From Candidatus Geocrenenecus dongiae (GTDB taxonomy: Archaea; Thermoproteota; Nitrososphaeria_A; Caldarchaeales; Wolframiiraptoraceae), in NCBI GenBank assembly GCA_023267855.1, contig JALNLN010000001.1, positions 87,620-151,619 on the forward strand: a stretch of 64,000 nucleotides of DNA, read 5' to 3'. Under the pieces are notes generated by a model that was not told the DNA's origin, did not search any database, and saw nothing but the letters and a program-made list of their open reading frames with translations. Numbering within the stretch: position 1 is the stretch's first letter; each line of letters begins with the position of its first letter. The position numbers and the translations under genes were made by a program. Below, in pieces: positions 1 through 64,000 of this stretch.

Positions 1-410
1 ATAGTTGGTGAATCGTCTATAAATACATCGTAATCTAACTTCACTTTATCTTCTCCACGTTTCACCCACACGTATTTATCGTAAACTATCTTATGGAGGG
101 AGAGCCATTTATAAACATATCTTTCTGTCTTCCTCGGTCTAGCAGTTACGATATCAAGTCTACCTAAAGTTTTAAGCTGTCTCGTCTTCAAATTTAAGCT
201 CTCCTCCATTGGAGGTATCTCCAACCACCTAGACCAAGCTTCATTAAGTATCTGCATGAACCTTCTACTATCCATACCTAACTTTCTCCAGAAGAACCAT
301 TCATTAACTTCTTGATATTCTATGATCTGCCCCGTCTTCTCATACCATATCTTTAACCATACTTTCATAGAGTTTGCTAGAACTCCATCTAAATCTATAG
401 CTATCCTCAT
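1..410 (-). CDS. HAD-superfamily phosphatase / 5'-nucleotidase-like (partial, runs off window)
   Basis: Reverse translation from ATG at 410: MRIAIDLDGVLANSMKVWLKIWYEKTGQIIEYQEVNEWFFW..., with DxDGV motif; open to the window edge; not in the ORF track. Confidence 0.75.
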   Translation of the reverse strand, partial: MRIAIDLDGVLANSMKVWLKIWYEKTGQIIEYQEVNEWFFWRKLGMDSRRFMQILNEAWSRWLEIPPMEESLNLKTRQLKTLGRLDIVTARPRKTERYVYKWLSLHKIVYDKYVWVKRGEDKVKLDYDVFIDDSPT

Positions 411-477
411 CAAACTCTACCGCCAATCATGGAGGAAGAGTTATATAATCTTTCTAACATATAGCTTAAGAAAACTT

Positions 478-1095
478 CTATTTTTGAGTTTTTGAAATAA
501 ATTCTAAGATTTCTGAAAGTTTGCTAATTTTCTCTAATTCACTTATCCAATCAATCTTCATATTCATTCTTCTCGGATCTCCTGAAACTATCTCTAAAGC
601 TATTCTTGATGCAAGCTCGTCTACATCTCTATTAGATAGATCGATCTGCACTACCTTATCTTCACCATACTTAACTACAGCATCGTGGAGTGGTTTATCT
701 ATAATCTCTGCAGCTACATTCTCAGCTATCTTACTTTCAGGGTAACATCTCTCCTTAAGTCTTTCCACCAGTATATCTGGTCTAATTCTGAGAACCAATA
801 TTAAAGGTACTATTACACTTCTAGGCTTAAAGACATAGATTGAAGAAATTACTGAGCGTTTATTCTTAATCAATGAGCCGAGTGTCAGCGATATTCTTCT
901 TAAATCTATTATATAGTCTCCAGCCTCTACATCATAGCTTTCATACAATTTTCTCTCTAAGATAAATGCTGGGAGATCTATGAAATTAGCAGCAAGTTTT
1001 TCAGCAAGTTTTCTCCCAAATACTGTTTTCCCTACTCCTGCTACTCCTACTACGAGTATTGCCCAGTTATTGTTAGGTAGACTGAACTTCTTCAA
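478..1095 (-). CDS. Putative adenylate kinase (AK6/Fap7-like P-loop kinase)
   Basis: GVAGVGKTVFGRKLAEKL Walker A, ~200 aa, ERLKERCYPESKIAENVAAEI typical of archaeal AK6-like kinases. Confidence 0.75.
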   Translation of the reverse strand: MKKFSLPNNNWAILVVGVAGVGKTVFGRKLAEKLAANFIDLPAFILERKLYESYDVEAGDYIIDLRRISLTLGSLIKNKRSVISSIYVFKPRSVIVPLILVLRIRPDILVERLKERCYPESKIAENVAAEIIDKPLHDAVVKYGEDKVVQIDLSNRDVDELASRIALEIVSGDPRRMNMKIDWISELEKISKLSEILEFISKTQK

Positions 1096-1919
1096 GATAT
1101 CTTACCACGAGGATACGATCCAAGCACTTTTAAGAAGAGTGTTCTTTTCACAAGTTCTTCTAATGCTTCACGTACAACCTGGTCCTTCCTATGTCCTTCA
1201 AAATCTACGAAGAAGAAGTACTCGAAAGGTCTGTGTTTCGTAGGTCTAGACTCTATTTTTGTAAGATTTATCTGACGTTTAGCAAATACTTCAAGTGCAT
1301 TGTAGAGTGATCCAGGAATGTGTGGTAGAGAAAATATTATAGATGTTTTATCATCTCCAGATGGTTCTGAATCTTTCTCACTTATCACTATGAATCTAGT
1401 ATAGTTTCTACCATAATCTTCTATTCCACGTTCAACTATCTTCATCCCATATATTTCTGCAGCTCTCTCACTAGCTATGGCCGCTGTATCAAGCAATTTC
1501 TCTTCTAGTATTTTCTTCACACTACCAGCAGTATCATAAGCAGGGATTACTTCAAAAGATTTACTAGAAAGATATACTTTACATTGTGATATTGCCTGAG
1601 GATGTGACATAACTTTTTTAATATCTTTTATATCTGCATCTCTATGTATTATGAGGCAGTGGCTTATCCTCAAATATACTTCACCTGAAACTCTGAGATT
1701 TGTAGATGTAAGTAGATCGTATGTTTCATTTACAGATCCCTCTATACTATTCTCTATGGGTAGTATTCCATAATCTGATTTTCCAGCTTCAACATAATTG
1801 AAGACTGTCTGTATATCTCTGCAAGGAATGAACTCGACGTCTCGTCCAAAATACTTTATAGCTGCTTCTTCACTATATGCTCCTCTCTCTCCTTGAAATG
1901 CTACTCTAAACCTAGACAT
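1092..1919 (-). CDS. pheA: Prephenate dehydratase
   Basis: FQGERGAYSEEAA, PIENSIEGSVNETYDLL, NYTRFIVI, and C-terminal ACT-like ESRPTKHRPFEYFFFVDFEGH. Confidence 0.93.
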   Translation of the reverse strand: MSRFRVAFQGERGAYSEEAAIKYFGRDVEFIPCRDIQTVFNYVEAGKSDYGILPIENSIEGSVNETYDLLTSTNLRVSGEVYLRISHCLIIHRDADIKDIKKVMSHPQAISQCKVYLSSKSFEVIPAYDTAGSVKKILEEKLLDTAAIASERAAEIYGMKIVERGIEDYGRNYTRFIVISEKDSEPSGDDKTSIIFSLPHIPGSLYNALEVFAKRQINLTKIESRPTKHRPFEYFFFVDFEGHRKDQVVREALEELVKRTLFLKVLGSYPRGKIS

Positions 1920-1946
1920 TCACTTACACTCTAACTTTACTTCTTA

Positions 1947-2135
1947 TTATCTCTTCTTGAGATATAGTAAAGAGATTAAGATTGTCCATAAAATTACTAG
2001 AATAGACCAGAAGATAATGTATAGCCATAGAGGTTCAGGTTTCAGTATTCTTATCAAGACAAGTACAGCAATAGGTGTAACTGTCAGCATTAAAGCAAGC
2101 TTAAAACTTTCAATGAATAGGTCTTTTAAGTTCAT
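1947..2135 (-). CDS. Small membrane protein
   Basis: 62 aa with two hydrophobic segments; same strand between pheA and the QueT-like gene. Confidence 0.5.
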   Translation of the reverse strand: MNLKDLFIESFKLALMLTVTPIAVLVLIRILKPEPLWLYIIFWSILVILWTILISLLYLKKR

Positions 2136-2182
2136 TCAACCACTACAATTTTATTGTTTAAAAGATCTCTAAAACCTTTACG

Positions 2183-2710
2183 TTATAGCTTGGTTTTAGA
2201 GAGCGCTATGTAGAGTAAGTAACCTAGAAATGTCATCGAAATTAAGCTACCTACGAGTACTGATAGCCAGAAAGCAGTTATCCCCGGTAAAACTATCATG
2301 AAGATAGAATAGTATGCTGGAGATCCGAAGATATACCATAGATACGTTCCGACTATAAGTGAGATTACGGTTGCTTGGATCAGAGTTGCTAAAAAGACCA
2401 CACTCTTACTTTTGTTTCTCGCTATCAGCCATCCAACATAAGCTGCACAGAAATTTGCTAGAGAACCTCCAACCACATCTATAATTGTAGATCCTCCAAA
2501 GAATACTTGTCCAGCAATAAAGTTGGCAACGGAACATCCTACAGTTACACCGATTATCGCTGGCCAACCATAGAGGATACTTAGAGGGATGAGTGCATCT
2601 GCTATTCTCACTTGTATCGGTAGAAAACTTATGGGAGCTAACACTATTACGAGAGCCGCATAAACACCTGCAAAAACAGAACCATAAACAACTTCACGTT
2701 TAGAAAACAT
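2183..2710 (-). CDS. QueT-family (DUF988) transporter
   Basis: Multi-TM protein; PISFLPIQVRIADALIPLSILYGWPAIIGVTVGCSVANF is QueT-like. Confidence 0.8.
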   Translation of the reverse strand: MFSKREVVYGSVFAGVYAALVIVLAPISFLPIQVRIADALIPLSILYGWPAIIGVTVGCSVANFIAGQVFFGGSTIIDVVGGSLANFCAAYVGWLIARNKSKSVVFLATLIQATVISLIVGTYLWYIFGSPAYYSIFMIVLPGITAFWLSVLVGSLISMTFLGYLLYIALSKTKL

Positions 2711-2765
2711 ATTCTCTTCACAAAATGTTTCTCACTCTATTTAAGACTTACTAGAATAAGATGGA

Positions 2766-2836
2766 GGCTCAGATGAGAGGAGGTTCTGTCACAGCATCCA
2801 GCCCCGCTCCTACGCGACGTTCAATCATCATAGCCA
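2766..2836 (-). ncRNA. C/D-box guide sRNA (2'-O-methylation guide)
   Basis: Minus strand: GGCt-ATGATGA(C)-ttgaacgtcgcgtaggagcgggg-CTGG(D')-atgct-GTGACAG(C')-aacctcctctcat-CTGA(D)-GCC. C and D boxes flanked by a GGC/GCC terminal stem; GC-rich island in an AT-rich intergenic region. Confidence 0.85.
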
Positions 2837-2925
2837 GAGTAAATATATCCATCCCACTATATTGATTTTATGTTAAAATGGGGAGAAAATTAAATCTAAA
2901 AATCTCCTAAGCAGAATATCTTTAT

Positions 2926-3297
2926 GTGGGTTTCAAAAATAGAATTAGGGAATTGCCTGAGAAATTAAGATTAAAAATTTGGAGAATTGAGAATGAAGAA
3001 GAATTTGGAGAACTTCTGAACCTAGAGTCATCTCAAATAATTAGTAGTATGTTAGAGAAAACTCTAGAAGCAGATAGGAAGATGGAGGAACATAAAATGA
3101 AGATTAGAGAAAACTATGGACTAGAAATTACAGAAGAATACGTATGGACGCTTCCTGAACCAGTCATACTAGATATAAGTAGAGAAGAACTAGAAAAAAC
3201 AAATCAAAATCTTCTAGAAAAATTGATAGAGAAACCACTAATAATAAAATACAACAATAAAGCATACAAGATAGTCTTAGAGTATCCATGTGGTTAA
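2926..3297 (+). CDS. Hypothetical protein
   Basis: 123-aa ORF, GTG start, charged; no recognised family. Confidence 0.5.
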   Translation: MGFKNRIRELPEKLRLKIWRIENEEEFGELLNLESSQIISSMLEKTLEADRKMEEHKMKIRENYGLEITEEYVWTLPEPVILDISREELEKTNQNLLEKLIEKPLIIKYNNKAYKIVLEYPCG

Positions 3298-3331
3298 AAG
3301 ATAAAAATAAGCCTTAACATTGAAGACATAG

Positions 3332-3416
3332 GCGGGGGTAGCCAAGTCTGGTCAAAGGCGCAGGGCTTAGGACCCTGTCCCGTAGGGGTTCGTGGGTTCA
3401 AATCCCACCCCCCGCA
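3332..3416 (+). tRNA. tRNA-Leu (anticodon TAG)
   Basis: Acceptor gcggggg/cccccgc; anticodon arm cagggcttaggaccctg; long variable arm; T arm ggttcaaatcc; class II leucine tRNA. Confidence 0.95.
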
Positions 3417-3564
3417 TGATTGATTGAACATTAACGTGTAGAAATAATGTTTCCAAAAATTATTGTTGGTAAAAAAGTTCTGTTGGTGGAAATTTATATG
3501 AGGAGATGTTTCTGAACGTGTATTACTTTATGAGGTTTAAATATTTGGTTTGAATACTGATTAA

Positions 3565-4122
3565 TTGATGGTTTGGTGGTATACTCTACTAGATATTTTG
3601 ATAGGGATACTACAGCTGATTTTAGGCGTGGCCCTAGCGTTGTTCAGCATAACTATAGCCCTTAACATCTTGGATAGGACTACCAAGACGATAAATGAGT
3701 TTGAGGAGATACGTAAGAAAAACATAGCTGTAGCAATATACATTGCTGGAATATTGATAGCTGTTGGAAACGTCGTTGGACAAGCGGTGACAGGTATAAG
3801 CAGAGGAATCGTACCGGGACAATTTAATCTAGCAGCATTAATAGCTGGTCTTATCCAGTTATTCATAGGACTGCCACTAGCAATAGTATTGATAGTATGG
3901 GCTCAGTCGAGAGTCTATAGATGGCTCGTGAAAGCAGCTGAGAAACTGCCGGGAGTAACAGACATAAAAGAATTCGATATAGAGACCGAGCTGAAGAACG
4001 GGAACATGGCGACGGCCATAATACTTTTCGGAACCTTCGTCGCAATCTCTCTAGTCGCAAGCCAAGGAGTGGCCTGGCTCTCAGAACCACTAGCTTCTGC
4101 ACTACTACGTCTAATAAGCTGA
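3565..4122 (+). CDS. DUF350-like integral membrane protein
   Basis: DRTTKTINEFEEIRKKNIAVAIYIAGILIAVGN and repeat NGNMATAIILFGTFVAISLV resemble duplicated DUF350 halves. Confidence 0.6.
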   Translation: MMVWWYTLLDILIGILQLILGVALALFSITIALNILDRTTKTINEFEEIRKKNIAVAIYIAGILIAVGNVVGQAVTGISRGIVPGQFNLAALIAGLIQLFIGLPLAIVLIVWAQSRVYRWLVKAAEKLPGVTDIKEFDIETELKNGNMATAIILFGTFVAISLVASQGVAWLSEPLASALLRLIS

Positions 4123-4453
4123 CACATTCTCCACTATTTATTTATAGCGTATGATTTCAGGAGTATAGTTCTCACTTCATGAGTTCATAAGAAGTGGATA
4201 ATAGGGTTTTTCAGTATTCTTCTATTATTTTTAATCAATGCTACGTGGAGTCTTTGGTGATGATTTAAGTTTATTTAGAGAGTTAAATTTCATGACCTAG
4301 TCCATAGATTTATAGTATCTGGTAAAGACGGATGCATGATACTCTGGATGCAGGTAGTTCCCAACAATCATTCTATCACTAACATTTACATTAATGCTCT
4401 TAACACTACAAGCTCCATTGATAATATAATCTGGGCTAAAATCTTATATAAAA

Positions 4454-5539
4454 TTGCGGCGCAGGATATATGTGTCTAATACGGATTTACCGCAACATTT
4501 CATAGAAAATGTTTTGAGGTTTAAGAAGAGTTATCTCGATTTTAGGAGCAGTGTCGAAGGATCGAGATTCGAGGAAGAGAGGAGGAAGCATGAAGCCGAG
4601 ATCAAGAGAATACTTAGCAGAGAGAACTTGGAGAAGCTGGATGAAGGCGGGCTTCTCACCCTCGCCAACAACCTGTACGCATTCATGTGGTGGGCTAAAA
4701 AAGAGTATCTCATAGATTATTGGATAAAAGGAGCAGGTGGACTGGATAGACTCAAACACCACTTAATGGAACTGCTATATTCTAACCGCAGTTTGGCTGA
4801 GAGGTTTGATGAATTCCGTAGAAATGTTAAGGGAATGGGTGTAGCGATGATAACGGAGATGCTGACATACTTTAATCCAAGAGAGTACTGCGTATGGAAT
4901 AGGAGGGCGAAGGAAGCATTATTTAAGCTCGGGCTGACTCAAGCCGCCACACTCAAAGTGAACAAGCTGACGGGAGAAGAGTATTCATTAATAATCAATA
5001 CCCTTAAGGAGATTGCAAGCTTACTGAAAGATCCAAAAATACTCCCAAACCCAGACCTATTAGATGTACATTACTTCCTGTATTATGTTCTCACCGTTGT
5101 CGAAGAAGAGGCTGAGCATGTGGCTGAAGAATCATTTGAGCACGATGACATTGTTGGTATGTTGTTGAATATCGGGAGGGGGCTGGGCTTCGACGCTATG
5201 AAGGAAGTTACGCTGGCCGCTGGAGCTAGAGTGGATGTTGTTTGGCTGGCGAGGATAGGCAATCTAGGCGAGCTGAGATACGTGTTCGAAGTCCACGTGA
5301 AAGGTAGCATCGACTCGCTACTACTCAATTTGATGAAGGCTTACCAAGACCCAACGGTTCAGAAAGTCGTAGCGGTCGCAAACAGAGAAGAACTGGAGAA
5401 GATCAAGAAGGAGGCATCAGCTCTTAAAGTGTTATCAGATAAGCTCGTTTACTGGGATGTAATAGAGGTTGTAAAGATCAACGAACTCATCGACGAACTC
5501 ATGAGCAGGATGCAGAACCTCGGCCTAACCAAGCTGTAG
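4454..5539 (+). CDS. Hypothetical protein with PD-(D/E)XK nuclease-like C-terminal region
   Basis: 361 aa; RVDVVWLARIGNLGELRYVFEVHVKGSIDS resembles D...ExH/K nuclease core strands; GC-rich relative to flanks. Confidence 0.55.
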   Translation: MRRRIYVSNTDLPQHFIENVLRFKKSYLDFRSSVEGSRFEEERRKHEAEIKRILSRENLEKLDEGGLLTLANNLYAFMWWAKKEYLIDYWIKGAGGLDRLKHHLMELLYSNRSLAERFDEFRRNVKGMGVAMITEMLTYFNPREYCVWNRRAKEALFKLGLTQAATLKVNKLTGEEYSLIINTLKEIASLLKDPKILPNPDLLDVHYFLYYVLTVVEEEAEHVAEESFEHDDIVGMLLNIGRGLGFDAMKEVTLAAGARVDVVWLARIGNLGELRYVFEVHVKGSIDSLLLNLMKAYQDPTVQKVVAVANREELEKIKKEASALKVLSDKLVYWDVIEVVKINELIDELMSRMQNLGLTKL

Positions 5540-5617
5540 CCCAGCACCTGGAGAAGCAAGTTTTTCCCAGCAAGAGCTTCCAGCCTGAAACTCAGAAAAA
5601 CCTTTTATCTACATAAG

Positions 5618-6241
5618 TTGATGTATTCCCAAAGCTTGAAGCAGACGTTGGGGTTAAAGATCTTAAAGATCTTGATATGTAATAGTGATTGTAGAGTTGT
5701 AAAATTTTTGCAGGATAGAAGAATAGAAGCAGAATTTAAGAAGGTTAGAGTAGGCGAGTCTTTTTCAACCCACCTACTAAAATTACTTAAACCGATGGAG
5801 GGTAAAGAAAATATCGATATTAAAGGTTCATACATGATCCTGCCGGGTAACTATATTTGGATAGAGACTGAGAGCTGTACATCTTGTAAAATCTTTTCTA
5901 AGCTACCCGTGATAGTTGAATCTATATCATACGTTGAGTCTTCGGGGGTTGTTGTAAGATTAATAGTTCCAGGAAGACTATTCCACAGACATCTCATAGA
6001 AAATTTAAAGAAAGCTGGGTTAGATGTGAAAACGATTTTTATGAAAGATTATGTAGACTATGAGCTAACTAAAAGACAGAAGGAAGTTCTCGCACTTGCT
6101 CTAAAATTGAACTACCTAGGCAGTAGGAGGAGTATGAAATTAAAAGATATAGCGTTTCTAATAGGCTTAGACACATCTACGATTTCAAGAATAATTAGAG
6201 ATGCGGTAAAAAAGATTGTTAAAAAGCATCTAGAAGAATAG
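5618..6241 (+). CDS. HTH-10 (bacterio-opsin activator-like) transcription regulator
   Basis: C-terminal YELTKRQKEVLALALKLNYLGSRRSMKLKDIAFLIGLDTSTISRIIRDAVKKIV. Confidence 0.8.
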   Translation: MMYSQSLKQTLGLKILKILICNSDCRVVKFLQDRRIEAEFKKVRVGESFSTHLLKLLKPMEGKENIDIKGSYMILPGNYIWIETESCTSCKIFSKLPVIVESISYVESSGVVVRLIVPGRLFHRHLIENLKKAGLDVKTIFMKDYVDYELTKRQKEVLALALKLNYLGSRRSMKLKDIAFLIGLDTSTISRIIRDAVKKIVKKHLEE

Positions 6242-6271
6242 TAATGATTAATAAAATTATCATGCAAAACA

Positions 6272-6889
6272 TTGTATAGTAATGTAATTATTCATCACGT
6301 AGTACATTTTATTGGTATGGCCCCACAACTCTTTATAGAATTAGTGTATTTTATCGTAATATCTATCGTTATAGGTTTCATAGTAATCTTCTATATCTTA
6401 ACTCAGAGGGGTAAGAGCAGTAAGGCGGATCCAGATAATGAATCCGTACCAAAGAAGGGTATGGAGAAGGGAGAGAAGCGTTGGCTGATATTCCTGTTCA
6501 TAGTGGTTGTTGTTGGGAACATACTCATGTTATCTCCACTACTTCCATCTTCACGATATGTTTTCTGGTTAGATGAAGAACCAAAAATGACCATCACTAT
6601 AGAAGTAAGAAACTATGAATTCGTATTTCCTGAGAATCCTATAACTATTCCGGCAGGAGTTCCAGTCGAGTTCATCGTCATATCTCATGACCTAGTTTAC
6701 GGATTCGGAGTATTCAATAAAGACGGGCTTATGATATTCCAAATGCAGGTAGTTCCTAAACCATACCTGAACAGTATAGTATGGGTGTTTACTGAGCCTG
6801 GTTACTACGATATAAGATCTACAGAGTACAGTGGTCCAAAACATCCCTACTTGTATTTTCCCAATACTATAAGAGTAGTCGGAGGATGA
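6272..6889 (+). CDS. Heme-copper oxidase/NO reductase-type subunit II (cupredoxin fold, CuA ligands missing)
   Basis: N-terminal TM helices then EVRNYEFVFPENPITIPAGVPVEFIVISHDLVYGFGV...; CuA loop position reads STEYSGPKHPYL in place of C-x-E-x-C-G-x-x-H-x-x-M. Confidence 0.85.
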   Translation: MYSNVIIHHVVHFIGMAPQLFIELVYFIVISIVIGFIVIFYILTQRGKSSKADPDNESVPKKGMEKGEKRWLIFLFIVVVVGNILMLSPLLPSSRYVFWLDEEPKMTITIEVRNYEFVFPENPITIPAGVPVEFIVISHDLVYGFGVFNKDGLMIFQMQVVPKPYLNSIVWVFTEPGYYDIRSTEYSGPKHPYLYFPNTIRVVGG

Positions 6890-6895
6890 TGGGAA

Positions 6896-8464
6896 ATGAA
6901 TGAAGAAGAGAGGAAAGTACTCTCAATAAGGTTTGTAGTAGTCTCACTAATCTTTTTAGCATTGGCTGGAATAGAAGGAATATTGATGAGATTTAGATTG
7001 ATGAATACTCTTGTAGAATTTTTCGATGAAAAACATTTCTACTCTATGATGACTGCTCACCCGTTTGTAGGAGTATATGGGTGGGCTTACATGGCGGTTA
7101 TGGGCGCCTTCTACTTCCTCGTCCCCCACATACTCAAGAAAGAAATCTATAGTAAGAAAGCAGCGTATGTAAGCTTCTGGCTAATGTTGGTAGGTTTGAT
7201 AATTCTGTGGAGTACAACGTTCCTAACCCATTATGCTCCTCTCTATACATTGTACTGGCCTATACCTGTAGCGTACGAGATAATTGGATGGAATTTGTAC
7301 TCCATATTAACATTCGGGTTAGGGGTTGCGTTGATTTTGGGAGGAGTACTCGTATTCTTTGGAAACATGTTTGCAACTATATTTCTTCCTCCAAGATCAA
7401 CAGATGGAGGATCTCCATCTCCATGGTATGTTGTAAAAGAATTACTTATAACAGCGTTTAATCTAGACAAAATCAGAGCAAGGATATCTAAGATGCCTCA
7501 GTACACTTCTAAAGCGTTCAACTATCCTGTTTTCGTCGTAGCTGTATTCAGAGGATGTGTGGATACAACATTAAATGCGTTCGTTATTGGAGGAGTCGGT
7601 ATACTGTTGATAATATTTGCTATAGGAAATCTGATCCCCACGCTCTCTATACCATACACGATAGTTGATCCCCTAATATACAAGAACGTGTTTTGGTGGG
7701 GGCTAGATTTGATAGCAGATGGAAATGTACTTATCTTTACTGCAGGGACATGGTATCTCCTAGTTCCACTACTACTTAATAGAACACTATACGGTGAAAA
7801 TGTTGTAAGAACAGTTATACTTGCAGATCTCGTTGTCTCCCTCTTTGTATGGAACCACCACATGCTTGCAGATACACCTCAACCACTCTTCCTACAGATA
7901 CAAGGACAATTGTTTACTTGGGGAGAACTGATAACGATGGGACTTACAATGTTCGCAGTACTGGCAACAATATGGTTTGCTAGACCTGTTAAGTACACCA
8001 TGCCTCTCAAATTCATTCTCGCATCTATAACTGGATACGCTGTTGGAGGTCTAGCGGGAATAATACAAGCAAACTATGCATCAAACAGATTCTTCCATAA
8101 CACCCAGTGGGTTATAGGAATTCATGGACATATACAGTTGCTGGTAGGATTATCTTCAACACTATTTGCAGCAATCTACGCTCTCTTCCCTCTACTCACA
8201 GGTAGATCACTCAACGAGAAACTAGGAAACATCCATCTATTATTATGGAGCATAGGAGGGTTGATTATGGGTTTAAGCATGGGGATGGCTGGAACACTAG
8301 GCATGTTAAGGAGAACTCTCTACCCAATGGGTCTAGGACCTTTTGAACCATACATGATAGTAGCTACCTTAGGAGCATTAATGATGGCCACAGCATTCAT
8401 AGCATTCATCGTAAATATTCTTAAAACAATAAAATTAACAAACCTCCTGAAGATACTCTTCTAA
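6896..8464 (+). CDS. Heme-copper oxidase superfamily catalytic subunit, NOR-like
   Basis: About 12 TM; heme ligands TAHPFVGVYGW and GIHGHIQLLVG; metal-site pair NHHMLADTPQP; helix VI FWWGLDLIADG aligns with NorB-type WWVVHLWVEG. Confidence 0.88.
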   Translation: MNEEERKVLSIRFVVVSLIFLALAGIEGILMRFRLMNTLVEFFDEKHFYSMMTAHPFVGVYGWAYMAVMGAFYFLVPHILKKEIYSKKAAYVSFWLMLVGLIILWSTTFLTHYAPLYTLYWPIPVAYEIIGWNLYSILTFGLGVALILGGVLVFFGNMFATIFLPPRSTDGGSPSPWYVVKELLITAFNLDKIRARISKMPQYTSKAFNYPVFVVAVFRGCVDTTLNAFVIGGVGILLIIFAIGNLIPTLSIPYTIVDPLIYKNVFWWGLDLIADGNVLIFTAGTWYLLVPLLLNRTLYGENVVRTVILADLVVSLFVWNHHMLADTPQPLFLQIQGQLFTWGELITMGLTMFAVLATIWFARPVKYTMPLKFILASITGYAVGGLAGIIQANYASNRFFHNTQWVIGIHGHIQLLVGLSSTLFAAIYALFPLLTGRSLNEKLGNIHLLLWSIGGLIMGLSMGMAGTLGMLRRTLYPMGLGPFEPYMIVATLGALMMATAFIAFIVNILKTIKLTNLLKILF

Positions 8465-8596
8465 AACCAATCATCTCTCTCAGTCACATCTTTCCTAGAC
8501 TATGTCGGATAGTTTGCGAAGAACTTTCAACGGAGTCAAAAATATATAGAATGGAAAAGTTAAAAGTAATATTTCCTGAAATAAGATTTGTAAAGA

Positions 8597-10222
8597 GTGG
8601 GTTGGATGCTCTCTAATGTTTTAGGATTTATTAATGGTAATATCTATGTTTCATTCATTCCCTTGAGAAAGGCTTCTGGGATAGTAGTATGTGCTGAACG
8701 GATATTGTATGTTGGTGAGAAGGAAAAAGCTGAAAGATTGGCTACGATGTTGAACGGGTCCATAATAGATCTTAATGGTTTAACAGTTATGCCTGGATTT
8801 ATTGATTCCCACATGCATGTTGATGATCTAGCTGTGTCTCTACACTCAATTAATCTTAGAAGCGTACATTCAATAAAGACGCTTAAACAATACTTGAAGA
8901 ATTATTATGAGAAGAATAAAGAAGTATCTTGGATTGTTGGTAGAGGGTGGGATCAAGAATTATTTGAAGAAAAACGTTGGCCCAGCCGTTATGACATAGA
9001 TGATGTCGTACCAGATAAACCTGTATTTCTTGAGAGAATTTGTGGACATGCAGCTGTGGTAAATACTGCTGCTCTAAGTTCCATAAGTGTCCATCGAGAT
9101 CTAATGAAAGATCCATACTTCTTAAAAGATCAAGATGGGAATCTGACAGGAGTGGTAGTTGAAGATGCTGTAAAATTATTTCGAGAAAATTTACAATTTG
9201 AAGATAGTGAAATGCTTAGAATGATACATGACGCTCTACTATATTCTGCATCACTAGGTGTTACAACCTTAGGATTCATGTCCTGCAATCTCAGATCATT
9301 AAAATTACTACAAATCCTTAGACATCAAAATAGATTACCCGTAAGATTGAGAGTATACATGAAGAAAGAATTATTGAACAACATAATAGGTCTAGGAATT
9401 AGAAGATCTTTCGGAGATGATTTTCTTAAAATAATGGGTATAAAGATTTTCGCAGATGGATCTCTTGGAGCCCACACGGCTTGGCTGTCTGAACCTTATC
9501 AAGATCTTCCAAAATCTGAAGGAATGCCAATAATTGAAAAAGATGAATTAACCAAAATTGTAGAAGAGGTACATAATGCCGATCTACAGTTAGCTATTCA
9601 TGCAATAGGAGACAGAGCAATCGACATGGTCCTAGAAGCTTATGGGCGTCTTAAAGATTTATCTCCTAAGAATAGACATAGGATAGAGCATGCATCTATA
9701 ATAAGACCAGATCAGATAGGAAAGATAGCTAAGCTTGGAGTACTAGTTTCAATACAACCTCACTTTATCATTAGTGATTGGTGGGTAGTTAAGAGGGTTG
9801 GGGAAAGGAGAGCTGCTTGGGTGTATCCATTTAAATCTTTAATTAAAAATGGTGTAGAAATCGGGCTCTCTTCTGACAGCCCAGTTGAACCATTAAATCC
9901 ATGGGAGACAGTTTATGCAGCTATTTCCAGAGGTGGTGAAAATATAGAACTCTACAAATATACTTCTAATGAAGCTCTATCGGTAATCGAGGCTCTCCAT
10001 TTCTATACTAGTGGATCTGCGTATCTTTTATTTGAAGAAGATCATCTCGGCACACTAGAAGCTGGAAAATATGCAGATTTTATCATAATTGATAATGATC
10101 CATTACAAGCAAGCATAGAAGAGCTGAAGAATATAAAGAATATAATGACCATAACCTCAGGAAACATAGTTTATCAAGATAAAAAATTCTCGGCAGATAT
10201 CGTGTCGAGACATACTGCGTAG
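8597..10222 (+). CDS. Amidohydrolase family protein (YtcJ/amidohydrolase-3 type)
   Basis: GLTVMPGFIDSHMHVDDL, GRGWDQELFEEKRWP, IFADGSLGAHTAWLSEPY, AIHAIGDRAIDMVLEAY, HRIEHASII, GLSSDSPVEPLNPWETVYAA. Confidence 0.92.
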   Translation: MGWMLSNVLGFINGNIYVSFIPLRKASGIVVCAERILYVGEKEKAERLATMLNGSIIDLNGLTVMPGFIDSHMHVDDLAVSLHSINLRSVHSIKTLKQYLKNYYEKNKEVSWIVGRGWDQELFEEKRWPSRYDIDDVVPDKPVFLERICGHAAVVNTAALSSISVHRDLMKDPYFLKDQDGNLTGVVVEDAVKLFRENLQFEDSEMLRMIHDALLYSASLGVTTLGFMSCNLRSLKLLQILRHQNRLPVRLRVYMKKELLNNIIGLGIRRSFGDDFLKIMGIKIFADGSLGAHTAWLSEPYQDLPKSEGMPIIEKDELTKIVEEVHNADLQLAIHAIGDRAIDMVLEAYGRLKDLSPKNRHRIEHASIIRPDQIGKIAKLGVLVSIQPHFIISDWWVVKRVGERRAAWVYPFKSLIKNGVEIGLSSDSPVEPLNPWETVYAAISRGGENIELYKYTSNEALSVIEALHFYTSGSAYLLFEEDHLGTLEAGKYADFIIIDNDPLQASIEELKNIKNIMTITSGNIVYQDKKFSADIVSRHTA

Positions 10223-10288
10223 AACCAGTTACCTACTTTGAAAACTAAAATCTTATAGATGCTGATATTCTAGAATAGGTTAAAGGAT

Positions 10289-12055
10289 GTGGTGGAGATG
10301 TCTAAAGATAATTTCCGTATAGATATGGAGAATGTGTGGAAACACATAGAAATGCTCTGCAATTTTCCTGATAGAATAGCAGGCACAGAAAACATTGAGA
10401 AAGCTTCAAGATACATTTTAGATTATTTGAAAAGAATTAATGGACTAGAAGTCTGGATTGAGAGATTCCACTTCCTAACAAGCTTTCCAATAGAATCTTA
10501 TTTTGAGATCATAGAACCTGAATTTAGATCAATAAACTGTTTCCCTAACCTCTTCAGCGAAAACACGTCAGATGAAGGAATAACTGGTGAAATAATATAT
10601 CTAGGTGGAGGTGGAGAAGAAGAATACTCTGGTAAAGATTGCGTAGACAAATTTGTATTAGTTGAGTTATCATACTCTCCGCCAAGAACTGAAAAAGCTA
10701 GAATTGCCAGCAATAATAAAGCTAAAGCATTAATAATTATGAATTGGGGTCATAGTGAGAATAGAATTGTAGGTAGAGGAGCAATAAAAAGTGTATGGGG
10801 AATCCCTACTACTAAAGATTTAGAAAAGATCCCGAAAATAGTCTCTATAAATATCTCGAAGTTTGATGGTGAATACATTAAAAATATTTTATCAAGAAAT
10901 AGTAAAGTGAAGGGTAAGATAAAGGTTAAAGTTAGAAATGAGTGGGTAAATGCTAATCAACCTATGTGTAGAATAGAATCACTGAAACCTGAATTTAAAG
11001 AAGAATTTATCATCGTGGGTGGACATTTGGAAGCCTGGGGAAAGACAGCTACTGATAATTCTGCTGGTAATGCAATTATGTTAGAGATGATCAGAATACT
11101 TTCTGAAAAAAGAGATAAGTTATTACGAAGCATCTTATTTGGATTCTGGGATGGACATGAAATAGGTGAAGCAGCCGGCTCAGCATATTTTGTAGATTAC
11201 TATTGGAGTGATCTTAATAGTGGAGGTGTTGCCTACGTAAATATTGATGGATGCGGGTTAGCTGGAGCTAGTAGATTTGTATCGTATTCCTCTCCAGAAA
11301 CCTGGAAATTCTTAGAAGAAGTTGAAAAAGAAGTAATCGGCAAACCGTCGGAGAAAAAGCTTCCACTGAAATTCGGGGATAACTCATTTCAAGGCATAGG
11401 TATACCTTACATCTTCACCTTCACAACATATAAAGAAGATGAATTAGAGAAATTAGGAGGAGCTATTTTTGGATGGTGGTATCATAGTGAAGAAGATACA
11501 TTAGATAAGATAGATAAGGAGCTCTTAGAAATACAGGCAAGACTCTACATGGAGTACGTTCTGAGACTTTTATGTACACCGCTACTACCATTTGATTTTA
11601 TAAAATTTATTGAAGTAATAGAGATGGAGATCGCTAAGATAAAGGAGGCTTTCCCAGAATATCTGTTAACCTCCCATATTTACAAGCTTGAAAAAGAAGT
11701 TAATGAATTAAAGAAACAATTGATCGAAATATATAAGCTCTCAGAAGAATACAAAGACCAGTACAATCTTTCTTTCATCAAATCATTTAACCAGTTATTA
11801 CTTAAGTTATGTAGAATTTTAATCCCAGTCTTTAGGAGTACCGTGGAGAAATATTCCCACGACGTTTATGGATGCTTATATCTATCGAAACCACTACCAC
11901 GTATCTACAAAATATTAGATAACATGGTAAAAATATCTAGGGATGATTGGAAAAACCATGCACTAAAAATTGAATTAACTAGGCAATACAATGTTTTACA
12001 TGACTCGCTAATTGATGCTATTTCTCTTTGCAGAAACTTCTTAAATAAACATTAG
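10289..12055 (+). CDS. M28-family zinc aminopeptidase with PA-like insert
   Basis: IIVGGHLEAWGKTATDNSAGNAIMLEM and FGFWDGHEIGEAAGSAYFVDYYW (M28 metal-binding regions); C-terminal helical extension. Confidence 0.85.
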   Translation: MVEMSKDNFRIDMENVWKHIEMLCNFPDRIAGTENIEKASRYILDYLKRINGLEVWIERFHFLTSFPIESYFEIIEPEFRSINCFPNLFSENTSDEGITGEIIYLGGGGEEEYSGKDCVDKFVLVELSYSPPRTEKARIASNNKAKALIIMNWGHSENRIVGRGAIKSVWGIPTTKDLEKIPKIVSINISKFDGEYIKNILSRNSKVKGKIKVKVRNEWVNANQPMCRIESLKPEFKEEFIIVGGHLEAWGKTATDNSAGNAIMLEMIRILSEKRDKLLRSILFGFWDGHEIGEAAGSAYFVDYYWSDLNSGGVAYVNIDGCGLAGASRFVSYSSPETWKFLEEVEKEVIGKPSEKKLPLKFGDNSFQGIGIPYIFTFTTYKEDELEKLGGAIFGWWYHSEEDTLDKIDKELLEIQARLYMEYVLRLLCTPLLPFDFIKFIEVIEMEIAKIKEAFPEYLLTSHIYKLEKEVNELKKQLIEIYKLSEEYKDQYNLSFIKSFNQLLLKLCRILIPVFRSTVEKYSHDVYGCLYLSKPLPRIYKILDNMVKISRDDWKNHALKIELTRQYNVLHDSLIDAISLCRNFLNKH

Positions 12056-12066
12056 GAGGTGAAGAC

Positions 12067-13419
12067 ATGTATACATCTATTCTAGATCATTTCAAGGTAG
12101 AAGGAAACCGATTATTATTTGATGGTGTTGATTTACTAAGCATAGTTGAAAAATATGGAACCCCTATCTTCATATTCTCTGAATCCAGGCTAAAAGAGAA
12201 TGCAAAGTTTATCCAAGAATCCTTTAGAAAAGAGTATAGAGAAACATATATTCACTATGCTTTAAAAGCTAACTCTATCTTATCAATCTTAAAAATTTTT
12301 AAAGATGAAGGTCTGAAATGCGAAGTTTCTTCTACAGGAGAATTATATAAAGCTATTAAAGCTGGTTTCAATCCTGAAGATATAATTTACAATAGTCCCG
12401 GTAAGAGAGTGGAAGATCTATACTATGCAGTTAAGAGTAGAATAAACTGTATAAACGTAGACTCATTTTATGAGATGATGCTTCTTAACAATATTGCTAG
12501 CGAATTAAATTTGAAGGTAGGTATATCGTTACGAGTAGTACCAGAAGTTATGACGCCTACATTAAAAACAGGAATATCTAGATCTAAATTTGGTTTTGAG
12601 ATTGGAGAACTTTTTAAAGCATACCGCCTTGCATTAGAACTCAAAAATATAGATATAAAAGGTATACATGCTCACATCGGCTCACAAATCTCAGATCTCA
12701 CTTCATGGGAAAATTCTTCAAGAACAATTGTAGATATTGTCAACCAGCTTTATAATGATTTAAAAATAGAACTAGATCATATTAATCTCGGAGGAGGCAT
12801 ACCCGTAGATTACACTAAAACATTGGTAGAAGAAGATAATGAATTACCAGCTTATTATAAAGTAAAATTTGATATACACGACATAGCTAGAACTATCTCT
12901 ACTAATTTAAGAAGATTAAAATACGATGTAAAATTATACATTGAGCCAGGTAGGAGTTTAGTTGCAGATGCATGTATTCTTTTAACAAGGATTGTTAATT
13001 TCAAGGAAAGATCTTCAGGAGAGAAATGGCTTATTGTAGATGCTGGTTTTAATATATTACCAAGTGCTAGAATCTTAAGATGGTATTATCCTATACTTAA
13101 CGTAAGTAGGATAGATGAGAAACATGATACTAGTTTCCGGATAGGTGGACCACTATGTGATGCTGAAGATGTTTATCATGACGTTGAGGGAGAAGAAAAT
13201 GGTTTTCAGAAATTGCCGAGATACAGACGTCTACCTGGAAAAACATCGCCTGGAGATGTACTAGCTTTCCTTCATACAGGAGCTTATGGACCAGAAGTAA
13301 TGATGAATTTCAATGGTATGCTTAGACCACCATACCTCATGATTCTTAGAAATGGTGATGTGAAGATTATAAGGAGGAGAGATGAGCTTGATGATCTATA
13401 CCGTTATGAAGAATTTTAA
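12067..13419 (+). CDS. lysA: Diaminopimelate decarboxylase-like PLP enzyme (alanine racemase fold)
   Basis: YIHYALKANS PLP lysine, CEVSSTGELYKA, HAHIGSQISD, NLGGGIPVDY, EPGRSLVADA, HTGAYGPEVMMNFNGMLRP. Confidence 0.85.
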   Translation: MYTSILDHFKVEGNRLLFDGVDLLSIVEKYGTPIFIFSESRLKENAKFIQESFRKEYRETYIHYALKANSILSILKIFKDEGLKCEVSSTGELYKAIKAGFNPEDIIYNSPGKRVEDLYYAVKSRINCINVDSFYEMMLLNNIASELNLKVGISLRVVPEVMTPTLKTGISRSKFGFEIGELFKAYRLALELKNIDIKGIHAHIGSQISDLTSWENSSRTIVDIVNQLYNDLKIELDHINLGGGIPVDYTKTLVEEDNELPAYYKVKFDIHDIARTISTNLRRLKYDVKLYIEPGRSLVADACILLTRIVNFKERSSGEKWLIVDAGFNILPSARILRWYYPILNVSRIDEKHDTSFRIGGPLCDAEDVYHDVEGEENGFQKLPRYRRLPGKTSPGDVLAFLHTGAYGPEVMMNFNGMLRPPYLMILRNGDVKIIRRRDELDDLYRYEEF

Positions 13420-14186
13420 CCTCCTAAATAAGCTTCCTTAACTTTTGAATTTTCTATTATTTCTTCAGGTCTACCTTCAGCTATAATTTCACCTCTATTC
13501 ATAACATATACTTTATCTACTATGTCGAAAAGCAAATCTAGTCTATGCTCTATAATAAAGAATGTTAAATCCTCTTCATCTCTTAATCTGGAAATTTTCC
13601 TAAATATTTCTTTAGCTAGAGAAGGTGCAACTCCTGCTCCAGGCTCATCTAGTAAGAATAGTTTTGGTTCACTTGTAATTGTTCTAACTAATTGTAATAA
13701 TTTTATTTGACCGCCTGATAGTTCTGATGAAAGTTTATCGTATAGGTTTACTAGCTGGGCATCTTCTAGCACGGATAACACTCGTTCAGCATTTTTCACT
13801 TCTTGATTAATCCATTTTCTCCTAAATGGTGCTATTAGGAATTGTTCTCCTAACTGCTTCTTAAGAGATACCATCGTATTTTCTAATACCGTCATACCTC
13901 TAAATATTCTAGGTATTTGGAAAGCATAACATAAACCCAGTTTAAAACGTTCATGAGGAGGCATTCTATCTATCCTTAAACCTCTGAAGAATATTTGCCC
14001 ACTATCAGGATATAGGACTCCGCTAATAAGATTGAATAGAGTTGTTTTTCCAGAACCGTTCGGTCCAATTAGTCCAATTATTGATTTTTCAGGTATTTTC
14101 AAAGAGACTTTGTTAACTGCTTTCAGGCCGCCGAAACTCTTCGTAACTTCTTGAAGGTATAAGAGGCTCTCAGACATCTCCACCAC
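13416..14186 (-). CDS. livG: Branched-chain amino acid ABC transporter ATP-binding protein
   Basis: Walker A GPNGSGKTT, signature LSGGQIKLLQLVRT, DEPGAGVAPSLAKEI. Confidence 0.92.
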   Translation of the reverse strand: MVEMSESLLYLQEVTKSFGGLKAVNKVSLKIPEKSIIGLIGPNGSGKTTLFNLISGVLYPDSGQIFFRGLRIDRMPPHERFKLGLCYAFQIPRIFRGMTVLENTMVSLKKQLGEQFLIAPFRRKWINQEVKNAERVLSVLEDAQLVNLYDKLSSELSGGQIKLLQLVRTITSEPKLFLLDEPGAGVAPSLAKEIFRKISRLRDEEDLTFFIIEHRLDLLFDIVDKVYVMNRGEIIAEGRPEEIIENSKVKEAYLGG

Positions 14187-14189
14187 TCC

Positions 14190-14936
14190 TCAAACTTCTC
14201 TAACTTTACCAAAGAATGCATCTTCCAGTATTTTAAAATCTTTTATAAATTTCTCAGATGGTCCCTCTAAGACTTTCTTGCCAGATAAGAGTACGTATAG
14301 ATAGTCTGCAATACCTATCGCCGCTTTAACGTTTTGTTCAATAAGCATTACAGCAACACCTGAATGATTTATCTCTTTAATCTTATTTAGTATAAAGTTT
14401 GAGAGGGCTGGAGAGAGCATCGCAGTAGGTTCATCGAAAATTATTAACTCGGGTTTAGTTATGAGAGCTCTAGCTAACGCTACCATCTGTCTCTCACCTC
14501 CACTTAATAACTTTACTTTATCATTTTCTCTATTTCTTAAATTTGGGAATATCTGGAAAACGTATTCTAACATATCTTCAAAACTCTTTTTATTCTTATC
14601 TGTTTTCCTAGTATTGAAGAATGATATCTCTAGGTTTTCTTTTACGGTAAGATTCTCAAATACGTTTGAGACTTGAGGAATCATCTGCATACCTAATGCT
14701 GTCTTCTCCTCAGCCGTCATCTTTGTTACGTTAATATTTTTAAAGATTATTTCTCCAGCAAACACATTTGCTAAATTGAAGATGGCTTTTGCAAGAGTGC
14801 TTTTCCCACTTCCATTTGGACCTACAATTAATGTGAGGCTATCTCTTACTAATGAGATAGATACGTCATGTAGTACCACGGTTTTCCCGTAACCTGCACA
14901 GAGATTTGAAACGTGGAGAATCTGATCTCTGATCAT
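14190..14936 (-). CDS. livF: Branched-chain amino acid ABC transporter ATP-binding protein
   Basis: GPNGSGKSTLAKAI, LSGGERQMVALARAL, DEPTAMLSPALSNFILNKI. Confidence 0.92.
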   Translation of the reverse strand: MIRDQILHVSNLCAGYGKTVVLHDVSISLVRDSLTLIVGPNGSGKSTLAKAIFNLANVFAGEIIFKNINVTKMTAEEKTALGMQMIPQVSNVFENLTVKENLEISFFNTRKTDKNKKSFEDMLEYVFQIFPNLRNRENDKVKLLSGGERQMVALARALITKPELIIFDEPTAMLSPALSNFILNKIKEINHSGVAVMLIEQNVKAAIGIADYLYVLLSGKKVLEGPSEKFIKDFKILEDAFFGKVREV

Positions 14937-16006
14937 TCTGAACTATTAATTAAATTGTTTTTCTTAAACTTAAGGCTATTTCTAATAAACGTTTCAAAAA
15001 CTTTCTTAGCGGGCGTCTCTAATGGCTTCTCAGGGAAGATTCCTCTCGGTCTATACATTATGATTACTAGTAGTAGTACCATGAAGATTATTCCTCTAAG
15101 ATAACTAATATCGAAAGGTAGAGATAGCCAGAAGCTCGGTATACGTCTTAAGCCTCTATCTATCATAACCATCACTAAGCTTCCAAGAACAACACCTCTA
15201 TTATTTCCCACACCTCCTAGCAAGAGCATTAACCATGCATACATCGTCCACACTATTATGAAATCATCTGGATAGACAAATCCTATAAAGAAAGCATATA
15301 AACATCCTGCTATAGCTGATAGAGATGAAGCAAACATTAAGACTTCACTCTTAAACTTCTTTACATCTTTTCCCAAGAGCTGTGAAGCTAATTCATCATC
15401 CCTAATAGACTTTAAAACTCTTCCATAAGGAGAATTTACTATTCTTTGGATAAAGAAATAGGTGAGAAATGCAATCGTTGCAGATAATGTTGAGTAGGAT
15501 ACTTCTTTTGTTATTGCATCTTCAATCCATATGAATGGATTCGGCAGCCCCCCTATCCCATTCGTTCCACATACAATACTGGGCTCAGTTCTAACAAAAA
15601 CTCTACAAAGCTCAGCGACTATCAGTAAGCTTATTGCTAGATAGTCACCTCTAAGTTTCAGAGATGGATATGAGAGTATGTAACCAACGACTGCTCCTAT
15701 AATTCCTGAAAGTATTAGAGACATTATGAATATCATCATTAAAGCTGCCGGTTCTTGGATACCTAATACTATACGTTTTGTTGATGCAGTAGCCGAGCAT
15801 ATTGGTTCATCAATTTGGAATAAGAAATGCATTACTCTAGGTACAAACGTTCCAGTAACGTAAGCACCTAGCGAGAAGAAAAATACCTTACCGAAATTCG
15901 GAATACCTGTAAAACCATACTCAAGATTTAGACTCAAAGATAAGATTACGTATATGCTGAAGAAAGTTAAAGTAGTTGATAAAAGAGTTATCAGCTCAGA
16001 GCTCAT
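14933..16006 (-). CDS. livM: Branched-chain amino acid ABC transporter permease
   Basis: SLNLEYGFTGIPNFGKVFFFSLGAYVTG, SPYGRVLKSIRDDELASQLLGKDV, GGVGNNRGVVLGSLV. Confidence 0.92.
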   Translation of the reverse strand: MSSELITLLSTTLTFFSIYVILSLSLNLEYGFTGIPNFGKVFFFSLGAYVTGTFVPRVMHFLFQIDEPICSATASTKRIVLGIQEPAALMMIFIMSLILSGIIGAVVGYILSYPSLKLRGDYLAISLLIVAELCRVFVRTEPSIVCGTNGIGGLPNPFIWIEDAITKEVSYSTLSATIAFLTYFFIQRIVNSPYGRVLKSIRDDELASQLLGKDVKKFKSEVLMFASSLSAIAGCLYAFFIGFVYPDDFIIVWTMYAWLMLLLGGVGNNRGVVLGSLVMVMIDRGLRRIPSFWLSLPFDISYLRGIIFMVLLLVIIMYRPRGIFPEKPLETPAKKVFETFIRNSLKFKKNNLINSSE

Positions 16007-16938
16007 TTACATCCACTTCTCCTGAAAATAGATTTATGGATACTTGAAGTAAAAAATCTTATAGGAATTATCTCTGCTCTTACGAATAATGCCAACAACA
16101 TTATTAGCAACATTAACAATGGTTTATAAGCTAAAGATATATTAAACAGTCGGTAAGCAATAGCCATTATTAGATTTTCACCTAATCCAAGTAGGTATCC
16201 TCCAACTACTGCACCAGGTATACTAACCAAACCACCAACGATAACTGCTGCAAAAGCAGGGAGAAGAAGTATCCATCCGGTAGTCGGTGTTACAGTTGAG
16301 TAGATTGACCAGAGTGAACCTATAATACCTGCAGGAATACCTACCAAGATGCATACAAATCTTCTAACTCTAAATACTTTTACACCGCTTAATCGTGCTA
16401 ACTCAAAATTATCCCACATCGCTCTAATCTGCTTACCTAGCAACGTTTTTGATAATATGAAGTGAAATATTATCATCATTGATAAAGTTACGAGTATAGT
16501 AGCTACATCTAGATCAGTTATCACTAGCGTATTGTAAGTGAATATTGTTCTTGAAGCATAGGCGGCCTTAATTATCACTACATTATTTATTGAGGCAAAA
16601 ATATAGATAAAATACCTGATCAAGAGACCTGTTGCTATACTTGCAAGCATAATTTGGATTATAGTAGAACCTCTTGCACTTAATGGTTTGTAAACCAGCT
16701 CATCAACTAGTATAGACATAACTACGGCTGAAGTTATAGCTATCGGGAAACATAACCAGATATTGACTAGATATCTTGTAGAGAGTACAGCTGTAATGTA
16801 TGCCGATATTGTTACATATTCTGCATAAGCCCAATTATATATTCTAATTGAGCTCAAGGTAACTGTAAGTCCGTACGCCATTAAAGCATACAAACTTCCA
16901 GTCACAATACTTGAGATAATTGCTTGGAGGAGTTCCAG
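16003..16938 (-). CDS. livH: Branched-chain amino acid ABC transporter permease; likely initiates at CTG, upstream of the ORF-track GTG at 16905
   Basis: LivH-type SIVTGSLYALMAYGLTVTLSSIRIYNWAYAE; frame open upstream as (TGA)WLELLQAIISSIVTGSL. Confidence 0.85.
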   Translation of the reverse strand: MELLQAIISSIVTGSLYALMAYGLTVTLSSIRIYNWAYAEYVTISAYITAVLSTRYLVNIWLCFPIAITSAVVMSILVDELVYKPLSARGSTIIQIMLASIATGLLIRYFIYIFASINNVVIIKAAYASRTIFTYNTLVITDLDVATILVTLSMMIIFHFILSKTLLGKQIRAMWDNFELARLSGVKVFRVRRFVCILVGIPAGIIGSLWSIYSTVTPTTGWILLLPAFAAVIVGGLVSIPGAVVGGYLLGLGENLIMAIAYRLFNISLAYKPLLMLLIMLLALFVRAEIIPIRFFTSSIHKSIFRRSGCK

Positions 16939-17018
16939 CCATCACCACCCCCATGAAGAAGCCTACTCTCATGAGAACATAATAAAAAATAAAAATAAAG
17001 ATTTAGAAGAAGATAATT

Positions 17019-18287
17019 TCATTGACTTGAAATTATAAGTTCGTTGGTAGCTCCATTCCACCCACCGATAACCTTGAAATCATAGTATCCATCCGTCTTC
17101 TTTACCTGCCATATTTGGTAGTCTTGGAGAGCTCTATCACCATTAACATCAAGAGTTGTTAAACCAGTTGCACCAGTATACTTGTCTGCTAGGTTTACGA
17201 ATATCTTCATTACTGCATTTGTATCAAGACTTTGTGCACTCAATATGGAAATAGCGACCAGCCATAAAGCATCATAAGTATAGGCTCCGTAAGCTTTCGG
17301 CTCTCTACCATATCTCTCTTTAAACTTCTGTACAAACTTCTTCATAAGCTCTGTCTCAGTTAAAGAAGCAGGATAGGTACCTGTCAATTTCACTTTAACG
17401 AGAAAATCAGCAATTTCAGGTGGACCTGCTGGTGGAAGTAGACCTGGACCCTTTAAAGATTCACTTGAAAACCATTGTACGTTTGAGAGAACTGGATCTA
17501 CTCTTGCTTTATCAAACATTCTTATTGCTTCATAATTGAAAGCAATGATAAGTACAGCTGTTTTTTCTACTCCTAGTTCTTTAACCATACCGCTTAGCTG
17601 TAGGACTTCACTAGAATAATCTGGAAGATCTGGTGTATAGGCTAATGATCTAATTGTACCTCCAAGTTTTTTGAATTCTTCTTCGAAGTATTTGAAGACC
17701 CCTGAACCATAAGGATCATTTCTATAGATTGCAGCTACTTTACTGTATCCTGATTTTAGTATTAAATGTGCAAGCACTCTACCCTGTATACTGTCTGGAG
17801 CCTGCATCCTAAACAGATAATCATTTGGAATTGAAAGAATAGGAGACGTTGAAGAAACACTTATTGTGAAGATTTTATGGCTATCTATATAGCTTTTGAT
17901 ACCATTTGCTTGACCACTCCAAAGATGTCCTACTATCACCTTTATACCTTTACCCCCTAATGATTGGGCTGCTGCAACAGCTCCCTCAACTGTAGTCTTA
18001 GAATCTTCAACTTCAAGTTTAAAACTCACTGGAACATTAATCTCTTTTAGGAAATTATTTATTTCATCTATGGTTAGAAAGCCTGCATCTCTAACTTCGA
18101 TACCGTAGTCAGCTCCTTCACCTGTGAGATCTGCAATCATACCTATAGTATACTCTTTCTTAGTTACTGGAGGTGTAATAGCTGAGATGCCGAGATAATA
18201 AGAAAGTCCAAAGCCTATAACGATTCCCAGCAATAAACCTATGATAGTAAAAACCAAGATCTTGGAACCAGTAGGTACCTTAGACAT
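17019..18287 (-). CDS. livJ: Branched-chain amino acid ABC transporter substrate-binding protein
   Basis: N-terminal TM anchor; YTIGMIADLTGEGADYGIE, GHLWSGQANGIKSYIDSHKIFTISVSSTSPILS; periplasmic-binding-protein type I fold. Confidence 0.9.
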   Translation of the reverse strand: MSKVPTGSKILVFTIIGLLLGIVIGFGLSYYLGISAITPPVTKKEYTIGMIADLTGEGADYGIEVRDAGFLTIDEINNFLKEINVPVSFKLEVEDSKTTVEGAVAAAQSLGGKGIKVIVGHLWSGQANGIKSYIDSHKIFTISVSSTSPILSIPNDYLFRMQAPDSIQGRVLAHLILKSGYSKVAAIYRNDPYGSGVFKYFEEEFKKLGGTIRSLAYTPDLPDYSSEVLQLSGMVKELGVEKTAVLIIAFNYEAIRMFDKARVDPVLSNVQWFSSESLKGPGLLPPAGPPEIADFLVKVKLTGTYPASLTETELMKKFVQKFKERYGREPKAYGAYTYDALWLVAISILSAQSLDTNAVMKIFVNLADKYTGATGLTTLDVNGDRALQDYQIWQVKKTDGYYDFKVIGGWNGATNELIISSQ

Positions 18288-18926
18288 CTTTCATCACAAC
18301 TCACTTTAGGAAAATAGAAGATTATAAAGTTTATTTTATACTGTATAGAATATAGTCTTCGTCTCCACAGATTAATAATTTATCAGATAGCGTTCTTTCC
18401 GAAGTATTCTACCACTATTTAGAGTTCTTCAGATAGTGCATCACTTATTAATGATTCATTGGTTAGAGATGATATTACTATGTCTACTTAATCTACATTT
18501 TTCGTTACTCTGTTTTCTATAATATCGTTATTCTTCCTGCTTTAGGGTATGGCCGTGTTCTCAATATTCCTCCAGCACTTTCAAATTCAACTTCCATACT
18601 TACTCAATCTTACTACCAATTCTCAACACTTTTAATCTACCTAACCCTACCTATAAAAATCTTCTAGAAGCCATCTATTGATAATTAGACACAATCTAAC
18701 TTACAAGTTGCAAATCTTCTATGCTTTTTCAATATTATTGACTTAGAGATTCTTAGAAGCTTCGATCATATTGTATTGTTGATAAGATTTTAGATGAGTT
18801 TGGTAGAAATATAGATCGTTCTAATTTAGTGGAGAATTTACATCTTCTTCAATCTCTCTCCTAATATTCTATCTATCTTATCTTCGATCTTAGCTTAAGG
18901 TTTTAATAATATGTTATGTTATTTGT

Positions 18927-20756
18927 TTGTGGGTAGAGTTGCAGGATAGTGTTAAGATAGTTCCTGATACGAGTATTATAATTAATGGAAAATTTCTCCG
19001 ATTACTTCAAGAAGAATGTTTTGAGAATTGTGAAATAATTATCCCTGTAGCCGTTATCGACGAGCTTCAGGCTCAAGCTTCTAAAGGTAGAGATGTAGGT
19101 TTTAAGGGTTTAGAACAGTTAAAGAAGATTAGAGAAGTTGCTGAGCAGAAAGGTTATGTTATTAAGTTTGTAGGAGAGAGACCTAGCCTAGAAGATATAA
19201 AGCTTGCTAGAAGTGGTCGGATAGACGCTATCATAAGAGATGCTGCAAGAAGTGAGAAAGCTATACTCTATACTTCAGACTACGTTCAAGCACTTGTTGC
19301 TGAAGCTGAAGGTGTACCAATAAGGTACGTTGAACCATATGAAAAACCTCCTAAACTATCTTTTGAAGAATACTTTACTCAAGATACTCTCAGTCTTCAT
19401 TTAAAAGTTGGTGTACCACCCCTCGCTAAACGTGGAAAGCCAGGAAGATTTACATTAATTAAACTTAGAGAAGAACCGTGTACAGAAGAAGAGTTGGACA
19501 AGATTATTCATGAGATTATGGAAGCCGTCAGGATTTCTGAAGAAGGTAGTATAGAAGTTGTGAGAAGTCATGCTATGGTTGTCCAGCTTGGACAGTATCG
19601 TATAGCTATAGCCCGCCCACCATTCTCAGACGATCTAGAAGTAACTATTGTTAGACCTATAGTAAAACTAAGCATTCAAGATTACAATCTTTCTAGTAAG
19701 CTTATAGAGAGATTGAAGAATAAAGCTGAAGGTATACTGATAGCGGGACCACCAGGTTCAGGTAAAACTACTTTCGCTAGTAGTTTAGCTGAGTTCTACT
19801 TCTCGCTTGGAAAGATAGTTAAGACATTTGAATCTCCTAGAGATCTTCAAGTCGGTCCAGAGATAACTCAATATGGTCCACTTGAAGGAGATTTTGAGAA
19901 GAGTGCTGAACTCCTACTCTTGGTTAGACCAGACTACACGATCTTTGATGAGATCAGGAAGCCTAAAGACTTTAAAGTCTTCTCAGATATGCGTTTAGCA
20001 GGGGTTGGGATGATAGGCGTCGTACATGCAAGCGATCCAATAGACGCTATACAGAGATTTATAGGTAGAGTTGAACTAGGAATGATACCAAGCATAATTG
20101 ATACGGTGATATTTTTGAAGTATGGTCAAGTTGAGAAGGTATACGAACTTGAACTTGTAGTCAAAGTTCCCACAGGTATGACTTCACCAGATCTCGCTAG
20201 ACCAGTCATAGAAGTTAGAGACTTTGAATCAGGTGAACTAGAATACGAGATATACACTTATGGAGAGGAAAATGTAGTTGTCCCTGTATCGAAGATGAAG
20301 GAGTTCAGTGAAAAAATTAGAAAAGATGTTGAGGAAAAAGTTCTCCAGAAGATTAAGATCTATGATCCTGGAGCTGAAGTTGAAGTAATCTCTCCTGGTA
20401 AAGTTGTGGTGAGGGTTAATAGAGATGTCTTGCCGAAGATAGTTGGAAGGAGAGGTGAGACTATAAGTAGAATTGAACGTGATCTTGGAGTATCAATAGA
20501 CTTGGTTCCAAAAACCCCTGTAGATAGGAGAGAGATACCTTATGATATTATGGAGACTGGGAGATCTATCGAGATGATTTTCCCAGAAGAATACTCAAAC
20601 TTAAAAGCTGACGTATATGTAAATGGAGAACATTTATCAACAGTCACTATTGGAAAGAATGGTAAAGTTAGATTCTCAAAGAATTCTGAACTTGGTAGAA
20701 AACTACTCTCAGCACTAGATTCAAAGAAGAATATAACAGTTTATCTAAAAGAGTGA
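18927..20756 (+). CDS. PINA-type protein: PIN domain + PilT-like ATPase + KH domain
   Basis: N-terminal VPDTSIIINGKFLRLLQ PIN; GPPGSGKTTFASSLAEFYFSLGK Walker A; C-terminal KIVGRRGETISRIERDLGVSID KH. Confidence 0.93.
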   Translation: MWVELQDSVKIVPDTSIIINGKFLRLLQEECFENCEIIIPVAVIDELQAQASKGRDVGFKGLEQLKKIREVAEQKGYVIKFVGERPSLEDIKLARSGRIDAIIRDAARSEKAILYTSDYVQALVAEAEGVPIRYVEPYEKPPKLSFEEYFTQDTLSLHLKVGVPPLAKRGKPGRFTLIKLREEPCTEEELDKIIHEIMEAVRISEEGSIEVVRSHAMVVQLGQYRIAIARPPFSDDLEVTIVRPIVKLSIQDYNLSSKLIERLKNKAEGILIAGPPGSGKTTFASSLAEFYFSLGKIVKTFESPRDLQVGPEITQYGPLEGDFEKSAELLLLVRPDYTIFDEIRKPKDFKVFSDMRLAGVGMIGVVHASDPIDAIQRFIGRVELGMIPSIIDTVIFLKYGQVEKVYELELVVKVPTGMTSPDLARPVIEVRDFESGELEYEIYTYGEENVVVPVSKMKEFSEKIRKDVEEKVLQKIKIYDPGAEVEVISPGKVVVRVNRDVLPKIVGRRGETISRIERDLGVSIDLVPKTPVDRREIPYDIMETGRSIEMIFPEEYSNLKADVYVNGEHLSTVTIGKNGKVRFSKNSELGRKLLSALDSKKNITVYLKE

Positions 20757-20819
20757 AGATAGCGTATTGATAAAGATTTTAAGTTTTTTAGCTACTTTAC
20801 ATTCTCCATTTCTGAGAGT

Positions 20820-21236
20820 ATGCAGAAGAGTTGGAGAGAATCTATAATAGATAAATTGGTGAAGAAGTTAAGTTTCCTCAAATCTGAAACTACGTTATCT
20901 GCAATTTCCTGGATTACCGTCTTCGTTGTTATAGTATTTATGAGTGGATTTATATATATCATTACCACCGAGAATCCTATACCAATTATCTTCTTGCAGA
21001 CTGGAGCTATTAGAGTATTCTTATGGAGTATTAATATGCAGACTCATGCTGAAACAATAGTTGTTATGCTCTACTACTTGATGGGTGCTGGAGGCGTACT
21101 ATTATACATGACTGCTATAACTAGAACCTATAATCCCAGAACCTTAAAGTATATGTTGTTCTTTAGTTTTCTACTAATCTTGCTTGCAAGTCTAGGTCTT
21201 TACTCTGCATACACATCTAAGTTTACACCACCTTAA
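20820..21236 (+). CDS. Membrane protein, unknown
   Basis: 138 aa with three TM segments. Confidence 0.6.
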   Translation: MQKSWRESIIDKLVKKLSFLKSETTLSAISWITVFVVIVFMSGFIYIITTENPIPIIFLQTGAIRVFLWSINMQTHAETIVVMLYYLMGAGGVLLYMTAITRTYNPRTLKYMLFFSFLLILLASLGLYSAYTSKFTPP

Positions 21237-21237
21237 C

Positions 21238-21927
21238 TCACCTTACTCGACACTCATCTACACCCCTATCTGAAACCATGAATCTAGCAGACAATGTTGT
21301 TGGAGGTTTCTCGATAAATAGAATCTTATCTACCTTATCATGAGATGAGAGCTTCAGGATCCATTTAGCCCAGTGGTATAGAATTCTGTATGCTACAGGT
21401 TTCTGAACACCATGTTCTGGTATATCATGTACCTGTCCTACAATCAACACTAGTGAATCATACTTCTCAGCCAACTCCGATAATACAGCTACTTGAAAAG
21501 CAAACCTCTTAAACAATATTAAATCTCTCCTAAGGTCTCCCGAAAGCTCTAATCTATACTGGTACGTGAAATCATCTAAAACTACTACATTAAACAGCTT
21601 CTTCAAGTTGTATAATTTTATGACCAGATCTTCTTGTTCTCCGAAATCTCGTATAGGTTTCACTAAGATATCAGACAACTCTATAGACCATTTCTCAGCT
21701 ACTTGAGATATTCTCAGCGGATGGAGTCTTCCAGAACAATCTACGAATAACTGTTTTAATCCTTGTTTAATAGCTGAAGCAGTGATCGTTAACGCTAAAC
21801 TCGTTTTCCCAGAAGCTTCTTCACCATACACAAAATACAATTCTCCTAGTCTAAATCCTCCTCCAAGAATACTATCTAATTCTTTGACACCTGTAGGAAT
21901 GGCAGACCGGCTGAGAGTAGACCCCAT
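21238..21927 (-). CDS. RadB/RecA-superfamily ATPase
   Basis: SRSAIPTGVKELDSILGGGFRLGELYFVYGEEASGKTSLALTIT; VVLDDFTYQYRLEL Walker B region. Confidence 0.8.
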   Translation of the reverse strand: MGSTLSRSAIPTGVKELDSILGGGFRLGELYFVYGEEASGKTSLALTITASAIKQGLKQLFVDCSGRLHPLRISQVAEKWSIELSDILVKPIRDFGEQEDLVIKLYNLKKLFNVVVLDDFTYQYRLELSGDLRRDLILFKRFAFQVAVLSELAEKYDSLVLIVGQVHDIPEHGVQKPVAYRILYHWAKWILKLSSHDKVDKILFIEKPPTTLSARFMVSDRGVDECRVR

Positions 21928-21996
21928 TCTATCAAGATAATGTATATCAGTGCTTGGGATAAAGATTTAAAGAACTGATTTAGTGAATACATCTCT

Positions 21997-22416
21997 TTAT
22001 TCTTTATCAGCAGTCTTAGATTTTTCTATAACTCTCAGTCTTAGGATTATGTAGGTGAGTATAGTGGTTATTGTTGCTAATATGTAGAATCCTACTCCAA
22101 CAGCCATGCCTATAGATGCTGAAACCCATATAGACGCAGCTGTAGTTAATCCTATCACTCTCTCTCTTGTTTGTAAGATTGCTCCAGCACCTATAAACCC
22201 TATACCAGCAACTACGTAAGCAGCAATCCTAGCTGGATCGCTTCCCGGGAAACCATAGAGTGAGAGTATTGTGAATAGACACGATCCAAGAGCTACAAGC
22301 ATATGTGTTCTTAAACCAGCTGGCTTGTCTACTTTCTCCCTCTCATATCCAATAATGCTACCAAGAACTACAGCAATAAGCAATCTAAATACAATTTCTA
22401 ATTCAATATTCTGCAT
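21997..22416 (-). CDS. MgtC/SapB family membrane protein
   Basis: RLLIAVVLGSIIGYEREKVDKPAGLRTHMLVALGSCLFT, GFIGAGAIL, GLTTAASIWVSASIGMAVG. Confidence 0.93.
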   Translation of the reverse strand: MQNIELEIVFRLLIAVVLGSIIGYEREKVDKPAGLRTHMLVALGSCLFTILSLYGFPGSDPARIAAYVVAGIGFIGAGAILQTRERVIGLTTAASIWVSASIGMAVGVGFYILATITTILTYIILRLRVIEKSKTADKE

Positions 22417-22581
22417 ACAAGATTTTTCAATTATTCATGTAATAAATATTGAAGAATGTGCTAGGCTTTTTCAATCAAGTTACTAGTTTTGATGGTAATA
22501 CCCTCTCCATGCTTTTAAGCTTAGATGGAGGATTACGTTAATAATCCTGTTAATTATTCTTGGATAGAATGATTGTTTAGG

Positions 22582-23409
22582 TTAGATTATTTTAGAGTCA
22601 TATCCTTCTTTTGGGAAAGCTGGTTTACATGTAACGCCTTCTCTTTCACATAAGCTTTCCACTAAATGTGATATTTTCCCTCTCCATTCTTTATTTACGG
22701 ACATACATTCTGGATAAATCTTCTTGACATCTTTCATAGATCTTGAAATATTCTTCTTGATCCTGAAGAAGTCGTAGTAGAGTTGTGAACCTGTTTCCTG
22801 GGCTAGTTCTACTATCTTCTCAATATTTTCAAGAGAATCATTTACGTCTCTCATTATTGGTCCTAGAAAGATCCATGTCTCTAAGCCTTCTTCTGATAAT
22901 TTCTTTAATGCATCTATTCTAGAGCTCGGAGGTGGAGCATTCGGTTCAATGATTTCAGCTACGTCATCTCTTACAGTAGTTATCGTTAAGCCTACGTCTA
23001 CATTATTTTTAAACTTGAGGAATAGGTCTAGATCTCTTAATACCGTTGGAGATTTTGTTTGAATGCTGATCTTGAATCTTCTAGATTCTAGCAGTATCTC
23101 TATCCCCTTCCTCGTAAGCTTGGTCTCAGCTTCAATATACTGGTATGGATCTGTAATAGTTGAAACTCCTACTACGCCACGAGTTTTTTCATAAACTTCT
23201 CTCCTCAATACTTCTAATGCATTCTCTTTGATGTATATTATCTTACCCCATGAATCTGCTACTTCTCTATACCTTGTATATGCTCTAGCATAACAGTATA
23301 CGCATCCATGTGCACAGCCGATATATGGATTGTATGTGTAGTCTAGATCGTATAGACCTGTCTTAGAGAGGACGTTCTTAACGTTAATCTTTCTATAGAT
23401 TATGCTCAG
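22582..23409 (-). CDS. Radical SAM protein (SPL-like); N-terminus missing from the ORF-track call
   Basis: The frame upstream of the track start encodes IIYRKINVKNVLSKTGLYDLDYTYNPYIGCAHGCVYCYARAYTRYREVADSWGKIIYIKENALEVLRREV with CxxxCxxC; only CTG (23409) is available as an NTG initiator, overlapping the upstream TGA. Confidence 0.88.
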   Translation of the reverse strand: MSIIYRKINVKNVLSKTGLYDLDYTYNPYIGCAHGCVYCYARAYTRYREVADSWGKIIYIKENALEVLRREVYEKTRGVVGVSTITDPYQYIEAETKLTRKGIEILLESRRFKISIQTKSPTVLRDLDLFLKFKNNVDVGLTITTVRDDVAEIIEPNAPPPSSRIDALKKLSEEGLETWIFLGPIMRDVNDSLENIEKIVELAQETGSQLYYDFFRIKKNISRSMKDVKKIYPECMSVNKEWRGKISHLVESLCEREGVTCKPAFPKEGYDSKII

Positions 23410-24626
23410 AGTCTAGGCACCTCGAGTCTAGATTGTAAGAGAATTTGAGTAAGTAGTCTAGATGTTTTAATCCACCTAGATAACTGTATTCTAGTAGATG
23501 AAGAAAGCCTCTCAAGAACTTCTCTAATATCTCCAAATTTCTCAGGCTTGTTCTTAAACATCTCTCTAACATTTTCTCTTACAAACCATACGCCTATCGG
23601 GAGGAAGAATCCTTCATAAATTTCACGAATCAGTATCGCAGTCCCCTGCCTTCCTTCCCTAATCATGTACTCCGCCGTAGCTAGTCTAGCAGCGTAGTAG
23701 CATCCTCCTAGAGAAGCATAAGTACTCCTACCACGAAAATCTTCCCAATCATCTTCAACCTCAATCCTCATTCCAGGATTCCACGTAGTATATGGAAACC
23801 ATGCTTCAATCCATTCATAACTCCACCTATATGGAGCAATTATAGCTATGAATGTATTATTCTCATGTCTTCTTTCGAAAAACAGATATGAATCAAATAC
23901 GGGAAGTTTCTTCACTTTCTCTATCAATCTCTTAGATATTATTGAATCTACAGCAGTAATTGACCAACGTGTTGGAACAATCTTCCTAAACCCAGCTTTA
24001 CCGAAAACACCTATAGAGAATAGTTTCTGTATATGTGAGACTGGGATACTGTTTGAGTAGAGATTCATAACTGCTTCAGTAGCAGTGAGTTCTCTATCTA
24101 GTAAGACTCTATCTATAGGTTTAGGAATCTTAGGATTTCCAAGTATACGTAGTTTCTCTAAGATCCCCGCTGGTCCTAGTGGAGGTGAGTTTACATCAAG
24201 CTTAATGTATGGTCTAGGAGGTTTGGAGAACCTCAATTCTAGGTCTACTGGTTTGGAGGATGCTGCTAAGATCTTTACGTCTTCCATCTTCTCAGGTTTC
24301 GCTACATCTACATTTATACAAGCTCTCAGAAGGCTAAGCCTCATTTGTAGTATCTCGTTTAGATTTATGTTCAACCATTTTTCAGGCATATCATATATCT
24401 CAACATTACTTCCTTCAGGGACTACTGCTGGAGCAACACGTACACGTGGGTAACCAATTCTACCAACAAATACAGATGGAGGAGAAGGAGCTTCAATAAA
24501 ATAAGATTCAATAGTCTTAAGTTTCTGGATAGTATTCCAGTATGAGATTTGTGGACATACCTCTTTACCACAGAGATTTCTAGTCCCTCTACATAATAGA
24601 CAAGACTTGACGATAGTCTCAGGCAT
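23406..24626 (-). CDS. DNA repair protein NreA-like
   Basis: Cys-rich N-terminus CLLCRGTRNLCGKEVCP; PPSVFVGRIGYPRVRVAP; SITAVDSIISKRLIEKVK; typical Nre architecture. Confidence 0.85.
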   Translation of the reverse strand: MPETIVKSCLLCRGTRNLCGKEVCPQISYWNTIQKLKTIESYFIEAPSPPSVFVGRIGYPRVRVAPAVVPEGSNVEIYDMPEKWLNINLNEILQMRLSLLRACINVDVAKPEKMEDVKILAASSKPVDLELRFSKPPRPYIKLDVNSPPLGPAGILEKLRILGNPKIPKPIDRVLLDRELTATEAVMNLYSNSIPVSHIQKLFSIGVFGKAGFRKIVPTRWSITAVDSIISKRLIEKVKKLPVFDSYLFFERRHENNTFIAIIAPYRWSYEWIEAWFPYTTWNPGMRIEVEDDWEDFRGRSTYASLGGCYYAARLATAEYMIREGRQGTAILIREIYEGFFLPIGVWFVRENVREMFKNKPEKFGDIREVLERLSSSTRIQLSRWIKTSRLLTQILLQSRLEVPRL

Positions 24627-24661
24627 CTAAACTTCTAATAAATATGTCTGTAAACTCACTC

Positions 24662-24717
24662 ATAAATACTCTCCAAATACTACTTCTCTGAAAATCGCTG
24701 TACAAGTGAGTATTTAT
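24662..24717. promoter_or_regulatory. 10-bp inverted repeat ATAAATACTC...GAGTATTTAT, putative bidirectional promoter/operator
   Basis: Perfect inverted arms at 24662-24671 and 24708-24717 between divergent genes 24626(-) and 24848(+); both arms include AT-rich TATA-like cores. Confidence 0.5.
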
Positions 24718-24847
24718 AATTAGTTGGTGGAGACCTGTTGGCCATTCTGTAAGAGCTGTCTCAAACTTTTCACAACTAGTTTCCTATGTTTACGTCATGT
24801 TTTTCATTTAGTATATCTTAGATTTATTTTTGGTGGGCTAAGTTCTC

Positions 24848-25972
24848 TTGATAGATCTATTAGGCGAGTTTGAAAAGAAGATAAAAGTTGCCGGTAAGCT
24901 TAGAGACATGATTGAGGTAGAAGAAGCTAGAGAGGCTGAAGTAGATTCTCATGCTCGAAGGCTTCCGAGACCATGTGGTCTCACAGTACATACAGGTTTA
25001 GGATGTAGTTTCGGCTGCACATACTGTTACATATATGATATGGGGTTTACGTACAAGCCTAAACCATATCCTCTCAAAGGCCTACAGCTAGCATACTCTA
25101 TAGCGGTTAATCCTTCAGTAGCGATTGGCAGAAATGGAACATTACTAGCATTCGGATCTATTACAGAACCATTCATGAAAGAAACATTAGAGAAGACTCT
25201 TGAATACATCTCCACTACCTCTAGGTATCTTGAAAACCCTATACAGTTCTCGACCAAAGCGTATCTAGATAGAGAAGTCTGTAGAACGATCTATAACCTA
25301 CAGAAAGACATCAGTGCACTAGTAACGATAATTACGATTAGATACAGTAAGATGCTTGAACCAAGTGCTCCAACACCTTTCAATAGACTTGAAACTATAA
25401 AGAATTTATCAAATGCAGGAGTGAATACATGTTTATTCCTTAGACCAATAATACCAGGAGTAGAAATTTCTGATCTTAGAGAACTTCTAGAAAAGTGTAT
25501 GGAAGCTGGAGCTAGAGGGGTTGTCCTAGGATCGTTGAGAGTAACAGAAGGAGTGATACGTAGATTGAGAGCTTCAGGTTTTCCACACATAGACATGATT
25601 CTAGAACGTTTAGAAAGAAAAATAAACGTAAAATCCCAGACAACTGTCAGAACAAGTGATATCAAAGAGAAAATCAAGAATGTTGCAGAGAAAATTGGGT
25701 TGAAGATTTATCCATCAGCATGTTCTGCAAATATTGATTCCCATAGAATTGGGTGTACTGCATGTGATATGGGACCATGCGGAGACCTGGAAACTATACC
25801 TGAATATAGTCTAAGAGATTTAAGAGAACTTGCATTAAGATATGGCTTAGAGGTTCACGAAGTCAAAGAGGTAGGGTTAACCATATCTTTAAAGATCTCA
25901 GGACAGAAGAGGAAGATCCATGAATTTACAGAATTCACTAAATCTATCCTTAAACGTAGAGTGATGCTTTAG
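24848..25972 (+). CDS. Radical SAM protein (SPL-like) with extra C-terminal Cys cluster
   Basis: HTGLGCSFGCTYCYIYDMGF; C-terminal CSANIDSHRIGCTACDMGPCGD. Confidence 0.88.
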   Translation: MIDLLGEFEKKIKVAGKLRDMIEVEEAREAEVDSHARRLPRPCGLTVHTGLGCSFGCTYCYIYDMGFTYKPKPYPLKGLQLAYSIAVNPSVAIGRNGTLLAFGSITEPFMKETLEKTLEYISTTSRYLENPIQFSTKAYLDREVCRTIYNLQKDISALVTIITIRYSKMLEPSAPTPFNRLETIKNLSNAGVNTCLFLRPIIPGVEISDLRELLEKCMEAGARGVVLGSLRVTEGVIRRLRASGFPHIDMILERLERKINVKSQTTVRTSDIKEKIKNVAEKIGLKIYPSACSANIDSHRIGCTACDMGPCGDLETIPEYSLRDLRELALRYGLEVHEVKEVGLTISLKISGQKRKIHEFTEFTKSILKRRVML

Positions 25973-26035
25973 AGGACATGATTACGGTACCATGAGTATC
26001 AGACAATCTAGACGTATTGTTGATTAAGATTTTTC

Positions 26036-27058
26036 ATGAGGTTTGTTCTTCATTTAATCGAGATTAAGAAGGGTGGTAGATGCTTGATTACTGTTATAGA
26101 GTATAGTAGAGACTTCTTTAGAGAAGTTTCAATTGAGGAAATAGATAAACTAGATGTAGTGATCAATAAGTCTAAGGTTACTTGGATAAGAATCTCCGAT
26201 CTTAAAGATAGAGAGACGTTTGGGAAGCTGGCTGAGAAATTTAAGATTCATCCTCTAACGATTGAAGATATACTGAATGTAGATCAAAGACCAAAGATTG
26301 AGGAATTTCAAAATTACACATATATTGTTTTAAAAATGTTTAAATTCGATAAATCTAGTAAGGAACTTTCTTCCAGACAGTTGAATCTTATTCTTGGTGA
26401 CGGTCTTCTTATCTCTATTGAAGAAGAGAAGAGCAAGGTTGTAGATAATGTGTTGGAGTGGGTGAAAGCTTCACGTGGAATAGTTAGGAGTATGGATGCA
26501 GACTACCTACTATACTTATTGATGGATGTGGTGATAGACGGTTACTTCATAGTTCTAGAGGAGATCGAAGATGAGATAGATGTCCTAGAAGATGAGTTAA
26601 CCTCCAACCCGAGTCCCAGCCTGCTCCACATGATCCATAAATTGAAACGTCAGCTTTTACAGTTCAGTAAGAATATGTGGCCTCTTAGAGAAGTTGTCGG
26701 AACGCTTGAGAGGTCTGGACAACGTTTCGTTAATCCTCAGACTACTCCATACTTTAGAGATCTCTATGATCATACAATTAGAGTCATAGAGAGTGTTGAG
26801 ACACTCCAGGCGATTCTCTCAGACATGCTTGATGTATACTTTTCAGCTGTAAGCAATAAGATGAATGAGGTAATGAAGATGCTGACAATGATAGCAACGA
26901 TATTCATGCCTCTATCATTTATAGCTGGAATATATGGAATGAACTTTGAGTATATGCCAGAGCTTAAATGGGTCTGGGGGTACCCACTAACACTCTCCAT
27001 AATGCTACTCATAGGAGTAACAATGATCCTTTACTTCAAGAGAAAGAAATGGATCTAG
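26036..27058 (+). CDS. corA: CorA-family Mg2+/Co2+ transporter
   Basis: C-terminal MNEVMKMLTMIATIFMPLSFIAGIYGMNFEYMPELKW (GMN motif). Confidence 0.96.
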   Translation: MRFVLHLIEIKKGGRCLITVIEYSRDFFREVSIEEIDKLDVVINKSKVTWIRISDLKDRETFGKLAEKFKIHPLTIEDILNVDQRPKIEEFQNYTYIVLKMFKFDKSSKELSSRQLNLILGDGLLISIEEEKSKVVDNVLEWVKASRGIVRSMDADYLLYLLMDVVIDGYFIVLEEIEDEIDVLEDELTSNPSPSLLHMIHKLKRQLLQFSKNMWPLREVVGTLERSGQRFVNPQTTPYFRDLYDHTIRVIESVETLQAILSDMLDVYFSAVSNKMNEVMKMLTMIATIFMPLSFIAGIYGMNFEYMPELKWVWGYPLTLSIMLLIGVTMILYFKRKKWI

Positions 27059-27242
27059 GAAAACAATAAGAAAAGCCATCTCTGAATAAGATGAAAGAAA
27101 ACACTTATTTCAGATATCTTGTCTAGTATCTTTTCTCTCAGCATATATAATTCTCCTCCAATCATGACGTATACATCATCCGTGTACTGTTAAGCATTTA
27201 TTCTACATTATTCTAGAAGATATTTTTAGCGGTCACAGATTT

Positions 27243-28478
27243 TTAGATAACTTCTATAATCTTCTTTATGAGGAATTCTGGATGTTTTCCTAGTTCCCTA
27301 GATTTCTGGTATATTGCTCTCGCCAGTTCTCCTTTCAATATTAGAACGTCTTCAGACGAAGTAGCGTAGCTTAGCACGATCTCAGAAAGCTTCCTTAACT
27401 TATCTCTATCAAAACCAACATTATCGATAACCATTATTCCGTTCTCTTCAAGGTTCTTTCTCACATTTGGAGGTGAAGGACATCTAGCTACAAGTATCAT
27501 TTTCTTTGGTTTATAGACTTCTCTATACAGCTTGACCAACTCTAATTCTCTAAGTTTAACATTTTTTCTAGATACATCTTCAATCTTTTCAGGTTCAGTT
27601 CTTGCTCCAAGTTCTTTTCCCAACCCCTCCCATAAACCTCTAAGCCACATAAACCTCCATTCTTCAGCTGATATAGGTTGCTCTATTCTCTTAATTTCTC
27701 TAGTTCTCTGATACCAGTCTTCGAGTTCTTTAACTTCTATTATTAGATCTGGTTTCTTGATAGGTGGATCTAGATCTATTTCCAGTATGTTCATGATCAT
27801 GCCGCTGTAAACAAGTATGTCCGGCCTCATTGCTTTGTATAGGCTCCACACTTTCTTTAGATCGTTTGTATCCTCCCAGCTAACTGGTCTAGGAGCTTCT
27901 AAGAAGAAGCTGAGTAAACCTCTCGAAGTACTTATAACTATGTTCGGCGGAATTATCGAGACCTTTTGTTTACCACTTCTCTCAAGACTTAGATACCTAC
28001 ACTCAGGATATACGACCACTCCGCCATCTTCTGATAAATGTGATATTAGAGTTAGAAATATCCATGATTGATAGATGTTTCTCAAATTTGTTTGGAGAGA
28101 TGTTTGAATAGCTCTCCTACCTCTATCTTCAAACATTTTTAAACTCATCTTACCTCTAGCAAGATCCATAGCATATGTGAAAAGCTTCTTCTTAAGATGG
28201 GTCTTCGGATCATCAATAAAACTCTTCAATTCAGGTGGAAATGTAACATTCTCCAATCCAAGCTTTAGGCAAACATCTCTAAGAATACTTTTCAAATTGG
28301 AGATCCATTCTGAAGTTACTTTAAGATTCTCTCCCGATACTTCTTCAACGAACAGATTTTTCAAATAATCTAAATCTTTTGTAAGTTTTTCAGAAAACTC
28401 TCTACTTATCTTAGCTTTTCTGAATGATGTAAAGTTCTTCCTAATCTCTCTATAAATTTCTCTCCAATCAGACTCCAT
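27243..28478 (-). CDS. Hypothetical protein with PD-(D/E)XK-like nuclease motif
   Basis: MRPDILVYSGMIMN...KKPDLIIEVKELEDWYQRTREIKR. Confidence 0.6.
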   Translation of the reverse strand: MESDWREIYREIRKNFTSFRKAKISREFSEKLTKDLDYLKNLFVEEVSGENLKVTSEWISNLKSILRDVCLKLGLENVTFPPELKSFIDDPKTHLKKKLFTYAMDLARGKMSLKMFEDRGRRAIQTSLQTNLRNIYQSWIFLTLISHLSEDGGVVVYPECRYLSLERSGKQKVSIIPPNIVISTSRGLLSFFLEAPRPVSWEDTNDLKKVWSLYKAMRPDILVYSGMIMNILEIDLDPPIKKPDLIIEVKELEDWYQRTREIKRIEQPISAEEWRFMWLRGLWEGLGKELGARTEPEKIEDVSRKNVKLRELELVKLYREVYKPKKMILVARCPSPPNVRKNLEENGIMVIDNVGFDRDKLRKLSEIVLSYATSSEDVLILKGELARAIYQKSRELGKHPEFLIKKIIEVI

Positions 28479-28663
28479 TTGGCCATAGTATTTTAGTTAA
28501 AAGCTAGGAGATAACGATTTCCATATTTTCGTAGAGCCCAGTTTCCTTCTAGGATCCATTAAGACTCGAGAGATTTTTCTTAAATAGAAGACCATACCAT
28601 GCTGGAACAAAATAAATGCTCCATCTAGTGAGGAGGGATAACGATAAGTATAGTGTAAAGATT

Positions 28664-29050
28664 TTAGATCTTCTCTTTTATTTTCTCTAGGAACTTCTCC
28701 TTATCTACTATGTATCTTTCATGTATTCCATATCCAATTATCTTCTCTCCTAAACGTGCCTCGACATAGAATACTAGTCTTCTACCATCTACTTGTAAGA
28801 GACGGGCGTGTATATCTATTTCTGCTCCAACTGGTGCTGGATTAACATGGTAAACATCTACATGTGTTCCAACGGTAGTTTGAGTTTGTGGGAGAAGTTT
28901 ATCGACACCCACCCTACAAGTATTCTCCATGAAGAGTATCATAGCAGGTGTAGCCAGTACTTCTACTTCTCCAGAACCTATATGCTTAGCAGCATATTCA
29001 TGTGGGATCCTATAAGTATTCTGTAGGACGAGACCAGGCTTGATCTCCAT
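28664..29050 (-). CDS. Hotdog-fold thioesterase (FlK-like)
   Basis: LATPAMILFMENTCRVGVDKLLPQTQTTVGTHVDVYHVNPAPVG. Confidence 0.85.
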   Translation of the reverse strand: MEIKPGLVLQNTYRIPHEYAAKHIGSGEVEVLATPAMILFMENTCRVGVDKLLPQTQTTVGTHVDVYHVNPAPVGAEIDIHARLLQVDGRRLVFYVEARLGEKIIGYGIHERYIVDKEKFLEKIKEKI

Positions 29051-29100
29051 ACAAATTTATGGATAATATTTTTGATATAACTCTTTCTTCTTTCAGATAT

Positions 29101-30270
29101 TTATGTCAAGGTTATGTATAGTATCGTGAGGGTTATGGTGAGAATAGATGCTGGAATTATTAGTTTATATGGTTTCGTTAATTCTGTTTTATAGTAATTC
29201 GCTGAAAGTACTAGACAAGCATGTGCAGGACTAACCATAGCTCCTGTGAATCCTCCTAGAAATCCTAGTATCAATCTATCTTCACTCTGTAGGAGTGGTA
29301 GTAGGGGTGGGAAAGCTAAAGCTATGTATGTAAACTCTACACCTGTACCTATAACTAAAGCTAACGGGATCGTAAAGATTGCTAGCTCAGCGTATGGGCC
29401 GAGAAGTTCTTTCAACGATAAAGCTACATTACTCTCTTCAATATACTTGCTGAATATGAATGAGAAGACTACTATTCCTATGAACGTTGGGTTGAACATA
29501 TATCTCAATCCGCTGACCATGTTTTTTAATCCTGGTTTATAGATTAGCATGAAGATGAGTATCGTTGCGAAGATCGCTACTACCAAGTTTACTTTCAGTA
29601 CTAGTGTTAATAATGCGATAGCTATAAAAGGCCATACATGAATTATCTTTTCAATCTTTTTCTCACCTACGTTAATGCTTCTCCAAGATCTTATTTCACG
29701 GTAACAAACAATTATCCCTGAAATCGTGGCCGCCAAAGTTATCGGGATATTCATTATTGTTACGTGACCCGCCGGGATACCTAGTATACCTGAAGCAAGT
29801 ATAACTCCTTGATAAAGTGGCCACGTAGTTATCCATATATGTCTAAACCAGTAATTGATGAATGTTTTAACATCAGGTTTTAGATTCATCTCTTGGTAAA
29901 GTGGATCAACTATAACGGCAGAGATATAAGCTCCGCCAGGCATCGGAAGCAATCCTATAACAGAAGGTGTTGCAAATGCTGCAAATCTAGGTCCAAGTCC
30001 TTCTAAGCCTTCTACCAATGATTTTGATACACTTGTAGAACTATAGAGGTCTGCTAAGAACATTGATAACATTAACGCTACGACAGTCTGGATCATCTGG
30101 AGATTGAAAGAATCTACTGTAGCTTTTACCATAGATTGATCTAACGTTAATGCACCGTAAAGTATTGCTCCTACCAGTAAAGATAAAGCGATGTTGATTT
30201 TTCTGAAAACCAATACTATTATCAAGGTTACAGAGATTAGCAAAGCATATGGAGAACTAAGTAAAGCCAT
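29101..30270 (-). CDS. DUF401 family membrane protein
   Basis: PSVIGLLPMPGGAYISAVIVDPLYQEMNLKPDVKTFINYWFRHIWITTWPLYQGVIL, GFLGGFTGAMVSPAHACLVLSANYY. Confidence 0.85.
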   Translation of the reverse strand: MALLSSPYALLISVTLIIVLVFRKINIALSLLVGAILYGALTLDQSMVKATVDSFNLQMIQTVVALMLSMFLADLYSSTSVSKSLVEGLEGLGPRFAAFATPSVIGLLPMPGGAYISAVIVDPLYQEMNLKPDVKTFINYWFRHIWITTWPLYQGVILASGILGIPAGHVTIMNIPITLAATISGIIVCYREIRSWRSINVGEKKIEKIIHVWPFIAIALLTLVLKVNLVVAIFATILIFMLIYKPGLKNMVSGLRYMFNPTFIGIVVFSFIFSKYIEESNVALSLKELLGPYAELAIFTIPLALVIGTGVEFTYIALAFPPLLPLLQSEDRLILGFLGGFTGAMVSPAHACLVLSANYYKTELTKPYKLIIPASILTITLTILYITLT

Positions 30271-30329
30271 TTAGGTCAGCACTATCTTTAAGGATTCTTT
30301 CTAATAAACTAAACTCTATAACGCTACCA

Positions 30330-31514
30330 TCACTCGTAAGAGTAATCTGTAAATGTCCATGAAGCTCTCTCAAGTATTATTTCTCTAAGTATCTTCTTTG
30401 AGTAATCTGGTTCTAGCTGAAGCATTAATGCAACAAGATGTTTGCAAAAGCTTAACGTATTCTTTACTTTAACCCAATCTGCACAATCATGGAAAATAAT
30501 CTTTCTTTCAACATCTATGAATACATTGTATTCTTTAATCTTGGCAGAAAGTGATGATGGAGATTTCTCTAATATCTCTATCTCCCGTCTACCTATCTCT
30601 TTACCTCTCTTAAATCTAGCTTCATCTGTTAGAAGTTTTAACATATCTTCAACGTTTTCAGGAATTTTTTCTGGAGGAATTATGATGGAAAGCTTAGGTT
30701 GTTCGAATACGTTTTTCTTTAAATTCTTTTCGACTTCTTCTAATGCCTTCCTCTGGCTAGGGGTTATTACTTCAAGTATCTCTAATACTTGTAGAGCATT
30801 ATGTACTGCGTATCCTTTAAAATGGTTATTGAAGTATCCGTAAACTTCTCTCGTCTCTTCTAACATCTTGGTTATCTTCGGCTTCCATTCACTAAGCTCC
30901 TCCCTACTATAATGATAGTAGTACCATGGGTTCCTGCCTCTTCCATGCCATCTTATATACGTGAAATCTGTTGTAATATGTAATTCAGGAGGTAGTAGTG
31001 GTTCATCAACTATGGTGTAGGCCACACTATATCTAGACAACATATTCATTACATCTTCTCTAATCCAAGAGTTATCTCTAAACTCAATAGAAAATCTGTA
31101 TCTTTCAGGTAGCTGTGAAAGAAATGTTTCGAGGAAATCTTTATGCTTGCTGTATTCGAAACTGGGTGGTAGCTGGATTAGTAAAGGGCCAAGCTTCCCA
31201 GCATTCTCCAGCGGCTTCACTAACTCTAGAAATCGGTGTAAGTCTTTTAAGACTCCTTTAGATACATCGAGCTTCTTCTCATGAGTTATAAGTGAAGGTA
31301 TCTTTGCTGTAAATACAAAGTTTCTAGGAGTATTTTGAGAGATCTTCTCCACGATCTTCATATCTGGATAGGAGTAGAAGGTTGAATCTATCTCAACTGT
31401 ATTAAAGATTTTACAGTATCTTTGAAGTTTATTCTCACCTGGCTTATAGAAAACTCCTTCCCAATCTTTATAACTCCACCCACTCGTCCCTATTCTAATC
31501 AATCTAGCATACAC
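30330..31514 (-). CDS. DUF72 protein with C-terminal SWIM-like zinc-finger segment
   Basis: RIGTSGWSYKDWEGVFYKPGENKLQRYCKIFNTVEIDSTFY (DUF72) plus IIFHDCADWVKVKNTLSFCKHLVALML. Confidence 0.8.
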   Translation of the reverse strand: MYARLIRIGTSGWSYKDWEGVFYKPGENKLQRYCKIFNTVEIDSTFYSYPDMKIVEKISQNTPRNFVFTAKIPSLITHEKKLDVSKGVLKDLHRFLELVKPLENAGKLGPLLIQLPPSFEYSKHKDFLETFLSQLPERYRFSIEFRDNSWIREDVMNMLSRYSVAYTIVDEPLLPPELHITTDFTYIRWHGRGRNPWYYYHYSREELSEWKPKITKMLEETREVYGYFNNHFKGYAVHNALQVLEILEVITPSQRKALEEVEKNLKKNVFEQPKLSIIIPPEKIPENVEDMLKLLTDEARFKRGKEIGRREIEILEKSPSSLSAKIKEYNVFIDVERKIIFHDCADWVKVKNTLSFCKHLVALMLQLEPDYSKKILREIILERASWTFTDYSYE

Positions 31515-31595
31515 TATAACTAACCAATAGGTCTCTATACATATAAACTCTAGATTAGTCTAGGATTATGGTAAGATTGGTGGGATGCTCTAAGT

Positions 31596-32525
31596 ATGGT
31601 TGAGATAATAGTTGGATGCGGGGGATGGCAATACTTTCAAGCTTTAAATGAAGATCCGCTAAGACTCTACTCTCTAGCATTCAAGTTTGTTGAGGTTAAT
31701 TCCACCTTCTACAATCTTCCAGATTTAGAGATAGCTTCTTCATGGAGGAAGAGAGTTCCAGAAGATTTCGAGTTCTCTATTAAAGCTAATAGGAAGATCA
31801 CACATTCAGAGAAGCTGCAGCCATCAAAAGAAGTTATTGATTTAATATTGAGACACATAGAGTTATGTAGGATTCTGAGATCCAGGATGCTTGTCTTCGA
31901 AACACCGAAGAACATCCATCTAAAAAATATAATCGTTAATCTTTCAAAGATTCTAGAAGATGTGGATACTGGAAACATTAGGATTCTAGTAGAACCTAGA
32001 TGTGGGTGGAGAATTGGAGATAGAGAAGTAGTACAGTTGTTTAAAGATCTTGGAGTAATCCCAGTTACAGATTACTCTAGAGAAGAACCCCCATACGATG
32101 ATAAAGAAATCTCCTATAGTAGGCTCTTCGGTAAAGGTGAACACAACGTATACCAGTTTACAGATGAAGATCTAAAGACTATCAAGGAGAGAGCTGAAAA
32201 GAGAAAATCCAAAAGAGTCTATCTAAGTTTCCACGGGATATCCATGTATCTAGATGCAGCTAGGATGGAGAGGTTCTTGAAGAAAGGTGAACTACCACCG
32301 GTTACATCAAAGTATGGTATAGACTCCCTTGAAGAAGTATTGAGAGACGCTGTTTTCCCCACAACGAAACAAGACCTCATAAAGAAACATGGATGGAAAC
32401 TTGTAGATATAGATAGAGATACCAGAGTTCCTGCAAGCGTTATCTTAAAACAACTAAGAAAAGATACGTATAGAAATTTGAGAGAATTAGTTGATGAGCT
32501 TAGAAGAAGATTTGAGAGAACTTAG
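31596..32525 (+). CDS. DUF72 protein with extra C-terminal domain
   Basis: IIVGCGGWQYFQALNEDPLRLYSLAFKFVEVNSTFYNLPD; C-terminal DLIKKHGWKLVDIDRDTRVPASVILKQLRKDTYRNLRELVDEL. Confidence 0.85.
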   Translation: MVEIIVGCGGWQYFQALNEDPLRLYSLAFKFVEVNSTFYNLPDLEIASSWRKRVPEDFEFSIKANRKITHSEKLQPSKEVIDLILRHIELCRILRSRMLVFETPKNIHLKNIIVNLSKILEDVDTGNIRILVEPRCGWRIGDREVVQLFKDLGVIPVTDYSREEPPYDDKEISYSRLFGKGEHNVYQFTDEDLKTIKERAEKRKSKRVYLSFHGISMYLDAARMERFLKKGELPPVTSKYGIDSLEEVLRDAVFPTTKQDLIKKHGWKLVDIDRDTRVPASVILKQLRKDTYRNLRELVDELRRRFERT

Positions 32526-32613
32526 TAGACTGTGATGATAAAAATCTTAAACCTTAATACAGATACGCATAAAATTTATCTATCGTTCTAGTAATCTTAT
32601 TCTTGAGGAAGAA

Positions 32614-33294
32614 ATGCAGAGTAGTGTTGAGAAAGGTGAGGTTAGATCTGGCTTAACGATTTCAGGAGCTTATGCAGATAAGCTTAGAAGAGTTCTATTT
32701 GCACAATTCATCCAGAAGATCAAATCTGGAGAGATAAGTAAAGAGGATGTTGCTAGAGCTTCAAGAGAGCTTAACACCTTCCTCTACCATCTACTTGTCG
32801 AGAAACTTAAACTCGAGAAAGATGATGTTGTTAGAATTACCGTTAAGTATGAATTACAAGATCGGGAGATCAAGTGGGATTATGAAAACTTGAAGATAGA
32901 CGCTTACAGGAAGATCCCTCAAAGTGAAGTCAGTAAGATAATAGCTGAAACAGTGAAACATGTTAAAGAAGTTATAGAGGGTAAACATGTTATAGAAGAA
33001 GTTGGTAAAACAATTACAGGAGATACTTTATACAAAATCAGACTTGGAGGTGTAGATATAGGTGTCCTCGAAGTCATAGGGCTTGATGATGAAGTGATAG
33101 TCAAAGGAGCATTAACATCTCCAGATACAGTTATTATAGAGAAAGCTAGAATAGGGATAGGTGGTAAAGAAGTTTCCGAAGTCTTGCTGGAGAAAATAAA
33201 CGAGCTAGCTGAGAAAGGTAGAAAAGTTTCTAGGCAAGAAGCTGAAGAGACTATAAAATTCTTCTTATCTAAAGTTAAAACCACGATCGCCTAG
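32614..33294 (+). CDS. DUF2258 family protein
   Basis: LTISGAYADKLRRVLFAQFIQKIKSGEISKEDVARASRELNTFLYHLLVEKLKLEKDDVVRI. Confidence 0.75.
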   Translation: MQSSVEKGEVRSGLTISGAYADKLRRVLFAQFIQKIKSGEISKEDVARASRELNTFLYHLLVEKLKLEKDDVVRITVKYELQDREIKWDYENLKIDAYRKIPQSEVSKIIAETVKHVKEVIEGKHVIEEVGKTITGDTLYKIRLGGVDIGVLEVIGLDDEVIVKGALTSPDTVIIEKARIGIGGKEVSEVLLEKINELAEKGRKVSRQEAEETIKFFLSKVKTTIA

Positions 33295-33356
33295 AATGAA
33301 TATAGTGATGTGAAAACTACTACATAGATCGTGAGAACGATATTTTAAACGATAGC

Positions 33357-33836
33357 CTACTTGACTATGTAGAGATATATCTTGTGGTATCTACCATCTT
33401 CCATAGACTTGACTAGATAAACTTCATCAGGTCTGATTCCCGGAATTCTATAATCGTGGCTAACTATTCTAGATCCTCTCTTTAAAGATAGAAGTCTCGG
33501 TTTAAGTTCTCTAAGATTTTCTGGTAGAAGGTATAATGTAACTATATCTGCTTCTGAGAAATCGTATGTGTAGAAGTTTTTTCTTAAAATCTTGATATTC
33601 TTTAACCCGGTAGAAGATATCTTTCTCTGAATAAATTCTATGAGTCTTGGATTTATTTCTACTCCGATTGCTCTACATCCATAATCTCTTGCAGCTGAGA
33701 AAAGTATTCTACCATCTCCTGCACCTAGATCTACAAGTATTTCATCTTTCTTTGGATCAACTATAGATAACATTTTACTAACGACGTCAAGTGGAGATGG
33801 AACGAAAGGTGGATTCTTCTTCTCCACCACCGCCAT
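33357..33836 (-). CDS. SAM-dependent methyltransferase
   Basis: PKKDEILVDLGAGDGRILFSAARDYGCRAIGVEINPRLIEF, class I MTase motif I. Confidence 0.88.
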   Translation of the reverse strand: MAVVEKKNPPFVPSPLDVVSKMLSIVDPKKDEILVDLGAGDGRILFSAARDYGCRAIGVEINPRLIEFIQRKISSTGLKNIKILRKNFYTYDFSEADIVTLYLLPENLRELKPRLLSLKRGSRIVSHDYRIPGIRPDEVYLVKSMEDGRYHKIYLYIVK

Positions 33837-33892
33837 CTCCAGAAGTTTAATTCTAGAGATGTTTAATATAAAGATCTTGATGTTTCCAGATA

Positions 33893-34909
33893 ATGCTTTT
33901 AGGCTGGCTTCTTATATCTCGATATAAGTTGTTTAGGATACTGGAGAATGTTGAGAGGGCTTTAGTTATTGGCATAGGTGGAGGTGGAGATATCTTTACC
34001 ACGATTCCCACTAGAAACTTCTTGAAGAATCTTGGAATAAAGGTTTACGTAGGATCTGCTTTGTGGGAGCGGTTTGTGGTAGATCCTTATCCAGGACCTA
34101 GACCTCTAGAACAACTAACAAATATCGAGAGATTAACAACTACGACATGTCTAGCTGGAGGGAGAACAGTTACCGTAGACGGTGTTAAACTTCAAGCATC
34201 CTATCTTTCAGAGAGGATTGGTGAAGAAGTTTTACTCATAGATATAACGAAAGGTGTAGATGCTATTGTTGAAGGTTTGAGTAGTACATGTTCCATCCTT
34301 GACATAGATTTAGTAGTGGGTATAGATGGAGGTGGAGACGTACTTGCAAGAGGTAGAGAACCCAACTTAAGATCACCACTCTGCGATTCAATAATGCTGG
34401 CTTCTTTAAGAAAACTAAGAAAGAAGAATTTCATAGGAGTATTTGCACCTTCATGTGATGGTGAGTTATCTCTAGAAGAAGTATTAAACTATCTTTCAGA
34501 TATAGCTATGAAGGGTGGATTGCTGGGAGCATATGGGATGAGCCGTGAAGACGTAGAAGAATTAGAAAAGCTTGTAGAGAACATGCCTACAGAAGTTAGT
34601 AAGCTAGCTTTAATGGGTGCTAAAGGTTATAGAGGTGAAGTTGGGATAAGAGAAGGTATATGGAAGGTAAATCTATCCGTAATCTCTACTCTAACATTCT
34701 ATTTAGATACTGTGATTACGTATGATTTGAGCCCTCTAGCTCAGGCAGTCTCATCTACACACAATATATATGAAGCAAATGAAAGATTACATGAAATTGG
34801 CGTGAAGACAGAATTAGACATAGAACTAGAAGCACATAGAAGAGGGGCTAGATCATACTTAGAACTCTTCAAAAACAAATCTTCCACACAACATAATAAT
34901 GTTCTATAG
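33893..34909 (+). CDS. DUF1152 family protein
   Basis: ALVIGIGGGGDIFTTIPTRNFLKNLGIKVYVGSALWERFVVDPYPGPRPLEQL. Confidence 0.88.
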   Translation: MLLGWLLISRYKLFRILENVERALVIGIGGGGDIFTTIPTRNFLKNLGIKVYVGSALWERFVVDPYPGPRPLEQLTNIERLTTTTCLAGGRTVTVDGVKLQASYLSERIGEEVLLIDITKGVDAIVEGLSSTCSILDIDLVVGIDGGGDVLARGREPNLRSPLCDSIMLASLRKLRKKNFIGVFAPSCDGELSLEEVLNYLSDIAMKGGLLGAYGMSREDVEELEKLVENMPTEVSKLALMGAKGYRGEVGIREGIWKVNLSVISTLTFYLDTVITYDLSPLAQAVSSTHNIYEANERLHEIGVKTELDIELEAHRRGARSYLELFKNKSSTQHNNVL

Positions 34910-34912
34910 TTT

Positions 34913-35779
34913 TTGAGAGGTTTACTTATGAATAAGATTCTATGCATTCTTTCAATAATTCTCGCAGCCGTTATGTGGGGATCGAATGGTGTATTCGTAA
35001 ACATGGTCCCTCTTGAAGGTCATGTCATAGCTGCTTACAGAACTCTCTTCGCTATAGTAAGTATGAGTCCGATAATCTTCTTAACATCTATGAAGAGTTT
35101 TCTAAAAGCTTTGAATAAATGGAAGATAATTTTGATGAATGGTTTAGTGAATGCTCTTGGATGGGCGTCTCTCTTCACATCTATGAAGCTCGTACCGATA
35201 GCATACTCCGTATTCTTGAATAATCTCGGTCCAGTAATCTCCACTGTACTCACACCTTTTATCTTGAAGGAAAAGATAAAGAAGCATACTTCTCTATCTC
35301 TATCTTTAGCTATTCTCGGAGTATTCTTAATACTCTACAGAGAACTGAAACCTGAGTCTCTAAACTTTCTTGGCATACTCTTCGGAATCTGTTCAGGTGT
35401 ATGTTACGGTCTCTTCATAATCTTCTCGAAGATTGTTAGAGAAGATACTCCAAGTCTTATTCTTGCATATGGAACTTATCTTACGACGAGCATATTCATT
35501 CTCCCATTAGCTTTAACGGAGATTACTAATATCAATCTAGAAGCCTACACATTCTTAATACTACTGTACATGGGAGTTGTGAATACAACCATAGCTGTAA
35601 CACTCTACTTCTATGGACTTGGATTTATAGAAGTTCAGAAAGTAGCTGTGCTAACCTATTTCGAACCACTTTCTGCAACAATACTGGGTACGATATTCCT
35701 ATCTCAAACACCATCTATAGAAGCATTAATAGGAGGAGCACTAATACTTACCGCAGGATACATTACATCAAGATATTAA
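34913..35779 (+). CDS. EamA/DMT superfamily transporter
   Basis: About 10 TM; AAVMWGSNGVFVNMVPLEGHVIAAYRTLFAI; LTYFEPLSATILGTIFL. Confidence 0.88.
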   Translation: MRGLLMNKILCILSIILAAVMWGSNGVFVNMVPLEGHVIAAYRTLFAIVSMSPIIFLTSMKSFLKALNKWKIILMNGLVNALGWASLFTSMKLVPIAYSVFLNNLGPVISTVLTPFILKEKIKKHTSLSLSLAILGVFLILYRELKPESLNFLGILFGICSGVCYGLFIIFSKIVREDTPSLILAYGTYLTTSIFILPLALTEITNINLEAYTFLILLYMGVVNTTIAVTLYFYGLGFIEVQKVAVLTYFEPLSATILGTIFLSQTPSIEALIGGALILTAGYITSRY

Positions 35780-35830
35780 GAAATATCGAGAAATTACGGA
35801 AAGTTTTTATCTAGTTCTTAGGAAGCTACT

Positions 35831-37093
35831 TTGGGGAGATTTGTATTGAATAAGGTTTACATAATTCTCGGAGTAGTTCTAGTAGCGCTTATCCTAACAT
35901 CAAGCTTACTACTAGTTACCTATCAATCGCTAAACATTTACAGAGAGATGTTGACATCGATCGAGAAAAAGATTTCAGATATTTCAAATGAAACCCGTAT
36001 CCTAACATTAAGAATCTCTGAGTATCAAGCTAAGCTGAAAGATCTAGAAGAAAAATTATCCTCAATATCTTCTGTAAACAAAACATATGGAATTGTAATG
36101 TATGAGAATGTTACTGCTCCAGAGAAGGTTTACGAGAAGGTTAAGAATTCGGTGGTCTTCGTTAGGTGTAGAACTATTGTCCAAACAATTTTTGGGAGAA
36201 CGTATTCTACATCTGAAGGATCTGGATTCGTATACAGTGAAGATGGTTACATAATAACAAACTACCACGTTGTAGAAGGAGCAGTAGAAGTACAAGTATT
36301 CTTTATAGATAAGAGTGCTTATAAAGCAGATATAATAGGAACAGACCCATACGGAGACATAGCGGTATTAAAGTTGAAAGATCTAGATAGAAAACTTGAA
36401 CCGTTGATTCTAGGAGATTCATCAAAACTTAGAGTTGGTCAACCTGTCATAGCTATAGGGAACCCATTCGGGTTAACGGCTTCTCTAACTACAGGTGTTG
36501 TAAGTCAGCTTGGAAGATTGCTTGAAAGCCCTGGTGGTAGGTATATACCAAATGTTATACAATTTGATGCTGCTGTAAATCCTGGGAATAGTGGTGGTCC
36601 ACTACTTGATTATTCAGGTAAAGTTATTGGAATAACTACTGCTATCGCTACAACTACTGGAGAATTTGCTGGAATAGGTTTCGCCATACCATCAAATCTT
36701 GTTAAGAAAGCCGTGGAATCTATTATATCCACTGGAAAATATGAACATCCATGGATGGGTATAGGTGGAGTAGATGTAGATATGGAGATAGCTCAATTAA
36801 TGAATTTGAAGAATGCTTATGGATTCCTTATAACGACCATTGCTAAAGACAGTCCCGCAGATAAAGCTGGTTTGAAAGCAGGAACAACTAGAACTACACT
36901 ATCCGATGGTAGAGTAATAAATATTGGTGGAGATGTAATCATAGGAATAGATGATGTAACGGTATTCGGGTTAGCAGATCTACTAGCTTATCTTGAAGAG
37001 TACAAGAGACCTGGAGATACAGTAACATTAAAGATAATTCGAAGCGGAGCTGAACTAGAAGTAAAATTAACTTTAGGATCAATCTCTGCATAA
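35831..37093 (+). CDS. Membrane-anchored HtrA/DegP-like serine protease (S1C) with PDZ
   Basis: N-terminal TM and coiled coil; triad ITNYHVVEG / DPYGDIAVLKL / NPGNSGGPLLD; PDZ DSPADKAGLKAG. Confidence 0.93.
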   Translation: MGRFVLNKVYIILGVVLVALILTSSLLLVTYQSLNIYREMLTSIEKKISDISNETRILTLRISEYQAKLKDLEEKLSSISSVNKTYGIVMYENVTAPEKVYEKVKNSVVFVRCRTIVQTIFGRTYSTSEGSGFVYSEDGYIITNYHVVEGAVEVQVFFIDKSAYKADIIGTDPYGDIAVLKLKDLDRKLEPLILGDSSKLRVGQPVIAIGNPFGLTASLTTGVVSQLGRLLESPGGRYIPNVIQFDAAVNPGNSGGPLLDYSGKVIGITTAIATTTGEFAGIGFAIPSNLVKKAVESIISTGKYEHPWMGIGGVDVDMEIAQLMNLKNAYGFLITTIAKDSPADKAGLKAGTTRTTLSDGRVINIGGDVIIGIDDVTVFGLADLLAYLEEYKRPGDTVTLKIIRSGAELEVKLTLGSISA

Positions 37094-37218
37094 CATAACT
37101 CCATGCAAGAGTAAGCCTAGCCTATGGCCAAGATCAGCTAAGAGATGCTAATACAAGTTTGCATTCATGGCCACACGATATCTACGTTAAATTTTAGCTA
37201 CACGCTATAGGTCTAGAT

Positions 37219-37962
37219 ATGGGTCAAGATAGGTTCATCATGGATATTGAAAACGTAGTTAGAAGAATCTTGTTGAAATATGGTGAGAAAGTAGGTAGAG
37301 GTGTCGATAAGTTAAAAGATAAGCTAGTGGAACTACATCAGACGAATAGAGTTAAGATAAATCACTCGGTAATGGAGATTGTTCTAGGAGCATACATGTT
37401 AAGTCAAGGCTATAATGTAGATGTTGAAGTACCTGTTGGAGATAACTTAATAGCAGACATGATTGCATGGAAAGGTGGTAGAAAGATAGTAATAGAGATA
37501 GAGACAGGCTTCACGTCTCCTGAAAATGCATTAGATCCGCAAGCGTATCTTACAGCTAGAACGATAAGTAAAGTTGCTAGATATGGAAAATATGCAGACA
37601 CATTCTCCTTCGGAACCCCAAACCACAACATTCTTCCAATACCAACACCACTACTAAAACCTCCAAGTAAAAGATTGGAAAAAGAACTCCTCTTAATGAA
37701 GAAACTATGCGACCTATACTACTCTAACCCACCAATAACAATAGAAGATATAACCAACGCACAGATAAAAACAATCTACATACTCAACATAGATACACTA
37801 GAAATAAAAGAAGAAAAACCAAGAAAATACCTCCAAACAAAACTAAAAACAATGACACCGACAATAAAAATAATTGAAAAATATTTAGAGTGGAGCCAGC
37901 ATTCGGAGCAGGCAGGACCAGTAAGTATGCAACCCCACGACCACCAGGTTGCATCCCCCTGA
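37219..37962 (+). CDS. Hypothetical protein with PD-(D/E)XK-like core; 3' end runs into a structured RNA candidate
   Basis: IADMIAWKGGRKIVIEIETGF; last ~23 residues (WSQHSEQAGPVSMQPHDHQVASP) lie over the inverted-repeat-rich RNA element. Confidence 0.6.
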   Translation: MGQDRFIMDIENVVRRILLKYGEKVGRGVDKLKDKLVELHQTNRVKINHSVMEIVLGAYMLSQGYNVDVEVPVGDNLIADMIAWKGGRKIVIEIETGFTSPENALDPQAYLTARTISKVARYGKYADTFSFGTPNHNILPIPTPLLKPPSKRLEKELLLMKKLCDLYYSNPPITIEDITNAQIKTIYILNIDTLEIKEEKPRKYLQTKLKTMTPTIKIIEKYLEWSQHSEQAGPVSMQPHDHQVASP

Positions 37963-38103
37963 ATCCCACCTACACCCTAACTCGTTTTCCGCCTTTTCGG
38001 CGGGGTCGTGAAGTTAAGGTGTAGGTCCGTTGAAGGTACGTAAACTGAGGCTCCCCCCAGCTTACTTCCCTTCAACGTGCTTGCCCCTTTTCCTGCTGGC
38101 TCC
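37892..38103 (-). ncRNA. Candidate structured non-coding RNA, class unknown
   Basis: GC-rich island. Closing stem 37892-37901/38094-38103 (10 bp perfect), nested helices 38028-38036/38069-38077, 38040-38050/38055-38065 (GGAG loop on minus strand), 37968-37982/38012-38026, 37989-37993/37999-38003 (GAAAA loop on minus strand), 37927-37934/37947-37954, and a 7-bp loop pseudoknot 37936-37942/38004-38010. Confidence 0.75.
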
Positions 38104-38185
38104 GTATTTTACTAGATTTGGGGGGTTGATAAGATTTTCGTTCTTAAGTTTTTCTAGTAATACCTTTATATTGGCTGTGGTTTTT

Positions 38186-39634
38186 CTATAGGTGTTCTGA
38201 GGGTTTTACCCTAGTTTTCTGTAGTTCTTCTTCTCTAAGATAGGAGATTATAGCTGCTATGAAGTTTATTATAGCTGATATTATTAGGGTGTTTCTTATG
38301 CCTAGGGTTAGCTGGTTCTTTACTAATACTTCCATTTGAGTTGTTAGCTCACTACTTATAGATGCCAGAGGTAGATCTGATATAGATGTTGTTAGGTAAA
38401 TTATCGCTACTGCGAAAGGTGTGCTTAAAGCCATGCTCATATTTAGTATTGTGCTTCTGACACCTGCAGCCACTCCTCTGTAATCTGGTGGAACTGCTCC
38501 CATTACAGAGCTTGCGTTAGGGCTTCTAAACATTCCTACTCCCAGTCCAGCTACTATCAATCCTGTTAGTAGTAGAATGTAGTTCATTTGGAGCGTTATG
38601 TTTGATAAGATGAGTAAAGATATGCCTGATACTACTAGCCCAGTTGTAGTAAGGATTCTAGTTCCTATCCTATCTGATAGCCATCCACTTAAAGGTCCAA
38701 TAATTATTAATGTTAGGTCAAGTGGTATAAGCGTTAAGCCTGCTTGCATAGGTGTAAATCCTTCTACAACTTCTAGGTAGAGTGAAGCCAGTAATGCGAG
38801 TGAAGCGAAGGTTATCCCGTTGAGGAAATTTGAGAAATTTCCAATAGTGAACGTTCTTATTTTGAAGAGCTTTAAGTCAATCATAGGATTAACAGTATTC
38901 TTCTCAATCCATACGAAAACTGAAAACAATATCATACTTTGAACTATTAATAATGCTGAGAGTTGTGAAGGCATCTTACTGCCCATAGTCAAGACGTAGA
39001 GGACTATTAATAGGGTGGTGGAGAATGTAACTGCACCTTTCCAATCAAACTTAACCTCGTTTTTTGAATTAATCTTAGCAAAATCTTCCCTCAACCTAAG
39101 CTTTGCCCACAACCCTCCGAGGAATCCTACTAAAGCATCTATAAGGAATAGTGTTCTCCAACCATAAAGACTTATCACGACACCGCTTAAAGTATATCCT
39201 GTAACTGTTCCAGCATTTATCGCTACCTGGTTTATACCTATCCCTGTGCCTAAACCTTTATCTGCGAAAGCATCTGTAACCATAGCAATAGAGTTTACGA
39301 ACATGAATGCTCCACCAATCCCTTGTATCAACCTAAAACCCATGAGATGATATATGCTTGGTGAAAATGCGGAGAGTAGTGCTCCTACAGCGAAGATGAA
39401 GTATCCAATTGTATATAGTTTAACTCTACCATGTATATCTGAAAGTTTTCCTATAGGTGCTAGTAGAGATACGAGAGCTAAACGGTGCACAGTGATAACC
39501 CAGCTACCTAGAGCTAGATCAGTCTTAAATTCAGATAAGAGGACAGGTAAACCAACCACCAGTAAACTCATATCTAGAGAAGAAGTGAATATACCGACGG
39601 TGGTAACGGTGAGTACCGTCCAACGTTTCTCCAT
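38186..39634 (-). CDS. MFS transporter, DHA2/14-TM type
   Basis: GSWVITVHRLALVSLLAPIGKLSDIHGRVKLYTIGYFIFAVGALLSA; multi-TM. Confidence 0.93.
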   Translation of the reverse strand: MEKRWTVLTVTTVGIFTSSLDMSLLVVGLPVLLSEFKTDLALGSWVITVHRLALVSLLAPIGKLSDIHGRVKLYTIGYFIFAVGALLSAFSPSIYHLMGFRLIQGIGGAFMFVNSIAMVTDAFADKGLGTGIGINQVAINAGTVTGYTLSGVVISLYGWRTLFLIDALVGFLGGLWAKLRLREDFAKINSKNEVKFDWKGAVTFSTTLLIVLYVLTMGSKMPSQLSALLIVQSMILFSVFVWIEKNTVNPMIDLKLFKIRTFTIGNFSNFLNGITFASLALLASLYLEVVEGFTPMQAGLTLIPLDLTLIIIGPLSGWLSDRIGTRILTTTGLVVSGISLLILSNITLQMNYILLLTGLIVAGLGVGMFRSPNASSVMGAVPPDYRGVAAGVRSTILNMSMALSTPFAVAIIYLTTSISDLPLASISSELTTQMEVLVKNQLTLGIRNTLIISAIINFIAAIISYLREEELQKTRVKPSEHL

Positions 39635-39687
39635 CTACATCTAAAGAGAAATCAATACCTAGTTAAAAAAGATAAAAATTTCCCAGA

Positions 39688-40497
39688 TTATATCATGGAT
39701 TCTGGTATACCGTCTGGTCTGTAAGCGATGTTTGGTTTAAGCTTCCTCTTCTCAAGAAGTTGTTTCACATGTGGATAGAGGATAACGTATTCTTCATCAA
39801 TACATTTCTCTAACATTGGGTCTATCTCTGCTAGTCTCGATCTTAGATTCTCGTATTCTCTACTACTACTAAAGCTTAACATTACGGCTGGATAAACTCT
39901 TATGCACGGTTCTAGACCAGCCTCTACAAGATTTTCTAACGCTTTCAATTGCATATCAAAATATCTTGGATCTGCAAGAGTAATCTTATAGAATTCTTCT
40001 CTACTACATCCTTTCAACGACACCCTTACGACAACACATTTATGCTTAGATATTTCTCTAGCATATTCTGGATCATAACCTATTAGTAGACCATTAGTCT
40101 CAAGAACGAATTCCAGCTCTGTATTATCAAAGAGTCTTAATAGTTCTAGAAGATGTTCTCTAGAGATTGTTGGTTCCCCTCCACTAAGTCTAACCATTCT
40201 GAAACCTGCTTTAACAACTATGTTTAAAAGTTGTCGATAAGCTTGAGTTGGAGAACAGTAGAACCCCTTAATCATTACGTGGCTCGCAGACCTCCAGCTC
40301 CAACACATACCACATCTAAGATTGCATCCAACAACGTCTCCCGTAGCTATCCCACCATACCATCTATCTCTCCTAAACCTATAGTACCTCCTCTCTTCTA
40401 CGCCATCAACCCTCTTAGTAACTAGTTCTCTAACTTTCTCAGAGAGTTTTAGAGGGTCGTAACCAGCCTCTACATCCAATGAATCTAAACCACTCAC
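39688..40497 (-). CDS. Radical SAM protein, coupled to a DNA glycosylase gene
   Basis: GDVVGCNLRCGMCWSWRSASH; VRLSGGEPTISREHLLELLRLF; start GTG overlaps upstream TGA (GTGA). Confidence 0.88.
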   Translation of the reverse strand: MSGLDSLDVEAGYDPLKLSEKVRELVTKRVDGVEERRYYRFRRDRWYGGIATGDVVGCNLRCGMCWSWRSASHVMIKGFYCSPTQAYRQLLNIVVKAGFRMVRLSGGEPTISREHLLELLRLFDNTELEFVLETNGLLIGYDPEYAREISKHKCVVVRVSLKGCSREEFYKITLADPRYFDMQLKALENLVEAGLEPCIRVYPAVMLSFSSSREYENLRSRLAEIDPMLEKCIDEEYVILYPHVKQLLEKRKLKPNIAYRPDGIPESMI

Positions 40498-41420
40498 TTT
40501 TTCATCAACCTTAATGGATCTCTATATTTATCAAGGTAAAATGATCCATAAAGATATATTGCTGTCTGGAACCATCCAGCCATGTGTCCGAATAAGTTGT
40601 AGAGTTTATAGGTTATACATTTTCTAAGTATTCTACAATCTTTATCTAAGAAGCATCTTGAAGTAATGCATAGAGATTTGACGGGATTCTTATCATCTGG
40701 ACCTATTATCCCTAGAGAGCTCCCAATATTCAATAGATGTCTATCAACTTGGCTTAAACATGTTAATCCCAGTGAGAATAGCCCCCAACCATGTGCTACT
40801 TTAGGTCCACAATACTTTATTGATAAAATCTTCTTCCTTAGGTTTAAGAATTCTTCTAGACCATGTACTTCTCTACTAAATTCTTCTAGACTAAATATTG
40901 AAGTAATTTTATCTGAAATTATCTTCAATTGGTTTAACTGGTAGCTTTTCCCAACCTCATCCAGCTTAACTGATTTTATCTTTTCTTCATCTTCAGCCAT
41001 TTTTAATATCTTCTTCATCCATCTAACAGTATTATTATGGTAGTCGGTGTTCCTAGATAAAAAGATAGTGTAGAGAACAGCTATCTTATCCCATGGATCA
41101 ATAGCTAATCCAAGCCCTGGAAATATCTCCAACAATCTATCTAGGATGCTCCTTACATTCCTACTAGTTTTACGAATCTCTAAATGTGGATTAAACCAAG
41201 CTCCACTAAACATGATGACTTCAAAATCGTATCCACCTTCAAACTTCAGCAAATTTTTCTCTTGTCTTATTCTCAGCCCCCGTCTCCTACCATAATACTT
41301 TACATACTCATCTCCAAACTTATCAAAAAACGGTAAAATGAAGGATGCGTTTAAAGACAATTCTACATCAAATTCACTCCATACTTCTACTATACCGCTT
41401 AAAGATTTATTCTTGTTCAC
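40494..41420 (-). CDS. HhH-GPD DNA glycosylase with C-terminal 4-Cys (FeS-type) cluster
   Basis: ILSIKYCGPKVAHGWGLFSLGLTCLSQVDRHLLNIGS aligns with the EndoIII HhH/K and VDTH catalytic region; CITSRCFLDKDCRILRKC cluster. Confidence 0.75.
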   Translation of the reverse strand: MNKNKSLSGIVEVWSEFDVELSLNASFILPFFDKFGDEYVKYYGRRRGLRIRQEKNLLKFEGGYDFEVIMFSGAWFNPHLEIRKTSRNVRSILDRLLEIFPGLGLAIDPWDKIAVLYTIFLSRNTDYHNNTVRWMKKILKMAEDEEKIKSVKLDEVGKSYQLNQLKIISDKITSIFSLEEFSREVHGLEEFLNLRKKILSIKYCGPKVAHGWGLFSLGLTCLSQVDRHLLNIGSSLGIIGPDDKNPVKSLCITSRCFLDKDCRILRKCITYKLYNLFGHMAGWFQTAIYLYGSFYLDKYRDPLRLMKK

Positions 41421-41553
41421 GGTCCCATTAATTTATTAAGAAACTCTACAATATGTTTAATATTTTAAGCTAGCCTAATCATCCCTAAATCCCCGGGCTA
41501 TCTATTTAGATTCGGATCTCAGATTTTAAGATTATATTTGAGTTAATGTTACA

Positions 41554-42474
41554 TTGAGTTATGTTAATTTCTATGTTTGTTTTAGTTGTTGTGGATTGGC
41601 TGGTACAGAGCTTATAAGATCTTTCGATCCATGGAGAAGTAGGTTGTGTACTTGTCCACCTAAGTATTCTTTCGATCCGTATACTGGATGTGCACATAAG
41701 TGTATCTACTGTTATGCTTCTTCATACATAAGAGATTTTTTCAACTGTAGAGTTAAGAAGAATCTGATTGAGAGGGTTAGGAGAGATCTATCTAAGCTTC
41801 CTAGAGGAATACTGATATCTATGTCTAATAGTTCTGACCCATATCCGCCTACCGAGAGTAACCTACGTTTAACTAGAACTTGTCTAGAATTATTTAAGAA
41901 GCACGGTGTTAGATTACTGATTATAACTAAGAGTGACATAGTTATTAGAGATATAGATTTGATAAAAGAAATGGATGCAGCTGTAACTATGACTGTAACA
42001 ACATTAAACGAAGAACTAGCTAGAAAACTTGAACCAGACGCTCCAAAACCTTCGAGGAGAATTGATGCATTAAAGATTCTCGCTGAAACAAGAATCAATG
42101 TAGGTTTAAGACTCGACCCAATAATACCCTACATAAATGATGAAGACTTCCATGAAATTATAAGAGAAGCAAGATACATAGGTGTAAAACACTTAGTTTC
42201 AAGTACATTTAAACCTAGACGTGATAGTTGGAAGAGAATACTAGAAGTTTTCCCAGAAATTAGAGAGAAACTTGAAGAACTATACATGAAAAATGGTGTT
42301 AAGATAGGTAGGAGTATGTATATGCCTAGAGATTTTAGATTTAGATTAATGAAGAAGGTGGCTGTAGAATGCCGTAGATATGGGATTCCCTTCGCAACAT
42401 GTAGAGAAGGATTTAGAAAACTACATACATCACTAACATGTGATGGAAGCCACTTGATAAAAATTACTAGATAG
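41554..42474 (+). CDS. Radical SAM protein (SPL-like)
   Basis: FDPYTGCAHKCIYCYASSYIRDFF; ISMSNSSDPYPPTESNLRLTRTCLELFKKHG; LEPDAPKPSRRIDALK. Confidence 0.88.
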   Translation: MSYVNFYVCFSCCGLAGTELIRSFDPWRSRLCTCPPKYSFDPYTGCAHKCIYCYASSYIRDFFNCRVKKNLIERVRRDLSKLPRGILISMSNSSDPYPPTESNLRLTRTCLELFKKHGVRLLIITKSDIVIRDIDLIKEMDAAVTMTVTTLNEELARKLEPDAPKPSRRIDALKILAETRINVGLRLDPIIPYINDEDFHEIIREARYIGVKHLVSSTFKPRRDSWKRILEVFPEIREKLEELYMKNGVKIGRSMYMPRDFRFRLMKKVAVECRRYGIPFATCREGFRKLHTSLTCDGSHLIKITR

Positions 42475-42767
42475 AAATCAGTAATACGGTAAACTCCATT
42501 AATCTTCTCCATAAATATCCAGATAACTCCAACATATACTAATCTTCAGGTTACCATCAAAACCTCGGAAAAGAGAATACTTTTATCTAAAGATTGTAAG
42601 TGGTAGTTAATCATAAATGGGTATGACGATTAATTTTTTAATCATTTTTTGACTTGTTTTTCGATTGGAGAGATGTAAACGTAGTTACATCGTATCTTCA
42701 AATGTATTACCAAATTATTTTACTTCTCTATTTTCATGGTAGTGTCAGAGATGGAGGTGGGATCGAG

Positions 42768-42917
42768 GTGAAAGTAGTAACAGTTCATCTTCCAGAAGCT
42801 TATCTAGAAGCAATAGATGAGCTTGTCCGTAAGAAGATTTACCCAAATAGAGCTGAAGCAATTAGAATGGCTGTAAGAGATTTTATACAAGCGGAGGCAA
42901 ACATACGTGAACAATGA
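42768..42917 (+). CDS. Ribbon-helix-helix (CopG/RHH) regulator; ORF-track start is probably too early
   Basis: From GTG 42768: VKVVTVHLPEAYLEAIDELVRKKIYPNRAEAIRMAVRDFIQAEAN. Confidence 0.8.
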   Translation: MKVVTVHLPEAYLEAIDELVRKKIYPNRAEAIRMAVRDFIQAEANIREQ

Positions 42918-43965
42918 AGAGATATTTATAGAAGGATTGATCAACGACGTAAGAATAACCCTCATAGGTGTAGGAGGAGCTGGATGCAACACAGTCAATA
43001 GATTACTAAGTTCATCTCTTAGAAATATAAGGCTAGTTGCAGCGAACACAGACCTACAGCATCTAGAAATAGTGCAAGCACCAATAAAACTAGTACTCGG
43101 TAAAAATACTAGAAAATTTAGAGGAGCTGGTGGAGATCCAGCCAAGGGAAGAGAAGCAGCCGAAGAATCTATAGATGAGATAAGAGAAGTTTTAAAAGAT
43201 TCAGATATAGTTTTTGTTTGTGCAGGTTTGGGGGGAGGGACGGGAACAGGGGCAGGACCACTTGTTGCAGAAGTAGCTAGAGAACTTGGAGCAATAACAA
43301 TAGGATTTGTAACTCTTCCATTCAAATTTGAAGGAAGCGTTAGGAAGAGGGTGGCTATACAGGGACTAGAGGAGATGAAGAGGAACTGTCACACGGTTAT
43401 CGCTATAGATAACAATAAGCTTCTCGAACTCTACCCACACTATAGTTTGAAGAATGCATTTGCCCTCGCCGATGAAGTTATAAGCAATATGATACTAAGT
43501 ATCATGGAATCAATAGTTAAACCTAGCTTGATAAATATAGATTACGAAGATTTTAAGAGTATAATGTTGAGGGGGAATTTAGCAGCTTTAGGCATAGGTA
43601 GATCATCAACACCTAATAGAGCTGAAGAAGCTACATTCTCAGCTTTAGAAAACCCCTTACTCGATGTTTCTTACGAAGACCTGACTGGAGCTATCATACA
43701 TGTAACCGGAGGAGAAGATATGAAGATTAGTGAAGCAGCTAAGCCTGCCGAGATTATCTCCCAGCTAATGGATGAAGATTCTCTAGTAATCTGGGGCGCT
43801 AGGATAGATAGTAGCATGGATTCAACACTACAAGTAGCTTTAATATTAACAGGCGTTAAGAATAAACAAGTTGAAGAACAGATCAGTAAAGAAAAGAAGC
43901 TAGAAGAATTCGATGAAGAAGATTGGAGTAGGATAATGGAGGAACTAGGAGTAAAAAGCATCTAG
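42907..43965 (+). CDS. ftsZ: Cell division protein FtsZ
   Basis: ITLIGVGGAGCNTVNRLL; tubulin signature GLGGGTGTGAGPLVAEVAREL; ANTDLQHL. Confidence 0.96.
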   Translation: MNNEEIFIEGLINDVRITLIGVGGAGCNTVNRLLSSSLRNIRLVAANTDLQHLEIVQAPIKLVLGKNTRKFRGAGGDPAKGREAAEESIDEIREVLKDSDIVFVCAGLGGGTGTGAGPLVAEVARELGAITIGFVTLPFKFEGSVRKRVAIQGLEEMKRNCHTVIAIDNNKLLELYPHYSLKNAFALADEVISNMILSIMESIVKPSLINIDYEDFKSIMLRGNLAALGIGRSSTPNRAEEATFSALENPLLDVSYEDLTGAIIHVTGGEDMKISEAAKPAEIISQLMDEDSLVIWGARIDSSMDSTLQVALILTGVKNKQVEEQISKEKKLEEFDEEDWSRIMEELGVKSI

Positions 43966-45647
43966 TTAGAACGTCTCCGAATTTCTTCCAGCTTCCTAAT
44001 CTTCTCTTCAACTTCCTTCTTCTCTATTTTTCTGAAGAGTGGTTTAGGTTCTCTAATTTTATGTCCTGGAGGTATCTCTCTTTCTAGATCATTCCACTTC
44101 AATTCATTTACATTTTTCTCTAAATTTAGGTAGTGGAGTATCTTCTCAGCTGTAAATGGTAGATAAGATGACATTAATATTGTAAGCTTGTATACAACCT
44201 GTATCAAAACATACATGGTTGTACCTGCTTCCTCGACATTCCTCCAAGGTTCTTTCAAATTCATGTATCTATTTCCTTCTTGAGCTAGTTTTAGTAAATC
44301 TTTTAATCCCTCTTTAAATTCACATGCTTCTAAATGTTCTCTGAACTCGTTTATGATCTTCTTACAGTTCTCCAGCATCTCCAGGTCTACGTCTTTCAAG
44401 TGTTTTGATTCTGGAATTATTCCGCCCATTTTTGTGTAGATGTATGTTAAGACTCTATGTATAAAATTTCCAAGTGTTCCTATTAATTCATTATTTATTT
44501 TCTCTGCGAAATCGCTCCACTTGAAATCTGTATCTCTAGTTTCAGGAGCTATAGCTACTGCGTAGTATCTTATAACATCTGGATCATATTCAGCTAAGAG
44601 GTCGTGTAGCCATATAACCCATCCCCTACTCGTTGAGAGCTTCTCACCTTCAAGATTTACAAACTCATTTACTACAACATTGTATGGTAAAACGTATTCT
44701 CCATGAGCTATTAGTAGTGCTGGGAAGAGGATGGTGTGGAAGAAGAGGTTATCTTTACCAATGAAACAGTATAGTTTCGTATCCTTATCCATCCAATACT
44801 TCTTCCATGCATCCTTGTCTCCACATATATTCTCAGCCCAATCTCTAGTGGCAGAAATATACCCGAGAAGATTCTCAGCCCAATTATAGATTACCTGTCC
44901 TTCAGAACCTGGGAAAGGTGCAGGCGGCCCCCACTCATAATCTCTCGTTATATCTTTATCCTTCAATCCTTCTCTAGTTAGCCAAGCTATAGTTTTATTA
45001 TAGGTTGCCTTCCTCCAATGCTTCTTATCTTGCACATATCTTAAAACGTCTTCTGTTAAGCTACTGAGTTTTAAGAAGAAATGTGTTTTCGTTATTATTT
45101 CTGGTTTCGTATTGCAGAGTGTGCATCTTGGTTCTAGTATTTCGAATGATTCATACCATGCACCACATACTTCACACACATCTCCATACTGGTCTGGAGC
45201 ACCACATTTCGGGCAAACTCCTTTAACGAATCTATCTGGAAGAACCATTCTGTCTTTCGGACACCACCATTGTCTTATCTCTTTCGGGTATATGTATCCC
45301 TTCTCCCAGAGTTTTGTATAGAATTCCCTAACGGTATCATAGTGTATAGGTTTGCTTGTTCTTGAGAATATGTTGAATGTTATTCCAAGTTTCTCAAATA
45401 CTTCTTTCTGTACTGGATAGTATTTATCGCAGAGTTGCTTCGGCGTCATGTTCTGCCTCATAGCTTCCAAAACAATACTGCTAGCATTTTCATCTGTTCC
45501 ACATACAAATACTACGTCGTCTCTCATCAGTCTCCTAAATCTAGCAAAGATGTCTGCTGGAAGATATGCTCCAGCTAAGTGTCCAAAATGTCTAGGTGCA
45601 TAAGAATATGGAAGTGCAGCTGTAACTAGATATTTCCCGAGCCCCCC
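43962..45647 (-). CDS. metG: Methionyl-tRNA synthetase; N-terminus extends upstream of the ORF-track start
   Basis: Frame continues upstream as GKYLVTAALPYSYAPRHFGHLAGAYLPADIFARFRRLMRDDVVFVCGTDENA (HIGH-like HFGHL); KLSTSRGW (KMSKS). No ATG/GTG/TTG between the in-frame TGA (45648-45650) and KYLVT. Confidence 0.93.
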   Translation of the reverse strand, partial: GGLGKYLVTAALPYSYAPRHFGHLAGAYLPADIFARFRRLMRDDVVFVCGTDENASSIVLEAMRQNMTPKQLCDKYYPVQKEVFEKLGITFNIFSRTSKPIHYDTVREFYTKLWEKGYIYPKEIRQWWCPKDRMVLPDRFVKGVCPKCGAPDQYGDVCEVCGAWYESFEILEPRCTLCNTKPEIITKTHFFLKLSSLTEDVLRYVQDKKHWRKATYNKTIAWLTREGLKDKDITRDYEWGPPAPFPGSEGQVIYNWAENLLGYISATRDWAENICGDKDAWKKYWMDKDTKLYCFIGKDNLFFHTILFPALLIAHGEYVLPYNVVVNEFVNLEGEKLSTSRGWVIWLHDLLAEYDPDVIRYYAVAIAPETRDTDFKWSDFAEKINNELIGTLGNFIHRVLTYIYTKMGGIIPESKHLKDVDLEMLENCKKIINEFREHLEACEFKEGLKDLLKLAQEGNRYMNLKEPWRNVEEAGTTMYVLIQVVYKLTILMSSYLPFTAEKILHYLNLEKNVNELKWNDLEREIPPGHKIREPKPLFRKIEKKEVEEKIRKLEEIRRRSN

Positions 45648-45712
45648 TCACCCCTTACTATGACATCTATAGAAGATGAATTTAGGTTTTCAGAAGATAA
45701 CTATTTTAGAAG

Positions 45713-47020
45713 TTAAATCTCTTTCTGCGGATTTAGGGGTTCAAGCCTAGATTCAACTTCATCTGAAGATACTTCTCTGTTTAGTAGTAGTCTCGCTTCT
45801 ACTTCTTCTGCAAACTCCTTCGCCAGCTCTCTATCTATAGATATCATCTCATCTACGAGGTCTATCGGGAATGGGAGACCTGTAGCTAAATTTGCTGATT
45901 TAAGTACGTATGCTAAGACCATTTCTAGATCTACGTTTTCACCTATCTCTAAGCATACTGGAGCAGTGTATGGAGAAAGTCTAACATGAATTCTAGGTCT
46001 ACTAGTGATTTCTTTCAAGAGGTTTGCAGCACATGTATCTCTTTCATGACTTCCAGTATTATGTTGGCATAGATCTGTATGTATTTGGGTCTTCAACTTC
46101 TTATCAACATACTCTAAAGCTTCACGTGTATTCTCATCCATACTTTTATCTTCTTTTACAATCTTCTTCTCAACTATATCGTTGTACCATGATATCAAGC
46201 TAGAATAGTGGAGATAGCTCCACCGATCTCCTATGAAATCTCTATAGTTAAAGTATTTTCCGTAAGGTAACAGCATCCTCAATATGGATCTATCATTTCT
46301 CTTCGTTATTTCGCTTATGCTCCATGTTTTAGAAAGTATCCAGCCGTCTATTGCTGAAGTTCTAAGCCTCTTGATGACTGCGACCGCTTTACCAGATCTA
46401 ACTAGGTGTCTAGTAAATGTGAGCACACGTTCAATTAGATCCCAAGCCGATCTATATCCTTCTATCCCCATTTCCGCTAGATTCAGTTTCTTCACTTCAC
46501 TACACCTAGTTCTAAACCCGTAAAATGCTCCATCAATCAACATTATATCAACATCATAATTCTTCATACATCTTAATGCTAATTCTCTTTCTTTAGACGT
46601 CATTAACAATGATAGTATTTTATGTGTTTGTAGAATGTCTCCTGTCTGGCTGACCATCATGTACCCTGCCTCCATACTCTCATCATCTCTATCTGAGATT
46701 ATCTTATCACCTTCAAAGACCATGTAACATGCTGTGTAGACACCTATCCTGTATCCAAGTCTATCATTAAAAGTAGGTGAGGAAGAACCATCTACAACAC
46801 CCACAACTAAATCTCTATCAAGAATATCTGGAATATCTCTAAAACTCAGATACCTACCTATGTTCGAAATCTTAACTCTATCTCTAACAATCATCTCCAC
46901 AGTTTTTCTCGCAGCTTCTTCAGCATACTCAAAAAAGTTTTCCTGAAGTTTAGGTGGAAGTTTAGATAAAGCCGTCTTCAATTCTTCTTCAAATAATCTT
47001 CTAATAGTTTCTCGGCTCAA
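45713..47020 (-). CDS. nurA: NurA 5'-3' nuclease
   Basis: DRDLVVGVVDGSSSPTFNDRLGYRIGVYTACYM; adjacent to and overlapped by herA. Confidence 0.85.
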   Translation of the reverse strand: MSRETIRRLFEEELKTALSKLPPKLQENFFEYAEEAARKTVEMIVRDRVKISNIGRYLSFRDIPDILDRDLVVGVVDGSSSPTFNDRLGYRIGVYTACYMVFEGDKIISDRDDESMEAGYMMVSQTGDILQTHKILSLLMTSKERELALRCMKNYDVDIMLIDGAFYGFRTRCSEVKKLNLAEMGIEGYRSAWDLIERVLTFTRHLVRSGKAVAVIKRLRTSAIDGWILSKTWSISEITKRNDRSILRMLLPYGKYFNYRDFIGDRWSYLHYSSLISWYNDIVEKKIVKEDKSMDENTREALEYVDKKLKTQIHTDLCQHNTGSHERDTCAANLLKEITSRPRIHVRLSPYTAPVCLEIGENVDLEMVLAYVLKSANLATGLPFPIDLVDEMISIDRELAKEFAEEVEARLLLNREVSSDEVESRLEPLNPQKEI

Positions 47021-48504
47021 CTTAGACCAACCTCATTTTTCCTACGCTCTTTCTCTGGATCTATCTGGAAGCTTATCAGTAGAGGTATGGGTGATGGGTT
47101 CATTCTACCTAGGAAGTAGAAGTGTCCTTCTGGTAGAGTTAGTAATGTTTCCGGCGTTATGTAGTATGATGCAGCAAGCTTCTGCGCTTCCTCTATATCT
47201 AGTGGATGTATTCTACCTATAAACTGGGTATTTAGGTTTCTTCTAACAGCTGCATTCAACCCTATTTCTCCAGCCATTCCTTGAGATAGAATTACTATTG
47301 AGAGACCATAGCTTCTACCTAATGCACATAAATCTATTATCATGTCTGTTGCATCTCTCTCCATACCTCTCGGCTGCCATGGAGCATACTGTGGTCCCTC
47401 ATCTATTACTAGAGCTAGGTTCAGTACCTGTTTCCTCTCCATCAATTTCTTCAAATATTTTGTTATCGATGTGAAGACTGCGAGTTTCTGTTCCTTGATC
47501 CCTTTACTCATATCTATCACAACTATTCCCTTGTCTTTTGTTTCTGCAACTATCTCCCAAGGTTCTATTGTTCCTAGAAATCTCTCAAATTCTTCTTCTG
47601 TTATTAATTCAAATGAAGCTTCAAGTCTATTTAGTTGGAGTGTCCTAGTATCTTCTTTAACTCCAGGCGAAGTGGTGATTATGGATTTAGCTTTCTGATA
47701 TACTAGTTGTCTACTCTCAGCTGGATCTCTACCTCTCCACTCAACTTGTCTTAAAGCTGTCTCTACAGCCGCTGCAACAGGATTCTCTTCTCTTTCATGA
47801 TATCCGAAGTTCCTTGTTATAGATGCAAAGTATTTTACAACTGTTTGGTTATCTACTTTTATCTGGTCTAGTAGTATAACTGTATCGAAGTATGGTGCAT
47901 AGTCGCTTCCCTTCCAATCCATTACGATAACATCATATCCAGCTTCTCTAAGTAGAGGTATAATCTCGTATCTTGTTAAGTAGCTTTTCCCTGAGCCTGT
48001 TACTCCGAATACGCCTATGTGGTAGTTTATGTATTCTTTGAGGACTGGTACTTTCCAGTTCTTCTTCCCCCAATAGTGACCTATAGTTAAATCACTTTTT
48101 CCAAGATACTGCATAGGGTTGTCATCATCATTGAATATTTCTACTATTGATGTGGGTGCAATTATCATTCTATTCTGAGATATGCCGTTTTCAGTAATTT
48201 CTCCTATGACTTCTAGATTGAAGACATAGTATTCTTTAACACTACTGGGCATTCTCCTACTCTTAGCATAAGCTAGACCTGGCGTGAACCCGCCTGTCCT
48301 CAAACTCTCATTTACACCCTTCCCACCTCTACAAACAGCTAGAACGTCACCACCATTCTTATTCCTAATAACTACCAGGCTCTCATTCTCAACTTTCTTC
48401 TCCATACCTTCGTAGAGGATAACCATAGCATTAGACTCGCTTGAACCACTACAAACTATACCTATTGGAGTCGGCATCCTAATAAGAAATAGATTTACCT
48501 TCAT
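47017..48504 (-). CDS. herA: HerA helicase/translocase
   Basis: HIGVFGVTGSGKSYLTRYEIIPLLREAGYDVIVMDWKGSDY; LALVIDEGPQYAPW; SQGMAGEIGLNAAVRRNLNTQFIGRI. Confidence 0.93.
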   Translation of the reverse strand: MKVNLFLIRMPTPIGIVCSGSSESNAMVILYEGMEKKVENESLVVIRNKNGGDVLAVCRGGKGVNESLRTGGFTPGLAYAKSRRMPSSVKEYYVFNLEVIGEITENGISQNRMIIAPTSIVEIFNDDDNPMQYLGKSDLTIGHYWGKKNWKVPVLKEYINYHIGVFGVTGSGKSYLTRYEIIPLLREAGYDVIVMDWKGSDYAPYFDTVILLDQIKVDNQTVVKYFASITRNFGYHEREENPVAAAVETALRQVEWRGRDPAESRQLVYQKAKSIITTSPGVKEDTRTLQLNRLEASFELITEEEFERFLGTIEPWEIVAETKDKGIVVIDMSKGIKEQKLAVFTSITKYLKKLMERKQVLNLALVIDEGPQYAPWQPRGMERDATDMIIDLCALGRSYGLSIVILSQGMAGEIGLNAAVRRNLNTQFIGRIHPLDIEEAQKLAASYYITPETLLTLPEGHFYFLGRMNPSPIPLLISFQIDPEKERRKNEVGLS

Positions 48505-48614
48505 AAAATCATTTCACAGATCCCTGAAAGTATGGCCAAAAAATGGGAGAAGGATTATTGATACATTATTTTACGTAAAAGTTAAGAATGAGATTGCTCT
48601 TAAAAGCTGGCGAG

Positions 48615-48728
48615 ATGAGTGTAGAAGCTTTCATAGATATACTCTATAATTCTTTATTCTGGATCTCTCTACTAACCTTTATACTCATAGTAGGCTACAT
48701 AATTTACAGAGAGCTTGTAAAGAAATAA
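48615..48728 (+). CDS. Small single-TM protein (37 aa)
   Basis: ATG...TAA encoding MSVEAFIDILYNSLFWISLLTFILIVGYIIYRELVKK; below the ORF-track length cutoff. Confidence 0.5.
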   Translation: MSVEAFIDILYNSLFWISLLTFILIVGYIIYRELVKK

Positions 48729-48763
48729 ATCATATCTCGTAGACATTTATACAGAAGAAGATC

Positions 48764-50005
48764 ATGGTCTTCTTAACACAGAAAGATGCGAAATTTGTTG
48801 AAGCCGTCTTTAGAGAATACTACAATAAAAATGTAGATAAAGTATATACTCCAGAGAAGATTGATGAAAGAGAATTTGGATACTTTCCTTTCTCAGAGAA
48901 GATTATGGTTAGGCATTTATACTTCGATACGGAGGAGAAGCTTAAAGACTTCTTAAAGAAGGTTGTCCCCCTCCACGTTTATCATTCAGCGGCATTCTAT
49001 AGATATCCGAGCGCTCCCATGGAAGAGAAAGAATGGCTTGGAGCAGACCTCATATTTGATATAGATGCAGATCATCTGAGAACGAGATGTAGAAGAGAAC
49101 ACGACTTCAAGATCTGCCCAGAATGTCTAGACGTCTACGGTAGAGAATATGAGAGATGTATTAAATGTAACTCACAGCTTATAGAAGTTGAATGGGTTTG
49201 TGAACTATGTCATGAAGCTGCTAAAGAAGAAGTCTATAAACTCTTAGATTTCCTAGAAACAGATCTAGGATTCCAGAAGATAAAAATCTCTTTTTCAGGT
49301 AATAGAGGATACCACGTAGTAGTAACGGATGAGAATATAAGAGAACTGGGACAATTAGAGAGAAAAGAAATAGTGGATTATATCACGGGTACAGGCATAT
49401 TGTTTGAATATCTTGGCTTAAACATAGAATCTAAGAAGAAGATGAGGATCACTCGTAACTGGCCTGAAGTAACAGATCCAGGTTGGAGAAGTAGAATAGC
49501 CAAATCCATAGTAAAACTAGTCATAGGAGGAGAGCTTGAAGAAATTATAGAGCTTCCTGGAGAGAAGAAGATCATAGAAAAATATTCAGATATTCTTAGA
49601 GAGTTTTCTGAGAAGTGGTCTGAAGAAATAGTTTGGGATAGTATCCCAACGCCTCTTCTCAAGATTCTAGGTAAAGCAGCTTTAGAATATTCTTCTGCTA
49701 AGATAGATGTCGTCGTAACTTCAGACATACACAGATTGATAAGACTTGGAAATACTCTTAACGGGAAGTCAGGTTTAATTGCAAAGATAATCGATATAGA
49801 TGAGTTAGAAATTTTCGACCCATTCTATGATGCCGTAGCTCTGCCTATGGATAGAGAAGTTAAAATACGTGTAGTGAAGACACCTAGATTTAAGTTTTCT
49901 GGTATAGAGTTTCCTGAGTATAGAAATGAAGTAGTGAAGCTTCCTCTTCCCGTAGCTGTCTTATTGATATCTAAAAACATGGCTACGATCTCTAACGTAA
50001 GCTGA
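48764..50005 (+). CDS. priS: DNA primase small (catalytic) subunit
   Basis: EKEWLGADLIFDIDADHL catalytic Asp; zinc motif CRREHDFKICPEC; FSGNRGYHVVV. Confidence 0.95.
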   Translation: MVFLTQKDAKFVEAVFREYYNKNVDKVYTPEKIDEREFGYFPFSEKIMVRHLYFDTEEKLKDFLKKVVPLHVYHSAAFYRYPSAPMEEKEWLGADLIFDIDADHLRTRCRREHDFKICPECLDVYGREYERCIKCNSQLIEVEWVCELCHEAAKEEVYKLLDFLETDLGFQKIKISFSGNRGYHVVVTDENIRELGQLERKEIVDYITGTGILFEYLGLNIESKKKMRITRNWPEVTDPGWRSRIAKSIVKLVIGGELEEIIELPGEKKIIEKYSDILREFSEKWSEEIVWDSIPTPLLKILGKAALEYSSAKIDVVVTSDIHRLIRLGNTLNGKSGLIAKIIDIDELEIFDPFYDAVALPMDREVKIRVVKTPRFKFSGIEFPEYRNEVVKLPLPVAVLLISKNMATISNVS

Positions 50006-50053
50006 GAAAACTAGCTTAACTAGAATAATTTTATCTTAGCATAACTTTACATT

Positions 50054-50659
50054 ATGTTGGATATGTCTGGGGAAATCTCGGTCTACGAGCTGATACTAGA
50101 ATTGTGGAAGATTGAGAACTCTATAGAAGAACTTTCCAAGTTACCTGAAGATCTTGAAGATAAGCTTAGAGAATATTTTTCACAAGTTAAGAATTATCTG
50201 AGAGTTTCAGATAGGAAGACTTTGTCTGCAAGTCTTAAAGAAGCTGAACTTGAAGCTACAGCTAAGCTAGTCCAATCATTATTCGAGGTAAGATTGAAGA
50301 AGATACTGAAGGCGGTGGAGTCCGGAGTATATCCAGAAACCTTGTACAGTTTTGAGAAAATACTCTACTTCTCATTGTATAGATTGATAAGTGATTTTAA
50401 GAGAAATGTGGAAGCAATAATAACTACGGCCATGTATAGTAACTGGAAGGTTATAGAAACAGAGTTAGATGTAGTATGTTTTAATCAAGATATTCCACAG
50501 ATAGTTGGAGAAGATTTAAAGATGTATGGTCCGTTCAAGAAGGGCGATATAGCAGTCCTTCCTAAATCTAATGCTCAATCTCTAACCGTTAGAGGAGTTG
50601 CGAACAGAATACTAATAATGTCTCCAGTAGTAGAGAAGAAAACAGTTAGAGAAGATTAA
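50054..50659 (+). CDS. GINS complex subunit (Gins51/Sld5-like)
   Basis: Helical N-terminus plus C-terminal VVCFNQDIPQIVGEDLKMYGPFKKGDIAVLPKSNAQSLTVRGVANRI; adjacent to priS as often in archaea. Confidence 0.85.
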   Translation: MLDMSGEISVYELILELWKIENSIEELSKLPEDLEDKLREYFSQVKNYLRVSDRKTLSASLKEAELEATAKLVQSLFEVRLKKILKAVESGVYPETLYSFEKILYFSLYRLISDFKRNVEAIITTAMYSNWKVIETELDVVCFNQDIPQIVGEDLKMYGPFKKGDIAVLPKSNAQSLTVRGVANRILIMSPVVEKKTVRED

Positions 50660-50743
50660 TCATCGAAGATTTTCTAAATCTAGGTATAGTTGGCTTAAAC
50701 TTAAATTATAGATCTATAAATAGTCTGTTAGAAAGAGGTTAAG

Positions 50744-51187
50744 TTGGACGAGAAATATCTCCTCCTATTATTAGTAGATTCTAGTGATGTGTTAAGTTTA
50801 GGTAAGAAAGCTGTAAAGATAGCTTCAGTTAAAGGTCTCGGATTAGTGGTCATGTACATATCTAGAGAGAAGATCATAGAAAAGATGATCCCACCGAGCA
50901 TAAGGAGGGGGGTAGTGGATAGATCAACACTACTATATACATTTACTGAGAAAGTGTTTAGAGAAGAGTTGGTGAGAGTATCTCAGATGATCGAGGAACT
51001 CTTACCGATAGTGTATGAGAAGAAGATTAAACTGAAGACTATAATCGAGTTTAAAGATCCGGCAACATACATAAAGAAGAGAAGGAATGTATTCGAAATG
51101 GTAGTAACAGGATACGTGAGAGAAGAATATAGAAAATTATTAGAAGATATTCAGAAGAAGATCGGGATGCCTATACTAACCTTATGA
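50744..51187 (+). CDS. Hypothetical, universal-stress-protein-like fold possible
   Basis: LLLLLVDSSDVLSLGKKAVKIASVKGLGLVVMYIS. Confidence 0.5.
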   Translation: MDEKYLLLLLVDSSDVLSLGKKAVKIASVKGLGLVVMYISREKIIEKMIPPSIRRGVVDRSTLLYTFTEKVFREELVRVSQMIEELLPIVYEKKIKLKTIIEFKDPATYIKKRRNVFEMVVTGYVREEYRKLLEDIQKKIGMPILTL

Positions 51188-51207
51188 ATATAATAGGATG
51201 AAATAGA

Positions 51208-54064
<2,857 letters not shown>

Positions 54065-54094
54065 AAGAGACCTAAATATCTTTTGCTAACTCAC

Positions 54095-54400
54095 TCAGTC
54101 TGCAGTTGGAGAATCTTCATAAGCAACATCATCAGGTGCAAATTCATAATGCATAAACTCTAGTCTATGTTTTTCCAGTTCTTCAAGACTATAGATAGGC
54201 TTCATACATTCCGCACAGTATAGGAAACCTCTCTCAGAAAATACTTCTCTCAATTTATCCCAGTTCTTTTCTAGGAAGGATTTACAAACTTCTTTGGTCA
54301 GAGAGATTACTTGCTGTTTAACTAGACATACAGCGATATGAGGATAGTTTGGATGGAAGCTAAAATTACAACATCTGATACAGCCTACATAATCCTTCAT
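54095..54400 (-). CDS. Small Cys-rich (putative zinc-binding) protein
   Basis: CIRCCNF...CLVK...CAECMKPIYSLEELEKHRLEF. Confidence 0.55.
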   Translation of the reverse strand: MKDYVGCIRCCNFSFHPNYPHIAVCLVKQQVISLTKEVCKSFLEKNWDKLREVFSERGFLYCAECMKPIYSLEELEKHRLEFMHYEFAPDDVAYEDSPTAD

Positions 54401-54488
54401 GATCTCACATTAATCTAGATCAAGCTAGTTAAAAATTTTAATTGGGAGATTGAATTGGGGAAATAAGGAGGATAGAGATTCTTACCTA

Positions 54489-55427
54489 CTATTCTATCTT
54501 CTCGATAACTATAGGTATTTCAAGTTCGATTCTTCTATTATCTCTAATTAATGTTAAATTAACCTTCCCCGATTCAATTGATTCTTCAATTATTCTTCTC
54601 AATTCATTTACATTTTTTAATTTACGTGATTCTGCGTGGGTGATTATGTCTCCTTCCTGTAAACCATAGATATCTGCTGGGCTACCTCTTAAAACCCTTA
54701 AAACTATCAATCCTTCTGTTACAGGTAATCCATAGTATCTAGCCATCTGCTCGTTTACTGGTGTCGTTATAACACCTATATAGGCTCTAACTGGTTTACC
54801 GTATCTATATATCATTTCTATAAAACGTTTCACAGTATTTATAGGTATAGCGAAACCTATACCTTGAGCAAAAGGTATAATGGCCGTTGTTACACCAATA
54901 ACTTCTCCTTCAACATTTACTAATGGTCCACCACTATTACCAGGATTTATTGCAGCATCTGTTTGTATAAGATCTTCAAGTATGATTCCTTCTCCTTCTA
55001 TAGTTCTCCCTAAGGCGCTGACTACGCCTAAACTTACATTTGGTCCTAGTAATCCGAGAGGACTACCTATAGCTATGACGATCTCTCCTACTCGAACTTT
55101 ATCTGAATCACCTAATCTAACTGGTTTAAATCTACCATGCTCAACTTTTATTAAAGCAATATCTCTAGAAGGATCTAGAACCTTGATATGAGCTTCAACT
55201 ATACGTTCTTTTAAGAATAGCTTGATAGATTCTGCCCGATAAACAACGTGACTATTAGTTACAAAGTAACCATCTTCAGAAATAGCGAAAGCAGATCCAA
55301 CACCTCTCACGGGAACAGGTCTCAAGAAAGAATCAATAGATAAAGTCGTCGTTATAACACTTGCCACACTTTCAGAAATCTCTTCAACAATTCTAGAAAT
55401 CTCATTAGATAAACTTCTAATAGACAT
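54489..55427 (-). CDS. HtrA-like serine protease (S1C) with PDZ, no N-terminal TM
   Basis: VTNSHVVYRA / DPSRDIALIKV / NPGNSGGPLVN; PDZ GSPADIYGLQEGDIITH. Confidence 0.93.
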   Translation of the reverse strand: MSIRSLSNEISRIVEEISESVASVITTTLSIDSFLRPVPVRGVGSAFAISEDGYFVTNSHVVYRAESIKLFLKERIVEAHIKVLDPSRDIALIKVEHGRFKPVRLGDSDKVRVGEIVIAIGSPLGLLGPNVSLGVVSALGRTIEGEGIILEDLIQTDAAINPGNSGGPLVNVEGEVIGVTTAIIPFAQGIGFAIPINTVKRFIEMIYRYGKPVRAYIGVITTPVNEQMARYYGLPVTEGLIVLRVLRGSPADIYGLQEGDIITHAESRKLKNVNELRRIIEESIESGKVNLTLIRDNRRIELEIPIVIEKIE

Positions 55428-55527
55428 ACCGAATTACCATAGAGAAACTTATCTCTTTTAAAATAATAAGATTTCCTAATGTTAAGTTTATGTTAACTTT
55501 TTCTTGAATTTTAGAGTCTTCAAATTT

Positions 55528-56064
55528 CTACCTAGTTTTCTTGAATATAATTCTTACATGTTCGTTCTGGAATTCCATGCTTACAATAGAGACATTCTTT
55601 TTCTCTGCTTTTTCTAAAATATTTCTATACCATTCTCCTTCATTTCTAATGAGTACTATAAGGCATTCTCCTCTTTGAAGACATGATAAATATCTTCTCA
55701 ATAAAATTATAGCGTATTGGTTAGATACTTTTGTAAGATTTAGAAAACTTAGACCATCTTTTAAATCAACATTATTACATCCACAATCTCTCAGTATATC
55801 AATTATAGCTTCTAAACGATGTTTTAAGATGTATTTGTTCTTTGGTCTTCCTAATCCTCCACTCTTCTCTCTAAAACAATTAACCCACCCGTTTTTCTGC
55901 AACAACCTCATAACTATGTAGAGTGATTTAAAAGAACAGCCTACATTTTTAGAAATTTCATATATTGTTGCTCCATCTGGTTTTCCACTAAGATATTTTA
56001 AAACTTTGAATTCTAATCTCGAGAATATTGGAGGAATACTTTGAGCTTCCTCGAGAATACTCAT
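55528..56064 (-). CDS. Winged-helix transcription regulator
   Basis: FKVLKYLSGKPDGATIYEISKNVGCSFKSLYIVMRLLQKNGWVNC. Confidence 0.65.
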   Translation of the reverse strand: MSILEEAQSIPPIFSRLEFKVLKYLSGKPDGATIYEISKNVGCSFKSLYIVMRLLQKNGWVNCFREKSGGLGRPKNKYILKHRLEAIIDILRDCGCNNVDLKDGLSFLNLTKVSNQYAIILLRRYLSCLQRGECLIVLIRNEGEWYRNILEKAEKKNVSIVSMEFQNEHVRIIFKKTR

Positions 56065-56193
56065 ACTATTCTAATTTACTTTCACAGTAGTATAAGAATG
56101 TTTAAGATGTATAAAGAGATATATTTTATACCTTGATAGATATATAGAATTAAAGATAGGTTTTCCCGGGGTATAAAAAGTATATTGGAGTGA

Positions 56194-58422
56194 TTAGAGA
56201 ATTCCTTGAAGGATCCATAAGAAGTAGAGTGGTATGAAGACTAGGGAGATTGTGTTTAATAGTTTTATCAATATGTGTAGAGATGGACCAACGGTATCTT
56301 TTAATGGGTCTCCAACTGTATCTCCAACGACAGCTGCTTGATGGGCTGCTGAACGTTTCCCACCTAGATTTCCAGCTTCTATGAATTTCTTTGCATTATC
56401 CCATGTGGCTCCTCCCCACATCATCATTATAGCTAAAGGTATAGTAGAAGCCGTGGCTCCGATAACCAGTGCTCCTACTCCAGCTCCACCAAATAGTAAT
56501 CCTATTATGAGAGGTGTTATTATTATTACCAAGCTTGGTCCAATCATACTCTTTAATGCGTATTGAGTACTTATAGCCACAGCTCTATAGTAATCTGGCT
56601 TAGTAGCTCCATCTAATAATCCAGGAATCTCTCTGAACTGTCTTCTAACTTCTTCAACCATTTGGAATGCAGCTTTAGATACTGCTTTCAAAGCTATCCC
56701 TGAGAATAAGTATGGTAAAAGAGCGCCTACTAATACCGCGATAATTATATCTGGTTTAAGAAGTATTATATAGTCTATGAATTCTTTCATGTATTGGAGT
56801 AGGATTTTTGTGTTTAGTTCTAGGATTCCTGTCTGTCTAGCTACATAGTCTTGTATAAATGCTTGGAATAATAGGAGCGTTGCTATTGTTGCTGAGGCCA
56901 TGGCATAACCTTTTGTTAAAGCTTTAGTTGTATTTCCAACGGCGTCTAATGGGTCTATATTCTTTCTAACAGATTCTTCTAATCCAGCCATCTCAGCTAT
57001 CCCTCCAGCATTATCAGCTATTGGTCCAGCTCCATCAAGAGTCATAATAGTTCCAGCTAGAGAAAGCATACCTCTAGTAGCTAAAGCTGTTCCAAAAACT
57101 CCTTTAATGAAATCTGTCAGCCACCCTCCTTCAAGTCCTGGTAGAGGCATTGTTTTTCCAGCGTAGAAAGCTATACCTAAAGCTATGGCTATGATTATTA
57201 TCGGTTCTGCAACAGCTCTCATACCTACAGATAAGCCTGCGAGTATGTTTATTGCAGGACCGCTTTGTGAAGATTGGGCTACTTCTTGTACTAACTTAGA
57301 CTTGGTTCCAGTATACCTGTTTGTTGATAGGACTACGAGCGTAGCTCCAATTATACCTGCGGCTCCAGCTGCTAACATGTTGAGCCACTGGAGGGGGAAT
57401 AAGGCATAGACGACTAGAGCGTAGGTTAAGATCGAGATTATGGCGGAGATAACGATTCCGAAAGCAAATGGTTCAAATGGTTCTTTGAATCTACGGTATG
57501 AGAGTATTCCAAGTACTCCTGAAATTGTTGAGATTACTCCTACAGCTCCTATAGCTAGAGGGAGCACTATGAAGAGTGGTTGATCTGTTAATACATAGAG
57601 CACCCATCCTATAATCATGCCTCCGAGAGTTTCAGCAGTAACAGATTCAAATATGTCTGCACCTCTACCTGCACAATCTCCAACATTATCTCCAACTTGA
57701 TCAGCTATGACTGCTGGATTTCTAGGATCATCTTCAGGTATTCCTGCTTCTATCTTTCCAACTAGATCTGCTCCTATATCTGCAGCTTTCGTATATATTC
57801 CTCCACCAAGCTGTGCAAATAAAGCTGATAAACTTGCTCCGAAAGCGAATCCCGCTATAGCGTCGAGAACCATGCGGTACTCTACTTCTTGAGGTAACCC
57901 TCCAGAGATTAAACTAAACACTACGAATAGTATTGATAATCCTAGTAAGCTTAAACTGTATACTGAGAATCCTAAGACACCTCCACCTAAGACAGCTACT
58001 TTAAGAGCTTCTAGACTATTTTTCTTACCTGCTTCTGTTACTCTAACATTTGTACGAGTTGATGCATCCATGCTGAAGAAAGCTGCAGCTACAGATGAAG
58101 CTCCACCAACAATTACCGATAGGCCTGTAAGTAATGATTCTTTTAAAGCAATATCTGAAGGGATCTTCATCATTGAAGTATAGATAACATAAATCATTAT
58201 AGTTATGATTATGGCCAGAATTGCTGTGAATGAGAGTATAGTTTTTATTTGTTTACTCATGTATGCTTTAGCACCTTCTCTAATAGCTCTCCAGACTTCA
58301 ATCATTTTAGGAGAACCTACTGGATACTTCTGGACAACATAGTATAGAATGATAGCGGCGAGAACTCCGAGAACCCCTGAAATAACAGCCAGTACAGATA
58401 TATTGAATACTTCTACATGCAT
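56194..58422 (-). CDS. hppA: Membrane-bound H+-translocating pyrophosphatase, K+-independent type
   Basis: GGGIYTKAADIGADLVGKIEAGIPEDDPRNPAVIADQVGDNVGDCAGRGADIFES; GNTTKALTKGYA (Lys after GNTT marks K+-independent members). Confidence 0.96.
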   Translation of the reverse strand: MHVEVFNISVLAVISGVLGVLAAIILYYVVQKYPVGSPKMIEVWRAIREGAKAYMSKQIKTILSFTAILAIIITIMIYVIYTSMMKIPSDIALKESLLTGLSVIVGGASSVAAAFFSMDASTRTNVRVTEAGKKNSLEALKVAVLGGGVLGFSVYSLSLLGLSILFVVFSLISGGLPQEVEYRMVLDAIAGFAFGASLSALFAQLGGGIYTKAADIGADLVGKIEAGIPEDDPRNPAVIADQVGDNVGDCAGRGADIFESVTAETLGGMIIGWVLYVLTDQPLFIVLPLAIGAVGVISTISGVLGILSYRRFKEPFEPFAFGIVISAIISILTYALVVYALFPLQWLNMLAAGAAGIIGATLVVLSTNRYTGTKSKLVQEVAQSSQSGPAINILAGLSVGMRAVAEPIIIIAIALGIAFYAGKTMPLPGLEGGWLTDFIKGVFGTALATRGMLSLAGTIMTLDGAGPIADNAGGIAEMAGLEESVRKNIDPLDAVGNTTKALTKGYAMASATIATLLLFQAFIQDYVARQTGILELNTKILLQYMKEFIDYIILLKPDIIIAVLVGALLPYLFSGIALKAVSKAAFQMVEEVRRQFREIPGLLDGATKPDYYRAVAISTQYALKSMIGPSLVIIITPLIIGLLFGGAGVGALVIGATASTIPLAIMMMWGGATWDNAKKFIEAGNLGGKRSAAHQAAVVGDTVGDPLKDTVGPSLHILIKLLNTISLVFIPLYFLWILQGIL

Positions 58423-58573
58423 TTTCTACACACCTTCCAAAAATTCCTATTTATATGGAATATAAAAACGTACATAAAGAGAAAACATAAATTGAGAAAA
58501 GTCTTCTTATATATTCCACTTTCTTTTAAAGATATTAGCTAGAATATCCAACTATTCTTATAGAGATTAGTTA

Positions 58574-59698
58574 ATGAGGTTATCTGGTGTAGCTGATCTT
58601 CCACTACATGAAGGACATGTTCCACAATGGCTTATGAAGAAGATGAAGTTTCTATCATCAAGTATTGTTAAAGTTATGGTTGAAGAACTTGGTGTACTAG
58701 AAGTATTGAGGAGACTGGCTGATCCATACTGGTTTCAAGCATTCGGATGTGTCTTGGGTTTTGATTGGCATTCTAGCGGTCTTACAACTGTTGTTACTGG
58801 AGCTCTTAGAGAAGCTGTAAGATTAGAAACACATGGAATAGGCGTAGTTGGGGGGAAAAGCATAATGGCTTTAAGAGTTCCCGAAATGATTAAACAAATG
58901 AACTTAGAAGATGATTTGAAATCCAAGTTAATTAGGATCAGCAAGCTCTCTGCTAAAGTTGATAATGCTGTTCTACAAGACGGATACAACATATACCACC
59001 ACGTCATAGTGTTCACGGAGAAAGGTAACTGGACAGTAATCCAGCAGGGAATGAATTTAGAGAACAAGTATGCGAGAAGGTATCACTGGTTTGGGGAGAA
59101 TGTCTCAAGTTTTGTTGAAGAACCTCACAGCGGTATCGCTGGAGATAGAAAAGAAGAAATGGTTCTCAACATGGTATCTAAGAAGAGTAGTGAAGCTAGG
59201 AAAGCTTCTGTAGACCTAGCTTCAGAGAAACCATCTAGATTAGCTAGACTAGTAAATCTTACATTAAACAAACAAGAAACATTAACTAGATGGATTGAGA
59301 GAGAAGAAGAGACGGTGAAGATTCCAGCATACCTATGTATGCCGTTAAAGATAAACTGGAATGCATTAAAGAAGGCTTACGATCTAAAACCAAGCAACTA
59401 TGAAGAATTAATACAGATAGAAGGTATGGGACCAGCAACTCTGAGAGCACTAGCATTAATCTCTACATTGATTTATGGTGTTGAGATAGATTGGAGAGAT
59501 CCAGTTAAATTTACTTTTGCGCATGGTGGTAAAGATGGGGTACCGTACCCAGTATCGAGAAAAAGAATGGAAGAATCTATCAAATTTTTAACATCAATTC
59601 TAGAATCTGCAGAGATAGAAAGAGAAGAAAAACTCAAAGCACTTAGAAGATTATACAATCTAGAGAAGAATTCTTATGGGGAAGATCAAGATATCTAG
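58574..59698 (+). CDS. DUF763 family protein
   Basis: ADLPLHEGHVPQWLMKKMKFLSSSIVKVMVEELG...FQAFGCVLGFDWHSSGLTTVVTGALREA. Confidence 0.92.
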   Translation: MRLSGVADLPLHEGHVPQWLMKKMKFLSSSIVKVMVEELGVLEVLRRLADPYWFQAFGCVLGFDWHSSGLTTVVTGALREAVRLETHGIGVVGGKSIMALRVPEMIKQMNLEDDLKSKLIRISKLSAKVDNAVLQDGYNIYHHVIVFTEKGNWTVIQQGMNLENKYARRYHWFGENVSSFVEEPHSGIAGDRKEEMVLNMVSKKSSEARKASVDLASEKPSRLARLVNLTLNKQETLTRWIEREEETVKIPAYLCMPLKINWNALKKAYDLKPSNYEELIQIEGMGPATLRALALISTLIYGVEIDWRDPVKFTFAHGGKDGVPYPVSRKRMEESIKFLTSILESAEIEREEKLKALRRLYNLEKNSYGEDQDI

Positions 59699-59724
59699 AA
59701 TAAAAATTTGTATTATTTTTAGGT

Positions 59725-60219
59725 TTAAAACTTGTAGCCGATCTTTCTAAGGAACTCTCTCCTCTTCTTTATATCTTCTTCTGTCTCTATACCCTTCGAT
59801 TTGTATCCATCTATTACCGCTACAACACCTCTTCCCTGAGATGTTTCTACGACTACTACTTGTAGAGGGTTTGCCGTTGCTGCAAGTATTGTACATACTT
59901 CTGGCACATCTTTAATTCTCTGCATTATGTTTATCGGGTACATTCCCTTCATGAATATTATGAACGTATGTCCACAACCTATCTTCAAGAGCGTTTCAGC
60001 TGCAAGCTTCTTTAATTCTTCGTCTGTCCCCTCATATCTAATGAGGCATGGTCCACTAGCTTCTGCAAAAGCTATCCCAAATTTCGCTCCTGGAACCGTG
60101 TTGACTATGGCTTCGTAGAGATCTTCAACTGTTTTTATGAAGTGGCTTATCCCGAATATGACATTGCATCCTTCCGGAATCTTTACATCAATTATCTCAA
60201 ACTTCATTTCACTACTCAT
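59725..60219 (-). CDS. Adenosine-specific kinase family (DUF355)
   Basis: [78 protein letters not shown]. Confidence 0.92.
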
Positions 60220-60288
60220 ATCAAGAGTAGAAATATCTAGGGTACTCGATAAATCTTACTTTTACGCAAGTGGCCCCTAATATCTAAA

Positions 60289-61359
60289 CTAGAATTCTCT
60301 TGTTATTAGGAAGTCTGCTAAAGCTTTAAGCTTCTTTTTTGCGTGAGAATCTTCTACGACTTTATCCAATTCCACCCATGCATCTCTAACAAGATTTACG
60401 CAGAGTTTCCTAGAATACTCTACTGCATCGGTTTCTTTTATCAATGATATGGCTTCTTCTATCAACTTTCTATCACTTGTTCTCTGATTCAATATGTATT
60501 CAAGTCTTTCAGCTTTCTCTTTTGGAAGTCTTCTAACTGCTCTTACAACTAGAAGTGTTCTCTTCCCTTCTTTTATATCTCCACCTATCTCTTTTCCATA
60601 TTTTGATTCTTCTCCAATTATGTTTAGTATATCGTCTTGTATCTGGAATGCTACCGCTAGAGATTCTGAGAATCTTGAGAATGCTTCTTCAATATGTTTT
60701 GGAGCGTTGGCCATTATTGTAGCTATCTTTGTAGAGAATCTCGCTAAGGCCCCTGTCTTAAACAAGGTCATCTGCATGTATTGTTCTTCTGTTATTTCTT
60801 TAACTAAACCTCTATGCCAAGCTATATCCATCGCCTGCCCCATGCTGAGTTCAACCATAGTCTTAACATATTCTTCAAGTATCCTTAATCGTTTTTCTCT
60901 ATCTATAGAGATTTCCCGGAGTATTAGTAGAGGTAGGAAGTACATTGTATTCCCCATGTTTATTGCTACATCTACGCCGTATATCTTGTGGATACATGGC
61001 TTTCCTCTTCTAAAATCACCTTCATCTTCAACATCATCTACAACCAGTGTCCCATTATGTATAACTTCAGGAATAATTGTAAGTGGGAGAATTTCTTCTA
61101 CATTTCCTCCGAGACACTCGTAGACGAGAAGAGTTAATACTGGTCTCCATCTCTTACCACCTCTATCCATTAAATCCCAGAAAGGTTCTAGCACAGTTTT
61201 GGTTATAGAGACTGGCTCATACCTGTATCTAGGGGGTCCAAGTAGTTTTGAGAGATATTCTTCATCACCCTTTCTCTCAATAAAATCTTCTATCTGTTTC
61301 GTAACTCTACGTCCATAGTCTTCTAGAACTTCAAGTATATCTATATCTTGACCACACAT
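60289..61359 (-). CDS. Polyprenyl (geranylgeranyl) diphosphate synthase
   Basis: GGKRWRPVLTLLVYE; first Asp-rich motif DDVEDEGDFRRGKP; second motif QIQDDILNI. Confidence 0.93.
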   Translation of the reverse strand: MCGQDIDILEVLEDYGRRVTKQIEDFIERKGDEEYLSKLLGPPRYRYEPVSITKTVLEPFWDLMDRGGKRWRPVLTLLVYECLGGNVEEILPLTIIPEVIHNGTLVVDDVEDEGDFRRGKPCIHKIYGVDVAINMGNTMYFLPLLILREISIDREKRLRILEEYVKTMVELSMGQAMDIAWHRGLVKEITEEQYMQMTLFKTGALARFSTKIATIMANAPKHIEEAFSRFSESLAVAFQIQDDILNIIGEESKYGKEIGGDIKEGKRTLLVVRAVRRLPKEKAERLEYILNQRTSDRKLIEEAISLIKETDAVEYSRKLCVNLVRDAWVELDKVVEDSHAKKKLKALADFLITREF

Positions 61360-61411
61360 CTTCAGATATTAAACGATGCTCTAAATTAAATAGTTTCTAC
61401 AATGGTCTCCA

Positions 61412-62185
61412 TCATATTTTAAGAAAACTTTCTCTCAGGAATCTGGATAGAGTTTCATTTTCTTTCTCTACATCTTTGTTTAGCTGAGTTTTAGCCTTAA
61501 TGTAGTCAATAAACTTCATATCTTTTCCTGTGTATTTCTTTACGTAGTTCTCTAGTTCCATGTGTTTCTCTAGTTTCTCGAGGAATGTCCGCAGTTCTTC
61601 TTCACTTGCTTCTCTATATACATCTTCGTGGAGAACTATTTCTAGTGGTAGTCTAGGTCTTAGTGGTGGAGATTCATTCCTAACACCTATACATAGTAGA
61701 GCTATTGGAATAACACCTCTCGGGAGTTGGAACATTTCTGAGATTGTTGGTGCGTAGAGTAGGGGGCAGTCTATTATCACGGATCCAAGCCCAAGAGATT
61801 CAGCAGCAATTACAATATTTTCTACTGCTAGAGCAGTCTCAAATATACTCATCACAGTCTCTACTGGATGTTTATCAGAGGAGAGAACATGACGGTGACC
61901 AAGCATATCAAGCATCTTCTTTACTCTCTTAAGATCGCAGCAAACCAGTAAGATTATCGAAGCATTTTTAACAGCACTACTACCGCATATTTCGTATAGC
62001 TTAGTTCTCTTCTCTTCACTCTTCACCCAAATAAACGTGTACGCCTGCATATATACTGGAGCTCGTTCTGCAACTTCTACCAAAAGCTTTACAAATTCTT
62101 CTGGAATCTCTACGGGCTTAAATATCCTTATACTCCTTCTAGATCTAAGAAGATTTATAACACTTCTCGATTTAGCAAAAACCAA
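61412..62185 (-). CDS. Nitroreductase family protein
   Basis: NLLRSRRSIRIFKPVEIPEEFVKLLVEVAERAP; NIVIAAESLGLGSVIID. Confidence 0.9.
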   Translation of the reverse strand: MVFAKSRSVINLLRSRRSIRIFKPVEIPEEFVKLLVEVAERAPVYMQAYTFIWVKSEEKRTKLYEICGSSAVKNASIILLVCCDLKRVKKMLDMLGHRHVLSSDKHPVETVMSIFETALAVENIVIAAESLGLGSVIIDCPLLYAPTISEMFQLPRGVIPIALLCIGVRNESPPLRPRLPLEIVLHEDVYREASEEELRTFLEKLEKHMELENYVKKYTGKDMKFIDYIKAKTQLNKDVEKENETLSRFLRESFLKI

Positions 62186-62328
62186 ATCAGCACCACCGAT
62201 GAATACACTTACTTACAAAATAGATCAATAACCAAAAAATAAATTTTGAAATAAGATAGAGCAAGCAGACTATCTTAAAAATAAAGTTAATAACTAACTC
62301 AAGATAGATAAGAAGTAGAGGGAACTAA

Positions 62329-62401
62329 GCCCGGGTGGCCGAGTGGTTTAGGCGGCGGCCTGCAGAGCCGCTAAACGGGGGTTCAAATCCCTCCCCGGGC
62401 T
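62329..62401 (+). tRNA. tRNA-Cys (anticodon GCA)
   Basis: Acceptor gcccggg/cccgggc; anticodon arm gcggc-ctgcaga-gccgc; T arm ggggg-ttcaaat-ccctc; followed by a T-run. Confidence 0.95.
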
Positions 62402-62518
62402 TTTTCAAATTCTATTCTTAAAATTTTCAAAACTATTTGTCCAGTTTCTTCTTATGTAGAGGGTTGGAGAATAGTGTTTGGTTTGATATGCTAGTGGAGG
62501 TGCTGGTTTATGGATTAG

Positions 62519-62845
62519 TTATTGTTCTTGTTCTAATGTAGTTTTCCTCTGTTTTCTAGCATGGTATTCTATTGATGCTATCTCTTTTTCTACTTCTTCT
62601 AATACTGTAGACGGTCTGCTTCCAAGATAGTGGAAGGCTAAACCTACACCCCATGCTGCTAGAACCCATGGGAACCATAAAACACGTGGACTAGTCCAAA
62701 GGTTTACGAATACTAGGAAGGCATTAACAATAATGTACGATATAAAGTGTACGGTGAAATCTCTCCTAGCTTTCTTTACTCTAAGCTCTTTCATAGCTTC
62801 TTCAAATTCTTCAATTGTCAGATCTTTACTCATACCGCTTCCCAT
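62519..62845 (-). CDS. 2TM-domain protein
   Basis: Two TM segments DFTVHFISYIIVNAFLVFVNLWTSP / FPWVLAAWGVGLAFHYLG. Confidence 0.75.
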   Translation of the reverse strand: MGSGMSKDLTIEEFEEAMKELRVKKARRDFTVHFISYIIVNAFLVFVNLWTSPRVLWFPWVLAAWGVGLAFHYLGSRPSTVLEEVEKEIASIEYHARKQRKTTLEQEQ

Positions 62846-62975
62846 ACAAAATTAATTTTTCTACATATAAGCTTTCACCTAGTTTATATCAGTTTCAGAA
62901 ACTGTATATCTTCTAGAAATTGTGATTCTTATTTGAAAAGTTAAATTCTAGGTTTCTTGTTTTCCCTATAGAGTC

Positions 62976-63212
62976 TTGTTGAGAAGTTTTACTGAGAGCT
63001 TCTTCATACTGGTAGGTTTAATGTTTCTTGTACTTGGCTTAGTCTTCCTATTAATCCCACTTATTCTGAAGCTTGGTTTAAAACTTGAAAACATACATCC
63101 ACTAATATTGTGGTGGAAGAAGATAGATGGTTTTTATGTAGGAACATCTCCAATACTCTTAATAATCTTGTTGGCAGTTTACTTTTTATCAATATTTTTG
63201 AAGAAAGGCTAG
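62976..63212 (+). CDS. Small membrane protein
   Basis: 78 aa with two hydrophobic segments. Confidence 0.5.
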   Translation: MLRSFTESFFILVGLMFLVLGLVFLLIPLILKLGLKLENIHPLILWWKKIDGFYVGTSPILLIILLAVYFLSIFLKKG

Positions 63213-63219
63213 CTGGACT

Positions 63220-63861
63220 CTACGTTATCTTCTTTGTACGAGAAAGATATTCAACTACTTCTTCATCTCTAAGTTGTCTAAAATCTTCATAGAACTGTCC
63301 TATAGCGTAGAATGGTGTAGGTGTTTCAAGACATACAACTTCATCTGCCTCCATAGAAAGTTTCGGTATAGTTTCAGGTGGGGAGACAGGTACAGCGCAT
63401 ACAAGAGTATGTGGGTTTTTCTTTCTCATAAATCTAAGTGTTGCTATCATGGTTGCACCTGTCGCAACACCATCGTCTACAACTATTACTGTATATTTCG
63501 ATAGATCTCCTAACTCACGACCTCCACGATAAAGCTTCAACCTCCTATTTATTACTTGTAATTCTTTTTCAGCTTCAGACCTAATGTATCTCTCATCTAC
63601 GCCAACCATTCTCGCAACTTCTTCTTCTACGTATATCGTTCCATCTTCTGCTACAGCTCCAACAGCTAGTTCTGGTTGTAAAGGTGCTCCTATCTTTCTC
63701 GGTATAGTAACTTCTAGAGGGCAGTCAAGTTCTAATGCAACGTAGTATCCAACTTCTACCCCACCTCTAGGTATACCGAAGACTACAGGTGAAGATTCTC
63801 TAAATTTGTACAAGGCTTTGGCTAATCTTAATCCTGCATCCTTCCTATCTTTGAATATCAA
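63220..63861 (-). CDS. Phosphoribosyltransferase
   Basis: VIVVDDGVATGATMIATLRFM PRPP-binding motif; FGIPRGGVEVGYYVA. Confidence 0.92.
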   Translation of the reverse strand: MIFKDRKDAGLRLAKALYKFRESSPVVFGIPRGGVEVGYYVALELDCPLEVTIPRKIGAPLQPELAVGAVAEDGTIYVEEEVARMVGVDERYIRSEAEKELQVINRRLKLYRGGRELGDLSKYTVIVVDDGVATGATMIATLRFMRKKNPHTLVCAVPVSPPETIPKLSMEADEVVCLETPTPFYAIGQFYEDFRQLRDEEVVEYLSRTKKIT

Positions 63862-64000
63862 TCTCCACCCTCCTCTATAGACTTAATCAAGCTATCTGCA
63901 ACCACATCTATTCTTGATGCAAGCTCTGAATAAAGTTTATGATATATTTGGAGGCATGTATCGAGAGCTTTCTCATAAGATAAGCTTCCCGCAGATATCT
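63858..64000 (-). CDS. C-terminal fragment of an unknown protein (runs off window)
   Basis: Reverse frame ISAGSLSYEKALDTCLQIYHKLYSELASRIDVVADSLIKSIEEGGD*, stop overlapping the next TTG start. Confidence 0.5.
   Translation of the reverse strand, partial: ISAGSLSYEKALDTCLQIYHKLYSELASRIDVVADSLIKSIEEGGD

Follow-up and report, generated by a model that had tools for sequence, protein, structure and literature searches.

The 64-kb stretch of DNA analysed here (the window) contains a 212-nt island with a GC content of 57.1%, against 37.0% for the whole window. The locus raises the question of what kind of molecule this island encodes, and whether it works with the protein gene that it adjoins. It is the highest-GC stretch of its size, matched by no other across 64 kb. 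The first-pass annotation proposed a new or very divergent stable RNA, and every pairing it listed (the 10-bp closing stem, the 9+11-bp hairpin, the 15-bp stem, CCGCC/GGCGG, ATGCAACC/GGTTGCAT and the 7-bp loop pairing) was recovered at 37892-38103. None of 200 shuffles was as stable as the native sequence on either strand (z = -10.25 for minus, -7.59 for plus). The earlier preference for the minus strand held up: sense folded better than antisense in 30/30 homologues, by a mean of 21 kcal/mol, and the 5' end on the minus strand has a BRE/TATA-like box ahead of it. The position assigned to the RNA, intergenic between convergent genes, needs a small correction: a plus-strand ORF with its stop at 37962 overlaps the 3' end for 71 nt, so the location is only partly intergenic.

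Sequence comparison establishes the predicted layout, which consists of P1, a purine internal loop, P2 and a three-arm junction (P3, P4, P5), with a pseudoknot between the P5 loop and the P4 internal loop (Table 1). All pairs of the 15-bp P4 stem are standard on the minus strand, including one U.G, and the 7-bp CACGACC/GGTCGTG pairing reaches 10 pairs when wobbles are counted. The best-conserved unpaired letters are those of J1/2 (GGAARA vs GAA) and the P3 tetraloop. A kink-turn was considered for J1/2 and, in a check by eye, did not fit. Across copies the RNA is about 180-227 nt long.

Table 1. Features of the RNA, its promoter region and its neighbour in the window, and RNAs beside the protein gene at other loci
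Feature	Position	Strand	Remarks
RNA gene, 212 nt	37892..38103	minus	5' end near 38103; conserved fold in 4 genus homologues; covariance models R1/R2/R3
P1 5' strand GGAGCCAGCA	38094..38103	minus	pairs with 37892-37901; covariation across genera
P1 3' strand TGCTGGCTCC	37892..37901	minus	10-bp closing stem with 38094-38103
J1/2 5' side GGAAAA, purine internal loop, most conserved	38088..38093	minus	GGRANAGG in nearly all homologues
J1/2 3' side GAA	37902..37904	minus	CTCCGAANG nearly invariant
P3 hairpin: 9-bp stem, internal loop, 11-bp stem; conserved G.U near tip	38028..38077	minus	
P3 tetraloop GGAG	38051..38054	minus	GRAG in most homologues
P4 arm	37968..38026	minus	15-bp stem 38012-38026 with 37968-37982; apical hairpin 37989-38003
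Pseudoknot strand a, CACGACC, P4 internal loop	38004..38010	minus	covaries with strand b
Pseudoknot strand b, GGTCGTG, P5 loop	37936..37942	minus	covaries with strand a
P5 inner stem ATGCAACC/GGTTGCAT and loop	37927..37954	minus	
BRE/TATA-like box CGAAAATCTTATC	38128..38140	minus	25-37 nt upstream of RNA; matching box in nearly all homologous loci
Conserved upstream element GGTATTAC, about -60	38157..38164	minus	recurs at Geocrenenecus, Wolframiiraptor and Calditenuaceae copies
Protein gene, predicted PD-(D/E)XK-like	37219..37962	plus	convergent; 3' end overlaps RNA antisense by 71 nt
Second RNA (P1 GCCAAGCCGG, GRAGYA, ... AGGCTTAGAC)	L084, L086, L089, L094, L106, L112, L114, L115, L123, L124, L127, L128, L130	minus	upstream of protein gene; Bathyarchaeia and Brockarchaeota
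Double-module second RNAs	L084:4430-4657, L094:3937-4164, L112:4423-4643		two similar pseudoknotted hairpins in one closing stem
Family f3 (G023) RNA, 130 nt, z -10.4, GAGTA/CGA internal loop	L148 about 1665-1800	plus	upstream of, and divergent to, protein gene

DNA searches found the RNA in 3/4 genus relatives, and the four genus members fold alike (z = -10.25, -10.4, -11.3 and -12.0). Covariation in relatives, which the first-pass annotation had suggested looking for, was present, with double changes in 29 of the 73 consensus pairs among the four Geocrenenecus-type sequences. Covariance model R1 identified the RNA in 18/22 family genomes, all matches having E < 1e-9, and in an alignment fitted to this model 54 of 66 pairs had double changes. 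A sequence-only MAFFT alignment (n = 14, Nitrosocaldus included) gave a covariation score of 0.413, compared with 0.211 +/- 0.011 when shuffled and 0.13-0.19 when the structure was slid along it, and contained 77% standard pair cells vs 65% in shuffles. Pseudoknot strands matched their own partner better than a foreign one (p = 8e-8) while changing in letter from CACGACC/GGTCGTG in the window RNA to CGTGAGC/GCTCACG in Wolframiiraptor, CATGAAC/GTTCATG in G009, and GGAGG/CCTCC and GGGGG/CCCCC in Nitrosocaldus. These comparisons demonstrate, at the level of predicted structure, a covarying RNA that evolves independently, has a pseudoknotted core and is accompanied by a promoter-like box. Strong covariation and phylogenetic spread, together with the lack of any Rfam match, sustain the original proposal of a new or very divergent stable RNA. 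We consider the RNA itself secure, in the absence of expression data.

Nearly all homologous loci have a BRE/TATA-like box about 30 nt before P1, including GTGAAATGTATAAATC in Terraquivivens and GCAAACATTTATATAG in Calditenuaceae, and the same layout occurs at the RNase P and SRP RNA genes of the genus. The window's box sits in the 38104-38185 gap ahead of an MFS gene. Elements of the GGTATTAC type were not seen upstream of the RNase P or SRP RNA genes. In 20/30 copies, four or more consecutive Ts occur within 30 nt downstream, and from the position of the box and these T-runs we infer that the putative transcript ends coincide with P1. The RNA gene of Wolframiiraptor and a sister genus (L019, L020, L022) starts about 300-420 nt from the 16S rRNA gene and is divergent to it.

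The promoter, the taxonomic spread, a conserved nuclease-like neighbour and a second RNA group are all points that lay beyond the view of the first-pass annotation. The neighbour protein had no match in Pfam, NCBIfam or PDB sequences. An AlphaFold2 model from an alignment of 11 sequences, used because the single-sequence model was poor (pLDDT 44), reached pLDDT 86 and showed helices and strands in the order expected of a PD-(D/E)XK core. Foldseek returned weak matches (best E 5e-3), mostly nucleases of this fold, and the PD-(D/E)XK-like assignment remains a prediction from the model. E53, D80, E93 and E95 are invariant, as is K118 elsewhere. E95 stands where a lysine is usual, giving E-x-E instead of the E-x-K of most PD-(D/E)XK nucleases, so catalysis is not assured. 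The C-terminal 18 residues (230-247), coded inside the RNA overlap, are disordered in the model. The protein is far commoner than the RNA, occurring in 177/398 genomes of the phylum. Its tree broadly tracks taxonomy and no copies were found in viral contigs, and a viral or mobile origin was rejected on these grounds.

A search with the protein against named genomes assigned the genus to Geocrenenecus/Wolframiiraptoraceae, in Caldarchaeales. The RNA occurs in 19/22 Wolframiiraptoraceae genomes, in five Calditenuaceae genomes and one Caldarchaeum, in four Nitrosocaldus-family genomes of the phylum sample, and in one further family (G060, found by model R2). An additional Calditenuaceae genome (G028) has a divergent copy unlinked to the protein gene. 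Large searches were run with strict filters, so absences are soft. RNA and protein gene are adjacent in Wolframiiraptoraceae (4 genera), Calditenuaceae, one Caldarchaeum and Nitrosocaldus. They are convergent in all but the last of these, where the RNA lies behind the protein gene on the same strand, without overlap and with its own TATA box. Terraquivivens and Calditenuaceae have a gap between gene and RNA and no overlap. The other neighbours vary and include HtrA, a methyltransferase, a P-type ATPase, CoxL and a rhomboid protein; names were assigned from ORF sequences, with a Pfam check for HtrA and MFS only. In Caldarchaeum SKYG24 (L067:1450-1740) the protein gene lies between the window-type RNA and the RNase P RNA. 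An apparent second RNA-protein copy in G016 (L133, contig C26) was rejected, as its ORFs are broken and the contig is probably of poor quality.

In lineages without the window RNA, the sequence on either side of the protein gene was scanned as well, and very stable folds (z to -14.5) turned up there in Brockarchaeota, Bathyarchaeia and a further family of the same order (f3, G023). The same scan found no strongly structured RNA beside the gene at Nitrosopumilales loci. This second RNA group was sought near the protein gene only, and the search is biased accordingly. A descriptor consisting of P1, GRAGYA, NGCYTT ... AGGCTTAGAC and P1' matched 13 loci, each time directly upstream of the protein gene and on the strand opposite to it, and 13 of its 14 matches in 59 whole loci fell at this site. 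Five close copies shared 51 pairs, 17 with double changes. By eye, the apical loop appears paired with an internal bulge (CGGC/GCCG, CAGC/GCTG, CCAGT/ACTGG), and several of these RNAs are preceded by BRE/TATA-like boxes. Rfam matched 0/8 second-group loci (including L084, L089, L094, L127, L128 and L130), and model R2 had no match at the five Bathyarchaeal-type loci tested, so only a shared layout, and not homology to the window RNA, can be claimed. That layout comprises a P1 of about 10 bp followed by an asymmetric purine loop, GRAGYA/AGA in the second group and GGAAAA/GAA in the window RNA, and the G060 copy has the same P1 core as the second RNA (GCCAAGC/GCTTGGC). Homology of the two forms is suggested by these likenesses and has not been shown.

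We consider it probable, though well short of settled, that the window element is a trans-acting structural RNA that is the RNP partner or controller of the PD-(D/E)XK-like protein. This is an inference made without expression or binding data. In its favour we count the adjacency that persists while other neighbours and even orientation differ, the joint occurrence of the two genes within the order, their presence unlinked in G028 and G060, and the second RNA group beside the orthologous gene. The minus-strand RNA would be transcribed from its own BRE/TATA promoter, starting close to the first base of P1, the stem in which its two ends would be locked together. It would act in trans as the RNA component of an RNP, with the adjacent protein as the likeliest partner or control target. 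P1, J1/2 and P2 would form the likeliest shared contact site, since it is in this region that the different RNA beside the orthologous gene of Bathyarchaeia and Brockarchaeota is similar. Counted against a partnership are an RNA without the protein in one genome (G020), the far wider spread of the protein, the Nitrosopumilales loci without a strongly structured RNA, and the gene/RNA overlap in several genera, which would itself hinder separation. The E-x-E motif, the weak fold matches and the biased search for the second RNA group weigh on the same side. More tentatively, and just short of what we would call probable, Thermoproteota may possess an unrecognized RNA-protein machine made of a PD-(D/E)XK-like protein and a dedicated pseudoknotted RNA in two forms, with the shared closing stem and purine loop as the dock. 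One form would serve Caldarchaeales and Nitrosocaldales; the other, single- or double-module, would serve Bathyarchaeia, Brockarchaeota and one further Caldarchaeales family.

The alternative that survives best, unlikely in our judgement but deserving serious weight, is a stable RNA with a function of its own, unrelated to the protein, whose adjacency is an inherited gene order kept by overlap. Many protein-bearing genomes lack a window-type RNA, the broadly taxonomic protein tree would fit the simple inheritance of both genes, and G028 and G060 contain both genes unlinked. G020 keeps the RNA next to a methyltransferase gene, the protein gene being absent from an otherwise conserved locus (L132). 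This RNA is still structured (z -4.2), with a compensatory change in its P2 pairs from GGAG/CTCC to GAAG/CTTC, and argues against strict mutual dependence of RNA and protein, although the genome is only 76% complete. Simple inheritance of a locked gene order is harder to reconcile with Nitrosocaldus, where adjacency persists in another orientation without overlap, with the different RNA at the orthologous gene elsewhere, and with losses within the order, which mostly remove both genes. Across 44 genomes of the order, 25 had both, 14 neither, 4 the protein only and 1 the RNA only (Fisher p = 3.5e-7 by genomes, 0.002 by genera). Shared ancestry was not removed from this test, and joint loss of adjacent genes may count as one event.

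An inhibitory role, in which the RNA would hold the nuclease-like protein in check as RNA antitoxins do, would account for a nuclease-like gene paired with a structured RNA, for patchy joint loss, and for the orphan RNA of G020 as a leftover antitoxin. We nonetheless judge it improbable. The protein is present in many genomes with no detected RNA, which is unexpected for a toxin, it is vertically inherited and has no viral copies, and PADLOC gave only one weak match, to HamA. In type III toxin-antitoxin systems a single operon holds a pseudoknot RNA of tandem short repeats followed by a ToxN-like gene; the window RNA is instead single, on the opposite strand and with its own promoter, and its neighbour is predicted to be PD-(D/E)XK-like. 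The weights that we give to an inhibitor and to the RNP partner or controller overlap slightly, because an inhibitor RNA would also be a partnership.

That the RNA serves as guide for a nuclease of the OMEGA or a CRISPR-like kind appears very unlikely. OMEGA RNAs of TnpB and IscB are likewise pseudoknotted RNAs of similar length beside a nuclease gene, but the promoter, P1 and, in most copies, the T-rich stretch leave no free guide segment, insofar as the inferred ends are correct. The window RNA also has its own promoter and strand, and its unrelated protein was not RuvC/HNH, TnpB, IscB or Cas in Pfam, NCBIfam and PADLOC searches. The case for action in cis on the overlapping gene, as a 3'-end element or by antisense regulation, is equally slight: it rests on the overlap of the 3' ends in the window, whereas in Nitrosocaldus the RNA comes after the gene on one strand and has a TATA box of its own, in Terraquivivens and Calditenuaceae a gap separates the two, and in G028 and G060 they are unlinked. 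On gene order we reject antisense or cis regulation as a general function.

A diverged member of a known family (RNase P, MRP-like, SRP or 6S) is hardly tenable despite the similar size and GC-rich fold, as these genomes encode RNase P and SRP RNAs at other loci, scoring 148-178 bits (here on contig C9 at 178 bits and contig C22 at 160 bits, respectively), and no Rfam match was obtained at the element even with permissive settings. The first-pass annotation had also found neither RNase P nor SRP motifs here, in agreement with these searches, and had named a known-family hit as a result that would refute novelty; none appeared. Rfam 15 reported only two tRNAs above threshold in the whole window, and a permissive scan gave nothing credible at the RNA, with no RNase P match at E<=10 and no SRP match. 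Two candidates from that scan, mir-H1 and ncr1241, were far under gathering, mir-H1 on both strands, and were discarded. Homologous loci in other genera, Calditenuaceae and Nitrosocaldus likewise had no Rfam match at the RNA, and searches of the open-access literature found no prior description. The RNA is a new class outside every known family; we do not claim a new biochemical activity.

To our knowledge, new conserved RNA classes with comparable covariation are rare in archaea, and the known large RNAs of unknown function are mostly bacterial. Recurrent pairing with one uncharacterised nuclease-like protein, across several gene arrangements and both forms of the RNA, makes the function of this RNA directly testable by binding and cleavage, and raises its interest beyond what could be known when the island was first annotated. 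The genome of Wolframiiraptor gerlachensis, which is in stable cultivation (PMC9246946), carries the RNA and protein pair (L055), as do Nitrosocaldus species.

Among known systems, the neighbour protein is closest, in its predicted model and by weak matches, to the alpha-beta-beta-beta-alpha-beta core of PD-(D/E)XK nucleases such as Hjc, NucS, Can2, EcoO109I and the R2 endonuclease, but differs from them in its ExE motif, its own N- and C-terminal helices and its lack of a Pfam family. Like archaeal RNase P RNA (RF00373) and SRP RNA (RF01857), the window RNA is stand-alone and GC-rich, with a P1-like closing stem and a TATA box about 30 nt ahead of the first base; it has no sequence or model similarity to either, and each of them has its own gene in this genome. 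OLE, GOLLD, ROOL and raiA are large structured bacterial RNAs of unknown function. The window RNA resembles these classes in its conserved, elaborate, pseudoknotted fold, in its discovery by comparative genomics and in its unknown function, and differs from them in having no Rfam match, in being archaeal and in being tied to one protein gene.
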